Shown here: positions 1-39,309 of the stretch, piece after piece | Numbering within the stretch: position 1 is the stretch's first letter | How the letters are laid out: the number at the start of each line of letters is the position of its first letter | Source of the DNA: a virus | DNA: 39,309 nucleotides | Virus record (IMG/VR): IMGVR_UViG_3300025698_000016 | Span: 1 to 39,309 of that record | Strand: one strand, 5' to 3' | Position numbers and translations under genes: made by a program | The notes under the pieces: model-generated | What the model saw: the letters and a program-made list of their open reading frames with translations, nothing else | The model's database searches: none | What the model was told of the DNA's origin: nothing

Positions 1-53
1 GTGAGGGACGCCTCCGGGTCCGCTTTGCGTTCTATTGGTTCCTCGGAACTCAT
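1..53 (-). CDS. Start of a small acidic protein whose gene runs across the window ends
   Basis: An ATG at 53 opens a minus-strand frame that runs off the left edge after 17 codons plus two bases (MSSEEPIERKADPEASL). Joining base 1 to base 39309 completes a Thr codon, and the frame continues without a stop to the TGA at 39222-39224. The whole protein would be 46 residues with a very acidic tail. The motif ERKA occurs in both halves, which supports one continuous gene. A TATA-like box lies about 30 bases upstream (77-90), so the transcript is probably leaderless or nearly so. The function is unknown. If the window is not circular, this is simply a partial gene. Confidence 0.6.
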   Translation of the reverse strand, partial: MSSEEPIERKADPEASL

Positions 54-213
54 ACTCGTAGGCTTACCCTACGAGGGGCTAAAAGATACTGGACGCTAAC
101 CGGAACCGGCTACAGCGCGTCCCGGTATTTGGGTCCGGGGTTCCACTCCATACCCTCCGGTTCGGAGTGGGTCTTTAAAATGCTACCGGAGACTAATAGC
201 GTAAGTTTCGCGG
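54..213. other. Intergenic region with hairpin downstream of the TFB operon
   Basis: Besides the promoter at 77-101, this gap holds a 7-bp inverted repeat, CCACTCC (143-149) and GGAGTGG (164-170), with a T/A-rich stretch beside it at 171-180. It lies about 45 bases beyond the stop of the gene at 214-501 and could terminate that operon. I see no gene here. Confidence 0.35.
77..101 (-). promoter_or_regulatory. Promoter of the small gene starting at 53
   Basis: Read on the minus strand, GTTAG-CGTCC is followed directly by AGTATCTTTTAG, a TATA-like box centred about 30 bases from the ATG. This is one of the clearest members of the GTTAG-type promoter class found repeatedly in the window. Confidence 0.6.
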
Positions 214-501
214 CTACTGAACAGCGTCGAGGAGGTCGAGGAGTTCGCCCCGATTGAACGGGCGGGCGTTATCTCCCTCTCCGGGGTCGTAGTCGAACCC
301 CGCCTCCGCCGCTACCTGTTCGTAGAACCACGACTTAGGCGGGGCGTCCCACCCGTAGACCTCCGCGGCGTCCAGCGCGTCTCCTCCGAGGGTGGAGAGG
401 ATAACGTTCAGGTCGTCTTTACGAAACGCCCCGGAGGGCGACGAGGAGATCCCCACAGCCCGCGAGATCTGTCCCCGGAGGTCGTGAACAGTCTCGGACA
501 T
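214..501 (-). CDS. Small unknown protein coupled to the TFB gene
   Basis: This encodes a 95-residue acidic protein that I do not recognise. Its ATG overlaps the stop of the TFB-like gene by one base (TAATG), so the two are almost certainly cotranscribed and translationally coupled. The N-terminal part looks helical, and the rest carries aromatic and acidic residues (WFYEQ, FDYDPGEGD) and ends in a leucine-rich helix (RGELLDLLDAV). There are no cysteines, membrane segments or signal peptide. A role alongside the transcription factor is an inference from position only. Confidence 0.7.
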   Translation of the reverse strand: MSETVHDLRGQISRAVGISSSPSGAFRKDDLNVILSTLGGDALDAAEVYGWDAPPKSWFYEQVAAEAGFDYDPGEGDNARPFNRGELLDLLDAVQ

Positions 502-1373
502 TACGAGGCGTGGTCCCGGATAGCCGCGACGCGACGGTTCACCGTGACTTTGTGGACGTTCCCGGGGGCGGCGTCCGCGGCGTCCCCCTGTGAGAGGACC
601 ATACGGTTCTCGTCCGCGGCTATCCAGTAGATCCCGGAGGCGATAGGACCCGCGGACTTACCGCGGACCCACTCCTGTCCGGCTACCTCCTCGACGCGTT
701 CGAGGGCGGCGTCCAGAACGACCTCCGGGAACGAGAGTTCGGAGTGGATAGCCTCGACCGCCTCCCGGAGACGGTCCGCGGCGTCGCCCTCGGAGATCTT
801 ACCGGAGGACTGTTCCTCCCCGCGGAGGGAGAGAACCGTTTTGTAGCCCTTCCGGATAGAGGTCCGCGAGACGCCGAACTCCTCAAAGTCCGCCTGTGTG
901 AGGTCGTCGTCCGTGAGGGTGGACGCCGCGTAGAGACACAGGGACGCGACGACCGCGGGCGTCCGGTTCGAGAACAGCCCCGTGTCCGCGCCCTCCCGGT
1001 AGAGGTCGAGGGCTGTGTTCACCGTCTCCGTCGAGGCGGAGAGTTCGTTCCCGAACCGCTGTAGGAACGCCTCCGGATCCGCGTGTTCGGGGGTGTGTCC
1101 GAGGGCGTCTACGAGACGCCGGAACTCCCGGGAAACAGCGGTTTCCGATACGCCCGCCTGTTCCGCTACCTCTCCCGCGGTGAACGGTTCGCCCTCGTCC
1201 CGGGACGCGTAGTAAACGATAGCCGGGTAGGTCCGGGCGTCCGCGGGGATCTGATAGTCCTCCTGTTCGAGGCGGTCGAGGTAGACGCGGGCTGTTCGTC
1301 CGACGAGATCCGGGAGTCCGACCTCCGAGGCGATAGCCTCCGGGTCCTTACTCCGTTCCGTGACTGTGGACAT
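501..1373 (-). CDS. TFB-like transcription initiation factor with three cyclin folds
   Basis: This 290-residue protein resembles archaeal transcription factor B, which binds TATA-box DNA with TBP and recruits RNA polymerase. Residues 98-184 match the TFB second cyclin repeat closely: DP..FLQRFGNEL, then SNRTPAVVASLCLYAAS, then FGVSRTSIRKGYKTV, the recognition-helix region. Residues 10-92 fit the first cyclin repeat (EVAEQAGVSETAVSREFRRL). Residues 198-288 look like a third cyclin-type repeat (KSAGPIASGIYWIAADE, then VTVNRRVAAI). Cellular TFB normally has an N-terminal zinc ribbon and B-reader followed by two cyclin folds. Here the zinc ribbon is absent and there is only one Cys. It may redirect host polymerase to viral promoters or act as a decoy. 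The gene has its own TATA box 27 bases upstream and is followed by an overlapping small gene. Confidence 0.85.
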   Translation of the reverse strand: MSTVTERSKDPEAIASEVGLPDLVGRTARVYLDRLEQEDYQIPADARTYPAIVYYASRDEGEPFTAGEVAEQAGVSETAVSREFRRLVDALGHTPEHADPEAFLQRFGNELSASTETVNTALDLYREGADTGLFSNRTPAVVASLCLYAASTLTDDDLTQADFEEFGVSRTSIRKGYKTVLSLRGEEQSSGKISEGDAADRLREAVEAIHSELSFPEVVLDAALERVEEVAGQEWVRGKSAGPIASGIYWIAADENRMVLSQGDAADAAPGNVHKVTVNRRVAAIRDHAS

Positions 1374-1483
1374 ACCGGAGATAAGGGCTACGGACGGTTT
1401 AAAGATACCGGACGAAACGCGTATTAGCCATCCGGTAACATTATGTTGGAACGAGTGATACGACCCTACGAGGAGATTAGAAA
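1374..1483. other. Divergent promoter region between the TFB gene and the plus-strand gene
   Basis: The region serves two divergent genes. The minus-strand box is at 1397-1409. On the plus strand a weaker A/T-rich stretch (ACATTATG, about 1437-1444) lies about 42 bases before the ATG at 1484. The sequence just before that ATG, TTAGAAA, is identical to the leader of the other plus-strand gene at 28703. Confidence 0.4.
1397..1409 (-). promoter_or_regulatory. Promoter of the TFB-like gene
   Basis: The minus strand reads TCC-GGTATCTTTAAACC, a clean archaeal TATA-like element centred about 28 bases before the ATG at 1373. The transcript is predicted to be leaderless or nearly so. Confidence 0.6.
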
Positions 1484-1966
1484 ATGGCTACGCTGGACGA
1501 CTTTACCGACACACAGGAGGAACCGGAGTTCGACGCGCCCCCACAGATCCGGAAAGCGCGTCCCGTCCCTCACCCGTATAAGAACCACAAAATCGGGAAC
1601 CTCGTAGTGGTCTATAACCGCGGGGACGAGGAGAAACGGGAGATTAAGGGCTACCGGACGACCCGGACGACGGACGCGAACCTGTTTAGGAAATTCGACT
1701 CCTACCCGATTAGCCTCCCCGTCCTCTCTAACCTTCAATTCGAGGAGGTGGAACTCGTCCTCGTCTACGAGAGAGACACAAAGACCCTCTACGAGTTCAC
1801 GCTGGACCAATACACAGCGGACACTACCGCGGAGTATGACTGGACCCACTACGACGACGACACAGGGAGGGAGATCCGGACGGACACACAGAAATGTCCA
1901 GCCCGGGAGGACGCGGTTCGAAAGTGGGACGTTACGGAGTGGACTAAGCGGGACCTGTTTCGCTAA
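1484..1966 (+). CDS. Unknown soluble protein, plus strand
   Basis: This 160-residue protein is one of only four plus-strand genes. I do not recognise a family. It is soluble and mixed in charge, with a basic, proline-containing N-terminal third and a central beta-rich stretch (NLVVVYNRGDEEKREIKGY, then FEEVELVLVYERDTKTLYEF). There is no membrane segment, and the single Cys near the C terminus cannot form a zinc site. It diverges from the TFB-like gene and lies directly before a winged-helix regulator gene on the same strand, so a regulatory or early role is possible but only inferred. Confidence 0.75.
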   Translation: MATLDDFTDTQEEPEFDAPPQIRKARPVPHPYKNHKIGNLVVVYNRGDEEKREIKGYRTTRTTDANLFRKFDSYPISLPVLSNLQFEEVELVLVYERDTKTLYEFTLDQYTADTTAEYDWTHYDDDTGREIRTDTQKCPAREDAVRKWDVTEWTKRDLFR

Positions 1967-1980
1967 TACGCCGTAGCCTC

Positions 1981-2030
1981 CGGTAACTTTTTAAGACCCT
2001 CCTCCGTAGCGGTAGGCTACCCGTAGGAGG
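1981..2030 (+). promoter_or_regulatory. Promoter and ribosome-binding site of the repeat-containing regulator
   Basis: GTAGCCTCC-GGTAACTTTTTAAG at 1973-1995 is a TATA-like element. GGAGG at 2026-2030 lies nine bases before the GTG at 2040 and supports that GTG as the start. The gene therefore has a short leader, unlike several leaderless neighbours. Confidence 0.5.
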
Positions 2031-2039
2031 GACCTCGAC

Positions 2040-2672
2040 GTGAGTTCAGAAAGCCACCAACACTTAGACGACAGAACCGGACGCTATGATGAAACGGATT
2101 TTCACGGTAGCCGCGGGGGAGGAGTAGACCGCGTTCAGCGTCCCCCGGGAGAGGCGGACGCTGTGTGTGGACCCGAACACTCGAACCGTGAAACGAATTT
2201 TCACGGTAGCCACGGGGGAGGAGTAGACCGCGTTCAGCGTCCCCCGGGAGAGGCGGACGCTGTGTGTGGACCCGAACACTCGAACCGTGAAACGAATTTT
2301 CACGGTAGCCACGGGGAGGACCGCCCCCTCCGTGGACAGGTCCAGATATGCGGGGAGGAGTGGTCCGTCGAGACGGTCGTCTCCGTCGAACGTCTCCGTC
2401 GTCGTTACCGGGACGAGTATCGGGAGTGTATGGTAGCCCTCGGAGAACCGACCCGCCGCGGGATCTTAGCGTGTCTCGTCCAGAACGGGACGACGACCTA
2501 CTCCCACCTCTCGGAGTGGACGGAGACGACGACGAGGACGGTAAAGAACCACGTCCACGACCTCCGGGACGCCGGAGTGGTCGAGGTCGAGGACGGACGC
2601 CCCGCCTCTATCGCTATCCAGAACGACGACCTCCGCCTGTTAGCCTCGGACGCCCTCTCGTTCTTAGAATAA
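2040..2672 (+). CDS. Winged-helix regulator with a tandem-repeat N terminus
   Basis: This encodes 210 residues from a GTG chosen because of GGAGG nine bases upstream and a TATA box at about 1985-1995. Residues 120-210 form an ArsR-like winged helix common in haloarchaeal regulators: MVALGEPTRRGILACLV, a recognition-helix region WTETTTRTVKNHVHDLRDAG, and a wing VVEVEDGRPASI. Residues 18-93 consist of a 33-residue unit repeated about 2.3 times (ETNFHGSHGGGVDRVQRP and following), encoded by 99-base DNA repeats that contain palindromes. The repeat part looks low in structure. It may be coding only because 99 is divisible by three. The regulator may bind the palindromes in its own gene, which is an inference. 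Confidence 0.7.
   Translation: MSSESHQHLDDRTGRYDETDFHGSRGGGVDRVQRPPGEADAVCGPEHSNRETNFHGSHGGGVDRVQRPPGEADAVCGPEHSNRETNFHGSHGEDRPLRGQVQICGEEWSVETVVSVERLRRRYRDEYRECMVALGEPTRRGILACLVQNGTTTYSHLSEWTETTTRTVKNHVHDLRDAGVVEVEDGRPASIAIQNDDLRLLASDALSFLE
2090..2305. repeat. 99-base tandem repeats with three palindromes
   Basis: Two near-identical 99-base units and flanking partial units lie inside the 5' end of the regulator gene. Each junction carries a palindrome: TGAAA-CGGAT-TTTCA (2090-2104), CCGTGAAA-CGAAT-TTTCACGG (2186-2206) and the same again at 2285-2305. Their centres are exactly 99 bases apart. The repeat keeps every reading frame open on both strands. Operator array, replication iterons and recent duplication are all possible. 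Confidence 0.85.
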
Positions 2673-2951
2673 GATCTCGTCCGCGGTCCGCGTCCTCCTG
2701 TTCAGTCGAACGCGTAGCCCGGGCGACTCCGCGGGGAGTCGCCCCGGGCGTCTCCTCCCTCCGGGAGATACGCCCTTTAGGGCGACGCCCCCGCTGTCGT
2801 CGCCCACGGTGTTAACGGCATACGGGTATGGTTTCAAGTGAACCGTCTTATAGTTACCGACTCACTACGACAGGTTAGCGTCCGGTCCGTCCCACCGCCT
2901 CGACGGGCTGGACCGGGATAGATCTCGACGGACCCGCCGCTACCGAACGGG
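2673..2951. other. Convergent intergenic region rich in hairpins
   Basis: No gene is seen in this gap between the plus-strand regulator and the last gene of the tail operon. It holds a strong hairpin with 10-bp arms, GGGCGACTCC (2721-2730) and GGAGTCGCCC (2735-2744), loop GCGG, and a small one, CGCCCT-TT-AGGGCG, at 2770-2783. The motif GTTAGCGTCCGGT at 2874-2886 resembles the upstream half of the GTTAG promoter class but has no TATA box after it. A 14-base string at 2837-2850 recurs at 20399-20412. Confidence 0.5.
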
Positions 2952-2976
2952 GGCTACCGTGAAAATCCGTTTCACG
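2952..2976. repeat. Inverted copy of the palindrome element
   Basis: CGTGAAA (2958-2964), ATCCG, TTTCACG (2970-2976) is a palindrome of the same type as those in the 99-base repeats. Bases 2952-2974 are an exact reverse complement of 2090-2112 (23 bases). It lies immediately after the stop codon of the minus-strand gene at 2977-3393, so operator, terminator or recombination site are all possible. Confidence 0.75.
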
Positions 2977-3393
2977 TTAGGCGAGAACCGGGTAGGAGAT
3001 CCACGCCGCGGTAGTCGTGAGGACGTAGACGACGAGGAAATACCACGGTTCCCGTCCGAGGGTTCGGGAGGCTATGTTCTCCGCGGTCCCCGCGACGAGG
3101 TGGACGAGGGCGCGGAGAACCCCGTCTCCCTCGAACGACGGGATCCGGTCCGGGTCGAGACGCCGGAACCCGAACGAGGTCCCGACGAGGAACGCGGTCC
3201 CGAACGCTACCCACTCCGTGAGTCCGAGGCGGACGCCCGCCCCGGCGAACAGTCCGAGGAGTCCGAGTTCCATAGCGTGAAACTCCCAGTAGGTGAGGTC
3301 GAGGAGAACCCGACGGAGGAACGCGGGGACCCACGCCGGGAGTCCGTCCTCCGAAAACACGTAGTCCGAGGCGTTCAGCCCGTCCCGGGACAT
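2977..3393 (-). CDS. Membrane protein, possible holin-like lysis protein
   Basis: This 138-residue protein has three probable membrane segments (about residues 40-56, 60-76 and 117-136), joined by a short basic/acidic loop (FRRLDPDRIPSFEGD). It is the last gene of the tail operon, and its start overlaps the previous stop (TAATG). Size, topology and position after the tail genes suit a holin or other host-exit membrane protein, but no family motif is seen. The N-terminal DYVFSEDGLP resembles the YVFQSG repeats of the adhesin at 3893-4678, which may be chance. Confidence 0.75.
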   Translation of the reverse strand: MSRDGLNASDYVFSEDGLPAWVPAFLRRVLLDLTYWEFHAMELGLLGLFAGAGVRLGLTEWVAFGTAFLVGTSFGFRRLDPDRIPSFEGDGVLRALVHLVAGTAENIASRTLGREPWYFLVVYVLTTTAAWISYPVLA

Positions 3394-3836
3394 TAGTCTC
3401 CCCCTCCATTCCCCGGTCCGCCGCCTCCTCGGAACAGCGGTTCGTCCTCTCCGGGAGAGAGGTCCACGTCGTCCACAGCCCCCGCTATCCGGCGGAGAAA
3501 ACCCTCCGTCTGTCGGTTATGTCGTTTCTGTGTTCGAGAGAGATCCTTTACGTCCCGCTGTAGTTCGTCCTGATTCTCCGCGACTTTCTCGACCGTCTCC
3601 TCTAAGCGGGTGAGTCGGTCGTCCGTCTCTCCGAGGAGTCCACCGTCGGAGGTCGGATCTACGTCCTCCCCGCCCGAGGACTTTCCCGTGAGAACCTGAA
3701 TAACGGGAAATACCCTGTCGCGGAACCACCGTTCGTGTCTATACAGCCACCCGGCGAACGCGGTCCCCGCGACTCCGAGGAGGGCTACGATTAACTGAAA
3801 CTCCGTTATCGCGATTCCCCCTGTCGGTTCAGCCAT
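3393..3836 (-). CDS. Membrane-anchored coiled-coil protein
   Basis: This 147-residue protein has one N-terminal membrane segment (about residues 8-30, ITEFQLIVALLGVAGTAFAG), followed by a basic stop (RHERW) and a predicted coiled coil at about 70-115 (DDRLTRLEETVEKVAENQDEL). The C terminus is glycine-rich and acidic. The gene has its own TATA-like box and is coupled by TAATG to the three-segment membrane protein. Such pairs often form lysis or envelope-disruption cassettes in tailed viruses. Spanin-like, holin-associated or virion-attached roles cannot be separated from sequence alone. Confidence 0.75.
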   Translation of the reverse strand: MAEPTGGIAITEFQLIVALLGVAGTAFAGWLYRHERWFRDRVFPVIQVLTGKSSGGEDVDPTSDGGLLGETDDRLTRLEETVEKVAENQDELQRDVKDLSRTQKRHNRQTEGFLRRIAGAVDDVDLSPGEDEPLFRGGGGPGNGGGD

Positions 3837-3857
3837 TAAGGGAACCCTAACGTAAAA

Positions 3858-3873
3858 CGGATAAGAAAGTTCG
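3858..3873 (-). promoter_or_regulatory. Promoter of the membrane-protein pair
   Basis: The minus strand reads CGTAG-CGAACTTTCTTATCC with the box centred about 28 bases before the ATG at 3836. It belongs to the second promoter class (CGTAG followed by AACTTT or CCTTAAG) seen before several structural genes. Confidence 0.5.
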
Positions 3874-3892
3874 CTACGAAAGACTGTCTACG

Positions 3893-4678
3893 TTAGACGG
3901 TCCCCGTTTTCCGGGCTAAATCCGCGTAAATATCCCCGCCCGTCTGTCCGGACTGTGAGGTATGCCACCCGACCCCGCCGCTACTCCACTCCGTGTCGTC
4001 CATAGATACCGTCGCCTCCGCGGTCCAGCCCCCCGACCCGTCGGGATAATAGCCGGTAACGGCTATGGTCGGATCCCCTATCTCTATCCTACAGCGTAAC
4101 CACGTATCGGACGGTAGCGGGTCCCCCGACCGGATAGGGCCTATGTCCAAACTGTCCCCTTTCCGTTTCCCTATGTGGACACCCCCGGGGTTCGTAGACG
4201 CGTCGAAATTCTTTAGAGCGGCTTCATACCAATACTCGTTTCTGTACCCGTGGTCCTGAACGCAAAAGTCTATTTCTACGCCCACATCGTTCCCGCTACT
4301 TAACCACGTATAGTATTCTATCACGTCGCCTCGGACCGGGTAATACGGGAGTCCGTCCCCGGGATAGGAGACGAGGGCGTTATCGCTCCCGACCATAGCG
4401 ATAGCGTAGGTCCCCTCGTAAGTCGGTGAGGTCGTGATACTCGTGTCGTTCTGGTTCCCATATTGGTCCCCATATTGGATATAGGGAGAGAGATCTCCGC
4501 GTTCCAAGTCGTCTATCACCGTAGCGGACGACCCGATACCCGTCCCGGAGGCGAACACGAACTCGGACGCCCCGCTATCTACGAGAGGACTCCCGGAAAC
4601 GAACTCGTAGGCGTGGTCCCCCGCCTGTCCGACCTCGACGGGTTCCCCGCTTTGAAACACGTAGTCCGAGTTCGGCAT
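3893..4678 (-). CDS. Lectin-like tail adhesin
   Basis: This 261-residue protein opens with three short repeats of the form Y/F-x-F-x-SG (YVFQSGEPV, YEFVSGSPLV, FVFASGTGI; residues 6-48). A beta-sandwich follows from about residue 56 (TVIDDLERGDLSPYIQYGD, then YEGTYAIAM) that resembles LamG/concanavalin-like carbohydrate-binding domains in haloarchaeal surface proteins. It lies at the end of the fibre genes and starts on the TAATG of the DUF2341 protein gene. A role in recognising host glycans or the glycosylated S-layer is inferred. No catalytic residues are evident. Confidence 0.65.
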   Translation of the reverse strand: MPNSDYVFQSGEPVEVGQAGDHAYEFVSGSPLVDSGASEFVFASGTGIGSSATVIDDLERGDLSPYIQYGDQYGNQNDTSITTSPTYEGTYAIAMVGSDNALVSYPGDGLPYYPVRGDVIEYYTWLSSGNDVGVEIDFCVQDHGYRNEYWYEAALKNFDASTNPGGVHIGKRKGDSLDIGPIRSGDPLPSDTWLRCRIEIGDPTIAVTGYYPDGSGGWTAEATVSMDDTEWSSGGVGWHTSQSGQTGGDIYADLARKTGTV

Positions 4679-5712
4679 TATTCAGCCCCCACGGAAACGG
4701 AGGGTTCGGTGGACGCCCACTTACGGATCCGGAACAGGTCCTCTCCGGAGGTAACGCTGTTCGCGTGAATCGTTTTATACGATAACTGGTTAGTCGAGTA
4801 CCGGAACCCCGCGGTCCCGGACCCGAGAACGCTACCGTCCGGGGCGTCTTTCACCTCCGTATAGGTCACATTATTGGGAAAGTCTATCTCCTCGTGAATC
4901 CATACCCAGTCCCCGGGCGAGATCCCGGAGTAGATAATAACCCACCTGCCTCCGTTGTAGTAGCGGACATCCCCTTCATTACTCATATCGTCGGTGGGTC
5001 CGTAGATATTCTCCTCCGTGTTCGAGGCGTCCACTACGTCCGACATAGCGTGAGTCGTCCGGGAGGAGGTGCTTTCCGTCCCTTTCATCCAGAACTCACG
5101 GACCCATTTAGATTCTGTAGAACTATCTATAGTTTGGGGCAATTCATACTGAACGCCCTCTGAAACGTCCGTCGTAAACTGTGAACCGACACTCCCCTGT
5201 TTCGCATAGGAGTTATAGGCTGTGAACGTGGGCGTCGTATCATAGTTTCTAATTGCGGTAAACGCGGCGTCGTTTGCGATAATGTCCTGTCCGTCCGTGA
5301 ACTCCTCAAAGTCATAGAACCCGTAGGGGAACGTCCCGATCCCGGAGGACGTTTTCGCGTTCGTTCCGTCCCCGTAGTATAACCAAATACTCTCCGTCGA
5401 GGACGCGGCTATGGACGGGACCTTAACCCATATCGTAGCCGTCTCCGCGGAGGCGTCGAACTCCTGTAGGTAGTGGTCCAGATAGGGAGAGGAGTCTCCC
5501 TGTGTATCGGTGAAACGTATGTCCGACCCGTCGGAGAGGGCGTTCGTGAAAATCGGATCCCCGGACCCGAACGTTACCCGAACCTGATAGTCCGAGAGAG
5601 AGGACCCGGACTGTTCGGTTATCTGAACCTCCCTCTCTAAAATGTCCACCTCCGGGAGTGTGACCTCCGAGAGTGTGACCTCCGGGAGAGAGTCCAGTCC
5701 CACGATAGTCAT
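4678..5712 (-). CDS. DUF2341-domain tail adhesin
   Basis: This 344-residue protein has a DUF2341-type domain at about residues 26-120: a beta-rich stretch with DYQVRVTF, then SDIRFTD, YLDHYLQEFD, ATIWVKVPSI and SIWLYYGDG. These strings are typical of DUF2341 proteins on archaeal and bacterial surfaces. A second LamG-like domain follows from about 130 (GFYDFEEFTDGQDI). The N terminus carries a short tandem repeat (LPEVT, LSEVT, LPEVD). The gene directly follows the main fibre gene (adjacent stop and start) and precedes another lectin-like gene, so it probably belongs to the host-binding tip of the tail. Confidence 0.7.
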   Translation of the reverse strand: MTIVGLDSLPEVTLSEVTLPEVDILEREVQITEQSGSSLSDYQVRVTFGSGDPIFTNALSDGSDIRFTDTQGDSSPYLDHYLQEFDASAETATIWVKVPSIAASSTESIWLYYGDGTNAKTSSGIGTFPYGFYDFEEFTDGQDIIANDAAFTAIRNYDTTPTFTAYNSYAKQGSVGSQFTTDVSEGVQYELPQTIDSSTESKWVREFWMKGTESTSSRTTHAMSDVVDASNTEENIYGPTDDMSNEGDVRYYNGGRWVIIYSGISPGDWVWIHEEIDFPNNVTYTEVKDAPDGSVLGSGTAGFRYSTNQLSYKTIHANSVTSGEDLFRIRKWASTEPSVSVGAE

Positions 5713-7422
5713 TTAGACGACCTCCCCTTTCGCCTCCGCGTAGACGCCCTCCGCGGACCCGGACTGATTATCTACGAGGACCGCTACGGTCGTGGTAGAT
5801 CCCGGGCTGTAGGATCCGAGAGGGCTACCTGTTTGGTCGTCGTAGACGGTCGAACCGTCCCCGGCGATTAGGACACTCCTCGACGTGAACGACCCGGCGT
5901 TATCCAGCGTAACGAGTTCGAGGTCTACGGAGGTGGAGGAGGCGGTTCCGTCGGGTTTCATCAATTGGGCTTTGTAGATCTCTAACGTCTCGGAGGCGTC
6001 CACCTCCGCGACTCCGACTAACGCCTGATTCCCGGTCGAGAGGGAGGTCTTACTCCCGGAGTGGTCAAAGTCTACCGTTTGGTCGTAGCCGCCTCCGGAT
6101 CCGCCGCCCGCGGTGAACCAATTGGTCCCGTCCGAGGAAAGGACCTGTGCGCCGTAGGCGGTTTCCACGGTAACGGAGGAAACTCCGTCTATCGTTTCGG
6201 ACCCCTCCGTGTCTATGGTAAGAGGGTTAGAGTCCGCGGAACCGCCGGAGTCCACTACGATAATGTGGTTCCCGTCCACCGCGTCCGCGGAGGCGAGAGT
6301 GATAGTAACCGCCCCGCCGGACGTGTCTACGAACAGGATCTCCTCGTCGGAGGTAGTCGTGTTCGAGGAGACGGAGGACGTGTTCCTGTTTTGGTCGAGG
6401 ACGCCGCGTAGGAACTCACCCGCGGACGCGTCGTAGAGAGTTCCCGGACCCGTGGAGTCCGTGAGGTCCGTAGAGTCCACGTCCATATCCGTAATGGACG
6501 GGAGGGCGTAGGGAGAGTCGAGGTCCCCTATCGGTAGCGGGTAGGACGTGAGAGAGGACGCTGGACCTCCGAGACGCGCCTGTGTGAACTCGTTAGACGA
6601 GTAGGAGTAGAGAGTGTTCCCGCGGTCGTCCGTTACGTCGTCCGCGGTCCGGAGTCCCTGTGGAACCTCCGCCCGGAGGTTCTGAACGCCGCCCGACCCG
6701 TCGGACTCCGCGTAGATCTTTAGGACTGTCGTGGAGTCCACCGCGAACAGGAACGACTCCTCCGTTCCCGCGGCGTCGTTCCCGTCTACCACAGCGTCCA
6801 CGACCGCCCCGAACGTCCCGGGGTTCGTTCCGAGGTCGAGGACCGCGGACCCGGAGAACCCGGAGAGGTCCAGCGGTCCGTTCAGCGGATCCCCCGCCTC
6901 CCGGATAACCTCCGTTAGCGCCCCCTCGACGGTCGAGGACGAGAACTCTCCGGGGGAGTCCTCGAACCACGTCTCCTCCGCCGCGGTTCCGTGAACGCGG
7001 TAGTCGCGTATGTCGGAGTCGGTTACGTCCGTCGTTCCGTCCGGGAGGTAGACCGCCGCGAGAGGGAACTCTCCGGACTGTAGTTCCGGGAGGTCGGGTT
7101 TCGTCGCGGGCGTCCCCTCTCGTTTCCCCGGAGAGGAGGTCCCCGTGTCAAAGTAGACGAGATCCCACCGTGGACTCCCGGACGTGTTCGAGGAGAGGGA
7201 GAGGACGTTCGTCGCCCCGGCGTAGGAGTGAAGCGTCCCTCCATACCACAGCCCGCGGGTCGTCGCGGCTACGTCGAGGGCGTTCGTGTTCGTCCCCGCT
7301 GTAACCGCGAGATCCCCGGCGTCGAGGATCCCGTTCCCGTCCAGCCCCTCCGCGAACGCCTGAAAGGTAGTGTGGAAAACGGGGTCCCCGGTGTCTGCGT
7401 CGAACCTGTCCGCTGTAGTCAT
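5713..7422 (-). CDS. Tail fibre protein
   Basis: This 569-residue protein has recognisable phage-fibre modules. Residues about 83-144 form an attachment-type domain (RWDLVYFDTG, GTPATKP, FPLAAVYLPDG, DIRDYRV). A region near residues 345-445 has the tail-fibre beta module with VTITLASADAVDGNHIIVVD, then ETIDG and a C-terminal DGTNWF. The rest is Ser/Thr/Asp-rich and low in charge pattern, as expected for an extended trimeric fibre. It has its own promoter and is followed directly by two adhesin genes, so receptor binding is the likely role. There are no enzyme motifs. Confidence 0.8.
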   Translation of the reverse strand: MTTADRFDADTGDPVFHTTFQAFAEGLDGNGILDAGDLAVTAGTNTNALDVAATTRGLWYGGTLHSYAGATNVLSLSSNTSGSPRWDLVYFDTGTSSPGKREGTPATKPDLPELQSGEFPLAAVYLPDGTTDVTDSDIRDYRVHGTAAEETWFEDSPGEFSSSTVEGALTEVIREAGDPLNGPLDLSGFSGSAVLDLGTNPGTFGAVVDAVVDGNDAAGTEESFLFAVDSTTVLKIYAESDGSGGVQNLRAEVPQGLRTADDVTDDRGNTLYSYSSNEFTQARLGGPASSLTSYPLPIGDLDSPYALPSITDMDVDSTDLTDSTGPGTLYDASAGEFLRGVLDQNRNTSSVSSNTTTSDEEILFVDTSGGAVTITLASADAVDGNHIIVVDSGGSADSNPLTIDTEGSETIDGVSSVTVETAYGAQVLSSDGTNWFTAGGGSGGGYDQTVDFDHSGSKTSLSTGNQALVGVAEVDASETLEIYKAQLMKPDGTASSTSVDLELVTLDNAGSFTSRSVLIAGDGSTVYDDQTGSPLGSYSPGSTTTVAVLVDNQSGSAEGVYAEAKGEVV

Positions 7423-7445
7423 TAGGAGGAACCTACCGGGGAACC

Positions 7446-7460
7446 CGCTAAAAAGTTCCC
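7446..7460 (-). promoter_or_regulatory. Promoter of the tail fibre gene
   Basis: The minus strand reads CGTAG-GGAACTTTTTAGCG, with the box centred about 30 bases before the ATG at 7422. It separates the fibre/adhesin genes from the upstream tail operon. Confidence 0.5.
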
Positions 7461-7467
7461 TACGCGA

Positions 7468-8457
7468 CTACTCTATCCTGAACCCGACCGTCCCCGTGAG
7501 GGGAACGCCGTCTACTTTCTCCTCCGGGCTGAACGTCGTCGCCCACAGCATACGGGGCGTCGAGGAGTTATCAAATACAGCCATTTCCGAGAGATCTACG
7601 GGCTGTGAGGCGGGTTCACTCTCGTAGAGTTTCGTCCGGGCGCGGATAGCCTCTAATTCGAGGTCCCGGATAACGGTCTTACTGATAATCTCGGACGTGA
7701 GTCCTGTGTCCGACTTACTGAACTCCGTAGACCCGGTTCCGAACGCTATCTCGTTCAGTCCGACGACCTGTTTCGGGAGGTTCAGCGCGTCCGCTATCGC
7801 TATCTCTCCGTCGTCCGTAAACACGGAGTCGCCTACGCCCTCTCCGGAGACGGTGAGGGAGACGAGGACGCGGACCTCCTCCTCCGGGGTCGGGTTCACG
7901 CCGGAGAACGTGAGGCGGGCTATCAGGGATCCGTCTACGTCGTAGACGCCGAACTCCGTCGCCTCGTTTTCGTGTTCGTGAAACCGGAACACGCCCATAG
8001 CGCCCGCCGCTTTCGGGGCGGGCTTATCTGTCGCCCCGTTCGTTTTCGAGGAGAGGGAGACGAGGGTCCGGTCCCCGGAGTTCGCCCCGGAGGTTCCGAT
8101 CCCGACTCCGACCTCTCGGACGCCGCCCTCCTGTCCGTCCAGCGCGTCGCGGATAGCGCCTCGACCGTCGCGGACGAGTTCGCCGGAGTCCTCGTCCGAG
8201 GCGACGAGGGTCCAGTCTCCCCTTTGGTCCCCGACCGCCCCGGTCCCTATCCCGTGGTCGGATCCGTTCGGGTGTCCGACTATCAGGGAGTCGTTCAGAT
8301 CTCGTTTGTAGACCTCTCCCGTTACCTCGACCTCGACTACGTTCCGCCCGAACGTGAGGGAGATAGATCCGGACTCCGGGGCTTCTATAAAGTTCGCCTC
8401 CGTCCGGCGTATGTCCCGCCTGTTCTCGGCTATGTAGCGGTCCGCGGAGTACACCAT
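7468..8457 (-). CDS. Baseplate or tail-tip structural protein
   Basis: This 329-residue protein contains two or three copies of a motif common in tail-tip proteins. It pairs an IG/FGTG turn with a later strand and helix: GIGTGAVGDQRGDWTLVAS, GIGTSGANSGDRTLVSLS and FGTGSTEFSKSDTGLTSEI. A central strand pair (FGVYDVDGSLIARLTFSG) is repeated-looking as well. It lies one base after the start-proximal boundary of the gene at 8459-9238 and just before the fibre gene. It is most likely a baseplate upper or fibre-attachment protein. Confidence 0.65.
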   Translation of the reverse strand: MVYSADRYIAENRRDIRRTEANFIEAPESGSISLTFGRNVVEVEVTGEVYKRDLNDSLIVGHPNGSDHGIGTGAVGDQRGDWTLVASDEDSGELVRDGRGAIRDALDGQEGGVREVGVGIGTSGANSGDRTLVSLSSKTNGATDKPAPKAAGAMGVFRFHEHENEATEFGVYDVDGSLIARLTFSGVNPTPEEEVRVLVSLTVSGEGVGDSVFTDDGEIAIADALNLPKQVVGLNEIAFGTGSTEFSKSDTGLTSEIISKTVIRDLELEAIRARTKLYESEPASQPVDLSEMAVFDNSSTPRMLWATTFSPEEKVDGVPLTGTVGFRIE

Positions 8458-8458
8458 A

Positions 8459-9238
8459 TTAGAATACCTGTAGTCCCTGCGGGATAACCGTAACCGTGGT
8501 CGGACCCGCCTCGTTCACTTTCACGTCCACACTCACGTAGTCGGTATATCTGCGCGTGAACTCGACGGTTTTCGTCTCTCCCGCCGCAAACGAGACGGTT
8601 TTACTTTTCACTACCTGTCCGTCCTCCGTGAGTTTCGCGGTATGGTCCAGCCCGTAGCCGGAGTCGTTCGTAATGTCCGCGGAGATAGTGATAGTCTCGT
8701 AGGGCGACGGGAGGGTTTTGCTTACCTGTAGGTTCGCGGTCGAGAACGACGAGGAGGCGTCTATCGGAGGAGGTGTCTGTGATAACTCGACCCGCGGGCC
8801 GAACACTTCTAAGGTCCCTTTCGGAACTCCCACTCCGTCGTAGGAGAGTCCGTCCTCTCCGTGAATACGGATCCCGGCGGAGATCTGTTCTCCGTCCGTC
8901 TCGTCCCCGGCTATGGTCGTCCCCCAGCTGAACGAGTTTATCCACTCGTCGTAGGACGAGAACCCGGAGAGGGCGGTCCCAAAGTCCCCGAACGTCTCGT
9001 ATTTCTGTTCCATACGCTGTCGGAACCGGGACGCGGACTCCGACCCCAAGCCGATATTGTCGGTTAGGTATGTCTCGAACTCCGCAAAGGACGCCTGTCC
9101 GTTCACGTCGGACGTAAACGTGGAGTAGTCTTTCTCCTCTCGAATAGCGTCGAACGGCGAGAGGTAGGGGTTATTCTGGACGGTGGGGGCTTTCACTCCG
9201 AGGGCGCGTAGTTTCTCTTTCTGTGTGAGACTGGACAT
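8459..9238 (-). CDS. Tail-tip protein with CARDB/Ig-like C-terminal domain
   Basis: In this 259-residue protein the N-terminal half is helical (about residues 5-110, NPYLSPFDAIREEKDY, then SRFRQRMEQKYETFGDFGTA). The C-terminal half (about 160-250) looks like a CARDB or Ig-like beta-sandwich (TITISADITNDSGYGLDHTA, then VSFAAGETKTVEF). The ATG overlaps the stop of the baseplate hub gene (TAATG). Ig-like domains are frequent on virion surfaces, so an accessory baseplate or adhesion role is likely. No enzyme motif is seen. Confidence 0.65.
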   Translation of the reverse strand: MSSLTQKEKLRALGVKAPTVQNNPYLSPFDAIREEKDYSTFTSDVNGQASFAEFETYLTDNIGLGSESASRFRQRMEQKYETFGDFGTALSGFSSYDEWINSFSWGTTIAGDETDGEQISAGIRIHGEDGLSYDGVGVPKGTLEVFGPRVELSQTPPPIDASSSFSTANLQVSKTLPSPYETITISADITNDSGYGLDHTAKLTEDGQVVKSKTVSFAAGETKTVEFTRRYTDYVSVDVKVNEAGPTTVTVIPQGLQVF

Positions 9239-10671
9239 TAGGCGGACGACCCCGTTACGCCTACCTCTACTCGTCCAGCGGTATCAGTCCTTACCTCGGA
9301 GACGGTAAAGTAGCCGTTCAGATCCTCCGGGGGCCAGTCCACAAAGAGGGACTGTCCCACTCGGACGTTCTTAAACGCCGGATCCGCGACGGTAAACGTA
9401 ACGTCCGTGTCCTCCCACGCCTCCTCCGAAAGGTAGCCCTCTCCGTAGTCCCGGAGTTCGCCCTCGTTCTGGATCTCTTTGTTTACGAGAGGGCGTTCCC
9501 GGGAGGAGACGCCGTAGAACGAGATAGAGGCGGAGGACTTTAGCGGGACCTGTAGATCTCCCGCCCCCTGAACGACGACCTTATTCGTTATGTCCGTCGC
9601 GTCCCGGTTCGGTTCTATGTCCACGACCCGCGTAGAGGAGTAGGATATACTCTCCGGGGCGTCCGTGTCCCCGTCCGGTTCATAGTGTAAGTGGTCGTCC
9701 TCGTCCACGAACGACGTAGCCCCGTCCTCTACGGCTAACTGTGCGATAGCCTCGAAAACGGAGGCGTCGAACCGCCTCGTTATCTCTCGACCGGAGTCCT
9801 GAACGTCCACCGTGGACAGTCCCGTGTCCCCCGACCGCGTTCCGAACGGTCGGGTCCGGGCGTAGTCTATCACTCCCGCCCGCGCCTCCGGGAGACTCCC
9901 GGAGAGACTAATCCGATATTCGAGTTCGAGGGATCCGGAGAGTTCCGCCCCGTCCGTCGTCGCCTCCTCTAGCGGGAGACGCTGTTTCGTGAACTCCACT
10001 CCGTCCGGGACGGGGAGATCCCATACCATAGAGGTCCCGGAGTCGTCCGTTAGTTCGACCTCCGCGGAAAAGAACCCGCCCTCGTTATTGAACGCGTAGC
10101 GCGTCTCGAACCACAGGATCTCCGCGTCGTCCACAGCGGAAAACGGAACGTCGTCGTAGGTAACGGAGAACGTCCCGGACTCTCCCTCTCCCCAGTAGAG
10201 AAAGAGGAGGTCGGACCCATACTCGTTAAACTCGACGGAGGGGAGGTCCGCTAACTCGAACACGGGAACGTCCGAACTCCACCCGTCGAGGTCGTCGCCT
10301 GTGTGGACGACGACCGGACTCCGGGGCTGGACCTGTGTGTTCACCATTTCCTCCACGACCTCTCCGGAGTCGCGGTTATACCACGGACGGTGAACCTCCA
10401 CGAATTGTAGTTCCTCCCGCTTATCCCGGGCGGTGAGGTTCAGTTTCAGGTTCCGGGACCCCGTGGGCGGTTTCTTTTCGAGGTAGCCGGTCCACACAGT
10501 CTCCCCGTCCCGCTGGATTATCACCTCGTCCCCGAACTCGAACGCCCGATTAGAGGCGGAGTTCTTTACCTGAACCTCCGCGGTTCCGAGTTTATCCGTG
10601 TCCGCCCCGGAGTAGTTCACCTCGAAAAGCCCGTCCACGGTCGTCCCGCCTACTGTAACTGTGAAAGCCAT
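9238..10671 (-). CDS. Baseplate hub / tail-associated protein
   Basis: This 477-residue beta-rich protein has the layout of tail hub proteins (late control D, gp27 or Tal type). An N-terminal domain has FEFGDEVIIQRDGETVWTGY (residues about 45-65), a classic hub beta-barrel string. A long insert of jelly-roll type sits at about 120-270. A C-terminal half contains ITNKVVVQGAG and ends with a barrel-closing string (VRVGQSLFVDW, then GYFTVSEV). It lies between a small distal-tail protein and the tip proteins, the usual hub position. No peptidase or lysozyme domain is seen. Confidence 0.75.
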   Translation of the reverse strand: MAFTVTVGGTTVDGLFEVNYSGADTDKLGTAEVQVKNSASNRAFEFGDEVIIQRDGETVWTGYLEKKPPTGSRNLKLNLTARDKREELQFVEVHRPWYNRDSGEVVEEMVNTQVQPRSPVVVHTGDDLDGWSSDVPVFELADLPSVEFNEYGSDLLFLYWGEGESGTFSVTYDDVPFSAVDDAEILWFETRYAFNNEGGFFSAEVELTDDSGTSMVWDLPVPDGVEFTKQRLPLEEATTDGAELSGSLELEYRISLSGSLPEARAGVIDYARTRPFGTRSGDTGLSTVDVQDSGREITRRFDASVFEAIAQLAVEDGATSFVDEDDHLHYEPDGDTDAPESISYSSTRVVDIEPNRDATDITNKVVVQGAGDLQVPLKSSASISFYGVSSRERPLVNKEIQNEGELRDYGEGYLSEEAWEDTDVTFTVADPAFKNVRVGQSLFVDWPPEDLNGYFTVSEVRTDTAGRVEVGVTGSSA

Positions 10672-10675
10672 AGGT

Positions 10676-11131
10676 CTAACTAATGAACGCGTCGAGGTAG
10701 GTCCACTCGACCTCGACGCTGTAGGATCCCGCGCCCATTTCCGCGTCCTGTGTGTCCTCCGTTACGGTAATGTCCGTAAAGACTCCCTGAAAGTCCGGAC
10801 GCGGACCCCACGTTAGGAGGTCGAACCCGTCCGTAGTGTCGAACCCCCACTCTTTGTGTGCGCGACGGAGTTCCGACTCGAAACCTAAGTCCTCGTCCGA
10901 GTAGGTCCCGGAGTTCGGGAATTGGTCGGAGTCCATATTTTTCACGTCCGCTTTCACTACGATAGTCTCGTTCTCTATAACGAGTTTCCCGCCTATGACC
11001 TCCCGGAGGGCGGAGATAACGCTGGACGTTACGACCCCGTTCGAGGCTGAATACTCGACGGAGGTAGCCTTAAAGTCGAACGTCTCCGTCCCGTCGTTCC
11101 GCGTAAGTTGGACTGAACCTATCTGTGTCAT
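10676..11131 (-). CDS. Small distal tail protein
   Basis: This 151-residue protein lies directly after the tape-measure gene and before the hub gene, where distal tail (Dit-like) or tape-measure-chaperone-like baseplate proteins are usually found. It is beta-rich (SVQLTRNDGTETFDFKATS, then GKLVIENETIVVKADVK) and ends in paired strands typical of tail proteins (YSVEVEWTYLDAFI). No definite family is recognised. The assignment rests on position, size and strand pattern. Confidence 0.6.
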   Translation of the reverse strand: MTQIGSVQLTRNDGTETFDFKATSVEYSASNGVVTSSVISALREVIGGKLVIENETIVVKADVKNMDSDQFPNSGTYSDEDLGFESELRRAHKEWGFDTTDGFDLLTWGPRPDFQGVFTDITVTEDTQDAEMGAGSYSVEVEWTYLDAFIS

Positions 11132-11136
11132 ACGTA

Positions 11137-12435
11137 TTACTTACCTCCCGCTAAGTCGCCTGTGTTGGACCCGACCTCCTCCCCTATCATACGGGCGAGT
11201 TCTTTCCACTCGGACCTCGACATATTCGAGAAATCCCCGTTCGACCCGTCCACGGAGACACTTACGTTCTGTTCCTGAACGTTCGTCCCGGGCTGTTCTC
11301 CGGGGCGGGCGGTCTGTCGGGACCCTCCGATAGTGTCGGGGGCGAACCGGTCGAGACGGGCGCGGGCGGTTTCCGTCGCGGACCGTAACTGTCGGTTCCC
11401 ACGGTTCCGGACCCGGGCCATACGGGAGGACATACTCTCGTTCTGGACGGTCCCCGCGCCCACGTCCAGCGGGTTCCGACCTCCGAGGGAGACGCGCCCG
11501 ACCGGATCTATGGAGACTTTCGGGATCTTATTCACCATCTGGATAAGGGAGTTCAGCCCGCCGCTGGCGGAGTTAATCGCCCCCTCTATCCCTCCGATTA
11601 TGGAGTTCGCTATGTCGTTCACTATCCCCTGTGAGAACGTGAGGATCCCGTTCCATCCCGCCCTCCATACGTAGTCCGCCGCCTCGACCGCCGCCCCTAT
11701 CCCGGTCTTTACGGCTATCCCGAACGCCTGAAATCCGAGTATGGCTTTCGACGTGAACCGGGTAGCCGCTTTCGCCCACTCGACGGACGTATTCACGAAC
11801 TTGTTTTTAGCCGCGGTCCAGTCCCCGGTAAGCGCGGAGAACGCCGCGGACATATACCCGACGAGAGGACCCCCGACGAGAAACGCGAGATCCGCGAACG
11901 TCGAGGTCATAGTATCGGTTTCGGACTGGACGACCGGGGTTACGTCCGTGAGTCCGAGGAGTTCAGATCCGAGGAGTCCGACCCCGACTACGGCTAAGAA
12001 CAGCCCCGCCGCTAACCCCGCGGGTCCGGCGATAGCCGCCCACGCGGTCGTAGCCGCCCCGGAGACGGTTCCCAAAGCCCCGGAGAGGGTGATACTCGAC
12101 CCGGTGAGGAGGGCGGTCCCCCTCGTCGCCAAGGCTAACGCGCCCTCGTAGAGGGTGGTAGCGACTCCCGCGACGCCGAACATATCCGCCGCAAAGAACA
12201 GCGCGGATCCGAGGAGTCCGGTCGAGGAGTCGAGTTTCGAGGTCCAGCGGTTCGCCTCCTCCGTCCGTTTCGTGTTTTCCTCGACCTGTCCCCCGTAGTC
12301 GTTCTGTGCGGACGCCGCCCCGACCGCGGACTCCGCGACTCCCTCTAAGTTATCCTGTAGACCGGAGGCTGTGTCCGCCGCGTCGTCGCCTCCCTTAACG
12401 GACGCTACCCAAAAGACCTCCCCGAGTTTTACCAT
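11137..12435 (-). CDS. Tail tape measure protein (short)
   Basis: This 432-residue protein has long Ala/Gly-rich hydrophobic stretches at about 75-165 and 180-200 (AAIAGPAGLAAGLFLAVVGV). A helical central part with Gly-rich segments (IANSIIGGIEGAINSASGG) follows, and then a basic C-terminal third. These are tape-measure features, and its place after the chaperone frameshift genes confirms the call. Tape measure length sets tail length, and 432 residues is short, suggesting a tail of only some 60-70 nm if the usual helix relation holds. The ATG overlaps the previous stop (TAATG). Confidence 0.85.
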   Translation of the reverse strand: MVKLGEVFWVASVKGGDDAADTASGLQDNLEGVAESAVGAASAQNDYGGQVEENTKRTEEANRWTSKLDSSTGLLGSALFFAADMFGVAGVATTLYEGALALATRGTALLTGSSITLSGALGTVSGAATTAWAAIAGPAGLAAGLFLAVVGVGLLGSELLGLTDVTPVVQSETDTMTSTFADLAFLVGGPLVGYMSAAFSALTGDWTAAKNKFVNTSVEWAKAATRFTSKAILGFQAFGIAVKTGIGAAVEAADYVWRAGWNGILTFSQGIVNDIANSIIGGIEGAINSASGGLNSLIQMVNKIPKVSIDPVGRVSLGGRNPLDVGAGTVQNESMSSRMARVRNRGNRQLRSATETARARLDRFAPDTIGGSRQTARPGEQPGTNVQEQNVSVSVDGSNGDFSNMSRSEWKELARMIGEEVGSNTGDLAGGK

Positions 12436-12941
12436 TAGAACCGCCTCCCGGACATAGCGGAACGGGCGTTCTGTCGCCCCTCCGCTTTCTTACGGGCCTT
12501 TTCCCGTTCCTCCGTTTCCATCTTTTGAAGTTCGTTCGACATAACGAGGTAGCGCATTAGTTTCTGTTCAGGTAGACCTCCTCTCGTTACCTTATGAGTC
12601 TTAGTTACGGAGTCGGGGGCGTCGAGGTCCCGGATCTGTTCTATCCCGACCGCCGCGGCTACGGCTACCGCGAGAGGCGTCCACAGCCCCGTCTCTACGA
12701 GGGCGATAACTCCGAGGGTGATTGTACCTACGGACATAGCCCGGACTGTCGTGGGCGACAGGCGGGCGAGAGACGCCGCTGTGTCGTGTCTCTCCTCCTC
12801 GACGGTATGGACCTCACTCGTCGGGGCTACCGCGTCCAGCGGGACGCCCTCTTTCAGGAGGAGGAGTTCCACGAACTCCCGACTCCACGGGATAGCCCGG
12901 GGATCCTCGACCTCTTTCCCCCGGACTATCCTTCTAACTTT
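12435..12941 (-). CDS. Tail assembly chaperone, -1 frameshift extension (T-type)
   Basis: This frame has no credible start of its own (a GTG at 12872 lacks a convincing ribosome-binding site). It is open upstream through the end of the chaperone gene and meets the heptamer G GGA AAG at 12938-12944. A -1 slip there would join chaperone residues 1-177 to 167 more residues, a 344-residue G-T type fusion. The sequence right after the slip (KEVEDPRAIPWSREFVELL) looks truly coding, though it lies before the GTG. The extension has a hydrophobic hairpin (about 45-78 of the GTG form) and a basic C terminus (EREKARKKAEGRQ). In lambda the equivalent product helps assemble the tail around the tape measure. 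Confidence 0.75.
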   Translation of the reverse strand, partial: KVRRIVRGKEVEDPRAIPWSREFVELLLLKEGVPLDAVAPTSEVHTVEEERHDTAASLARLSPTTVRAMSVGTITLGVIALVETGLWTPLAVAVAAAVGIEQIRDLDAPDSVTKTHKVTRGGLPEQKLMRYLVMSNELQKMETEEREKARKKAEGRQNARSAMSGRRF

Positions 12942-13468
12942 CCCTCGTCGCCCTCCGCTACGCCGGACTGTTCCTTAAGCCACGCCCGGAAATGTTCCAC
13001 GTCCGCGTCCCACGAACCCGCGTCCGACTCCGCGTAGGTTTCGAGAACGTCGAGGACGCCCTCCGTGATACCCTCCTCTCCCATATCCATAGGGTCGGGG
13101 ACGTGTTCCTCCAACTTTGAGAGGAGATCTTTCGAGGCGTTTTCCGTCGCCCACTCTTTCACCGTCTTATGGTCCGGGAGGAAACTCGTCTCCTGAACCT
13201 GATAGTCGAACATACGGGAGTAGTAGTCCACAAAGTCGAACCCTCCCTTACTCTCCGCCGCGACGGACTGAACGATCCGCTGTTTCTTAGGCCAGCTAAC
13301 GTTTTCCGCCGGGATTAGAACGAACCCGAACGCCTTTTCTTTCCGTTCGCCCGTCTCGGAGTCCTCGACGGTGAGGCGGATCCACTCCTCGACCGTCTCC
13401 GTCTCGTCTACTGTCGCGTCCGAGTAGGACCCGGTTTCTACGTCCTCCGGCGTCTCCTGAAATGGCAT
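12926..13468 (-). CDS. Tail assembly chaperone (G-type)
   Basis: This 180-residue acidic helical protein lies between the tail tube and tape-measure genes, the standard chaperone position. Its last codons hold the slippery sequence G GGA AAG, three codons before the TAG stop, which matches the lambda G/G-T arrangement. The N-terminal part has paired strands (IRLTVEDSETGERKEKAFGF). The middle is helical with aromatic residues (FDFVDYYSRMFDYQV), as in other tail chaperones. Most ribosomes should end here, and a minority should shift into the downstream frame. The promoter upstream is of the GTTAG class. Confidence 0.75.
   Translation of the reverse strand: MPFQETPEDVETGSYSDATVDETETVEEWIRLTVEDSETGERKEKAFGFVLIPAENVSWPKKQRIVQSVAAESKGGFDFVDYYSRMFDYQVQETSFLPDHKTVKEWATENASKDLLSKLEEHVPDPMDMGEEGITEGVLDVLETYAESDAGSWDADVEHFRAWLKEQSGVAEGDEGKLEG
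12938..12944 (-). promoter_or_regulatory. Programmed -1 frameshift slippery site
   Basis: The minus strand reads GGGAAAG, phased in the chaperone frame as G GGA AAG. This is an X XXY YYZ heptamer and the same one used by lambda gene G. The shifted codons GGG AAA lead into a frame that stays open to the tape-measure start. A second GGGAAAG nearby (about 12914-12920) lies after the stop and is not in the right phase to matter. Confidence 0.75.
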
Positions 13469-13490
13469 ACTATACAGAACCGTAGGGAGG

Positions 13491-13515
13491 GCCTAAAGAA
13501 ATATCGGACGCTAAC
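13491..13515 (-). promoter_or_regulatory. Promoter of the chaperone-tape measure operon
   Basis: The minus strand reads GTTAG-CGTCC followed by GATATTTCTTTAGG, centred about 30 bases before the ATG at 13468. It shares the GTTAG-CGTCC element with the promoter at 77-101. Confidence 0.5.
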
Positions 13516-13537
13516 GAAAAGTGGTTCCCCGAACCGT

Positions 13538-14557
13538 TCAGGCGAGATAACCCTGTGTCGAGCTGGAGTCCTCGAACGTAACGGTGAGGCTTTCGGGAAC
13601 GATATTCATTTCTACCTGTAGAGTGTCGTCCTCCGCCCCCTCCCCGCGGGGCGTCGCGTGTCCGGCGTCCGTGAGGTTATTCCCGGTGAGGGAGAACTCC
13701 ACAGCGTCCCCGTTCGCTTTCGAGAACTTCATAGACGCGTCCACGCCGCCCGCGGTCGGGTTCTGTAGTTCGTCGTAGAAAGTGCTATCCACGACCGTAA
13801 CCGTAGCCGTGAACTCATACCCGACCTGTCCCCCGTAAAGGATCTCGTAGGGGTCCGGGGCGCGGGTGGACTCTATGTAGTGTCGGGCGGAGGAGTTCTG
13901 ATTAATGGAGATAGTGAACTCCTCTAACCGGGCGACGGTCGTCCCGTCGAACGTGAACCCGCTGGACAGATCCGAGAACAGCCACGGGTTCCGGTCCGGC
14001 ATACCCGGGTCCGAGGTCGGGCTACTCCCCCTCTGGACGCCGATAGCGATAGTGTCCAGCGTCGTAGTGAGGCGTCCCTCGTTATCTAACGAGATCTCCC
14101 CGGAGGTCGGGACGACCGTGTTAAACGTCCGTACAAAGTCGGACGCCCCGCCCCGTCCGAGGTGAGTAGCCTCGACCGTGAGGGACGGAGGGACCGGCGT
14201 CGCGGACCCCGCGGACGCCCCCGCCGCGGTAAGGACGTGTTCGTTCGTCCCGGCGGAGGGCGTGTCCGCGGTGAACGTCTCGGATCCGAGGAGGACCGCG
14301 AGAGGGTAGCCGTCGTATGGGATAACCGGGTAGGACCCGCCCTCGTAGACCTTTTGACCCTCCGTTTTCGCGTTCATTTCTCGACCCGTCCCGATTAGGA
14401 ACTCCTCGTTCCACGAAACCTCCGGGTCCGGGTGTTCCGTCTCCTCCTCTATCTTTCCGAGGTGTCTCGTCGGGGTTACGGTCGTCCGCTGTTCGTCCTG
14501 TAGCCCGACGAGGATCCGGGAGTCGTGTCCTTTCTGTGGGGAACCGCTGATACTCAT
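13538..14557 (-). CDS. Major tail tube protein
   Basis: This 339-residue beta-rich protein lies between the neck proteins and the tail chaperones. The pattern fits a tail tube protein with extra domains. There is an N-terminal tube-like part (residues about 15-110), a middle part with ARLEEFTISINQN (about 209-221) and paired strands (YEFTATVTVVDS), and a C-terminal strand set (MKFSKANGDAVEFSLTGNN, then LTVTFEDSS). Tail tube proteins polymerise into the hollow tail shaft. At 339 residues it is longer than simple tube proteins, so surface insertions are likely. It has its own strong promoter, in keeping with high expression. Confidence 0.75.
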   Translation of the reverse strand: MSISGSPQKGHDSRILVGLQDEQRTTVTPTRHLGKIEEETEHPDPEVSWNEEFLIGTGREMNAKTEGQKVYEGGSYPVIPYDGYPLAVLLGSETFTADTPSAGTNEHVLTAAGASAGSATPVPPSLTVEATHLGRGGASDFVRTFNTVVPTSGEISLDNEGRLTTTLDTIAIGVQRGSSPTSDPGMPDRNPWLFSDLSSGFTFDGTTVARLEEFTISINQNSSARHYIESTRAPDPYEILYGGQVGYEFTATVTVVDSTFYDELQNPTAGGVDASMKFSKANGDAVEFSLTGNNLTDAGHATPRGEGAEDDTLQVEMNIVPESLTVTFEDSSSTQGYLA

Positions 14558-14584
14558 ACGTTACAGCGTTCTCCCCGCGGAGGA

Positions 14585-14599
14585 CCCTTAAGGATAGCC
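14585..14599 (-). promoter_or_regulatory. Promoter of the tail tube gene
   Basis: The minus strand reads CGTAG-GCTATCCTTAAGGG, centred about 34 bases before the ATG at 14557. It is of the same type as the promoter before the portal gene. Confidence 0.5.
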
Positions 14600-14606
14600 T
14601 ACGGGA

Positions 14607-15053
14607 TTACGCGGTCCGGGAGTAGGCGCGGAACGTAAACGTGAATTGTATCGGGAACACGTCGAATATCTCCTCGTCCGGGAACGTATATTCGTAGTCC
14701 ACCGTGTCCCACGACCCGATAGAAAGCCCGTTCGCGGACGCCTCCGTGTCGTCTCGAACGTCCCGGAGGATCTGAACCACGTCGTCTTTGAGTTCGACCC
14801 GTCGGGCGTGAGAGTCTATTACTTTCGCCTCCGCGAACACAGCGGAACCGTGGTCCAGCGTCGTCCGCGCCCCTCTCCAATTCTCGAAGTGTTCGGACGT
14901 GTCCGCTATCAGGATATACTCGTTCGTCCCCGGAGGGACGCTTTTCTCGTCTCGACGGACGCGAACCACGTCCGGTTTCCCGTTCGAGTAGTTCGCGGCG
15001 TCCGAGAGTAGCGTTTCTATGACTCCTGTAGTGTCGTGGTCGGGATCTACCAT
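14607..15053 (-). CDS. Tail terminator-like neck protein
   Basis: This 148-residue protein lies just before the tube gene. The alpha-beta layout suits a tail terminator (gpU-like): a start helix (TGVIETLLSDAANY), strands (EYILIADTS), a charged centre (RRVELKDDVVQILRDVRDD), and a C-terminal strand pair (FDVFPIQFTFTFRAYS). Such proteins cap the tail tube and join it to the head connector. The assignment is mostly by order and size. It starts two bases after the previous stop region. Confidence 0.6.
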   Translation of the reverse strand: MVDPDHDTTGVIETLLSDAANYSNGKPDVVRVRRDEKSVPPGTNEYILIADTSEHFENWRGARTTLDHGSAVFAEAKVIDSHARRVELKDDVVQILRDVRDDTEASANGLSIGSWDTVDYEYTFPDEEIFDVFPIQFTFTFRAYSRTA

Positions 15054-15055
15054 TT

Positions 15056-15610
15056 CTATTTACCCTCTTTCTCGAACGAGTTTTCCCCGTTCAATTCCTG
15101 AACGTCCACGTAGCCGGACTGTAGGAGTCCGCCCGTGTCCGTCGCCTCGTCCGCTACTATGTCCTGTGAAACGCCGAAAGCAAAGTCCAGAAAGTCCCGC
15201 ATTATCTTGAACGGGGCGGACGGGTCCTCCGAGTTCGCGTAGGGCGTCTCTATGGAGTCCAGCGCCCCCTTTGCTTTCTCCATACTCCTCTCCATAAACC
15301 GGACCGCGACGGTCCCGTTCTTTGCGATAGCGTTCACGACTAACCACGCTACCGCGTCTTTCCACTCCGAGGTAGTGACCTCCGAGGGATCCGATACCGC
15401 GGCGTCTTTCATACCCGCGTCGAGGTCGTTCCACTTTCGGTGAACCCACTCCCGGATAGGCGAGAACGGAGGAGAGGTCCCGGCGTAGGTCGTTTCCCAA
15501 TTGACATAGGGGGCGTGGTCCGCGGTATAGCCGTAAGCGCCCTCTACGTCGAACCCTCGACGGATCTCCTCTAAGGCGTCGTCGTTCAGATCCGTAGAGA
15601 CGTTAGCCAT
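15056..15610 (-). CDS. Neck / tail-completion protein, HK97 gp10-like
   Basis: This 184-residue protein has features of gp10-type neck proteins: GAYGYTADHAPYVNWETTYAG near the N terminus (an APY-V-x-E/W string), then a long helix region (AVRFMERSMEKAKGALDSI), and a C-terminal strand and helix. It lies between the head-tail adaptor and the tail terminator. The start overlaps the adaptor stop (TAATG). The role would be completing the neck during head-tail joining. Confidence 0.65.
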   Translation of the reverse strand: MANVSTDLNDDALEEIRRGFDVEGAYGYTADHAPYVNWETTYAGTSPPFSPIREWVHRKWNDLDAGMKDAAVSDPSEVTTSEWKDAVAWLVVNAIAKNGTVAVRFMERSMEKAKGALDSIETPYANSEDPSAPFKIMRDFLDFAFGVSQDIVADEATDTGGLLQSGYVDVQELNGENSFEKEGK

Positions 15611-16440
15611 TACGGAACCGCCCTCCTGTGTTCCTGAATAGCCTCCATAGCGTCCGACCGGAGACTGTCCGCGGCGTCCGTGAGGTCGAGATCCGCCTCC
15701 GAGGAGGTCCGGAACATATCTCCGAGAGAGTCCATACGGGCTATGTCCGAGGCGACGAGTTTCCCCACAGCGTCCCGGAGGTCCCCCGGGACGGACGAGG
15801 AAACGCCCTCCGTCGTCGTCGCGGGGTTCGAGGTCCCGGAGACGTTCCCGTTCTGGACCTCCGTAGCCGCGGAACTCTCGTCCGGACCGTAGCGGTAGTT
15901 CACCCGGGCGGTAGCGTCGTCTACGAGGGCTTTCCCGTAGGCGGAGACGTTCCCGACCGTAACCGCGTTTATGTGGATCTTTAGCCGCCCACGGTCGGGT
16001 TCTATGATATAGTCGTCGTCGGAGAGAACCGACTCGGACGCCTCTCCACCGCTACTCGTTAGGTCGTCGTAGTTCCGTCCGCGGTAGAGGACGAGTTCGG
16101 TTATACTCTCCACGTCCAGCGCGGGTAACTGAACGATAGCCCACGCGTCCGCTACCTTTGTCGGATCTCGGAGACGCCGCCCGGAGGAGTAGCGACTCCG
16201 CCGCCTGTGTCGAGAGTGTTTCTGTAGGTGAGAGAGTTTCACGGGGCGCGTATGTGTCGCCTCCCGCCGCCTCCACGCTTTGTTAGTCCGAGAGTCCACG
16301 AACTCCGTCCGGTCGAGTAACATACTGATAACCTCCGACTCCCCGGGGTCGGAGAACCCGTCCCGGTTCCGGACGTGTTTCAGAACGTCGTCCGGGGAGG
16401 CGTAGGGAACCTCGTCTACTACGGTCGAGGGGATAGCCAT
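15610..16440 (-). CDS. Head-tail adaptor (connector) protein
   Basis: This 276-residue protein follows the capsid and decoration genes, where portal adaptors lie. It has an N-terminal helical part (YASPDDVLKHVRNRDG, then SEVISMLLDRTEFVDSRTN), a basic stretch (HSRHRRRSRYSSGRRLRD), a central beta part (ADAWAIVQLPALDVESITEL, then YIIEPDRGRLKIHI), and C-terminal helices (DLRDAVGKLVASDIARMDS). This order matches gp6/gp15-type adaptors that bind the portal ring. The very basic segment at residues 75-93 could touch DNA. It has its own promoter with a palindrome in the leader. Confidence 0.65.
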   Translation of the reverse strand: MAIPSTVVDEVPYASPDDVLKHVRNRDGFSDPGESEVISMLLDRTEFVDSRTNKAWRRREATHTRPVKLSHLQKHSRHRRRSRYSSGRRLRDPTKVADAWAIVQLPALDVESITELVLYRGRNYDDLTSSGGEASESVLSDDDYIIEPDRGRLKIHINAVTVGNVSAYGKALVDDATARVNYRYGPDESSAATEVQNGNVSGTSNPATTTEGVSSSVPGDLRDAVGKLVASDIARMDSLGDMFRTSSEADLDLTDAADSLRSDAMEAIQEHRRAVP

Positions 16441-16452
16441 TTCTTAGACGCT

Positions 16453-16482
16453 ACTCCCCGGGGAGTCCTCTAAAAGGTAGGC
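16453..16482 (-). promoter_or_regulatory. Promoter with palindrome before the head-tail adaptor
   Basis: The minus strand reads CGTAG-CCTACCTTTTAGAGG, centred about 33 bases before the ATG at 16440. The 14-base perfect palindrome ACTCCCCGGGGAGT (16453-16466) lies between box and start, a likely operator position. A split version, ACTCCCC...GGGGAGT, occurs at 35939-35961. Confidence 0.5.
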
Positions 16483-16521
16483 TACGGAACTCGTTTAAGA
16501 AAACGGGAGGGTTCGGGAACT

Positions 16522-16809
16522 CTACTGTTCGACTACGAGGACGTTCACCGTGTCCGTCGAACTCCCGGATCCGTCCGAGATAGACGCCTGTGAGGTCCCC
16601 GCGGACGCTACGCCCGCGTCGTCCGGCGCGGCTTTCGCCGTAGCCGTAATGTAGGGTTCCGCGTCGAGGTCCCCGTCTACGCCGGGGAGGTCCGCGGAGT
16701 AGTCGAGAGTGTAGGTCCCGCTGGATAGCGTGACCTGTCCAGCCCATACCCGCCCCGATCCGGGAACGGAGGGATCCGCCCGGGCGTCCGAGATCTTTTT
16801 GAAAGCCAT
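16522..16809 (-). CDS. Probable capsid decoration protein
   Basis: This 95-residue beta-rich protein lies directly after the major capsid gene with a 13-base gap. It carries alternating strands (VWAGQVTLSSGTYTLDYSAD, PYITATAKAAP, DTVNVLVVEQ), no cysteines and no helix of note. Small beta proteins at this position are often head decoration or stabilising proteins, which suits a virus facing high salt. No family motif is recognised. Confidence 0.6.
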   Translation of the reverse strand: MAFKKISDARADPSVPGSGRVWAGQVTLSSGTYTLDYSADLPGVDGDLDAEPYITATAKAAPDDAGVASAGTSQASISDGSGSSTDTVNVLVVEQ

Positions 16810-16822
16810 ATCTCGTTACCCT

Positions 16823-18028
16823 TTAGGCGACGTTCTCGACGCGGTGGAGGTGGTTGATACCCTCTCCGACGAGGGTCCCGTAGGCGTCCACCGCGAACGT
16901 TTCGGTCGGTCCGGTCTTTGCGAGAGGGTGGAGGGTAGCGTCCTGTAGCATACCCATATACCACCCGGAGAGGTCCACACTCCACAGGTCCCGGGACCCG
17001 GCGGAGTTGTTCACTCCGTGGGACTTGAGGACGGGCGTCCCGTCCACCATAAGACTCCGGAAACCGAAGTCGAGTTCGTCCCCGGGCGACTCGAACCGCG
17101 TAAAGTCGTCCAGTTCCTTTTTCAGGTCCGTGAGGACGCTGTGGGTCGTGATGTGAACCACGGAGTCGAGGTTCGCCCCCTGTCGTTCGAGGGTTTCCAT
17201 AGCGTCGTAGATGTCGTCTACGGAAATGGTCGAACCCGTGAGGTCCGTAGTGAGATCCGGGGAGGTAGTCGAGATAAGGTCCTCGAACCCCTCGAACCCG
17301 GACCCGTCCGCGTTCGTCCCCTGAATCATTTGCGTCTCCTCGTACTGACGCATAGCCCGCATCATAGCCTCCTCCGTGGTCGAACGGGTGGAACGGAGAC
17401 TCGACGCCGCCAACTGAACGAGGTCCGTTACCTCGGACTCTCGACCGTAGGGAACCACGCTGTAGGAGTGGTTCGCGTAGGTGTCGTCGGACTCCGGGTA
17501 GGGACCCGTCTCACCGAACGCGGAGACGGACCCGACCGCGGTCTGTTCGTCCGCCTCGACCGTCTCCTCCTCAACAGCCACCCGCGGGATCATATCCGCG
17601 AGAGGCGTGTTCTGTCCGGACGAAACGTAAACGTCCGGGGAGACGAAAATCGGGAGGCTGAACGCGGAGGTGTCCATCGCCTTCTTTACCTCCTGTTTCG
17701 CCTCCCACAGGGTCATATCCTGACCCGGGCTGAGTCCGTTCCACCGCTTGTAGATCTCGTCCCACCCGTCTCCGGTAAGACCGTCTCCGGAGAACAGCGC
17801 GGACGGGTAGTGGACCGCGTTCTTTTTGACGGGTCCACGGGTCGAGAACCCGTAGGGGTCCGAGTAGAGGACCTTATCCGCGTCCGGGTTCCCCGTTTCC
17901 TTTCGGACCGTTTCGTGGAGGTCCCCGAACGCCGAACGGTGGGCCGCGGTCGGACTGTTGTAGTAGGCCGGGCGCGACTTGACTACCTTCCGTTCCGTCG
18001 GGAGTCCGTTCTGTGGTTCAGCGGACAT
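16823..18028 (-). CDS. Major capsid protein, HK97 fold
   Basis: This 401-residue protein has the usual length and order of an HK97-fold capsid protein and follows the protease-scaffold gene with a TAATG overlap. The N-terminal arm (1-110) is charged. Long helices follow (SLRSTRSTTEEAMMRAMRQY at about 210-230). The P-domain/A-domain transition includes TISVDDIYDAMETL and VVHITTHSVLTDL, a common capsid string where a helix and strand lead to the A domain. The C terminus has FAVDAYGTLVG and ends VENVA. No cysteine is present, so crosslinking by disulfides is excluded. Confidence 0.85.
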   Translation of the reverse strand: MSAEPQNGLPTERKVVKSRPAYYNSPTAAHRSAFGDLHETVRKETGNPDADKVLYSDPYGFSTRGPVKKNAVHYPSALFSGDGLTGDGWDEIYKRWNGLSPGQDMTLWEAKQEVKKAMDTSAFSLPIFVSPDVYVSSGQNTPLADMIPRVAVEEETVEADEQTAVGSVSAFGETGPYPESDDTYANHSYSVVPYGRESEVTDLVQLAASSLRSTRSTTEEAMMRAMRQYEETQMIQGTNADGSGFEGFEDLISTTSPDLTTDLTGSTISVDDIYDAMETLERQGANLDSVVHITTHSVLTDLKKELDDFTRFESPGDELDFGFRSLMVDGTPVLKSHGVNNSAGSRDLWSVDLSGWYMGMLQDATLHPLAKTGPTETFAVDAYGTLVGEGINHLHRVENVA

Positions 18029-19626
18029 TAGTCCACCCTCCCCGCCGCGGTGATACCTTCCGTCGAGGTCGAAACCTTACCGTCGCCCGACCCGCTGGAC
18101 TTTTCCACGTCGCCCGGGGAGGTCCCGGACTTAGCGCCCTTTCGGACGACCTCCTCCTCGGAGTCGTCGTCCGCGGACTTTTCGAGGAGTCCCGCCTCCT
18201 CCATATCCGCCCGGAGTTCCTGAACCGGATCCGGTTCGTCCTCCGTCTTAGCCGCCTCGTCGTCGTTCGTCTCCTCCGCCTCGTCGTCCTCCTCACCGTC
18301 GAGGAGTCCGACCTCTTTCTGAACCTCCTCCACGTCGGAACGGAGGTCGTCCAGTCGAGAACCGTGTTCCTCGACGGACTTAGCGATACCTTCGGTCGTG
18401 TCTCGGATCTCTCCGAGGAGTTCGGTAGTGTCGTCGTCCATAGTTGGACCGTCGTCGTCGTTCTTAGCCTGTTCCTCGTCGTCTCCCTCGTCCTCGTCGT
18501 CCTCGTCGGACTCCTCCTCGACCTCCTCCTCCTCGGAGGAGTCGGAGTCCTCGGACTCTCGAATAGGGATCTCGACTCCACCGACCTCTACTGTGTCGTC
18601 CAGCGCGTCGAGATCCGCGTCCGCCGCCCACGCGAACATATCGCTAAGGGCTGTGTTCTCGACGGTAGAGTTCGGGTTCTCGTCTACGTAGGCGCGGATA
18701 GCCTCCGCGAGGTTCGCCAAAGCGTCCGCGCCTAACTCTTTGAGTAGGTCCTGTCGTTCGTCTCCCATACGTAGGGAAACCCGCCTCGTTCCGAGTTCAG
18801 CCCGGGGCGGGGCGGGCGTCTGTTCGTCCGAGGGGGATCCGTCCGCGTCCGTCGCGGATTTACGCGCCCGTCGGAGGGCCTTTCTTTGCTTTTCCGTGAG
18901 GAGGGCGTCCGGGTCGAGGGACGCCGCGCCTCCGTAAATGGAGAAACCTGTGAGTTCCCCGTTCTGGACGCGTTTCCACGCGTCCTTTTCGAGTTCGACG
19001 CCCATTATCCACGTTCCCTCCGGGTAGGATCTCGTCTCCCCGTCGGGGGTCGTGAACTCGTCGGGACCGTTCCGAACGATATAGGACTCTACGGGAGTCC
19101 CCTCTCCCTCAAAGAGGGAGTGGTCCGCGTCTACTTTCCTATAGTTTTTCATATAGGAGTGTGCCGCGGACTCTATCTCCGGTTCCGGAACTAAGTCGCC
19201 GTTGGCGTCCGCCTCACCCGGAACGAGAACCGCCGCCCACACTTTCCTCTCCGCGGGGGCGTCGTCGGACCCGTCCTCGTCGGACAGGTCCTCGTCGTCG
19301 GAGAGTTCGTCCTCCTCTTTGAGGAGAACTACGTCTCTCGTCTCTCCGAGTTGGTTCTCTCCGGGGGTCCAGTCGTTCTCGTCCGCGTCCGCGGACTTTG
19401 CTAACAACCACTCGGAGTCCTGCGCGGGTTCGTCTACGACGGAAACATACTCTACCTGTAGTCCGGTCAAGATAGAGTCGGGAGAGGCGTTTTCTATCGC
19501 CTCGAACCCGTTTTCCTGTAGCCACCCACACAGCGCCTCCGGGTCGTCTACGGAGCGTTCCTGTCCGAGGGTGGAAACACACTCCTCGAACCCTCCCGGA
19601 AAAGCCTCCTCAAAGGACTGTGGCAT
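18028..19626 (-). CDS. Prohead protease fused to scaffold (XkdF-like)
   Basis: This 532-residue protein joins two functions. Residues about 55-235 form an XkdF-type serine protease domain: WAAVLVPGEADANGDLVPEP, a histidine in DADHS (H169), WIMGVELEKDAWKRVQNGE, and a serine in TGFSIYG (S229) as the likely catalytic pair. The C-terminal part (about 240-532) is a scaffold-like region with an acidic run at about 355-395 and a coiled coil at about 405-445 (LLGEIRDTTEGIAKSVEEHG). The protease would cut the scaffold and capsid proteins in head maturation. The fusion avoids a separate scaffold gene. It is followed by the capsid gene (TAATG). Confidence 0.8.
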   Translation of the reverse strand: MPQSFEEAFPGGFEECVSTLGQERSVDDPEALCGWLQENGFEAIENASPDSILTGLQVEYVSVVDEPAQDSEWLLAKSADADENDWTPGENQLGETRDVVLLKEEDELSDDEDLSDEDGSDDAPAERKVWAAVLVPGEADANGDLVPEPEIESAAHSYMKNYRKVDADHSLFEGEGTPVESYIVRNGPDEFTTPDGETRSYPEGTWIMGVELEKDAWKRVQNGELTGFSIYGGAASLDPDALLTEKQRKALRRARKSATDADGSPSDEQTPAPPRAELGTRRVSLRMGDERQDLLKELGADALANLAEAIRAYVDENPNSTVENTALSDMFAWAADADLDALDDTVEVGGVEIPIRESEDSDSSEEEEVEEESDEDDEDEGDDEEQAKNDDDGPTMDDDTTELLGEIRDTTEGIAKSVEEHGSRLDDLRSDVEEVQKEVGLLDGEEDDEAEETNDDEAAKTEDEPDPVQELRADMEEAGLLEKSADDDSEEEVVRKGAKSGTSPGDVEKSSGSGDGKVSTSTEGITAAGRVD

Positions 19627-19765
19627 TTAGTGGAACCCTCGTAGGGCTACCTTACTCCGGAGGGGTCTTACGTATAAGGCGGACCGGACCCCTATACAGT
19701 CCGCTATACACTACAGCCCATTAGTGTCCAGTACCTTTATTATCCCCTCCCGCGTATAGTAGTGT
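19627..19765. promoter_or_regulatory. Divergent promoter region: capsid operon and plus-strand gene
   Basis: On the plus strand, TTAG-TGTCC-AGTACCTTTATTATCCCC (19721-19747) lies about 28 bases before the ATG at 19766 and matches the GTTAG promoter class. On the minus strand, GCCTTATACGTAAGACC (19664-19680) is a weaker TATA candidate about 49 bases before the ATG at 19626. Confidence 0.5.
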
Positions 19766-20287
19766 ATGGGACGAGAAACCTACGAGTTCGACGCCGCCCG
19801 CTACGTGGACGAGGACGCTACGACCGCCTACGCTGTTCCCGCGACGGACGGAGGTCATTACGTCGTCGGGACCGTCGAGGAGGCGTTTAACGAGGGATTG
19901 AAAGACGCCCACGACCGGGCGGAGGCGGAGTTCCGCGAGACGTGGGAGGCGGACGAGGAGGAGACTACGGAGTGGGACGAGATCCCCCCGCGTGAACGCG
20001 TCGAGGGAACGCCGAACGGCTACTCCCACTCGACCGTTACCGTTACGGAGATCCGAGAGTCCGACTACGGGCTGAAAGCGGTCCTCGACGGACCCGCCCC
20101 GTGGGAGACGCCGGACGACGAGACGCCGCTAAACGAGGTCATAAAGTCTACGCCGTGGGAGGAGGTCCACTACGAGTTTAACGACGACCTGAAAGCGTGG
20201 ACCGTGGACGCCTCCGAGATAGGGCGTCTCTCCTCCGTGTTCCGAGACTACGGCTACTCCGTTCTGGACGAGGCGGACCGTAAGTAG
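19766..20287 (+). CDS. Unknown acidic protein inserted on the plus strand
   Basis: This 173-residue acidic protein is not recognised. It breaks the minus-strand structural module between the portal and protease genes and has its own well-formed promoter, which is the usual look of a moron or accessory gene. Visible features are a Trp/Glu-rich centre (FRETWEADEEETTEWDEIPP), a beta stretch (STVTVTEIRESDYGLKAVLD) and a C-terminal helical part (GRLSSVFRDYGYSVLDEADR). There are no Cys, membrane segments or enzyme motifs. Codon and base use look like its neighbours. Confidence 0.75.
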   Translation: MGRETYEFDAARYVDEDATTAYAVPATDGGHYVVGTVEEAFNEGLKDAHDRAEAEFRETWEADEEETTEWDEIPPRERVEGTPNGYSHSTVTVTEIRESDYGLKAVLDGPAPWETPDDETPLNEVIKSTPWEEVHYEFNDDLKAWTVDASEIGRLSSVFRDYGYSVLDEADRK

Positions 20288-20431
20288 GAGTGGGGGAAAC
20301 GCGGGACGAGAAAAGCGCCCCGCGTCGCCTCTGACATACCCACGCCGTGACTACGTGGGTGGAGTCGGGCCGGTGCTACCCGACGAGAGACGCTACGGAG
20401 TGAACCGTCTTAGTGTTATCCTACGCTACCA
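20288..20431. terminator. Convergent intergenic region with three hairpins, two with matching loops
   Basis: The region lies between convergent genes. The first hairpin is ACGCGGG (20299-20305) with CCCGCGT (20319-20325). The second is CCCACG, loop CCGTGACTA, CGTGGG (20339-20359). The third is GTCGGG, loop CCGGTGCTA, CCCGAC (20364-20384). The last two have 9-base loops that differ little, an unusual match for a plain terminator. A 14-base string at 20399-20412 repeats one at 2837-2850. Confidence 0.5.
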
Positions 20432-20686
20432 CTACCGGAGGCGGTATTTGTCTATCCAGTCGTAAAACGTGTTCGGGGAGACGTTCGCCTCCATTTCCAC
20501 CTCGTCCAGTCGGGAGTTCAGGTCCCGGAGGGCGGGGCGGACGGACCCGTGTTCTTTCAGGAGACGCCGGAGGAGTCCCGGCATACTACAGGATAGCGCC
20601 TGTTCGACCTCCGTCTCCCGGTCCGTCCGGGCTTTCTCGACCGCCTCCATTTTCTGAACCGCCTCCCGGTAGATCTCGTCGGACAT
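20432..20686 (-). CDS. Small helical protein with HTH-like C terminus
   Basis: This 84-residue, mostly helical protein has a charged N-terminal helix (EIYREAVQKMEAVEKARTDR) and a C-terminal segment resembling an HTH (MEANVSPNTFYDWIDKYRLR). It is the last gene of the portal operon and starts 4 bases after the previous stop. Possible roles are a head accessory factor or small regulator. The HTH reading is tentative because the wing or third-helix context is short. Confidence 0.6.
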   Translation of the reverse strand: MSDEIYREAVQKMEAVEKARTDRETEVEQALSCSMPGLLRRLLKEHGSVRPALRDLNSRLDEVEMEANVSPNTFYDWIDKYRLR

Positions 20687-20690
20687 ATCC

Positions 20691-20987
20691 TCACTCCGCC
20701 CCGCCGGAGGAAATGAGAACGTCCGCGGTCCCGCCGGACCCCGTGGTAGCCACCGCTACCCGGACGAACCTCTCCGTGAGGGTGAGTTTCAGATCCGTGT
20801 CTCCCGTGAGAGTCGTGTCCTCGTCTAACCACGACCCCTCCCGGTCCGATACCTGAACGTCGAACTCCTCACCGTTCCCCGGCGGACGGATCCGGATATT
20901 CGTAGAGTCGTCCCCGGGCTTTTCGAGGACGACCTCCGCGGACCCGTCCGTAACGTCGAGGGACTGTTCCCGTGTTTCGTGGGCCAT
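20691..20987 (-). CDS. Small beta protein, possible head decoration or stabiliser
   Basis: This 98-residue beta-rich acidic protein has regular strands (QSLDVTDGSAEVVLEKPG, NIRIRPPG, DLKLTLTERFVRVAVAT, TADVLISSGG). The pattern is of a small beta sandwich like accessory head proteins. It has its own TATA-like promoter of the CGTAG/AACTTT class about 28 bases upstream. It lies between a small unknown gene and an HTH-like gene in the portal-to-capsid interval. Confidence 0.65.
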   Translation of the reverse strand: MAHETREQSLDVTDGSAEVVLEKPGDDSTNIRIRPPGNGEEFDVQVSDREGSWLDEDTTLTGDTDLKLTLTERFVRVAVATTGSGGTADVLISSGGAE

Positions 20988-21006
20988 ACCTCGAACTCCC
21001 CCGGTA

Positions 21007-21027
21007 GTTCCTTAAAGTTCTCCTACG
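21007..21027 (-). promoter_or_regulatory. Promoter of the small beta protein
   Basis: The minus strand reads CGTAG-GAGAACTTTAAGGAAC, centred about 28 bases before the ATG at 20987. Confidence 0.5.
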
Positions 21028-21280
21028 GACCGCTACTGGACGCCCGGGAGTCCGCCTGTGTCCCGTCCGTGGTTAGTTCGTTCAGCCCGGAGACGAAATC
21101 CACGGACCCGCCGGAGATCTCGTCCCACGCGTTTTGTGTGTCGAACTCCTGTAGGTCCGTGAACGGATCCGAGGGAGTGACGTTCCACAGCCCGGTTAGG
21201 TTCGCGGTCGGGATAACGCCGTTCAGGTTCGTAAGCCCGTAGAGGGCGTCCGTGAACTCCTGAAAGTCTCCTCGTCCCAT
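21023..21280 (-). CDS. Small unknown protein after the portal
   Basis: This 85-residue acidic protein begins directly after the portal stop (TAAATG), so it is translated from the same message. The sequence (FTDALYGLTNLNGVIPTANL, then WNVTPSDPFTDLQEFDTQNA) shows no known motif, no Cys and no membrane segment. Position suggests a minor head protein. Confidence 0.65.
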   Translation of the reverse strand: MGRGDFQEFTDALYGLTNLNGVIPTANLTGLWNVTPSDPFTDLQEFDTQNAWDEISGGSVDFVSGLNELTTDGTQADSRASSSGP

Positions 21281-23731
21281 TTACATAGCCCCCTCTATCC
21301 ACCGTCGGAACGTATGTCTCTCGTTAATGTGAACGGTATGGTCCCGGAACTCTAACTCCGGGAAATACTTACCGTGAACGTCTCTCTCCGCCCGTTTGAG
21401 TTCAGGCATAGTTAGCGGATCTCCTCCCTCTCCTCGACGCGGGTCCGTCCGGTCCTTTAGTTCCTCACAGGCGTCCGTCGTCCGGGAGTCGTCCGGTCCC
21501 GTCCAGATATACCGGAGGGTAGCCGCGTCGTCGCGTTCCTCGTAGCCTTTCTCCCGGGCTGTGTTCAGAACGGAACTCGTCTCCGTCCGGGCGACGACCT
21601 CCGCCTCCTCTTTCGAGACGTTCGGAAACGTCTCCTGTATGTCGTCGCGGATCTCTCCGAGACTCCACCCGCTACCTCCGTCCTCCGTGAGGTTTTCGAG
21701 GAGAACGTCCTCTAAGCGGTCTTTCGCCTGTGTGAGTTCGTCGGACAGGGACTCTATCCCGTCGAACACAGCCCCGTCCTTAATCGCCTCCCGGATCTTA
21801 TCCACTACGTAGTCCGGGAGCTCCGAGGGGCTGAACGAGGCTTTTTCTATCGCCTCTATGGACTCCGGGTAGATCTGTTCCTTATGGGTGCGGAACAGAA
21901 CCTCGTCTACCGTCTCGACCTCCTCTTTCGAGAGGGTAGCCTTACTCTCGCGCCCCCGGATCCCGTTTCCCGAACCACCACTCTTAGACTGTTCCGTGGG
22001 TCCGTCCACGACCCGGAGGTAAACGTCCTCGTAGGAGTTCAGCGTCCCCCGGATAGTCGCCTCGTCCAGTCCGTGAACCGCTAATACGGGGTCGTGGGGG
22101 TCCGGGAGGTCCGGCGGATAGACCCTCTCGTTCCCGTTCCGCCGCCCTTTCGAGTCCACGACTTTCTCCGCGCCTAAGTCGAGGAGGCGGTTCAGGAACC
22201 CGGTCCACTCGGAGTCGTCTCCGTGGGCGACGCCCCCGGGCGGGAACGCGAGAACGACCGCGTTCCGGTTCTTTCGCGTCTCGACCGCCTCGACCGTCTC
22301 CCTGTCGAGGTTCCGTCCGTCCACGGAGGCGAACAGTCCGCCTCCCTCTCCGCCTCCGCTGGACGCGTTCCCCGCCTCCATTTCCCCGTCCTCTATCACC
22401 GGCATACCGTCGCGCCAACTTACGGAGAGTCCAGCGTCCGCCGCCTCTTTCCCCGCTTTGATGGACTCCTGTAGGGCGGAGGCTTTGGACTGTCGTTCCG
22501 AGGTCGTCGTCTCTTTCTCGAACTCGAAACGGAGGTCCGCCCCTATGTCCAGTTTCAGATCCGGGACGACTCCGAGGGTAAGCGCCTGTTCGAGGCGGTC
22601 TACGAGAACCCGAAAGCCCCGCTGTTTGTAAGCCTCCTGTTGACTCTCGTCCGTCGCCCGGTTCGTGTTCTCAAAGTCGAACCCGGCGTAGGAGGGGTTC
22701 ACTTTGAACACGCCTCCGAGTTCCGTTACCTTAGTGTGGTAGCGGTCGAGGAGTTGGAGTTCCTGATAGTTCGGGGAGAGGGCTGTGTATTCCACCGGGA
22801 ACTTAGTATAGGCTAACCTGTGTCGTTCGCCCTCGTTTAGCCGCATATCGTCTTTGAAGTTCGCCCAGTCCGCGGAGTCTATCGGGATCTCCGTGTCCGG
22901 CGGACGGGAAACGATACCCGGGGGCATACCCTGAATAAGGTCCAGTATCTCTTTCTCCGCTATCTCCTCTAAGACCTCTATGGAGTCCTGTCCTTTCTCG
23001 ACGGGACCCTCTCCGTAGGGCGTGTTCCCTCGTCGCGCCCACGAAACCCATACGACCTCCTCCTCCTCGAACGGGATCCCCTCGAACTCGTCCTTACCCG
23101 CGGACGAGGACTCCCTCACGAATTGAACGTAGCCCTCCGTAAACCCGCGGTCGTCCAGTCGTTTGAACATAGTCGCGGAGTCTACGTGGACTATCTCCCC
23201 GACCGGGTTCGACGTGTTCCCGCCCGGGTAGTGCTTTACCACGGTCCCGTCTCCGAGGCGGAGGAGGGTCCGGGACCACTCCTCTAAGAACTCCGAAAAG
23301 GTGGAGTCCGGGACGAGATCCCGGAGTTTCCGTTCCGCCTGTGCGATAGTCGAAGGATCCACGTCCGCCTCCTCGTCGTTCGGGACGAGACGCCAATTAG
23401 CGGAGGCGGCGTCCTGTGCTAAGGTGTCTACGTAGGTCTGTGGAACCGTCCCCGTCGAGAGATCCCGGAGGAGTTCGGGGTCGTAGGGTTTCGGGGCGGC
23501 GTCCTCACCGTCCAGCGCGTCCTCTAACGCTGTGGGGAGTGTCGCCTTTCGGTCCACGTTCTGTTTCTGGACCGCCCTCCCGGATCCGTCGAGGCGTTTC
23601 TCTAACGCCCTCGTCGCCTCCATTTTCTCCGAGAGAGAAAGTTCCTCCCCGGGACGCCGCGACGGTCGTCCCTCGTCCCGTTCGTCGGGAACTCCCGCGA
23701 CGCCGGACAGGAGAGTATCAAAAGTTCCCAT
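21281..23731 (-). CDS. Portal protein fused to MuF-type head protein
   Basis: This 816-residue protein is longer than a usual portal (about 400-550). Residues about 80-440 look like the portal core: a clip/stem part with KEILDLIQGMPPGIV and the long wing helices (YHTKVTELGGVFKVNPSYAG, then FRVLVDRLEQALTLGVVPD). Residues about 605-816 match a MuF-like head morphogenesis domain (VVARTETSSVLNTAREKGYE at 712-731, then YIWTGPDDSRTTDACEEL at 741-758, and a C-terminal HTVHINERHTFRRWI with histidines). A segment at about 465-580 (AVVLAFPPGGVAHGDD, then DPVLAVHGLDEATIRG) is of unknown fold. The portal forms the DNA gate, and MuF proteins often carry cargo or minor head functions. It has its own promoter. 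Confidence 0.8.
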   Translation of the reverse strand: MGTFDTLLSGVAGVPDERDEGRPSRRPGEELSLSEKMEATRALEKRLDGSGRAVQKQNVDRKATLPTALEDALDGEDAAPKPYDPELLRDLSTGTVPQTYVDTLAQDAASANWRLVPNDEEADVDPSTIAQAERKLRDLVPDSTFSEFLEEWSRTLLRLGDGTVVKHYPGGNTSNPVGEIVHVDSATMFKRLDDRGFTEGYVQFVRESSSAGKDEFEGIPFEEEEVVWVSWARRGNTPYGEGPVEKGQDSIEVLEEIAEKEILDLIQGMPPGIVSRPPDTEIPIDSADWANFKDDMRLNEGERHRLAYTKFPVEYTALSPNYQELQLLDRYHTKVTELGGVFKVNPSYAGFDFENTNRATDESQQEAYKQRGFRVLVDRLEQALTLGVVPDLKLDIGADLRFEFEKETTTSERQSKASALQESIKAGKEAADAGLSVSWRDGMPVIEDGEMEAGNASSGGGEGGGLFASVDGRNLDRETVEAVETRKNRNAVVLAFPPGGVAHGDDSEWTGFLNRLLDLGAEKVVDSKGRRNGNERVYPPDLPDPHDPVLAVHGLDEATIRGTLNSYEDVYLRVVDGPTEQSKSGGSGNGIRGRESKATLSKEEVETVDEVLFRTHKEQIYPESIEAIEKASFSPSELPDYVVDKIREAIKDGAVFDGIESLSDELTQAKDRLEDVLLENLTEDGGSGWSLGEIRDDIQETFPNVSKEEAEVVARTETSSVLNTAREKGYEERDDAATLRYIWTGPDDSRTTDACEELKDRTDPRRGEGGDPLTMPELKRAERDVHGKYFPELEFRDHTVHINERHTFRRWIEGAM

Positions 23732-23760
23732 TAGTCTTATCCTACTCGTCTAACCGGCGT

Positions 23761-23780
23761 CTCTTAAGGATTAACTACGG
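23761..23780 (-). promoter_or_regulatory. Promoter of the portal gene
   Basis: The minus strand reads CGTAG-TTAATCCTTAAGAG, centred about 36 bases before the ATG at 23731. It is close in form to the tail tube promoter. Confidence 0.5.
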
Positions 23781-23789
23781 GAAAGCGTC

Positions 23790-24476
23790 CTACCCGCCCC
23801 CGCCCCACTCCTCGACCTCCTCCGCGGGGACGTGTCCTCGTTCACACTCACAGTAGCCGAAAAGGTGAGTCGCGGCTACCTCGACCCGGAGAGACATAGC
23901 CGTAGCCGCCCCGAACACGTCCACGTTCTCGTTCCCTTTGTAGAGTCCGCGGAGGCGGGAACACTCCTCCTCCTCGAGCTCCGAAACGGACAGGCGTCGC
24001 GGGTTATTGTCGTGAGAACAGCGCCCGAAAATGTGCCGGGTTACGGTGTTATCAGAACGGTAGAACTCCTCCGCTATCTCCGCGACGCTGTAGCCCGCGG
24101 TGAACCTCTCCCTGAACGTCCGACACTCGACGGTTCCTATCTGTGGGGAGGCGGTCGGAGGGATCTCGTGGACGTGAGAACACTCTCCGTAGGCGTGTCT
24201 CATAACCTCGGAGGTCGTCGTCTCCGGGTAGCCCTCCATAACCTCCCGGACGGTCGTCGCCTCGGACATACTCCGCCGGATCCGTTTACAGGCGGAGGCG
24301 GAGGTCCCGGTCGAGGTCCCGTTCTCCACAGCCCCGTCCGGGAGGAGGTCGTTCGGGTTCCTGTCCGCCGGGTCTTTCCGGGCGAACTCCGCTATCCGGT
24401 CGTAGTCGTCGTCCGAGAGTCCCGCGCCTCCGTCGTCCGCGTGGGGTCCCGGGTTCTCGTCCCGGGACATACTCAT
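23790..24476 (-). CDS. Zinc/HTH triple-repeat DNA-binding protein
   Basis: The start ATG at 24476 is chosen because it overlaps the previous stop (ATGA), giving 228 residues. From about residue 63 the protein repeats a unit of about 55 residues three times, each an HTH-like segment ending in a Cys/His site. These are C63, H94, C99, H101 (RHAYGECSH); C118, H148, C153, H155 (RHIFGRCSH); and C172, H204, C209, C211/H215 (THLFGYCEC). Unit two has a clear HTH (GYSVAEIAEEFYRSDNTVTR). The regular spacing strongly suggests zinc-braced HTH domains. It lies just before the portal gene, so a packaging (small terminase-like) or regulatory role is possible. Confidence 0.7.
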   Translation of the reverse strand: MSMSRDENPGPHADDGGAGLSDDDYDRIAEFARKDPADRNPNDLLPDGAVENGTSTGTSASACKRIRRSMSEATTVREVMEGYPETTTSEVMRHAYGECSHVHEIPPTASPQIGTVECRTFRERFTAGYSVAEIAEEFYRSDNTVTRHIFGRCSHDNNPRRLSVSELEEEECSRLRGLYKGNENVDVFGAATAMSLRVEVAATHLFGYCECERGHVPAEEVEEWGGGG

Positions 24477-24949
24477 TTCCCCGTCGCCTCTACCGCGTTC
24501 TCCGGATCTACGGACTCCTGTTCCCCCCGACACTCCGGACACTTTCTCTCCGTCCAGTCTAACTCCTCCGTGAGGGTGAGTCTATGACAGGAACGACAGG
24601 GAGAGACGCGTGGGTGAGGGTCGAGATCCGAGGCGTCCTTAGTGTAACGGAGACGCGCCCGGAGGGACGGTTCGGAGTGTCCTTTCGGTGAGACGCCCCT
24701 CTCGGAGGCGTAGGTCTGTAGTTCGTTCCACTCGTCCGGGAGTTCGTCGTCTCCCTCCTGAAAGCGTAGGATCTCTTTCGCGTGGTCCTCACATACGTAG
24801 AGGCGGGTCCCGCGTTCGGTCCCGAACCACGTAACCGCGTCGTCCTTACAGCGGGGGAGGACGGGTTCGGGCGTGTCCCCGGACGCGTCCGGGAGTTTCC
24901 GTTCACAGCGGGACTCTATCTCGTCCGCCTGTGGAAAGTCCAGATCCAT
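24473..24949 (-). CDS. Zinc-finger protein with two metal sites
   Basis: This 158-residue protein has two likely zinc sites. The first is C15, C34, C53 and H56 (RLYVCEDHAKEI, as in zinc fingers that read CxxH), and the second is C118, C121, C137, C140 (CRSCHR...KCPEC), a classical zinc ribbon. The middle (about 85-100) resembles a short SAP-like or helical stretch (GVSPKGHSEPSLRARLRY). It overlaps the next gene by ATGA and starts on the TAATG of a membrane protein gene. Nucleic-acid binding is likely. The exact role is unknown. Confidence 0.7.
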   Translation of the reverse strand: MDLDFPQADEIESRCERKLPDASGDTPEPVLPRCKDDAVTWFGTERGTRLYVCEDHAKEILRFQEGDDELPDEWNELQTYASERGVSPKGHSEPSLRARLRYTKDASDLDPHPRVSPCRSCHRLTLTEELDWTERKCPECRGEQESVDPENAVEATGK

Positions 24950-25161
24950 TAGAGGATCCTCCCGTGTCCCGCTTTGCTGTGTCTGTGTCTCGACGCGTTA
25001 GCGATTAGGATAACCACCGTCCCGACGAGGACGACGGAGAACAGGATCCCGACTCCCGCGAACAGGAGGGCGGGGTCGTCGGAGGGAACGATACTCACGA
25101 CTCCCCACAGCCCGACTCCGAACAGCCCGGTGAGGAGGACGAGGGACCTCTCTATATGCAT
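24949..25161 (-). CDS. Two-segment membrane protein
   Basis: This 70-residue protein has two membrane segments (about 7-25 and 33-53) separated by an acidic turn (VPSDDPA) and followed by a basic tail with histidines (ASRHRHSKAGHGR). It is the first gene of an operon running to the zinc/HTH protein, with a TATA box about 29 bases upstream. The role is unknown. Superinfection exclusion or holin-like function is possible. Confidence 0.65.
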   Translation of the reverse strand: MHIERSLVLLTGLFGVGLWGVVSIVPSDDPALLFAGVGILFSVVLVGTVVILIANASRHRHSKAGHGRIL

Positions 25162-25329
25162 AGAGTAGCCTTACCCTACGAGTTCCATAAAGGTATCTTA
25201 GGCTACCGCTACTGAACTCCGGAACCGGGAGGATAGCGGACTTTTAAGGGGGAGTCCGTCGTAGGAACGACCGCATAGCGCGGGTTCCTCCTACGTTCCC
25301 GCCCTTTGGAACAGAACTCCGAGTTACTT
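25162..25329. other. Intergenic region with promoter and several inverted repeats
   Basis: The promoter of the gene at 25161 (minus strand GATACCTTTATGG, 25185-25197) lies at its left end. Three inverted repeats follow: CGGACT/AGTCCG (25237-25242, 25253-25258), AGGAAC/GTTCCT (25263-25268, 25284-25289) and a short GTTCC/GGAAC pair near 25295-25312. They lie just beyond the stop of the upstream operon and could end its transcript. No gene is seen. Confidence 0.4.
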
Positions 25330-25590
25330 CTACAGCTCGTGGACCGCGAACGCGACGAACGCGACGGAGACGACCGTCGAGATCCACATAGGGTAGGCGA
25401 GATCCGGGTAGAACTCCGGGAACGAGGTCGGGAGGAACCCCACGAAAATCCATATCAGGAGTCCGCCGGACGCCGCGAGAAAGTGGAACGTGAGGAGTCC
25501 CCACGCCGCGACGCCCGCGGACGCCGCGGTAACGAGGACTCCCGGGGCTACGTCTCCGAGAGTCGTCCGCCCCGTCTCGACGCTGGACAT
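25330..25590 (-). CDS. Small membrane protein
   Basis: The start at 25590 is chosen for its TAATG overlap with the previous gene, giving 86 residues. Two or three hydrophobic segments are visible (about 16-37, 41-56 and 67-84), the last rich in Val/Ala/Phe (WISTVVSVAFVAFAV). It is the last gene of the operon that starts at 28514. No family is recognised. A membrane role in host takeover or exit is inferred only from topology. Confidence 0.65.
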   Translation of the reverse strand: MSSVETGRTTLGDVAPGVLVTAASAGVAAWGLLTFHFLAASGGLLIWIFVGFLPTSFPEFYPDLAYPMWISTVVSVAFVAFAVHEL

Positions 25591-26030
25591 TACTCGTCCT
25601 CCCGTGGGTCGTAGCCGGGGTCCCACGTCCCGACGAGTTCGGGGATCTCCTCTCCCGTCCCCGGTTCCTCGACCGTCCTCTCCTCGAACCCGTCGAGGCG
25701 TTCCCGGAGGTTCGCGCCCTCTAACCACTCCGAGACTACGACCGTGAACACGACCTCCGTAGGCTGTGGTCCGTCCGCCCCGGAGAAATGCTGGACGACC
25801 GCGTTCAGCATACGCGAGAACTCCCCCGGGACGTAGGAGTGAACGTGGAACACGCGTAGGTCCTCGTCCCCTATCTCGTCGGGCTGAAAACAGAACGTGA
25901 GGTAGGAGTCGTTCACCGTCTCGACCGCGAACACAGGCGTCCCCGCGCCCACTACGTCCGGGTCGAACTCCCCCACGCCGCGGAGAGTGATACCGTCCGA
26001 GATCTCCCCGTAGTGAGTGTCGTGGGTCAT
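25590..26030 (-). CDS. Unknown acidic protein
   Basis: This 146-residue acidic protein is unrecognised. It is beta-rich in the first two thirds (TPVFAVETVNDSYLTFCFQ, then LRVFHVHSYVPGEFS, TEVVFTVVVSEWLEG) with an acidic Pro/Gly-rich tail. It starts on an ATGA-type overlap with the gene upstream and ends on the TAATG of the membrane protein gene, so it is fully embedded in the operon. Confidence 0.65.
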   Translation of the reverse strand: MTHDTHYGEISDGITLRGVGEFDPDVVGAGTPVFAVETVNDSYLTFCFQPDEIGDEDLRVFHVHSYVPGEFSRMLNAVVQHFSGADGPQPTEVVFTVVVSEWLEGANLRERLDGFEERTVEEPGTGEEIPELVGTWDPGYDPREDE

Positions 26031-26620
26031 AGGTCCACCTCGTCCGTGGTTTCGAGAACGTCCAGAACGAGGACGCGGACCTCCGTCTCGTAGTCCAGCG
26101 GGTCCGCGTAGTAGTCGTTCAGTATGTCGATTAGTGCGTTCAGGGTGTCCGTCGAGTAGGACCCTCCGAGGTCGTCCACCGTCCGGAGGGCGTCCTTAGC
26201 CTCGACGGACCGGGACGCCTGAACCTCCGCCCGGGCGAACACGTCCCCGGTCGGGGCGTAGACGAGTTCGAGAACGTCGCCCGGTCGGTAGTCGTGGTCG
26301 TCGTCCGGGTCATACCGGATAGTCGTGTCCGTCCACTCGTTTACGAGGAGGTCCGCTGGACCGTGGGCGAACTTTAGCCGCGGGAGGAACGACGAGAGAG
26401 GTTCCCCCGCCCGTTCCCCGTGTCCGCGGAACCGTCGGGCTACCGCCTCCGCGCCTAACCCGACGACCGTCTCCGCGAACTCGTCGGGAGACTGTTTCCG
26501 GATCCGGTCCCGGGTAAACGCCTGTTCGTGAGTAACCTGTAGCGGTTCCCCGTCCTCGTTCCGTTCGCCGTAGTCCACGACCCGGACCTGAACGTGAACG
26601 TTCGGGTGGTTCTCGTCCAT
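26027..26620 (-). CDS. Unknown protein with HTH-free alpha/beta layout
   Basis: The start at 26620 is chosen for its TAATG overlap, giving 197 residues. It shows an N-terminal beta strand (PNVHVQVRVVDYG), a basic helical middle (AETVVGLGAEAVARRFRGHG), a central string with ADLLVNEWTDTTIRYDP and RPGDVLELVYAPTG, and a C-terminal helix pair (TLNALIDILNDYYADPL) ending in a strand (EVRVLVLDVLET). No family is recognised and no Cys is present. Confidence 0.65.
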   Translation of the reverse strand: MDENHPNVHVQVRVVDYGERNEDGEPLQVTHEQAFTRDRIRKQSPDEFAETVVGLGAEAVARRFRGHGERAGEPLSSFLPRLKFAHGPADLLVNEWTDTTIRYDPDDDHDYRPGDVLELVYAPTGDVFARAEVQASRSVEAKDALRTVDDLGGSYSTDTLNALIDILNDYYADPLDYETEVRVLVLDVLETTDEVDL

Positions 26621-27216
26621 TACTCCTCGACCTCCCGGACGTAGTGGACCGTCCGAACCGTCGTTCCCGGGTCCAGCCCACTCCACGGGGCGGAGGTCCA
26701 GTCCTCGACGGGGGAGTAGTCGAGGAGTTTCGGGATCTGGACCGGGTTCTCCTCGTAGGGGAGGTCCGAGAGTTCCGGGACGGTCCACTCCTCGTAGGCG
26801 AACCGGACGTAGATCCGTTCGACGCGCCTCCGTTCCGCCTCCTGTGAGGCGTGGAGGGGTCCGACCTGTCCGTAGAGTCCTATGTCGGACTCGGAGAACC
26901 GCTGTTCGAGGTCGGATAGGTACTCCTGTAGGTCCTCGAAACGGTCGGACATACCGGGGTCCTCGTAGGTCCACGGGAGGAACAGGTCCGGGCGTTCGTC
27001 CCCGTAGCGGTGAGTAGCGTGTCCACAGGGAGAGAGGACGACCGCCTCGACCGTCTCGAACGTGAGGGCGTCCGACGGGTCGGGATCCTCCATAGCGATA
27101 GTCGCCCGTTCCTGTCCGAACTCCCGATACTCGACGGACGCCTCCTCGACCGCCTCGAAACACAGCGGACACAGGAGACGACGGTCGTCTCCGAGGTCGG
27201 GTAGTGGGTAGTTCAC
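26620..27216 (-). CDS. Zinc-site protein of unknown role
   Basis: The GTG start at 27216 overlaps the previous TGA (GTGA), giving 198 residues. A likely zinc site is formed by CPLC near the N terminus (residues 16-19) with a later CGHATH (about 64-69), a spacing seen in RING-like or treble-clef fingers but with few ligands. The rest is acidic and Trp-rich (LPWTYEDPGMSDRFEDL, then VEDWTSAPWSGLD). It lies in the middle of a tightly overlapping operon. Confidence 0.65.
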   Translation of the reverse strand: MNYPLPDLGDDRRLLCPLCFEAVEEASVEYREFGQERATIAMEDPDPSDALTFETVEAVVLSPCGHATHRYGDERPDLFLPWTYEDPGMSDRFEDLQEYLSDLEQRFSESDIGLYGQVGPLHASQEAERRRVERIYVRFAYEEWTVPELSDLPYEENPVQIPKLLDYSPVEDWTSAPWSGLDPGTTVRTVHYVREVEE

Positions 27217-27467
27217 GGGTGGACCTCCTCGACCTTTTCGCGTCCCCGCTGGACGAGTTCCCCACACTCCTCACAGGTCGTAAGCGTGAGGTCGGAGGAC
27301 CGTTCCCGCGCCTCCTCGGAGTAGTTGTAGTTATACAGGTCCACTTTCAGCCACCGCCTGTTAATCGGACGGGAGGCTTTCCGGCGGACGCGAACGTGGA
27401 GGGTCCAGCCCCGGACGGAGAGGGCGCGTCCCCAAAAGTTCGCGTTCCCCACGTCTTTCAGGTTCAC
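27213..27467 (-). CDS. Small basic protein with one CxxC
   Basis: The GTG start at 27467 is chosen for its GTGA overlap, giving 84 residues. The N-terminal two thirds are basic and aromatic (WTLHVRVRRKASRPINRRWL, then VDLYNYNYSEEA). A CEEC motif lies at 65-68 (TTCEECGELVQRG) and a His near the C terminus. This looks like a small nucleic-acid-binding or half-zinc-ribbon protein that may need a partner to complete the site. Confidence 0.65.
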   Translation of the reverse strand: MNLKDVGNANFWGRALSVRGWTLHVRVRRKASRPINRRWLKVDLYNYNYSEEARERSSDLTLTTCEECGELVQRGREKVEEVHP

Positions 27468-27976
27468 GCGTCCGCCCCCTCGTCCTCTCCGAGACTGTCC
27501 CGGTCGTCGGAGACGCCTTTCGACCCGGTGAGGATACTCACGTCGTCCGGAACGCGGTCCTCGTTCTGTAGGCGTTCGACTATCTCTATCCACTCCTCTC
27601 GGTCCACCCGCTGTAGAGTTACCTCCGCGTCTCCACGGTAGTAGATCCCGGAGTCCGGGACCTCCTCCTCGTTCCCGTAGCGGTAGAGCTGAATATCCGG
27701 GCGGGAGAACTCCCCGGGCGTCGTCGGGAACGGGCGGAGGGTCACTATGTCCACCGTCTCGACCTCCGTCCAGTCCGTCTCCCACAGGTTCGACTCTATA
27801 AACTCGTTCTGTCGTCGGACCTCCTCCTGAATTAGGCGGTCGAACTCCTGTAGGGTGGACTCCGCCTCCTGTAACTGTCGCGCCTGTTCAGCCCGGAGGA
27901 CCTGTTCCCGCTGTTCCTCCGTGAGTTCGTCCAGCGGGACGCCGTTCACGGAGTCGGGGAGGTCGTTCGGGTCCAT
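27464..27976 (-). CDS. Helical unknown protein
   Basis: This 170-residue protein has a long acidic helix at about 15-65 (DELTEEQREQVLRAEQARQL, then FDRLIQEEVRRQNEFIESN) with coiled-coil character. A beta part follows (VDIVTLRPFPTTPGEF) and then an acidic tail. It starts on the TAATG of the gene upstream. No family is recognised. Confidence 0.65.
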   Translation of the reverse strand: MDPNDLPDSVNGVPLDELTEEQREQVLRAEQARQLQEAESTLQEFDRLIQEEVRRQNEFIESNLWETDWTEVETVDIVTLRPFPTTPGEFSRPDIQLYRYGNEEEVPDSGIYYRGDAEVTLQRVDREEWIEIVERLQNEDRVPDDVSILTGSKGVSDDRDSLGEDEGADA

Positions 27977-28407
27977 TATTGGAACCCCCGCGGGTTCGTC
28001 TCCTGTTCGAGGAGGTCCGAGAGGCGAACGCGGTCCACGTCCAGCGGGATCTCTCCGTGGTCGTGGATCTCGAACTCCATAACGCCCTCTATCGCCTGTC
28101 GGAGGTCGTCGGGAACGTCCTCGACGGGGGTCCGACCCTCCTCCGCGGTAAAGACCTCACACTCTCCGGGTCCGTCCCCGTGTCTGTGGAGGGAGACGCC
28201 CACGTAGACCGCGTGAGGGTCCCCTACGGAGTCCTCGTAGAGTCCGAACCGGAGTTCTTTCTCCGTGACTCCGGGGAGATCCACGTCCGACGTGAGGGCG
28301 ACGACCGTAACCTCCGGGTCGTCCTCGTCGTCCTCCGCGTCTCCGTGTCCGATAGCGACAGTCCAGTTAGATCCGTCCGGGGACGGGTTCGGGGCGACGC
28401 CGAACAT
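27976..28407 (-). CDS. Unknown acidic protein coupled to a micro-membrane protein
   Basis: The start at 28407 is preferred over the upstream in-frame ATG at 28446 because it overlaps the stop of the small gene at 28407-28514 (TAATG), giving 143 residues. It has an N-terminal beta stretch (NWTVAIGHGDAEDDEDD, then VTVVALTSDVDL), a centre with HAVYVGVSLHRHGDG, and C-terminal helices (DLRQAIEGVMEFEIHDHGEI). No family is recognised. Confidence 0.65.
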   Translation of the reverse strand: MFGVAPNPSPDGSNWTVAIGHGDAEDDEDDPEVTVVALTSDVDLPGVTEKELRFGLYEDSVGDPHAVYVGVSLHRHGDGPGECEVFTAEEGRTPVEDVPDDLRQAIEGVMEFEIHDHGEIPLDVDRVRLSDLLEQETNPRGFQ

Positions 28408-28514
28408 TATCGGGCTACCCTCCACGCGACGCCCATACAGGTCCATAGCGTTCCGAGGATCCCCGCGGAGGCGAGGACGAAAATCTGTTCTCCGACGGTG
28501 AGTGATTCTATCAT
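28407..28514 (-). CDS. 35-residue membrane micro-protein
   Basis: ATG at 28514 opens a 35-residue frame (MIESLTVGEQIFVLASAG, then ILGTLWTCMGVAWRVAR) with one membrane segment at about 10-31 and a basic C-terminal end. Its stop overlaps the next ATG (TAATG) exactly as other gene pairs here do, and a promoter lies just upstream. Both points argue that it is a real gene and the first of its operon. Confidence 0.6.
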   Translation of the reverse strand: MIESLTVGEQIFVLASAGILGTLWTCMGVAWRVAR

Positions 28515-28702
28515 ACTCTTAGCACCTACCTACTACTCCTCTCCGGAGGGTCTTAAAGTTACCTCCACGCGTATAGGCGTTAGCGTGGTGTCTCGACCGG
28601 GATTATACAGTCATTAAACGACCCATTACCGTAGACTGTTCCGTGGTAGTGGGTCTATGACTTTAAGTAAGGGTATGCTACGAGTAGGTGGAGTGTTAGA
28701 AA
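28515..28702. promoter_or_regulatory. Divergent promoter region
   Basis: On the minus strand, GGTAACTTTAAGACCC (28548-28563) is a TATA-like box for the micro-protein operon. On the plus strand, GACTTTAAGTAA (28659-28670) lies about 40 bases before the ATG at 28703. The plus leader ends TTAGAAA-ATG, as does that of the gene at 1484. Confidence 0.5.
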
Positions 28703-29116
28703 ATGAGTTCCACGGTGAACGCGGTTCGAGACGGAGAGGAACAGCCCGGACAGAACATAGACGCGGTAATAGACGCTATCGCAAAGGACCGGAGACGGAT
28801 CCTCCTCGACGTTCTGGACGACGAGGGAGGCGGGACGTTCTCCGAGGTCGTCGCCCGCGTGAGTGAGGAGATCTACGGAACGGACTACTCCTCGAAAGAA
28901 CGGAAACGGGTCTACGTCTCCCTCTATCAGAACCACGTCCCCCGTCTCGGAGAGACGGGCGTAGTCGTGTTCGAGGGGACAGGAGACGACGACCGGATCT
29001 ACCCGGGTCCGACGTTCCCGGAGACGAAAGACGCCCTCGACTCTCTCCGGCGTAGCCTCGACCGGACGGACGAGGAGAAAGGACCGCGGTTCCGGACCCT
29101 CCGGGAGCTGATTTAG
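28703..29116 (+). CDS. Winged-helix regulator (DUF7344-like)
   Basis: This 137-residue protein resembles the DUF7344 winged-helix family of haloarchaeal regulators. It has an N-terminal helix (VIDAIAKDRRRILLDVLDDE), a second helix with SEVVARVSEEIYG, the recognition-helix region SSKERKRVYVSLYQNHVPRL and the wing with TGVVVFEGTGDDDRIYPG. It lies alone on the plus strand between two minus-strand operons and its stop overlaps the terminase stop. A regulator of the divergent operon promoter is the natural reading. Confidence 0.75.
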   Translation: MSSTVNAVRDGEEQPGQNIDAVIDAIAKDRRRILLDVLDDEGGGTFSEVVARVSEEIYGTDYSSKERKRVYVSLYQNHVPRLGETGVVVFEGTGDDDRIYPGPTFPETKDALDSLRRSLDRTDEEKGPRFRTLRELI

Positions 29117-30621
29117 GCTTTCTCGACGCTGGACCCTCCGCCGGAGTCGTTCCCTCCGCCGGACGGACCCTCGTCGTAGCCCATAACCGCGTAGCGGAGG
29201 GTGTCCGCCGCGTGGTCCTCCGCCGCGGAGGTCCCTATCTCGTCCTCTTTGTAGGACTGTAGTTCCGAGATAGTTTTCTCACAGCGGTCCGCGACGAGTA
29301 GCCCGACGTTCCCCTCGGAGTCCGTTCCGAGGCGACGACGGACCGCGGGGATCCCCGCGTTCAGGGACTTATTCGCGGGGACCGCCTGAAAGCCCGCTTT
29401 CCTGAACTTTGTAATGTCCTCCGGTTCGTGTTCGGAGTAGATAACGCCTTTCGGACGCTGGACCTGTCGAGATCCGACCTGTCCTTTCAGCCACTTAATC
29501 CCGTCCTCGACGTGGGACTCCGAACGGTAGAACTCGTCCAGAACGAGGACCTGTCCGTAGGGCGTCCGTCCGAGTTCGAGGAGGACGCGGGGATCCGTCC
29601 ACCCGGCGTCGTAGCCGTAGAACCGGAACTCGTCCTCCGCGAGAACGTCCGCCTCCGCCGCGGGGAGAACGTGGTCGTTCCGATTGAACGAGGAGTAAAC
29701 CCGACCCTCGGACGCCGCATAGCCCCCGTAGAGTCCCTGTTCCTCTAAGTTCGTCCCCTCGTATTGACGTTTCAGTTTCCGCTTAGTCGAGGGGAGGATA
29801 AACGGGTTCTTTAGGACGTTCAGTTTAACGACGTGGATATTTGCGGCTATCGGGTTCTCGTTCTCGTCTATCCGCTGTTCCATTATCTGATAGCCCGCGT
29901 TCCCGTCTCGTCCGTTCCCGGTGAACGTCCACAACTGGACCGCCGGAGGTCCGGTAGAGAGTCGAGATCCGACCATACGCCGTATTTGGTGGAGGTCGTC
30001 CCCGTAGAGGGTCGGTTCGTCTAACCACGCCCCGTGAAACTCGTCCCCCGCGTGTCTCCCCGGGTCGTCCGCGGATCCGAGGACGACCTGTGAACCGTTG
30101 TAGTAGGTGAGGACGTTCTCCTGTCGGTTGTAGTCCGCTACGATAGGCGACGACTCCGGACCGTTATGGTTCGCCGTGAGGACGTGGGTCATTTGTCCGG
30201 GGAGGTTCTGAAAGAGGACTTTATACGTCGTCTTTTTCGCTTTCGCAAAGTCCTGTCCCATAACTAACCACCGCGTCCCCGGGCGTTCGAGGGCGGAGTT
30301 ATGGATCCACCGCGCCCCGGTCGTGGACTTACCCGAACGGTAGCCTCCTAACGCCCCCACTATGTCCCACCCGTCCGCCGGGATAGTCGTCTCTATGAAC
30401 TCGTCCTCTAACTCCCTGTAGAGGAGGTTTAGTTCCGCCCTCCGTTCGCGGGGCTGATTCAAGTGGTAGAGGACGCGGACCTGTTCGGACCAAAACTGAT
30501 AGTCGAGGGCGGGGTCCGCGGTCGGGTCGTAGCGGAGTCCGTCTACCTCTCCCTCCGGTTTCGTCCCGCCTACAGCGGGGTCCTCGTCTCCTCCTGTCGT
30601 CGGGGTCGTCGTCGTAGACAT
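29113..30621 (-). CDS. terL: Large terminase subunit (packaging ATPase-nuclease)
   Basis: This 502-residue protein has Walker A GGYRSGKST (92-100) and Walker B with GAWLDEP (D201, E202), and a coupling-type region near 231-236 (WTFTGN). The C-terminal RNase H-like nuclease has acidic residues in FYGYDAG (D338), SEHEPED (E397-D402) and DHAADTLRYAV (D473). The length is normal for the family. It pumps viral DNA into the head and cuts it. The first 35 residues are a flexible Thr/Gly/Glu region. It starts 29 bases after the zinc-ribbon gene. Confidence 0.9.
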   Translation of the reverse strand: MSTTTTPTTGGDEDPAVGGTKPEGEVDGLRYDPTADPALDYQFWSEQVRVLYHLNQPRERRAELNLLYRELEDEFIETTIPADGWDIVGALGGYRSGKSTTGARWIHNSALERPGTRWLVMGQDFAKAKKTTYKVLFQNLPGQMTHVLTANHNGPESSPIVADYNRQENVLTYYNGSQVVLGSADDPGRHAGDEFHGAWLDEPTLYGDDLHQIRRMVGSRLSTGPPAVQLWTFTGNGRDGNAGYQIMEQRIDENENPIAANIHVVKLNVLKNPFILPSTKRKLKRQYEGTNLEEQGLYGGYAASEGRVYSSFNRNDHVLPAAEADVLAEDEFRFYGYDAGWTDPRVLLELGRTPYGQVLVLDEFYRSESHVEDGIKWLKGQVGSRQVQRPKGVIYSEHEPEDITKFRKAGFQAVPANKSLNAGIPAVRRRLGTDSEGNVGLLVADRCEKTISELQSYKEDEIGTSAAEDHAADTLRYAVMGYDEGPSGGGNDSGGGSSVEKA

Positions 30622-30650
30622 AGTTCGAGTTCAGTATAGCGACATACGGT

Positions 30651-30968
30651 TTACCTGTCGTTCCACGTAAAGTCCTCGTCCGTCGGGACCGCCGCGCCCT
30701 CCCCGTCGAACGGTTCCCCACAGCGGGGACAGATCCCGTCCTCTTTCTCGTCGTCCGTGAACCGGACGAGGGCGACGCTACAGGTAGCACACAGGAGACG
30801 AGATCCACAGCCCCCACACTCCTCCGGGTCGTCTCCACCGGGAGTAACGCGGATATGTCCTCGACAGTCGGGACAGGTCACTATCCGCGCCTCCCCCTCT
30901 CCGAGGCGTGACTCTCGACGCCGTGAAAGAGATCTCTCCCGGGCGTCGTCTCGTCCTCGTCGGGTCAT
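30651..30968 (-). CDS. Double zinc-ribbon protein
   Basis: The start at 30968 (ATGA overlap) gives 105 residues. Four CxxC pairs form two probable zinc ribbons: C32/C35 with C51/C54, and C60/C63 with C80/C83 (CPDC, CGGC, CATC, CPRC). The N terminus is strongly basic (residues 1-30), which suits nucleic-acid binding. It lies directly before the terminase gene. Zinc ribbons often join transcription or packaging complexes, but no specific family is recognised. Confidence 0.7.
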   Translation of the reverse strand: MTRRGRDDARERSLSRRRESRLGEGEARIVTCPDCRGHIRVTPGGDDPEECGGCGSRLLCATCSVALVRFTDDEKEDGICPRCGEPFDGEGAAVPTDEDFTWNDR

Positions 30969-31366
30969 ACGCGGTAGGGGACCTCTCCGGAGAGGTGAGG
31001 AGACGCCCGTAGGAACTCCCGGGCGAACGCCTCCGCCGCTTTCCTCTCCTCCTCGTCCAGCGGTCCATCTATCCAGATCCCGGAGACGTAGACCGCGGTA
31101 GCGCCCTCTCTCGTCGTCGTCTCCTCGAGCTCCACGACTACGCCCTCCGGTAGACACTCCTCGAAGATCTCGACCGCCTCCGCGTCCACCGGGACGTAGG
31201 TCTTAGCGAGAATCCGCGGACCGATAGGGTAGACCTCACCGTTCACGCCCGTAATGATTAGGTCCCCGTCCTCCGCGGACAGGGTTCCCTCCCGTGTCTC
31301 CACCGTCTCGACCTCCTCCGCCCGTCGAACCTCGACCTCGACCGGGCGTTTCTGGATACGGGCCAT
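30965..31366 (-). CDS. Unknown phage-type domain protein
   Basis: The start at 31366 (TAATG overlap) gives 133 residues. Residues about 20-60 (GTLSAEDGDLIITGVNGEVY, then PIGPRILAKTY) match a small domain common in tailed viruses, where a DWIVTG-GE-YP-K string is typical; its role is unknown. The C-terminal half has charged helices (PLDEEERKAAEAFAREFL). No Cys ligand pair is seen. Confidence 0.65.
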   Translation of the reverse strand: MARIQKRPVEVEVRRAEEVETVETREGTLSAEDGDLIITGVNGEVYPIGPRILAKTYVPVDAEAVEIFEECLPEGVVVELEETTTREGATAVYVSGIWIDGPLDEEERKAAEAFAREFLRASPHLSGEVPYRV

Positions 31367-31656
31367 TACTGGACTACCTCCTCGTCCGCCCGGGGTTCGG
31401 ATCCGGGGAGACATACCACCTCGTCCAGTTTCTCGTTCTCCATTTCCTCCGCGTCCGGGACCTGTAGAAAGATCCCTCCGTCCTGTGAGAACGAGAGTCC
31501 GACCTGATAGCCCGCGACGCGGAGGGCGTCCGCTACCTGTGAGACGAGACGCCCGACGTGGGCGTTCATACCGGAGAACCATATCCCGCCCTCCTCGACG
31601 GTGAACACGCGCCCCTCCTCGACACACTCCACGACCTCCGCTATCTCTCGACACAT
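31366..31656 (-). CDS. Small unknown protein
   Basis: This 96-residue protein has an N-terminal helix with two Cys (CREIAEVVECVEEGRVF), an alpha-beta middle (VGRLVSQVADALRVAGYQVG), then a strand (GIFLQVPDAEEM). Like its neighbours it starts on TAATG. No family is recognised. Confidence 0.6.
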   Translation of the reverse strand: MCREIAEVVECVEEGRVFTVEEGGIWFSGMNAHVGRLVSQVADALRVAGYQVGLSFSQDGGIFLQVPDAEEMENEKLDEVVCLPGSEPRADEEVVQ

Positions 31657-31838
31657 TAGAGGACGCCCCCGTGTCCTCCCTGTCGGTTCGTCCAGCGGTC
31701 CTTACAGGCGGACGGACAGAACAGCGGGTTAGCCCACGCGACGGTCCGCGCCTCCGTCGGGTGGACGAGTTCGTTACAGTCCGGACCTCCACAGATCTCC
31801 GAGGCGGACGCGTCCACGGAGTCCTTACTCTCCGGCAT
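31656..31838 (-). CDS. Small zinc-finger protein
   Basis: The start at 31838 (TAATG overlap) gives 60 residues. The pattern C16-x4-C21, H26 and then C41-x3-C45 (CGGPDCNELVHP...FCPSACKDRW) resembles small MYM/TRASH-like or treble-clef fingers. Such proteins often act through protein-protein contact. No family is firm. Confidence 0.65.
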   Translation of the reverse strand: MPESKDSVDASASEICGGPDCNELVHPTEARTVAWANPLFCPSACKDRWTNRQGGHGGVL

Positions 31839-32242
31839 TACGCGCCCTCCGTGTCTTTGACTCCTTGAACGACGAGGAGGGCGTTCAGATACCACTCTAC
31901 GTCCCCGGTCCGAACCTTCCGCTGGATCTCGTTCAGTCCCTCGTCGTCGGAGACGCCGGAGAGATACCGACAGATCCCCCGGAGTTCAGCGGGGTTACTC
32001 GTTACGGAGAGGTCGTCCCACGAAACCGTAGCCGCCTCCTCTACGAGGTCCGGGTAGTTTTCCTCGACGGACTCCATTTCCGCCTCGTAGTCTCGGAGGG
32101 CGTCCGCCTCCTCCTGTGTCCCCTCTCGGAGGCGTTCCATACGTTCGGAGTCGGGGTCCTCTCCGCTGTAGTTCGTCCCGTAGATAGCGTCGTAGCGGGC
32201 GTTCGGTTCGACCTCTCTCGTCTGTGTTTCGCTTTGTGACAT
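31838..32242 (-). CDS. Acidic helical unknown protein
   Basis: This 134-residue protein has an acidic helical region (RLREGTQEEADALRDYEAEM, then PDLVEEAATVSWDDLS) and a C-terminal helical part (LRGICRYLSGVSDDEGLNEI). It is separated by six bases from the upstream gene and ends on TAATG. No family is recognised. Confidence 0.6.
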   Translation of the reverse strand: MSQSETQTREVEPNARYDAIYGTNYSGEDPDSERMERLREGTQEEADALRDYEAEMESVEENYPDLVEEAATVSWDDLSVTSNPAELRGICRYLSGVSDDEGLNEIQRKVRTGDVEWYLNALLVVQGVKDTEGA

Positions 32243-32248
32243 TATGAA

Positions 32249-32689
32249 TCAGCCCTCTAACCGCGTTTCCCGGACTCTCACGGGGAGTCCGTCCCGTCCG
32301 CATAGTGGACAGGAACCGCCTCCGTTTCGGTAGACGGTCCACTCGTCCAGCGGAACCTCTCCACCACAGCCCGGACACTCCACCGCGTCTCCCTCTCGAA
32401 CAGCCCGGGAGGGATCTATCCACTCGACGCGGGTCCGTCCCCCGTGTCCGTGGACCTCCTCCGTGTCCGGGATCCCGTCCGGACCGGGTTTCACGGAGAG
32501 TCCGTTCGAGGTCGTCCGGAGGTCGTCGTTCCGGTCGTTCCTCCACTCGAACACGACCGCCCCGGACGGGAACTCGACCCCGACCGCGACGACTCCGGTC
32601 CCGGAGACGCCCGTCTCGTCCTCGTCTCGAACGAGGCGGAACCGCCGCCCGTCCGCTTTGAACTCGTCCAGCGCGTTCTCGTCGTTCAT
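32249..32689 (-). CDS. Zinc-ribbon protein with phage-type beta domain
   Basis: The start at 32689 (ATGA overlap) gives 146 residues. The first half carries a small beta domain with GVVAVGVEFPSGAVVFEWRN and a later HGHGGRTRVEWID, a string recurring in phage small proteins. The second half has a zinc ribbon at C105/C108 and C127/C130 (CPGC...CPLC). Its role is unknown. Confidence 0.65.
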   Translation of the reverse strand: MNDENALDEFKADGRRFRLVRDEDETGVSGTGVVAVGVEFPSGAVVFEWRNDRNDDLRTTSNGLSVKPGPDGIPDTEEVHGHGGRTRVEWIDPSRAVREGDAVECPGCGGEVPLDEWTVYRNGGGSCPLCGRDGLPVRVRETRLEG

Positions 32690-33051
32690 AGGTTCCACCG
32701 TCTTAACCACGCCTCTACCTCCCGGTCCGATAAGTCTCTCCCACGGAACCCACGGGGAGATCCCCGGAGTTCCGCGTCGTCGGAGTGTCGAACCCGGTCC
32801 AGCGCCTCCGCGTTCGCCTCGACGGATCCGGACTCCTCGGACGTAGCCGGGTGGTAGACCGTCCCGCCCCCGGGCGTCGTCCGCTGTGGAGTCCGGGCGA
32901 CGACCTCCGCCCGCGTCGAGGACGTTTCCTCGTAGGTCGGAGTCCTCTCCTGTGCGAACCGGACGCCCGCCCACAGCCCGCCGGAGAGGGCGACGCCCGC
33001 GACGCCGAACAGGAGAGTGAGGAGGACGCCGAACGAGGTCCACGGGTTCAC
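32686..33051 (-). CDS. Single-span membrane protein
   Basis: The GTG start at 33051 (GTGA overlap) gives 121 residues. There is one N-terminal membrane segment (about 7-30, SFGVLLTLLFGVAGVALSGG). A long soluble Ser/Thr/Glu-rich part and a charged C-terminal helix (SDREVEAWLRRWN) follow. No signal-peptidase site is evident, so it is probably an anchored protein. Confidence 0.6.
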   Translation of the reverse strand: MNPWTSFGVLLTLLFGVAGVALSGGLWAGVRFAQERTPTYEETSSTRAEVVARTPQRTTPGGGTVYHPATSEESGSVEANAEALDRVRHSDDAELRGSPRGFRGRDLSDREVEAWLRRWNL

Positions 33052-33191
33052 GCCTCCACCTCCGTCTCCTCGACTAACCCCGTCCCGTGACAGGTCGAAC
33101 AGGGACCTCCGTTCTCTATCCCGCCTATGTCCGACAGGCGGATAGACTCTCCCTCACACTCCGGACAGGCGACGAGGGTAACGGAGTTCAC
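33048..33191 (-). CDS. 47-residue DnaJ-like zinc-finger protein
   Basis: The GTG start at 33191 (GTGA overlap) gives 47 residues. Two CxxC pairs (C9/C12 and C31/C34, CPECEGES...CSTCHGTG) form a small zinc knuckle similar to DnaJ-type CxxCxG repeats. At this size it must act by itself as a finger or dock onto a partner. Confidence 0.6.
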   Translation of the reverse strand: MNSVTLVACPECEGESIRLSDIGGIENGGPCSTCHGTGLVEETEVEA

Positions 33192-33439
33192 GCTGGACCC
33201 TCCGCGTCGCCCACGTCGTAGAGACGGATAGGGGCGGGCGGACCCCACAGGAAACGGTGAGTCGAGGGACAGTCCGGACAGTCGTAGCGGGCTATAGCGT
33301 GGTCCTCGTCGTCCTCCCACTCCGGCGTAGAGTCCTCCGTAGCGATAGTCCGCCCCGTCTCCGGACAGGAGAGTTCTACGTAGGGAGGCGGACCGTCGTC
33401 CAGTCCGAGGAGATCCCGGAGGGCGTCGAGGAGTCTCAC
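33188..33439 (-). CDS. Small zinc-site protein
   Basis: The GTG start at 33439 (GTGA overlap) gives 83 residues. An N-terminal helix (RLLDALRDLLGLDD) precedes a Cys/His site with C25, C54, C57 and H61 (CPETG...CPDCPSTH). The C-terminal part is short and Pro-rich. It follows the general form of zinc proteins in this operon; the exact family is not recognised. Confidence 0.6.
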   Translation of the reverse strand: MRLLDALRDLLGLDDGPPPYVELSCPETGRTIATEDSTPEWEDDEDHAIARYDCPDCPSTHRFLWGPPAPIRLYDVGDAEGPA

Positions 33440-33777
33440 GGGTCCACCGCCTCCGCGTAGTCCCGGGCGTCGTTCAGGTCGGAGTCCTCTCCGTTTACCG
33501 TCCCTCCGAGACGGTCCGCCTCCTCCCACGCTGGACGGAGTTTCCGGGGTTTCACGTCCCGGAGGACGAGACACAGCGCGGAGAGTTTCAGTTTCCACGC
33601 CGGAGGGCGTTCCCCCGTCGGGCTGTAGCCCCTCCACAGGTAGTTAGAGGCGTAGGTCCACCCTCGGAACCACGCCGCGTAGAGGGCGACGAGGAGGGCG
33701 ACTACGAGGAGTTCGAGGAGGATAGCCCCGACGAGGGCTACCGTCGCCTGTCCGATTAGTTCGTAGGGGAGGTTCAC
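33436..33777 (-). CDS. Membrane protein with basic tail
   Basis: The GTG start at 33777 (GTGA overlap) gives 113 residues. There is one long N-terminal hydrophobic segment (about 10-36, ATVALVGAILLELLVVALLV). A basic, Trp/Tyr-rich stretch (FRGWTYASNYLWRGYSPTG) and an amphipathic C-terminal half follow. No family is recognised. Confidence 0.6.
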   Translation of the reverse strand: MNLPYELIGQATVALVGAILLELLVVALLVALYAAWFRGWTYASNYLWRGYSPTGERPPAWKLKLSALCLVLRDVKPRKLRPAWEEADRLGGTVNGEDSDLNDARDYAEAVDP

Positions 33778-33899
33778 GCGTTCTCCCCCTCCATACTGTC
33801 GAGGAGTCGTTCCGCCTCGTCCGACGGGATCCGGAGGCGTTTCGAGACGTAGGCTATCCGGTCCTCCCTCGACGCGTCCCGGTTCGGAGTGAGGTTCAC
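33774..33899 (-). CDS. 41-residue unknown protein
   Basis: The GTG start at 33899 (GTGA overlap) gives 41 residues with two helices (ASREDRIAYVSKRLRIPSDE, then AERLLDSMEGE). It lies directly after the candidate small terminase. It is small and could be a helper of its neighbour. The gene call rests on the shared GTGA pattern at both ends. Confidence 0.5.
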   Translation of the reverse strand: MNLTPNRDASREDRIAYVSKRLRIPSDEAERLLDSMEGENA

Positions 33900-34441
33900 G
33901 CTGTAACCGCCTCCTGTTCGTCCTCGTCCGCGTCTCCGTCCGGGCGGTCCTGTTCGGGGAGGTCGTCCAGATCCACCTCGTCCGCGGAGACGCCGGATAT
34001 GGAGACGGTGATACCCTCTCCCTCCTGTCCGCCCGCCCGGAACAGGTCCTCGTCGTCGTCCTCTAAGTCGAGGACTCCGAGTTTTTCGAGGGTAGAGGTC
34101 CACTTTGCTACGAACGCGTGGTAGTCGAACGCGTCGTAGTCGTCGTCCGCCTGTATTTCTAAGAGTCCCTGTTCAAACAGCGCGGACGCTATCCCGGAGA
34201 CGCGGGCTACGTCGAGGTCGTCTACGATCCACTCCGTAAGCGTCTCTTTGTCGTTATGGAGAGTGGACTTACTCTTATCGTAGTAGCGGGAGAGTTCGGA
34301 CCAATTCACCGCGTCCGGGTGTCCTTTGTCGAGGATATAGTTCTGTAGAATATCCGCCCGCCTCTCCTGATAGGAGTAGTCTGCGGGGGCTTTGTCCGTC
34401 GGGAGGGACAGGTTCCGGTAGTCTACGTTTTGGTCCCCCAT
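33896..34441 (-). CDS. Candidate small terminase subunit (HTH protein)
   Basis: The start at 34441 gives 181 residues. The protein has an N-terminal helical part (YSYQERRADILQNYILDKG), an HTH (AVNWSELSRYYDKSKSTLHN, then DKETLTEWIVDDL) and a C-terminal helical region (YHAFVAKWTSTLEKLGVLDL), ending in an acidic tail. This order (DNA-binding HTH, helical oligomerisation part, acidic tail) is what small terminases show, and the gene lies upstream of terL in the same operon direction, though 3.3 kb away. An ordinary regulator is the alternative. Confidence 0.5.
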   Translation of the reverse strand: MGDQNVDYRNLSLPTDKAPADYSYQERRADILQNYILDKGHPDAVNWSELSRYYDKSKSTLHNDKETLTEWIVDDLDVARVSGIASALFEQGLLEIQADDDYDAFDYHAFVAKWTSTLEKLGVLDLEDDDEDLFRAGGQEGEGITVSISGVSADEVDLDDLPEQDRPDGDADEDEQEAVTA

Positions 34442-34442
34442 A

Positions 34443-34865
34443 CTACGCGAACCTCCCCGGGAACGTGGACCCCGGATAGGTCGGACCGTCGTCCTCCCCG
34501 TCCTCGTCGTCGTCCAGTAGCGGGGCGGGCCAATTGAACGTATAGCCGCCCACGCGTTCACTCCATACCGTCTCCGTCCGGGTCCGCCCACAGTAGGCGC
34601 GGACGAGTTCGTGGACTATCCAGCCCTCCTCGTCGCCCGTCGAGGAGAACCGGAGGCGTTCCCGGTAGAACGGGAGTCCGTCCTCCTCGTCGTTCGCCTC
34701 CGCCTCGAACGGGTAGGTAGCGTCTATCGTATGGAACGCGGAGATCTGAAAGTCCCCGTCGTTCCACGCGACGAGTTCGAGAGTGAACGGATCCGAGAGG
34801 CGGACCTCCGCTAACGACTCCACGGAGTCGAGGACGTTTCTCCGGTCGTAGTCGTAGTCCGACAT
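34443..34865 (-). CDS. Unknown acidic protein
   Basis: This 140-residue protein has a strand-rich middle (PFTLELVAWNDGDFQISAFH, then LPFYRERLRFSSTG) and an acidic linker and Pro/Gly-rich end. The upstream stop lies one base before its ATG with GGAGGAG just ahead, which suggests efficient reinitiation. No family is recognised. Confidence 0.6.
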   Translation of the reverse strand: MSDYDYDRRNVLDSVESLAEVRLSDPFTLELVAWNDGDFQISAFHTIDATYPFEAEANDEEDGLPFYRERLRFSSTGDEEGWIVHELVRAYCGRTRTETVWSERVGGYTFNWPAPLLDDDEDGEDDGPTYPGSTFPGRFA

Positions 34866-34866
34866 A

Positions 34867-35709
34867 CTACTCCTCCGTGTCCTCTCGTCCGCGGGCGGGC
34901 GGGCTGTAGTCCGCCTGTTCGAGGTAGTCTACGATAGTCCCGGGCGCGGGTCCGTGGGTGAGGTCCGCGTGAAAGACCGCCGCGGAGTGGGACCATAGTT
35001 CGAGGTTCCGGGCGACGAGGGGAACGCCCGCCTCCTCCGCCTGTTCCGCTACGTCGAGGAGATCCCGGCGGACCTGTTCGAGGGACTGATAGAGGTCTTT
35101 CACCTCGTCGCCCTCGTCCGCGTCCTCGTCCCGGAGTAGGAACTCGTCTCCCTCCGAGACTACCACAGGGTCGTCCGGATCTCCGAGGTCGGAGACTCCG
35201 AGGCGGTTCTGTCCCGGGTGGATCTCCTCCTCACCCTCCACGACCCGGACGAGTTCGCGCCCTTCTTTCACTCCGAGGGCGTCGTTCAGGTCCGCGACAG
35301 TCTCCACGTCCCGGGGGACGCTGTGGAGGGACCCGTTCAGGCTGATAGAGAGGGCGGTCGGATCCGCCTCGTCGTCCGCGACGACTCCCACCTCGTCCAG
35401 TCGGATCCCCGTCCCTTTCCACTCAAACTCGTCCAGCGGGTAGTAGTCGTTACAGCCCGCGCAAAACGTCTTACCGTACTGTTCCGGATCCCGGGCGAAC
35501 GACTCCGCTAACCCGGTTCCCATACTCGTAGCCGTCCCACAGCCCTCGACGTGGACGTAGGACGACCGGACGGGCTGGACGAACTCTCCCTCGTCTTTCG
35601 TCGGGTGGTTCTGAAACTGTCCGTCCTCTCGACGTTCGCCGTAGTCGAACCCGTCGTTAGGACGGTCGTCCTCCGGGTCGTCGTTCGTTCGACGGTTCTC
35701 GTCTCCCAT
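34867..35709 (-). CDS. Zinc-binding protein heading the small-gene operon
   Basis: The start at 35709 (rather than an in-frame upstream GTG at 35760) is chosen for the TATA box about 29 bases ahead, giving 280 residues. An N-terminal domain at about 35-100 resembles a zinc module often seen in phage proteins (HVEGCGTATSMGTGLAESFA, then KTFCAGCNDYYPLDEFEW; C57, C83, C86 with H53). A beta part follows (LSISLNGSLHSVP, then LNDALGVKEGRELVRVVEG, resembling a small prokaryotic ubiquitin- or multiubiquitin-like fold, tentative). Helices close the protein (LYQSLEQVRRDLLDVAEQAE). The role is unknown. Confidence 0.65.
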   Translation of the reverse strand: MGDENRRTNDDPEDDRPNDGFDYGERREDGQFQNHPTKDEGEFVQPVRSSYVHVEGCGTATSMGTGLAESFARDPEQYGKTFCAGCNDYYPLDEFEWKGTGIRLDEVGVVADDEADPTALSISLNGSLHSVPRDVETVADLNDALGVKEGRELVRVVEGEEEIHPGQNRLGVSDLGDPDDPVVVSEGDEFLLRDEDADEGDEVKDLYQSLEQVRRDLLDVAEQAEEAGVPLVARNLELWSHSAAVFHADLTHGPAPGTIVDYLEQADYSPPARGREDTEE

Positions 35710-36275
35710 TAGCCTACCCTTACCGTCGCCTCTCAATAAAGATACGGTCCCGCTAACCACTACCGGAGGGCTGTTTCGAGGGGAGGGGGTCCGGGCTACG
35801 AGTAGGGCCGAACGTTCGACGCGTTCGCGGACGCGTTCGACGGGGGCGTTCGGGGGTCGAGAGGGAGTGGAGGAGAGGAGGCGTGGGGGAGAGGAGGAGA
35901 GGGAGATCTACTGGACCTGTGGGGATCTCGAAAAGGGAACTCCCCGGTGAACGTGGGGAGTGGAACGTGTCCGGGCATACCCTCCGCGGAGTCTCACCGC
36001 GGACGTTACCCGCCCTCGTCTCCGGGGTCTACCCTCGTCCTCCGGTCCGGGGCGTTACCGCCTGTCGCTACTTACCCTCGTCGGGCTTTTCACTCGGACC
36101 GGGCTTTCGGGACCCGGGTCGTCCGTAGGGCTGGACGTGTTCCCACGTTCGTCTCCCGCCCTCTCCCTCCGGCGTCTGACGACCCGGTAGGGCATAGACG
36201 GGTAGAGTCTCCCGTGGGACAGGCTACTCGACGGGTCGGGGTTAGAAAAAGGTCCGGGACGCTGTTCGGTAGTGG
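35710..36275. other. 566-base non-coding stretch: promoter, polypurine tract, inverted repeats
   Basis: I find no convincing gene here. The promoter of the gene at 35709 lies at 35732-35757 (minus strand GTTAG-CGGGACC-GTATCTTTATTG). A polypurine tract covers about 35858-35907 on the plus strand. Direct GACGCGTTCG repeats and the palindrome CGAACGTTCG lie at 35808-35842. An inverted repeat ACTCCCC...GGGGAGT lies at 35939-35961. A long hairpin of CGACCCG and CGGGTCG with about 50 bases between spans 36179-36239. A packaging site, given the terminase genes downstream, or a replication origin are the leading options. Confidence 0.5.
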
Positions 36276-36542
36276 TTACTCGTCGTCCGGTTCGAGGTCC
36301 GAGGCGAGACGGTCGAACACGCCCGCGAGACGCTGGACCTGTTCGTAGTCGAGTTCGTAGCCGCGGGGTTCCGCGGAGTCCTCGTCCTCTCCGACGTGGA
36401 GGACGACTTTCGCGGACCGATACCGGGTAGTCCGTCCGAGGACGACGGGTTTCACGTCCGCCCCGGTAACGTTCTCGTAGTCCAGATCCCGGAGGCTACG
36501 GGGAACGGGACCGTCGGACTCCTCGTAGTCGCCTCGTCCCAT
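36276..36542 (-). CDS. Small acidic unknown protein
   Basis: This 88-residue protein starts on the TAATG of the large acidic gene upstream. It has a beta middle (TRYRSAKVVLHVGEDEDS) and a C-terminal helix (YEQVQRLAGVFDRLASDL). No family is recognised. It is the last gene before the 566-base gap. Confidence 0.65.
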   Translation of the reverse strand: MGRGDYEESDGPVPRSLRDLDYENVTGADVKPVVLGRTTRYRSAKVVLHVGEDEDSAEPRGYELDYEQVQRLAGVFDRLASDLEPDDE

Positions 36543-37795
36543 TATCGGCTACCTCCGACGTGTCCGGGTTCGTCGGGGACCTGAACGGGACCGGGGACGA
36601 CCTCTCGAACGACCGCGGGGACGACGTGGATCTCCTCGAACGAGACGGAGGGCGCGTCCTCGTCGGGCGTCTCGACCTCCGCCCACTCGAACATAGTCCA
36701 CGCGTCTCCGCGGTCGAACGTCTCGGAGTCCAGCGGGTTCACCGGGCGGAGGCGGACGCGGTAGTGGAGTCCGTGGACGGAGTAGAGGACACACAGCCCG
36801 ACTATCCCGGACGTGTTCTCCTGAACGCCGTGGACGGTCGTCTCGTCCCGGGAGGGATCCGCCGGGTAGCCCTCGTCGTCGTCCTCCGGGAGGATCTGTC
36901 CTCCGTCGGGGAGGACTACGGGACCGTCCTCGTCGTCGGGGTTCACGCCGTGGTCCTCCTCGACCTGTTCGGCATACCACCGCCCGGGTTCGAGGTCGTC
37001 CACTCCGTCCATAGCCACCCGTTCCCGGTAGAGTTCGAGGAGGTCGTTCAGGTTCATACCGCGGAACGTCTCCGGGACCTCGAACTCGAACTCCTCACCG
37101 TCGGGCGTGGTAATGCGGACGCCGTAGGGCTGGACGTGTTTCGCGTCGAGGTCGTCCGGGTGGAACGGATCCTCCTCGTCGTCCTCGTCGCCTCCGTCCG
37201 CCCGAACGTCGTCGTCCTCGTAGGACTGGACCGCGGCTATCGCCTGTTCAGCCCGCGTCTGAACGTCGTCGTTCGAGTAGGCGGTCCGTCGGGCGTAGTC
37301 TCGGATCTCGACGGAGTGGAACGTCCACTCGGACGCCTCCCGGTCGAACTCGAACCGGACAGTCCCCGCGTTTTCGGTCCGACGACGACCGTCCACGAAC
37401 TCCTCTATCTCCGAGAACACGCGTTCGAGTTCGTCGCGTAGGTTCTCCGGGACGTGGGCGGGAGTGTGGATCCCGGACGCCGGGGAGTGGGCGAACTCCT
37501 CCGTCCACAGGTCCTCGTCCTCGTCGTCGTCCTCGTCGTCCGTAACGGGCTGAACGTCCTCCACGTCCACGGGGGCGATACCCGCCCACGTCGGGATCTC
37601 CTCGTTCGTGAGGCGGACCTCCGTCTGTTCCTCGTCGTCCCAAACGTCCGCGCCCGTCTCGACGCGGTGAGTAGCGTGTCCGACGTTAACCTCCGCGGCG
37701 TCGCCCTCGTCCAGCGCGGAGAGGATAGCGCGGATAACGTCGCCCGTCGTTTCGTAGTTGGTTCGGTCGTCGTCGGAGTCGGTGGTTTCGTACAT
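36542..37795 (-). CDS. Large very acidic protein, unknown
   Basis: This 417-residue protein has several Asp/Glu runs (about 90-100, 200-210 and 285-320). Ordered parts are a beta segment with WTFHSVEIRDYARRTAYSND, a segment PYGVRITTPDGEEFEFEVPE, and a C-terminal part with HGLHYRVRLRPVNPLDSETF. The leader has AGGAGG eight bases before the ATG and a TATA box about 43 bases ahead. No family is recognised. The size and strong promoter suggest an early or regulatory role. Confidence 0.7.
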   Translation of the reverse strand: MYETTDSDDDRTNYETTGDVIRAILSALDEGDAAEVNVGHATHRVETGADVWDDEEQTEVRLTNEEIPTWAGIAPVDVEDVQPVTDDEDDDEDEDLWTEEFAHSPASGIHTPAHVPENLRDELERVFSEIEEFVDGRRRTENAGTVRFEFDREASEWTFHSVEIRDYARRTAYSNDDVQTRAEQAIAAVQSYEDDDVRADGGDEDDEEDPFHPDDLDAKHVQPYGVRITTPDGEEFEFEVPETFRGMNLNDLLELYRERVAMDGVDDLEPGRWYAEQVEEDHGVNPDDEDGPVVLPDGGQILPEDDDEGYPADPSRDETTVHGVQENTSGIVGLCVLYSVHGLHYRVRLRPVNPLDSETFDRGDAWTMFEWAEVETPDEDAPSVSFEEIHVVPAVVREVVPGPVQVPDEPGHVGGSR

Positions 37796-37803
37796 AGCGG
37801 TTT

Positions 37804-37857
37804 CCTCCTACGACCTACAATAGTGGACAGGGGATAATAAAGTTACCGGAGGCTAAC
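37804..37857 (-). promoter_or_regulatory. Promoter and Shine-Dalgarno site of the large acidic protein gene
   Basis: The minus strand reads GTTAG-CCTCC-GGTAACTTTATTATCCCC (37830-37857), then a 17-base leader with AGGAGG at 37804-37809, eight bases before the ATG. It is the clearest leadered member of the GTTAG class. Confidence 0.55.
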
Positions 37858-37869
37858 GGAGGATAGTCT

Positions 37870-37890
37870 CGAAAGAATAGCCGGGGTTTT
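37870..37890 (-). terminator. Repeated post-stop element, copy 1
   Basis: The minus strand reads AAACCCCGGCTATTCTTTCG directly after the stop of the gene at 37891. The same element, with one extra base, lies after the stop at 39222. Both lie just before a GTTAG-class promoter, so a terminator-like insulation role is plausible. Confidence 0.4.
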
Positions 37891-38151
37891 CTACTCGTCC
37901 GGGCGGTCCAGTCCGTAGCGTTCCGCCTCGGAGGGAGTCGGGTCCTCTTTCACGTCGTCCCACGTCCGGGAGGGTTCCTGTTCCGCCTCCGCGAGATCTA
38001 CAGCGTCGAGCTCGGACTCCTCACAGTCGTCCGCGTGGTCCTCGACCTCCGCTATCAGGTTCCCACAGGCGGGACACTCCGGCGGATCCGGGGCGTTCCA
38101 CGGGGCGTTAGGATCTCCCGCGGAGGTCCCGGGCGGGTAGTTCCCTCCCAT
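37891..38151 (-). CDS. Small acidic protein with UBZ-like C2HC finger
   Basis: The start at 38151 overlaps the previous stop (TAATG), giving 86 residues. C26, C29, H39 and C43 (CPACGNLIAEVEDHADDCEE) follow the C-x2-C-x9-H-x3-C spacing of small UBZ-type or rad18-like fingers, which bind ubiquitin in eukaryotes. The rest is acidic. The match is by spacing only. Confidence 0.65.
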   Translation of the reverse strand: MGGNYPPGTSAGDPNAPWNAPDPPECPACGNLIAEVEDHADDCEESELDAVDLAEAEQEPSRTWDDVKEDPTPSEAERYGLDRPDE

Positions 38152-38330
38152 TAGTCCGCCCTCCGTGTTTCGAGGATCCGGAGACAGGTCCCGCATTTCC
38201 GCCGGTCCCCGTGGTAGTTCGCGTTCCGTTCGTTCTGTGCCATACAGCGGAGTTCCGTTCCGTCGTCCAGCGTAACTCGAACGCGGTCGTCGGGTCCGAG
38301 TTCGCGGATCTGTGTCGTAGCCTGTGTCAT
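38151..38330 (-). CDS. 59-residue protein with Cys/His site
   Basis: ATG at 38330 opens a 59-residue frame ending in TAA that overlaps the next ATG (TAATG). It has a beta start (DDRVRVTLDDGTELRCMAQN) and Cys/His residues C29, H40, C46 and C49 (HGDRRKCGTCLRI), a likely zinc site. Like its neighbours it ends in a coupled junction, which supports its reality despite the short length. Confidence 0.6.
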   Translation of the reverse strand: MTQATTQIRELGPDDRVRVTLDDGTELRCMAQNERNANYHGDRRKCGTCLRILETRRAD

Positions 38331-38417
38331 AGTCGGGTGTTTGGTCGGGATCCTCCTACTCGTCCCGCCCCGCCGCGGACCGTCCGCGACGAGGTTACGG
38401 GCGGGTAGAGGGCGCGT

Positions 38418-39143
38418 TCAGTTACGGTAGAACGACCATACGCCGTTTCGTTCACACTCGAAACTCACGCCCTCGTTCAGGTTCTCGAATAGATACTCCT
38501 CGAACGCCTCCCGAACGTGGAGGTCCAGCGCCTCCGCGACGGAAACGACGGGTCCGAGGTCGTTACCGAGAACGCCCGTCCCGCTGTGGTCCTCGTCTTT
38601 GAGAGTCCACGACTCCGCCGCGGTCGTCCCGACGAGGGGATCCTCCTCTATCGCCTCTCGGACGACCCGGGCGACGTGTCGGGCGGTCGGGCTGGACATA
38701 TCGCCCTCGACGGTCCACCGTTCCTCGATGCCCACGACCTCCGCCTTTCGGAGGGAGTGGACGACGTAGCCCGCGTCCTCGTCGTCTTTCCAATTATCCA
38801 CTAACGCGCCCGTCGCGGAGTCCGCGTCCAGAACGAGGGTAGCCCGGTAGCGGGGGATCTCGGAGTAGAGTCCGGAGTCCACGGTCCACACTCTCGACGC
38901 TTTCAGTCCGGGGAACTTACCCTCCGCCTCGTTCGCGGGGTCGTCGTAGTCCTCGAACGTGAGGGTGTCCTCGTCCGTCCACTCCCCCTCGACCTCGTAG
39001 CGGGCGCGACGCCCGTCCCAGAACGTGAGTTCGAGAACGTCGCCCTCCTCCACGTCGGAGGCGTCCAGCTGGCGGGCGGCGTCGTCGTTCTGTTTGAGGA
39101 GTCGCGTTTCGTCGTTCGTGAGTCCGCGGGTCTGTCGTCCCAT
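38418..39143 (-). CDS. Unknown acidic protein
   Basis: The start at 39143 is chosen over an in-frame GTG at 39158 because the TATA box lies about 27 bases ahead, giving 241 residues. The first part has a beta barrel-like string (VLELTFWDGRRARYEVEGEW). A middle part has SEIPRYRATLVLDADSATGA and the C-terminal half is helical (VAEALDLHVREAFEEYLFEN). Unrecognised. Confidence 0.65.
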   Translation of the reverse strand: MGRQTRGLTNDETRLLKQNDDAARQLDASDVEEGDVLELTFWDGRRARYEVEGEWTDEDTLTFEDYDDPANEAEGKFPGLKASRVWTVDSGLYSEIPRYRATLVLDADSATGALVDNWKDDEDAGYVVHSLRKAEVVGIEERWTVEGDMSSPTARHVARVVREAIEEDPLVGTTAAESWTLKDEDHSGTGVLGNDLGPVVSVAEALDLHVREAFEEYLFENLNEGVSFECERNGVWSFYRN

Positions 39144-39161
39144 ACCTACCTCTAACACTCC

Positions 39162-39190
39162 GGGGCATATAAAGATACCGGGGCACTAAC
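39162..39190 (-). promoter_or_regulatory. Promoter of the gene at 38418-39143
   Basis: The minus strand reads GTTAG-TGCCCC-GGTATCTTTATATG, box centred about 27 bases before the ATG at 39143. This is the best match of the GTTAG class. Confidence 0.6.
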
Positions 39191-39201
39191 GTAGAACAGC
39201 C

Positions 39202-39222
39202 CGAAAGGAATAGCCGGGGTTT
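39202..39222 (-). terminator. Repeated post-stop element, copy 2
   Basis: The minus strand carries the post-stop element also found at 37870-37890, with one extra C, directly after the stop of the end-spanning gene and before the promoter at 39162-39190. Confidence 0.4.
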
Positions 39223-39309
39223 CAGTCGTCGGAGTCGTCGTCCTCGGAGTCGTCCACGGAGTCGTCCACGGACAGGTCCGAGGTCTTAGCCGCTTTCCGT
39301 TCGAGACTG
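39222..39309 (-). CDS. End of a small acidic protein whose gene runs across the window ends
   Basis: A minus-strand frame enters from the right edge and ends at TGA (39222-39224). It encodes SLERKAAKTSDLSVDDSV followed by a very acidic tail (DDSEDDDSDD). Reading from base 1 through base 39309 joins it in frame to the start at 53, giving 46 residues. The function is unknown. Confidence 0.6.
   Translation of the reverse strand, partial: SLERKAAKTSDLSVDDSVDDSEDDDSDD

Follow-up and report, generated by a model that had tools for sequence, protein, structure and literature searches.

Inverted-repeat elements in and behind the gene of an ArsR-like winged-helix protein in a tailed virus of haloarchaea

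Regulators of the SmtB/ArsR family bind inverted repeats situated upstream of or within the genes they control, and their operators are 12-2-12 imperfect inverted repeats (PMC8790569). The locus described here, from a 39,309-base virus record analysed at its full length (the window), aligns with these systems in combining an ArsR-like winged helix with inverted repeats in or near the regulated gene, but it differs in that its dyads are 13-5-13 rather than 12-2-12, no site lies at a promoter, and the protein scores under the NCBIfam cut-off (PMC8790569). Archaeal virus regulators are mostly repressors, and many control themselves (PMC5569661). SvtR, AvtR and F55 resemble the present case in having several inverted or tandem sites, some of them distant from the promoter, and self-control is proposed here as well; the three are ribbon-helix-helix proteins of Sulfolobus and Acidianus viruses, whereas the protein here is a winged helix (PMC5569661). 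The halovirus PhiCh1 encodes a winged-helix repressor, Rep (PMC4284463), and in the Rep/T4 switch of PhiH opposing transcription represses the repressor gene (PMC4284463; also PMC6471424). The likeness to PhiCh1 Rep and PhiH Rep/T4 consists in a halovirus, a winged-helix regulator and opposing transcription nearby; the PhiH operator lies between back-to-back genes, whereas the sites here lie inside and after the gene (PMC4284463). Given the prevalence of self-regulating repressors in archaeal viruses and the PhiCh1 and PhiH parallels, self-control by the encoded protein at such sites would probably be an ordinary, already known kind of regulation rather than a new one.

Repeats with other functions also invite comparison. 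The intergenic repeats of HF2 are promoters that lie between genes and carry TATA motifs (PMC8707807); they share with the present elements their shortness and their setting in a haloarchaeal tailed virus, but a pattern search of the dyads found no TATA-like motif. In phage lambda the origin is part of gene O, whose product binds the inverted repeats of that origin (PMC5043065). The present locus is alike in placing inverted repeats inside the gene of the presumed binder, but unlike lambda it has no AT-rich element, a wide and out-of-phase spacing, and no significant homology to an initiator (PMC5043065). The haloarchaeal Orc1/Cdc6 origin (ORB) has an adjacent orc1/cdc6 gene and a G-string at the end of its box (PMC3528665). 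Pfam shows no orc1/cdc6 gene among the 69 ORFs scanned, and a run of 4-5 G follows the first three dyads but not the fourth.

The virus and the regulator gene

The source is a tailed virus of haloarchaea (salt-loving archaea). Baseplate, major head, head protease, portal and terminase families are represented among its genes, and the closest relatives of the baseplate protein are those of the haloarchaeal tailed viruses HCTV-2, HHTV-2, HVTV-1 and HCTV-5, at 37-43% identity (25 records matched, the remainder including Acinetobacter phages with weak scores). A twin contig of 29,469 bases (IMGVR_UViG_3300005939_000029) is 99.96% identical to the window over 16,336 bases (7 mismatches) and 99.98% identical over 5,581 bases at the other end. 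Because it links window base 39309 to base 1 through ~6,970 extra bases, the whole genome would probably measure ~46.7 kb and be circular or circularly permuted. The twin carries the same repeats, with the regulator block in the same orientation. It is longer than the window by 456 bases at window 121-126, with a 6-base overlap at the junction, which reflects either a deletion or an assembly difference. Close to its right end the window has a ~60-base direct repeat (81%), at 37830-37889 and 39162-39222. The piece missing from the window (L136 16306-17900, L137 25-873) encodes the Holliday-junction resolvase of this virus, a sliding-clamp-like protein, and a topoisomerase VI-A-like N-terminal piece whose Pfam match (E 3e-4) is below the cut-off.

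The regulator gene ends a short rightward gene pair (1484-1966, 2040-2672) that faces the end of a long leftward late operon. The features of this junction are as follows, the two TATA-like motifs being assigned from sequence only.

1484-1966, plus strand: gene upstream of the regulator gene, a relative of HHTV-2 gene 69 (phrog_13033)
1988-1996, plus strand: TATA-like TTTTTAAGA upstream of GTG 2040
2040-2672, plus strand: regulator ORF of 210 aa with a GTG start, encoding a C-terminal ArsR-like winged helix; its 5' portion holds three of the four dyads
2163-2165, plus strand: in-frame GTG after GGGAGAGG, a candidate internal start, recurring at 2262-2264
2721-2744, plus strand: GC-rich hairpin in the convergent intergenic stretch
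2847-2853, minus strand: TATA-like CTATAAG, leftward and antisense to the regulator gene
2977-3393, minus strand: last gene of the leftward late operon, encoding a small protein, hydrophobic by eye

Residues 129-196 of the regulator match NF033788 (E 1.4e-8) with 34.4 bits, below the NCBIfam cut-off of 55, and the protein scores 27.5 bits against Pfam HTH_20 (E 3e-6), where the cut-off is 27. It also matches PDB entries 1uly and 3f6o (both E 2e-4) and haloarchaeal plasmid ArsR proteins (~39-45% over 55 residues, best E 5e-3). Single-sequence structure prediction of the whole ORF 2040-2672 gave an uninformative model, with a mean pLDDT of 37.6. GTG 2040 has a GGAGG at -14, as do many genes of the same virus, and ATG 2430 is a further possible start downstream of GTG 2163 and 2262.

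The beginning of the frame differs from the remainder in composition. Measured against 106 gene segments of the same virus (mean 0.29, sd 0.15, 5th percentile 0.12, minimum -0.40), the codon score is about -0.13 over 2040-2330 (-0.12 for its unique part), -0.11 over 2331-2429 and 0.27 over 2430-2669, so that the repeat part falls below the 5th percentile and above the minimum. Histidine makes up 9.3% of the repeat-bearing N-terminal part against 1.4% overall. Its poor codon usage makes translation of this part uncertain, and the dyads lie either in translated sequence or in a long leader. Over 97 unique codons the frame would remain open by chance with P 0.06. Between 2040 and 2330 the stop-free frames are the +0 frame and one antisense frame; a second antisense frame is interrupted just twice, at 2048 and 2066, and the remaining three meet a stop in each unit of the repeat. 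The antisense ORF 2064-2312 has slightly better codons than the sense frame and was rejected because its product, with a pI of 12 and no Asp or Glu, is unlike this virus.

Scans for sigma-70 promoters and terminators, with models ill-suited to archaea, returned nothing, and no tRNA was found. Divergent from gene 1484-1966 lies a gene for a virus-encoded TFIIB-like protein (window 501-1373, minus strand; TFIIB repeats, E 1.2e-19). Between the fourth dyad and the end of the regulator gene, window 2800-2870 holds a weak dyad, GGTTTCAAGTGAACC, recognized by eye, together with the CTATAAG motif.

The dyad elements and the history of the repeat

The 23-base element TGAAACGNATTTTCACGGTAGCC occurs four times when up to 3 mismatches are allowed, against a chance expectation of 0.00 (100 shuffles). 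The core common to the copies is TGAAACGRATTTTCACGGTAGCC, and the fullest dyad is a 13-5-13 arrangement, GGCTACCGTGAAA-N5-TTTCACGGTAGCC. The three older copies are designated A, B and C, and one recent duplication turned the two tandem copies, A and B, into three.

2082-2112, plus strand: dyad element A, 13-5-13 with 9/13 arm pairs, centre 2097
2181-2211, plus strand: duplicate copy of dyad element B, with a perfect 9-5-9 inside, centre 2196
2280-2310, plus strand: dyad element B, with a perfect 9-5-9 inside, centre 2295
2952-2982, minus strand: dyad element C, inverted, 11/13 arm pairs, centre 2967
2090-2188, plus strand: 99-base unit 1, differing from unit 2 solely at 2097 and 2113 (97/99 alike)
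2189-2287, plus strand: 99-base unit 2
2288-2316, plus strand: incomplete third copy whose 29 bases match unit 2 throughout, extended to 2320 by Tandem Repeats Finder
2114-2316, plus strand: recent duplication, 2114-2217 being identical to 2213-2316 (104/104)
2136-2163, plus strand: second dyad of each unit, CAGCGTCC/GGACGCTG, an RNA stem in folding, recurring at 2235-2262

The four dyads cluster around a single winged-helix gene. With a scoring matrix derived from them, the four sites reach 40-45 bits; the next best value is 5.9 elsewhere in the window and 1.1 across the missing 7 kb, and a scan of both (~46.7 kb in all) found no fifth site. The two B copies (2196 and 2295) are the sole perfect 9-5-9 dyads in the window, and in the 13-5-13 frame they form 9 of 13 arm pairs. 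A has the same number of pairs over the whole arms, with contiguous pairing limited to TGAAA/TTTCA. C keeps 11 of 13, a value attained at three places in the window; its 23-base core (2952-2974) is identical to that of A, and its 13-base arm overlaps the TAA of gene 2977-3393, whose stop lies at the edge of the element. Because this fourth, inverted copy follows the last gene of the late operon, the motif brackets the regulator gene.

All four copies have the same right arm, and the left arm varies. At the eight outer left-arm positions the dyad is matched 4 times in A, 4 in B and 6 in C, or 14 of 24, for which random flanks give P = 0.0015; the arm limits behind this value were picked after the sites were seen, and neither A nor B stands out by itself (P 0.16). 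Compared with one another, the three outer left arms share just 1, 3 and 4 of 8 positions. This pattern would favour the symmetry having been kept.

Tandem Repeats Finder reports 2090-2320 with a period of 99, 2.3 copies, 97% matches and a score of 441, by far the top of the 60 rows returned for the window. The two differences between the units, at 2097 and 2113, both fall in or directly beside the palindrome; copies 2 and 3 carry identical letters there, and at 2097 the inverted copy C shares its letter with copy 1. The most economical history has A, B and C as distinct copies at the outset, followed by a change in B and then by a doubling of the segment running from behind A to where B ends. 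The doubling was a single, very recent tandem event whose breakpoints lie in or beside the motif. Since 2114-2217 and 2213-2316 are identical, the three tandem palindromes amount to two independent sites and one fresh copy, and the third site presumably arrived with the duplication without being selected for. The same duplication produced the even 99-base spacing, apparently as a side effect of recombination. With 10.5 bp to the turn, 99 bp correspond to 9.43 helical turns, which places neighbouring sites on nearly opposite faces of the helix. Only two distances come close to whole turns, 198 bp (18.9 turns) between A and the last B and 672 bp (64.0 turns) between the last B and C, and this may be due to chance.

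Several points raised in the earlier note can be assessed from these data. Its 99-base tandem repeats, its palindrome centres at 2097, 2196 and 2295, exactly 99 bases apart, and its suggestion of a recently amplified element are all borne out. The three palindromes it listed are all present, though the first is imperfect and the inverted copy at 2952-2982 had been overlooked. Its statement that the unit keeps all frames open is wrong, two frames being free of stops over 2040-2330; it is correct only that 99 is a multiple of 3. The array evenly spaced at nine to ten helical turns that it described carries little weight, being one duplication with an out-of-phase period.

Operators and other readings

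The best single reading, held tentatively and at somewhat short of an even chance, is that a DNA-binding protein uses the four dyads as operators; the likeliest candidate is the ArsR-like winged-helix protein whose gene lies between them. It recommends itself because all four sites surround one winged-helix gene and occur nowhere else in ~46.7 kb, the matrix separating them sharply (40-45 bits against at most 5.9 elsewhere). A dimeric regulator needs a symmetric dyad, and the elements are suited to one; the left arms of A, B and C have diverged and yet lean toward the complement of the right arm. We infer that a protein binds these sites, that it is the encoded regulator, and that binding represses. 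Bound at the 5' sites (2082-2310), the protein would block or slow its own transcription downstream of the TATA-like box at 1988, a form of self-repression in which elongation is blocked within the 5' part of the gene. Occupancy of the inverted site (2952-2982) would affect the end of the late operon, where the protein might halt late transcripts running antisense through the regulator gene or, alternatively, engage in looping to the 5' sites. Published relatives also favour this reading: SmtB/ArsR regulators with inverted repeats upstream of or inside their target genes (PMC8790569), archaeal virus repressors, many of them self-controlling (PMC5569661), and the winged-helix repressor of PhiCh1 (PMC4284463).

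Several observations weigh against operators. No site lies on the TATA-like box or the presumed transcription start, the first centre being ~100 bp downstream of the box, and the divergent promoter region 1374-1483 and all other genes are likewise free of sites. The spacing of 9.43 turns is out of phase, the symmetry is uneven, with a constant right arm and a drifting left one, and the P value of 0.0015 depends on limits set after the sites were seen. The 13-5-13 dyad departs from the 12-2-12 operators of SmtB/ArsR regulators (PMC8790569), and beyond the twin contig no relative was found in which conservation could be compared. The autoregulatory operator array of the earlier note therefore stays the best reading of the sequence, but with no site on the promoter of the gene. 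Its placement of the sites in the coding start of a winged-helix gene stands as regards the winged helix, the coding start itself being uncertain in view of the codon score.

The main competitor holds that nothing binds at all: template switching, both direct and inverted, copied a short sequence a few times in this neighbourhood, and the 99-base duplication arose by a single slippage or unequal crossover. This neutral account explains the sequence history fully, from the 104/104 identity of the duplicated block to the two unit differences in or beside an older motif, and it agrees with the absence of motif and gene from the other viruses and genomes scanned, the twin contig excepted. The pairing of the diverged left arms above chance, a mild symmetry signal, and the clustering of all copies on a regulator gene speak against it, and we consider it unlikely, although a serious contender. 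Rather less probable is that the motif acts in RNA, as a stem with a 5-base loop that stabilizes, stalls or is bound. Because C is inverted and the operon runs leftward, all four copies are sense in their own transcripts, in the 5' part of the regulator mRNA and at the 3' end of the late mRNA; this agreement depends on two places only. Folding gives -11.4 kcal/mol (z -4.1) for the B copies and a z of -2.9 for A, which has an outer stem of its own, and 2010-2440 folds with a z of -2.7, but C barely beats shuffles (z -1.2; 22 of 200 as good), the stems have no following U-run, and Rfam yielded no family at the dyads and one chance match at 1732-1783. Selection might instead have acted on the 33-residue protein unit, with the DNA dyad as a by-product, a proposal consistent with the divisibility of 99 by 3, the open frame over 97 unique codons (P 0.06) and the good ribosome-binding site at GTG 2040. 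It sits poorly with the codon score of -0.12, under the 5th percentile of the reference segments if not under their minimum, with the excess of histidine, and with the presence of the motif outside the frame at C, and it is very unlikely.

In a replication origin located inside an initiator gene, the winged-helix protein would be the initiator; lambda O is a winged-helix protein. The inverted repeats inside the gene resemble the arrangement in lambda (PMC5043065), and weak matches to phrogs named replication initiation protein were obtained (E 0.002 and 0.0088). ArsR-type models match far better (E 1.4e-8), tblastn to phage O-like proteins is not significant (E 0.1 or worse), no strongly AT-rich stretch lies beside the sites (the best nearby 70-base windows have 53% AT, at about rank 140 in the list for the window), and the 69 ORFs include no Orc1/Cdc6 or Rep family by Pfam. 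An origin is accordingly most improbable, and the replication iterons considered in the earlier note find little support. As recombination sites, the inverted A/B and C copies would serve a tyrosine-type recombinase in inverting the regulator gene, or would mark the ends of a small mobile element. Inverted copies do flank the gene with an asymmetric spacer, identical in A and C, and other genes occupy the same junction in kin; set against this, no integrase, invertase or transposase family is among the matches listed (25 of 30 families listed in one scan, the genome not being closed), no flanking target duplication was seen by eye, and the twin contig has the same orientation. We give this possibility very little weight.

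Returning to operators bound by the encoded protein, it is tempting to speculate on a lambda-like variant, a long shot in our estimation, in which the sites of an archaeal virus regulator (or initiator) lie inside its own reading frame in 33-codon units. Each unit would comprise a ribosome-binding-like stretch and an in-frame GTG, and each recombination between sites would add one site and one shorter protein form with the frame intact. If the sites bind a protein, they would form a compact control circuit in one of the haloarchaeal tailed viruses, few of whose regulators have been studied, with an unusual placing inside and behind the gene rather than on the promoter and with the number of binding sites altered by recombination at the putative sites themselves. 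If nothing binds, the repeat is an ordinary tandem duplication.

Relatives and strain variation

Protein scans of the viral collection with the regulator, the upstream gene and the TFB-like gene recovered the twin contig alone, as did a search with the 24-letter dyad pattern; the 21-base motif was likewise found in the twin alone among viral contigs and nowhere in species genome contigs. In the latter, 218 stretches fitted the pattern of the regulator core and 0 were confirmed as relatives. The loose dyad CGTGAAAN5TTTCACG occurs in at least 119 stretches, and among the 80 matches listed (L007-L086) none has more than one site. Kin sharing the junction comprised 21 loci, of which 8 were compared with the window as DNA; 13, together with L127 and L129 from phage records, were searched with seven window proteins, and no regulator homologue was found. 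From the baseplate gene on, a search of L147, L149, L151, L152 and L153 for dyads of at least 9 pairs found one only in L153, far off at 18025; L153 10500-16000 has no tandem repeat, and L150 has merely an unrelated 15-base one. As far as the collections show, the regulator and its dyads appear particular to this virus.

The late operon of HHTV-2 and HCTV-2 runs up to an annotated Holliday-junction resolvase gene, and contigs L150 and L153 have a similar gene order, read from ORFs by eye; homologues of 1484-1966 come next in HHTV-2, L150 and L153. Because the same junction in kin holds other genes, the regulator block would have been gained or swapped. Elsewhere in the genome, four strain contigs (L141, L142, L144 and L145; 99.3-99.9% identical) all stop within window 4684-5665, in or near the gene after the baseplate gene and short of the regulator gene with its repeats, and the final kilobase of two of them has 94-97% identity to the window. 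This stretch looks like a strain-variable tail or adhesin region.

Follow-up and report, generated by a model that had tools for sequence, protein, structure and literature searches.

The window analysed here, 39,309 nt in length, covers positions 1 to 39,309 of the IMG/VR virus record IMGVR_UViG_3300025698_000016 and carries a tail module on its minus strand. A tail tube protein gene (13538..14557; PF18906 Phage_tube_2, E 2.1e-22) lies upstream of two overlapping chaperone ORFs, which are followed by a 432-aa tape measure protein gene (11137..12435; PHROG 1068 tail length tape measure, E 1.8e-8). The first chaperone ORF (12926..13468) starts with ATG and encodes, in the zero frame, a G-like tail assembly chaperone of 180 aa, assigned from the ORF itself, a weak profile match and its relatives. 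The second (12435..12944) is a T-like extension in the -1 frame (GKVRRIVRG...), assigned by its profile match and by the joined tail assembly chaperone of the halovirus HCTV-2. No stop codon interrupts the -1 frame from 12974 to 12435 (179 codons), and the TAA that ends it overlaps the tape-measure ATG at 12435 (TAATG). Both frames line up, in order, with PHROG 25860, a haloviral tail assembly chaperone family whose members are fused (322 profile positions): the G half matches positions 45-153 weakly (E 1e-4) and the T half matches positions 158-313 (E 2.3e-19), so that the two frames, taken together, correspond to one fused protein.

Other searches with the two halves gave little further information. 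A tblastn search of phage records with the G part returned no match, and solved structures searched with a T profile yielded weak matches only (best E 0.046). AlphaFold models were of low confidence (T, pLDDT 67 and pTM 0.33; G, pLDDT 47). Within the T domain, 12645-12734 on the minus strand encodes a hydrophobic helical hairpin of membrane-like appearance (SVGTITLGVIALVETGLWTPLAVAVAAAVG). A similar hydrophobic stretch is found in T of the HCTV-2 type and is not seen in the shorter T of HCTV-5.

Probable slip site and its conservation

On the minus strand, the 180-aa chaperone gene ends in ...GAG GGC GAC GAG GGA AAG TTA GAA GGA TAG. It includes the slippery heptamer G GGA AAG (12938..12944), which has the X XXY YYZ phase in the zero frame and is separated by three sense codons from the TAG stop (12926-12928). 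A -1 slip at this point gives the reading GK|VRRIVRGKEVED..., with the junction GK|VRR. The preliminary description had reported the heptamer in the correct phase three codons before the stop, the GK|VRR junction, and a -1 frame open from before the slip to the tape-measure start; all three are borne out by the minus-strand sequence. The same heptamer is the slip site of phage lambda gene G. A second GGGAAAG (12914-12920, minus strand), on the loop side of a predicted hairpin, cannot serve as the slip site of the first ORF, since it lies past the zero-frame stop and within the T frame.

The heptamer by itself is suggestive but modest evidence and is not decisive. The bare string GGGAAAG is not rare in the window (7 found, 7.2 expected). 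Few heptamers in the reading phase have the form X XXA AAN or X XXT TTN: the minus-strand genes hold 4 in 8102 codon positions, and one of these four is that of the present overlap, at most 6 codons from the end of its gene. The probability of an in-phase slippery heptamer in a random stretch of about 16-17 codons is 0.018. When the exact protein is held fixed and codon usage is applied, the probability rises to 0.22 for the final 16 codons, because there are few possible spellings of EGK. What makes the case for a frameshift convincing is the conservation of the slip site across relatives, not the heptamer alone.

Relatives were collected from IMG/VR and comprised six contigs in which the gene is identical, together with five divergent loci: L029 (78% identity to the window in G), L018 and L020 (59-61% in G), L019 (45% in T), and L027, an HCTV-2-like locus. 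A tape-measure query retrieved near-identical contigs only, and scanning genome contigs with the T alignment revealed no related provirus. The slip site reads GGGAAAC in L029, GGGAAAA followed immediately by TAG in L018, L019 and L020, and AAAAAAC followed by TGA in L027 and HCTV-2, in each case in the same phase as in the window. A gapless 126-nt alignment of the window with L018, L019, L020 and L029 showed that GGGAAA is invariant and that only the last base varies (G, C or A). The two-frame arrangement together with a slip site is kept in these four loci, in L027 and in the isolates HCTV-2, HCTV-5 and HVTV-1. Homology in the T frame resumes right after the slip in L018, L019, L020, L029, HCTV-2 and HCTV-5, as seen in GKVRRIVRGKEVED of the window and GKVRAAIRGRNVDD of HCTV-5. 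Pairwise differences among L018, L019 and L020 over T codons 2-59 were 11/5/13, 13/9/24 and 16/11/18 at codon positions 1/2/3, and the minimum at second positions is as expected for a translated protein.

Alternative accounts of the two frames

The arrangement could also be read as two separate proteins made without a frameshift, namely the 180-aa product and a 145-aa product started at the GTG at 12872. Such a 145-aa ORF exists, the GTG is the first possible T-frame start after the slip in the window (codon 24, counting the slip GGG as 0), and a GGAG stands 3 nt ahead of it, although this spacing is short. The 22 codons between the slip and the GTG, however, encode conserved protein, and the GTG itself is replaced by GTC or CTC in L018, L019, L020 and L029. 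In these four loci the T frame lacks ATG, GTG and TTG for 47-74 codons, the earliest such codon after the slip being codon 47 in L029, 74 in L018, 61 in L019 and 74 in L020, and the T residues ahead of these codons are conserved among relatives. Internal initiation at ATG, GTG or TTG therefore cannot account for T; the comparative data argue strongly against its independent initiation, and the reading as two separate proteins is very improbable. The preliminary description had placed the GTG accurately, and its view that the -1 frame encodes plausible protein ahead of any start codon agrees with the conservation of T from the slip onward.

A fused product would also arise if the archaeal RNA polymerase slipped instead of the ribosome, and such slippage could be favoured by the run of six A in some relatives (AAAAAAC in HCTV-2). 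The window has only GGG AAA, which is not a homopolymer run, and its close relatives all keep the X XXY YYZ pattern of tRNA re-pairing with a variable last base, so that transcriptional slippage is, if anything, slightly less probable still. The least credible account, with nothing specific in its favour, is that the chaperone is really a single ORF and that the frame change reflects gene decay or an error in sequencing. It is already contradicted by the identical sequence in six other contigs and by the two-frame arrangement kept in divergent relatives and isolate genomes.

The tail chaperone of the window thus very probably uses a programmed -1 frameshift of the lambda G/G-T type, as originally proposed. 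The gene order, the homology in the T frame and the slip site with its phase all agree with this reading.

Predicted RNA elements around the slip site

Folding placed a putative 3' stimulatory hairpin of 13 bp at 12890..12931 on the minus strand, 6 nt past the heptamer, with 12931-12919 paired with 12902-12890 (-24.5 kcal/mol). A matching stem occurs in L029 (-28.4 kcal/mol). The two stems rank in the lowest 0.9% (window) and 0.5% (L029) of 48-nt segments of their own sources, and both are stronger than the protein requires (synonymous-codon shuffles; P = 0.0085 for the window and 0.0045 for L029). The dinucleotide z-score is just -1.8 in the window versus -3.75 in L029, and the two sources are related, so their hairpins are not independent cases. 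By folding, such a stem is absent from L018, L019, L020, HCTV-2 and HCTV-5. Since the stem is present in the window and L029 only, a downstream hairpin was rejected as a feature of the family in general. That the predicted hairpin truly stimulates slippage of archaeal ribosomes from the 3' side in the clade of the window and L029, with a stop directly after the heptamer in its place in L018-L020, is a tentative reading that we consider somewhat less probable than its opposite. If it holds, haloarchaeal viruses that are closely related would differ in how they set the G:G-T ratio, with two means in use.

On the 5' side, a Shine-Dalgarno-like GGAGGGC (12950..12956, minus strand), 5 nt upstream of the heptamer, is a weak candidate for a 5' stimulator. 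Its GAGGGC portion is invariant in five close loci, but it also encodes the conserved residues EG.

Related haloviruses and the proposed mechanism

Judged by its portal and tail proteins, the window virus is nearest to the isolates HCTV-2 and HHTV-2 (about 41% identity). Both are members of the Saparoviridae that infect Haloarcula, which supports a haloarchaeal host for the window virus. HCTV-2 (KC292028, genes 40/41) carries an annotated -1 join, and its T shares 33% identity with that of the window (E 7e-7). Unlike the window, it has the slip site A AAA AAC with TGA directly after it. HCTV-5 (KC292027, genes 128/129) and HVTV-1 (KC117377, genes 129/130) are more distant but share the identical G GGA AAG in the zero-frame phase, which we checked directly in both. 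They also have the short zero-frame tail after the heptamer, the homologous T extension (GKVRAAIRGRNVDD) and the order tail tube, chaperone, tape measure. In HCTV-5 the T domain is shorter than in the window (124 codons, counted from the slip), and no strong hairpin lies downstream.

Joined coding sequences are annotated in the records of HCTV-2, HCTV-5 and HVTV-1, and -1 frameshifting tail chaperones of HCTV-1, -2, -5 and HVTV-1 have been described (PMC5009743), with the list of such haloviruses repeated in PMC8211752. The present case thus adds to a known mechanism, for which the identical slip sequence has already been published in relatives. For a different virus, Hardycor1 (HrrHc1_110/115), a -1 site of the same type has been published, G GGA AAT (PMC7911831). 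In the HF1 group a +1 shift would be required instead (PMC7230728). The published accounts consulted treat frameshifting in these haloviruses as likely, not as experimentally shown, and no peptide or reporter data were found for the window virus or for related viruses of haloarchaea. Phage lambda G/G-T shares the position upstream of the tape measure gene and the two-product logic (PMC5009743); its host is bacterial, and the tblastn search with the G part of the window matched no phage record.

Genes 47/48 of HHTV-2 (L043; KC292024.1, 29000-33400, near locus positions 2050-2080) are annotated as separate hypothetical proteins. T-like protein (GKLRAAVRRSKIEDP) is nevertheless encoded in the -1 frame ahead of the start annotated for gene 48, and the junction reads G GAA AAC TGA, which is not a standard heptamer. 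A frameshift at this junction may therefore be unannotated or unusual, and the missing standard heptamer in so close a relative counts against the frameshift reading of the window.

What the data show directly is the sequence, its phase and conservation, the homology, the gene order and a strong predicted hairpin in two loci. From these we infer the slip, its minority share, any help from the hairpin and the chaperone action, as follows. Most ribosomes would complete the 180-aa G protein. A minority, arriving at G GGA AAG with the P site occupied by tRNA-Gly and the A site by tRNA-Lys, would slip back by one base, from GGA to GGG and from AAG to AAA, perhaps aided in this clade by the 13-bp hairpin 6 nt downstream. 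The slipped ribosomes would continue in the -1 frame to give a fusion protein, G-T, of about 344 aa. On the lambda model, the two products would then coat the tape-measure protein in a set ratio and recruit the tail-tube protein.

An uncultivated clade of haloarchaeal viruses thereby joins the viruses for which a frameshift in the tail chaperone is predicted. Its natural set of slip sites (GGGAAAG, GGGAAAC and GGGAAAA), with and without a hairpin, offers material for testing whether bacterial slip rules hold for archaeal ribosomes.

The portal gene of the window (21281-23731, minus strand; 816 aa) also resembles those of the nearest isolates: the 200 residues at its C terminus match head morphogenesis proteins of the Mu gpF-like kind. 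This apparent portal-MuF fusion is shared with HCTV-2 and HHTV-2, and MuF is a separate gene in HCTV-5.
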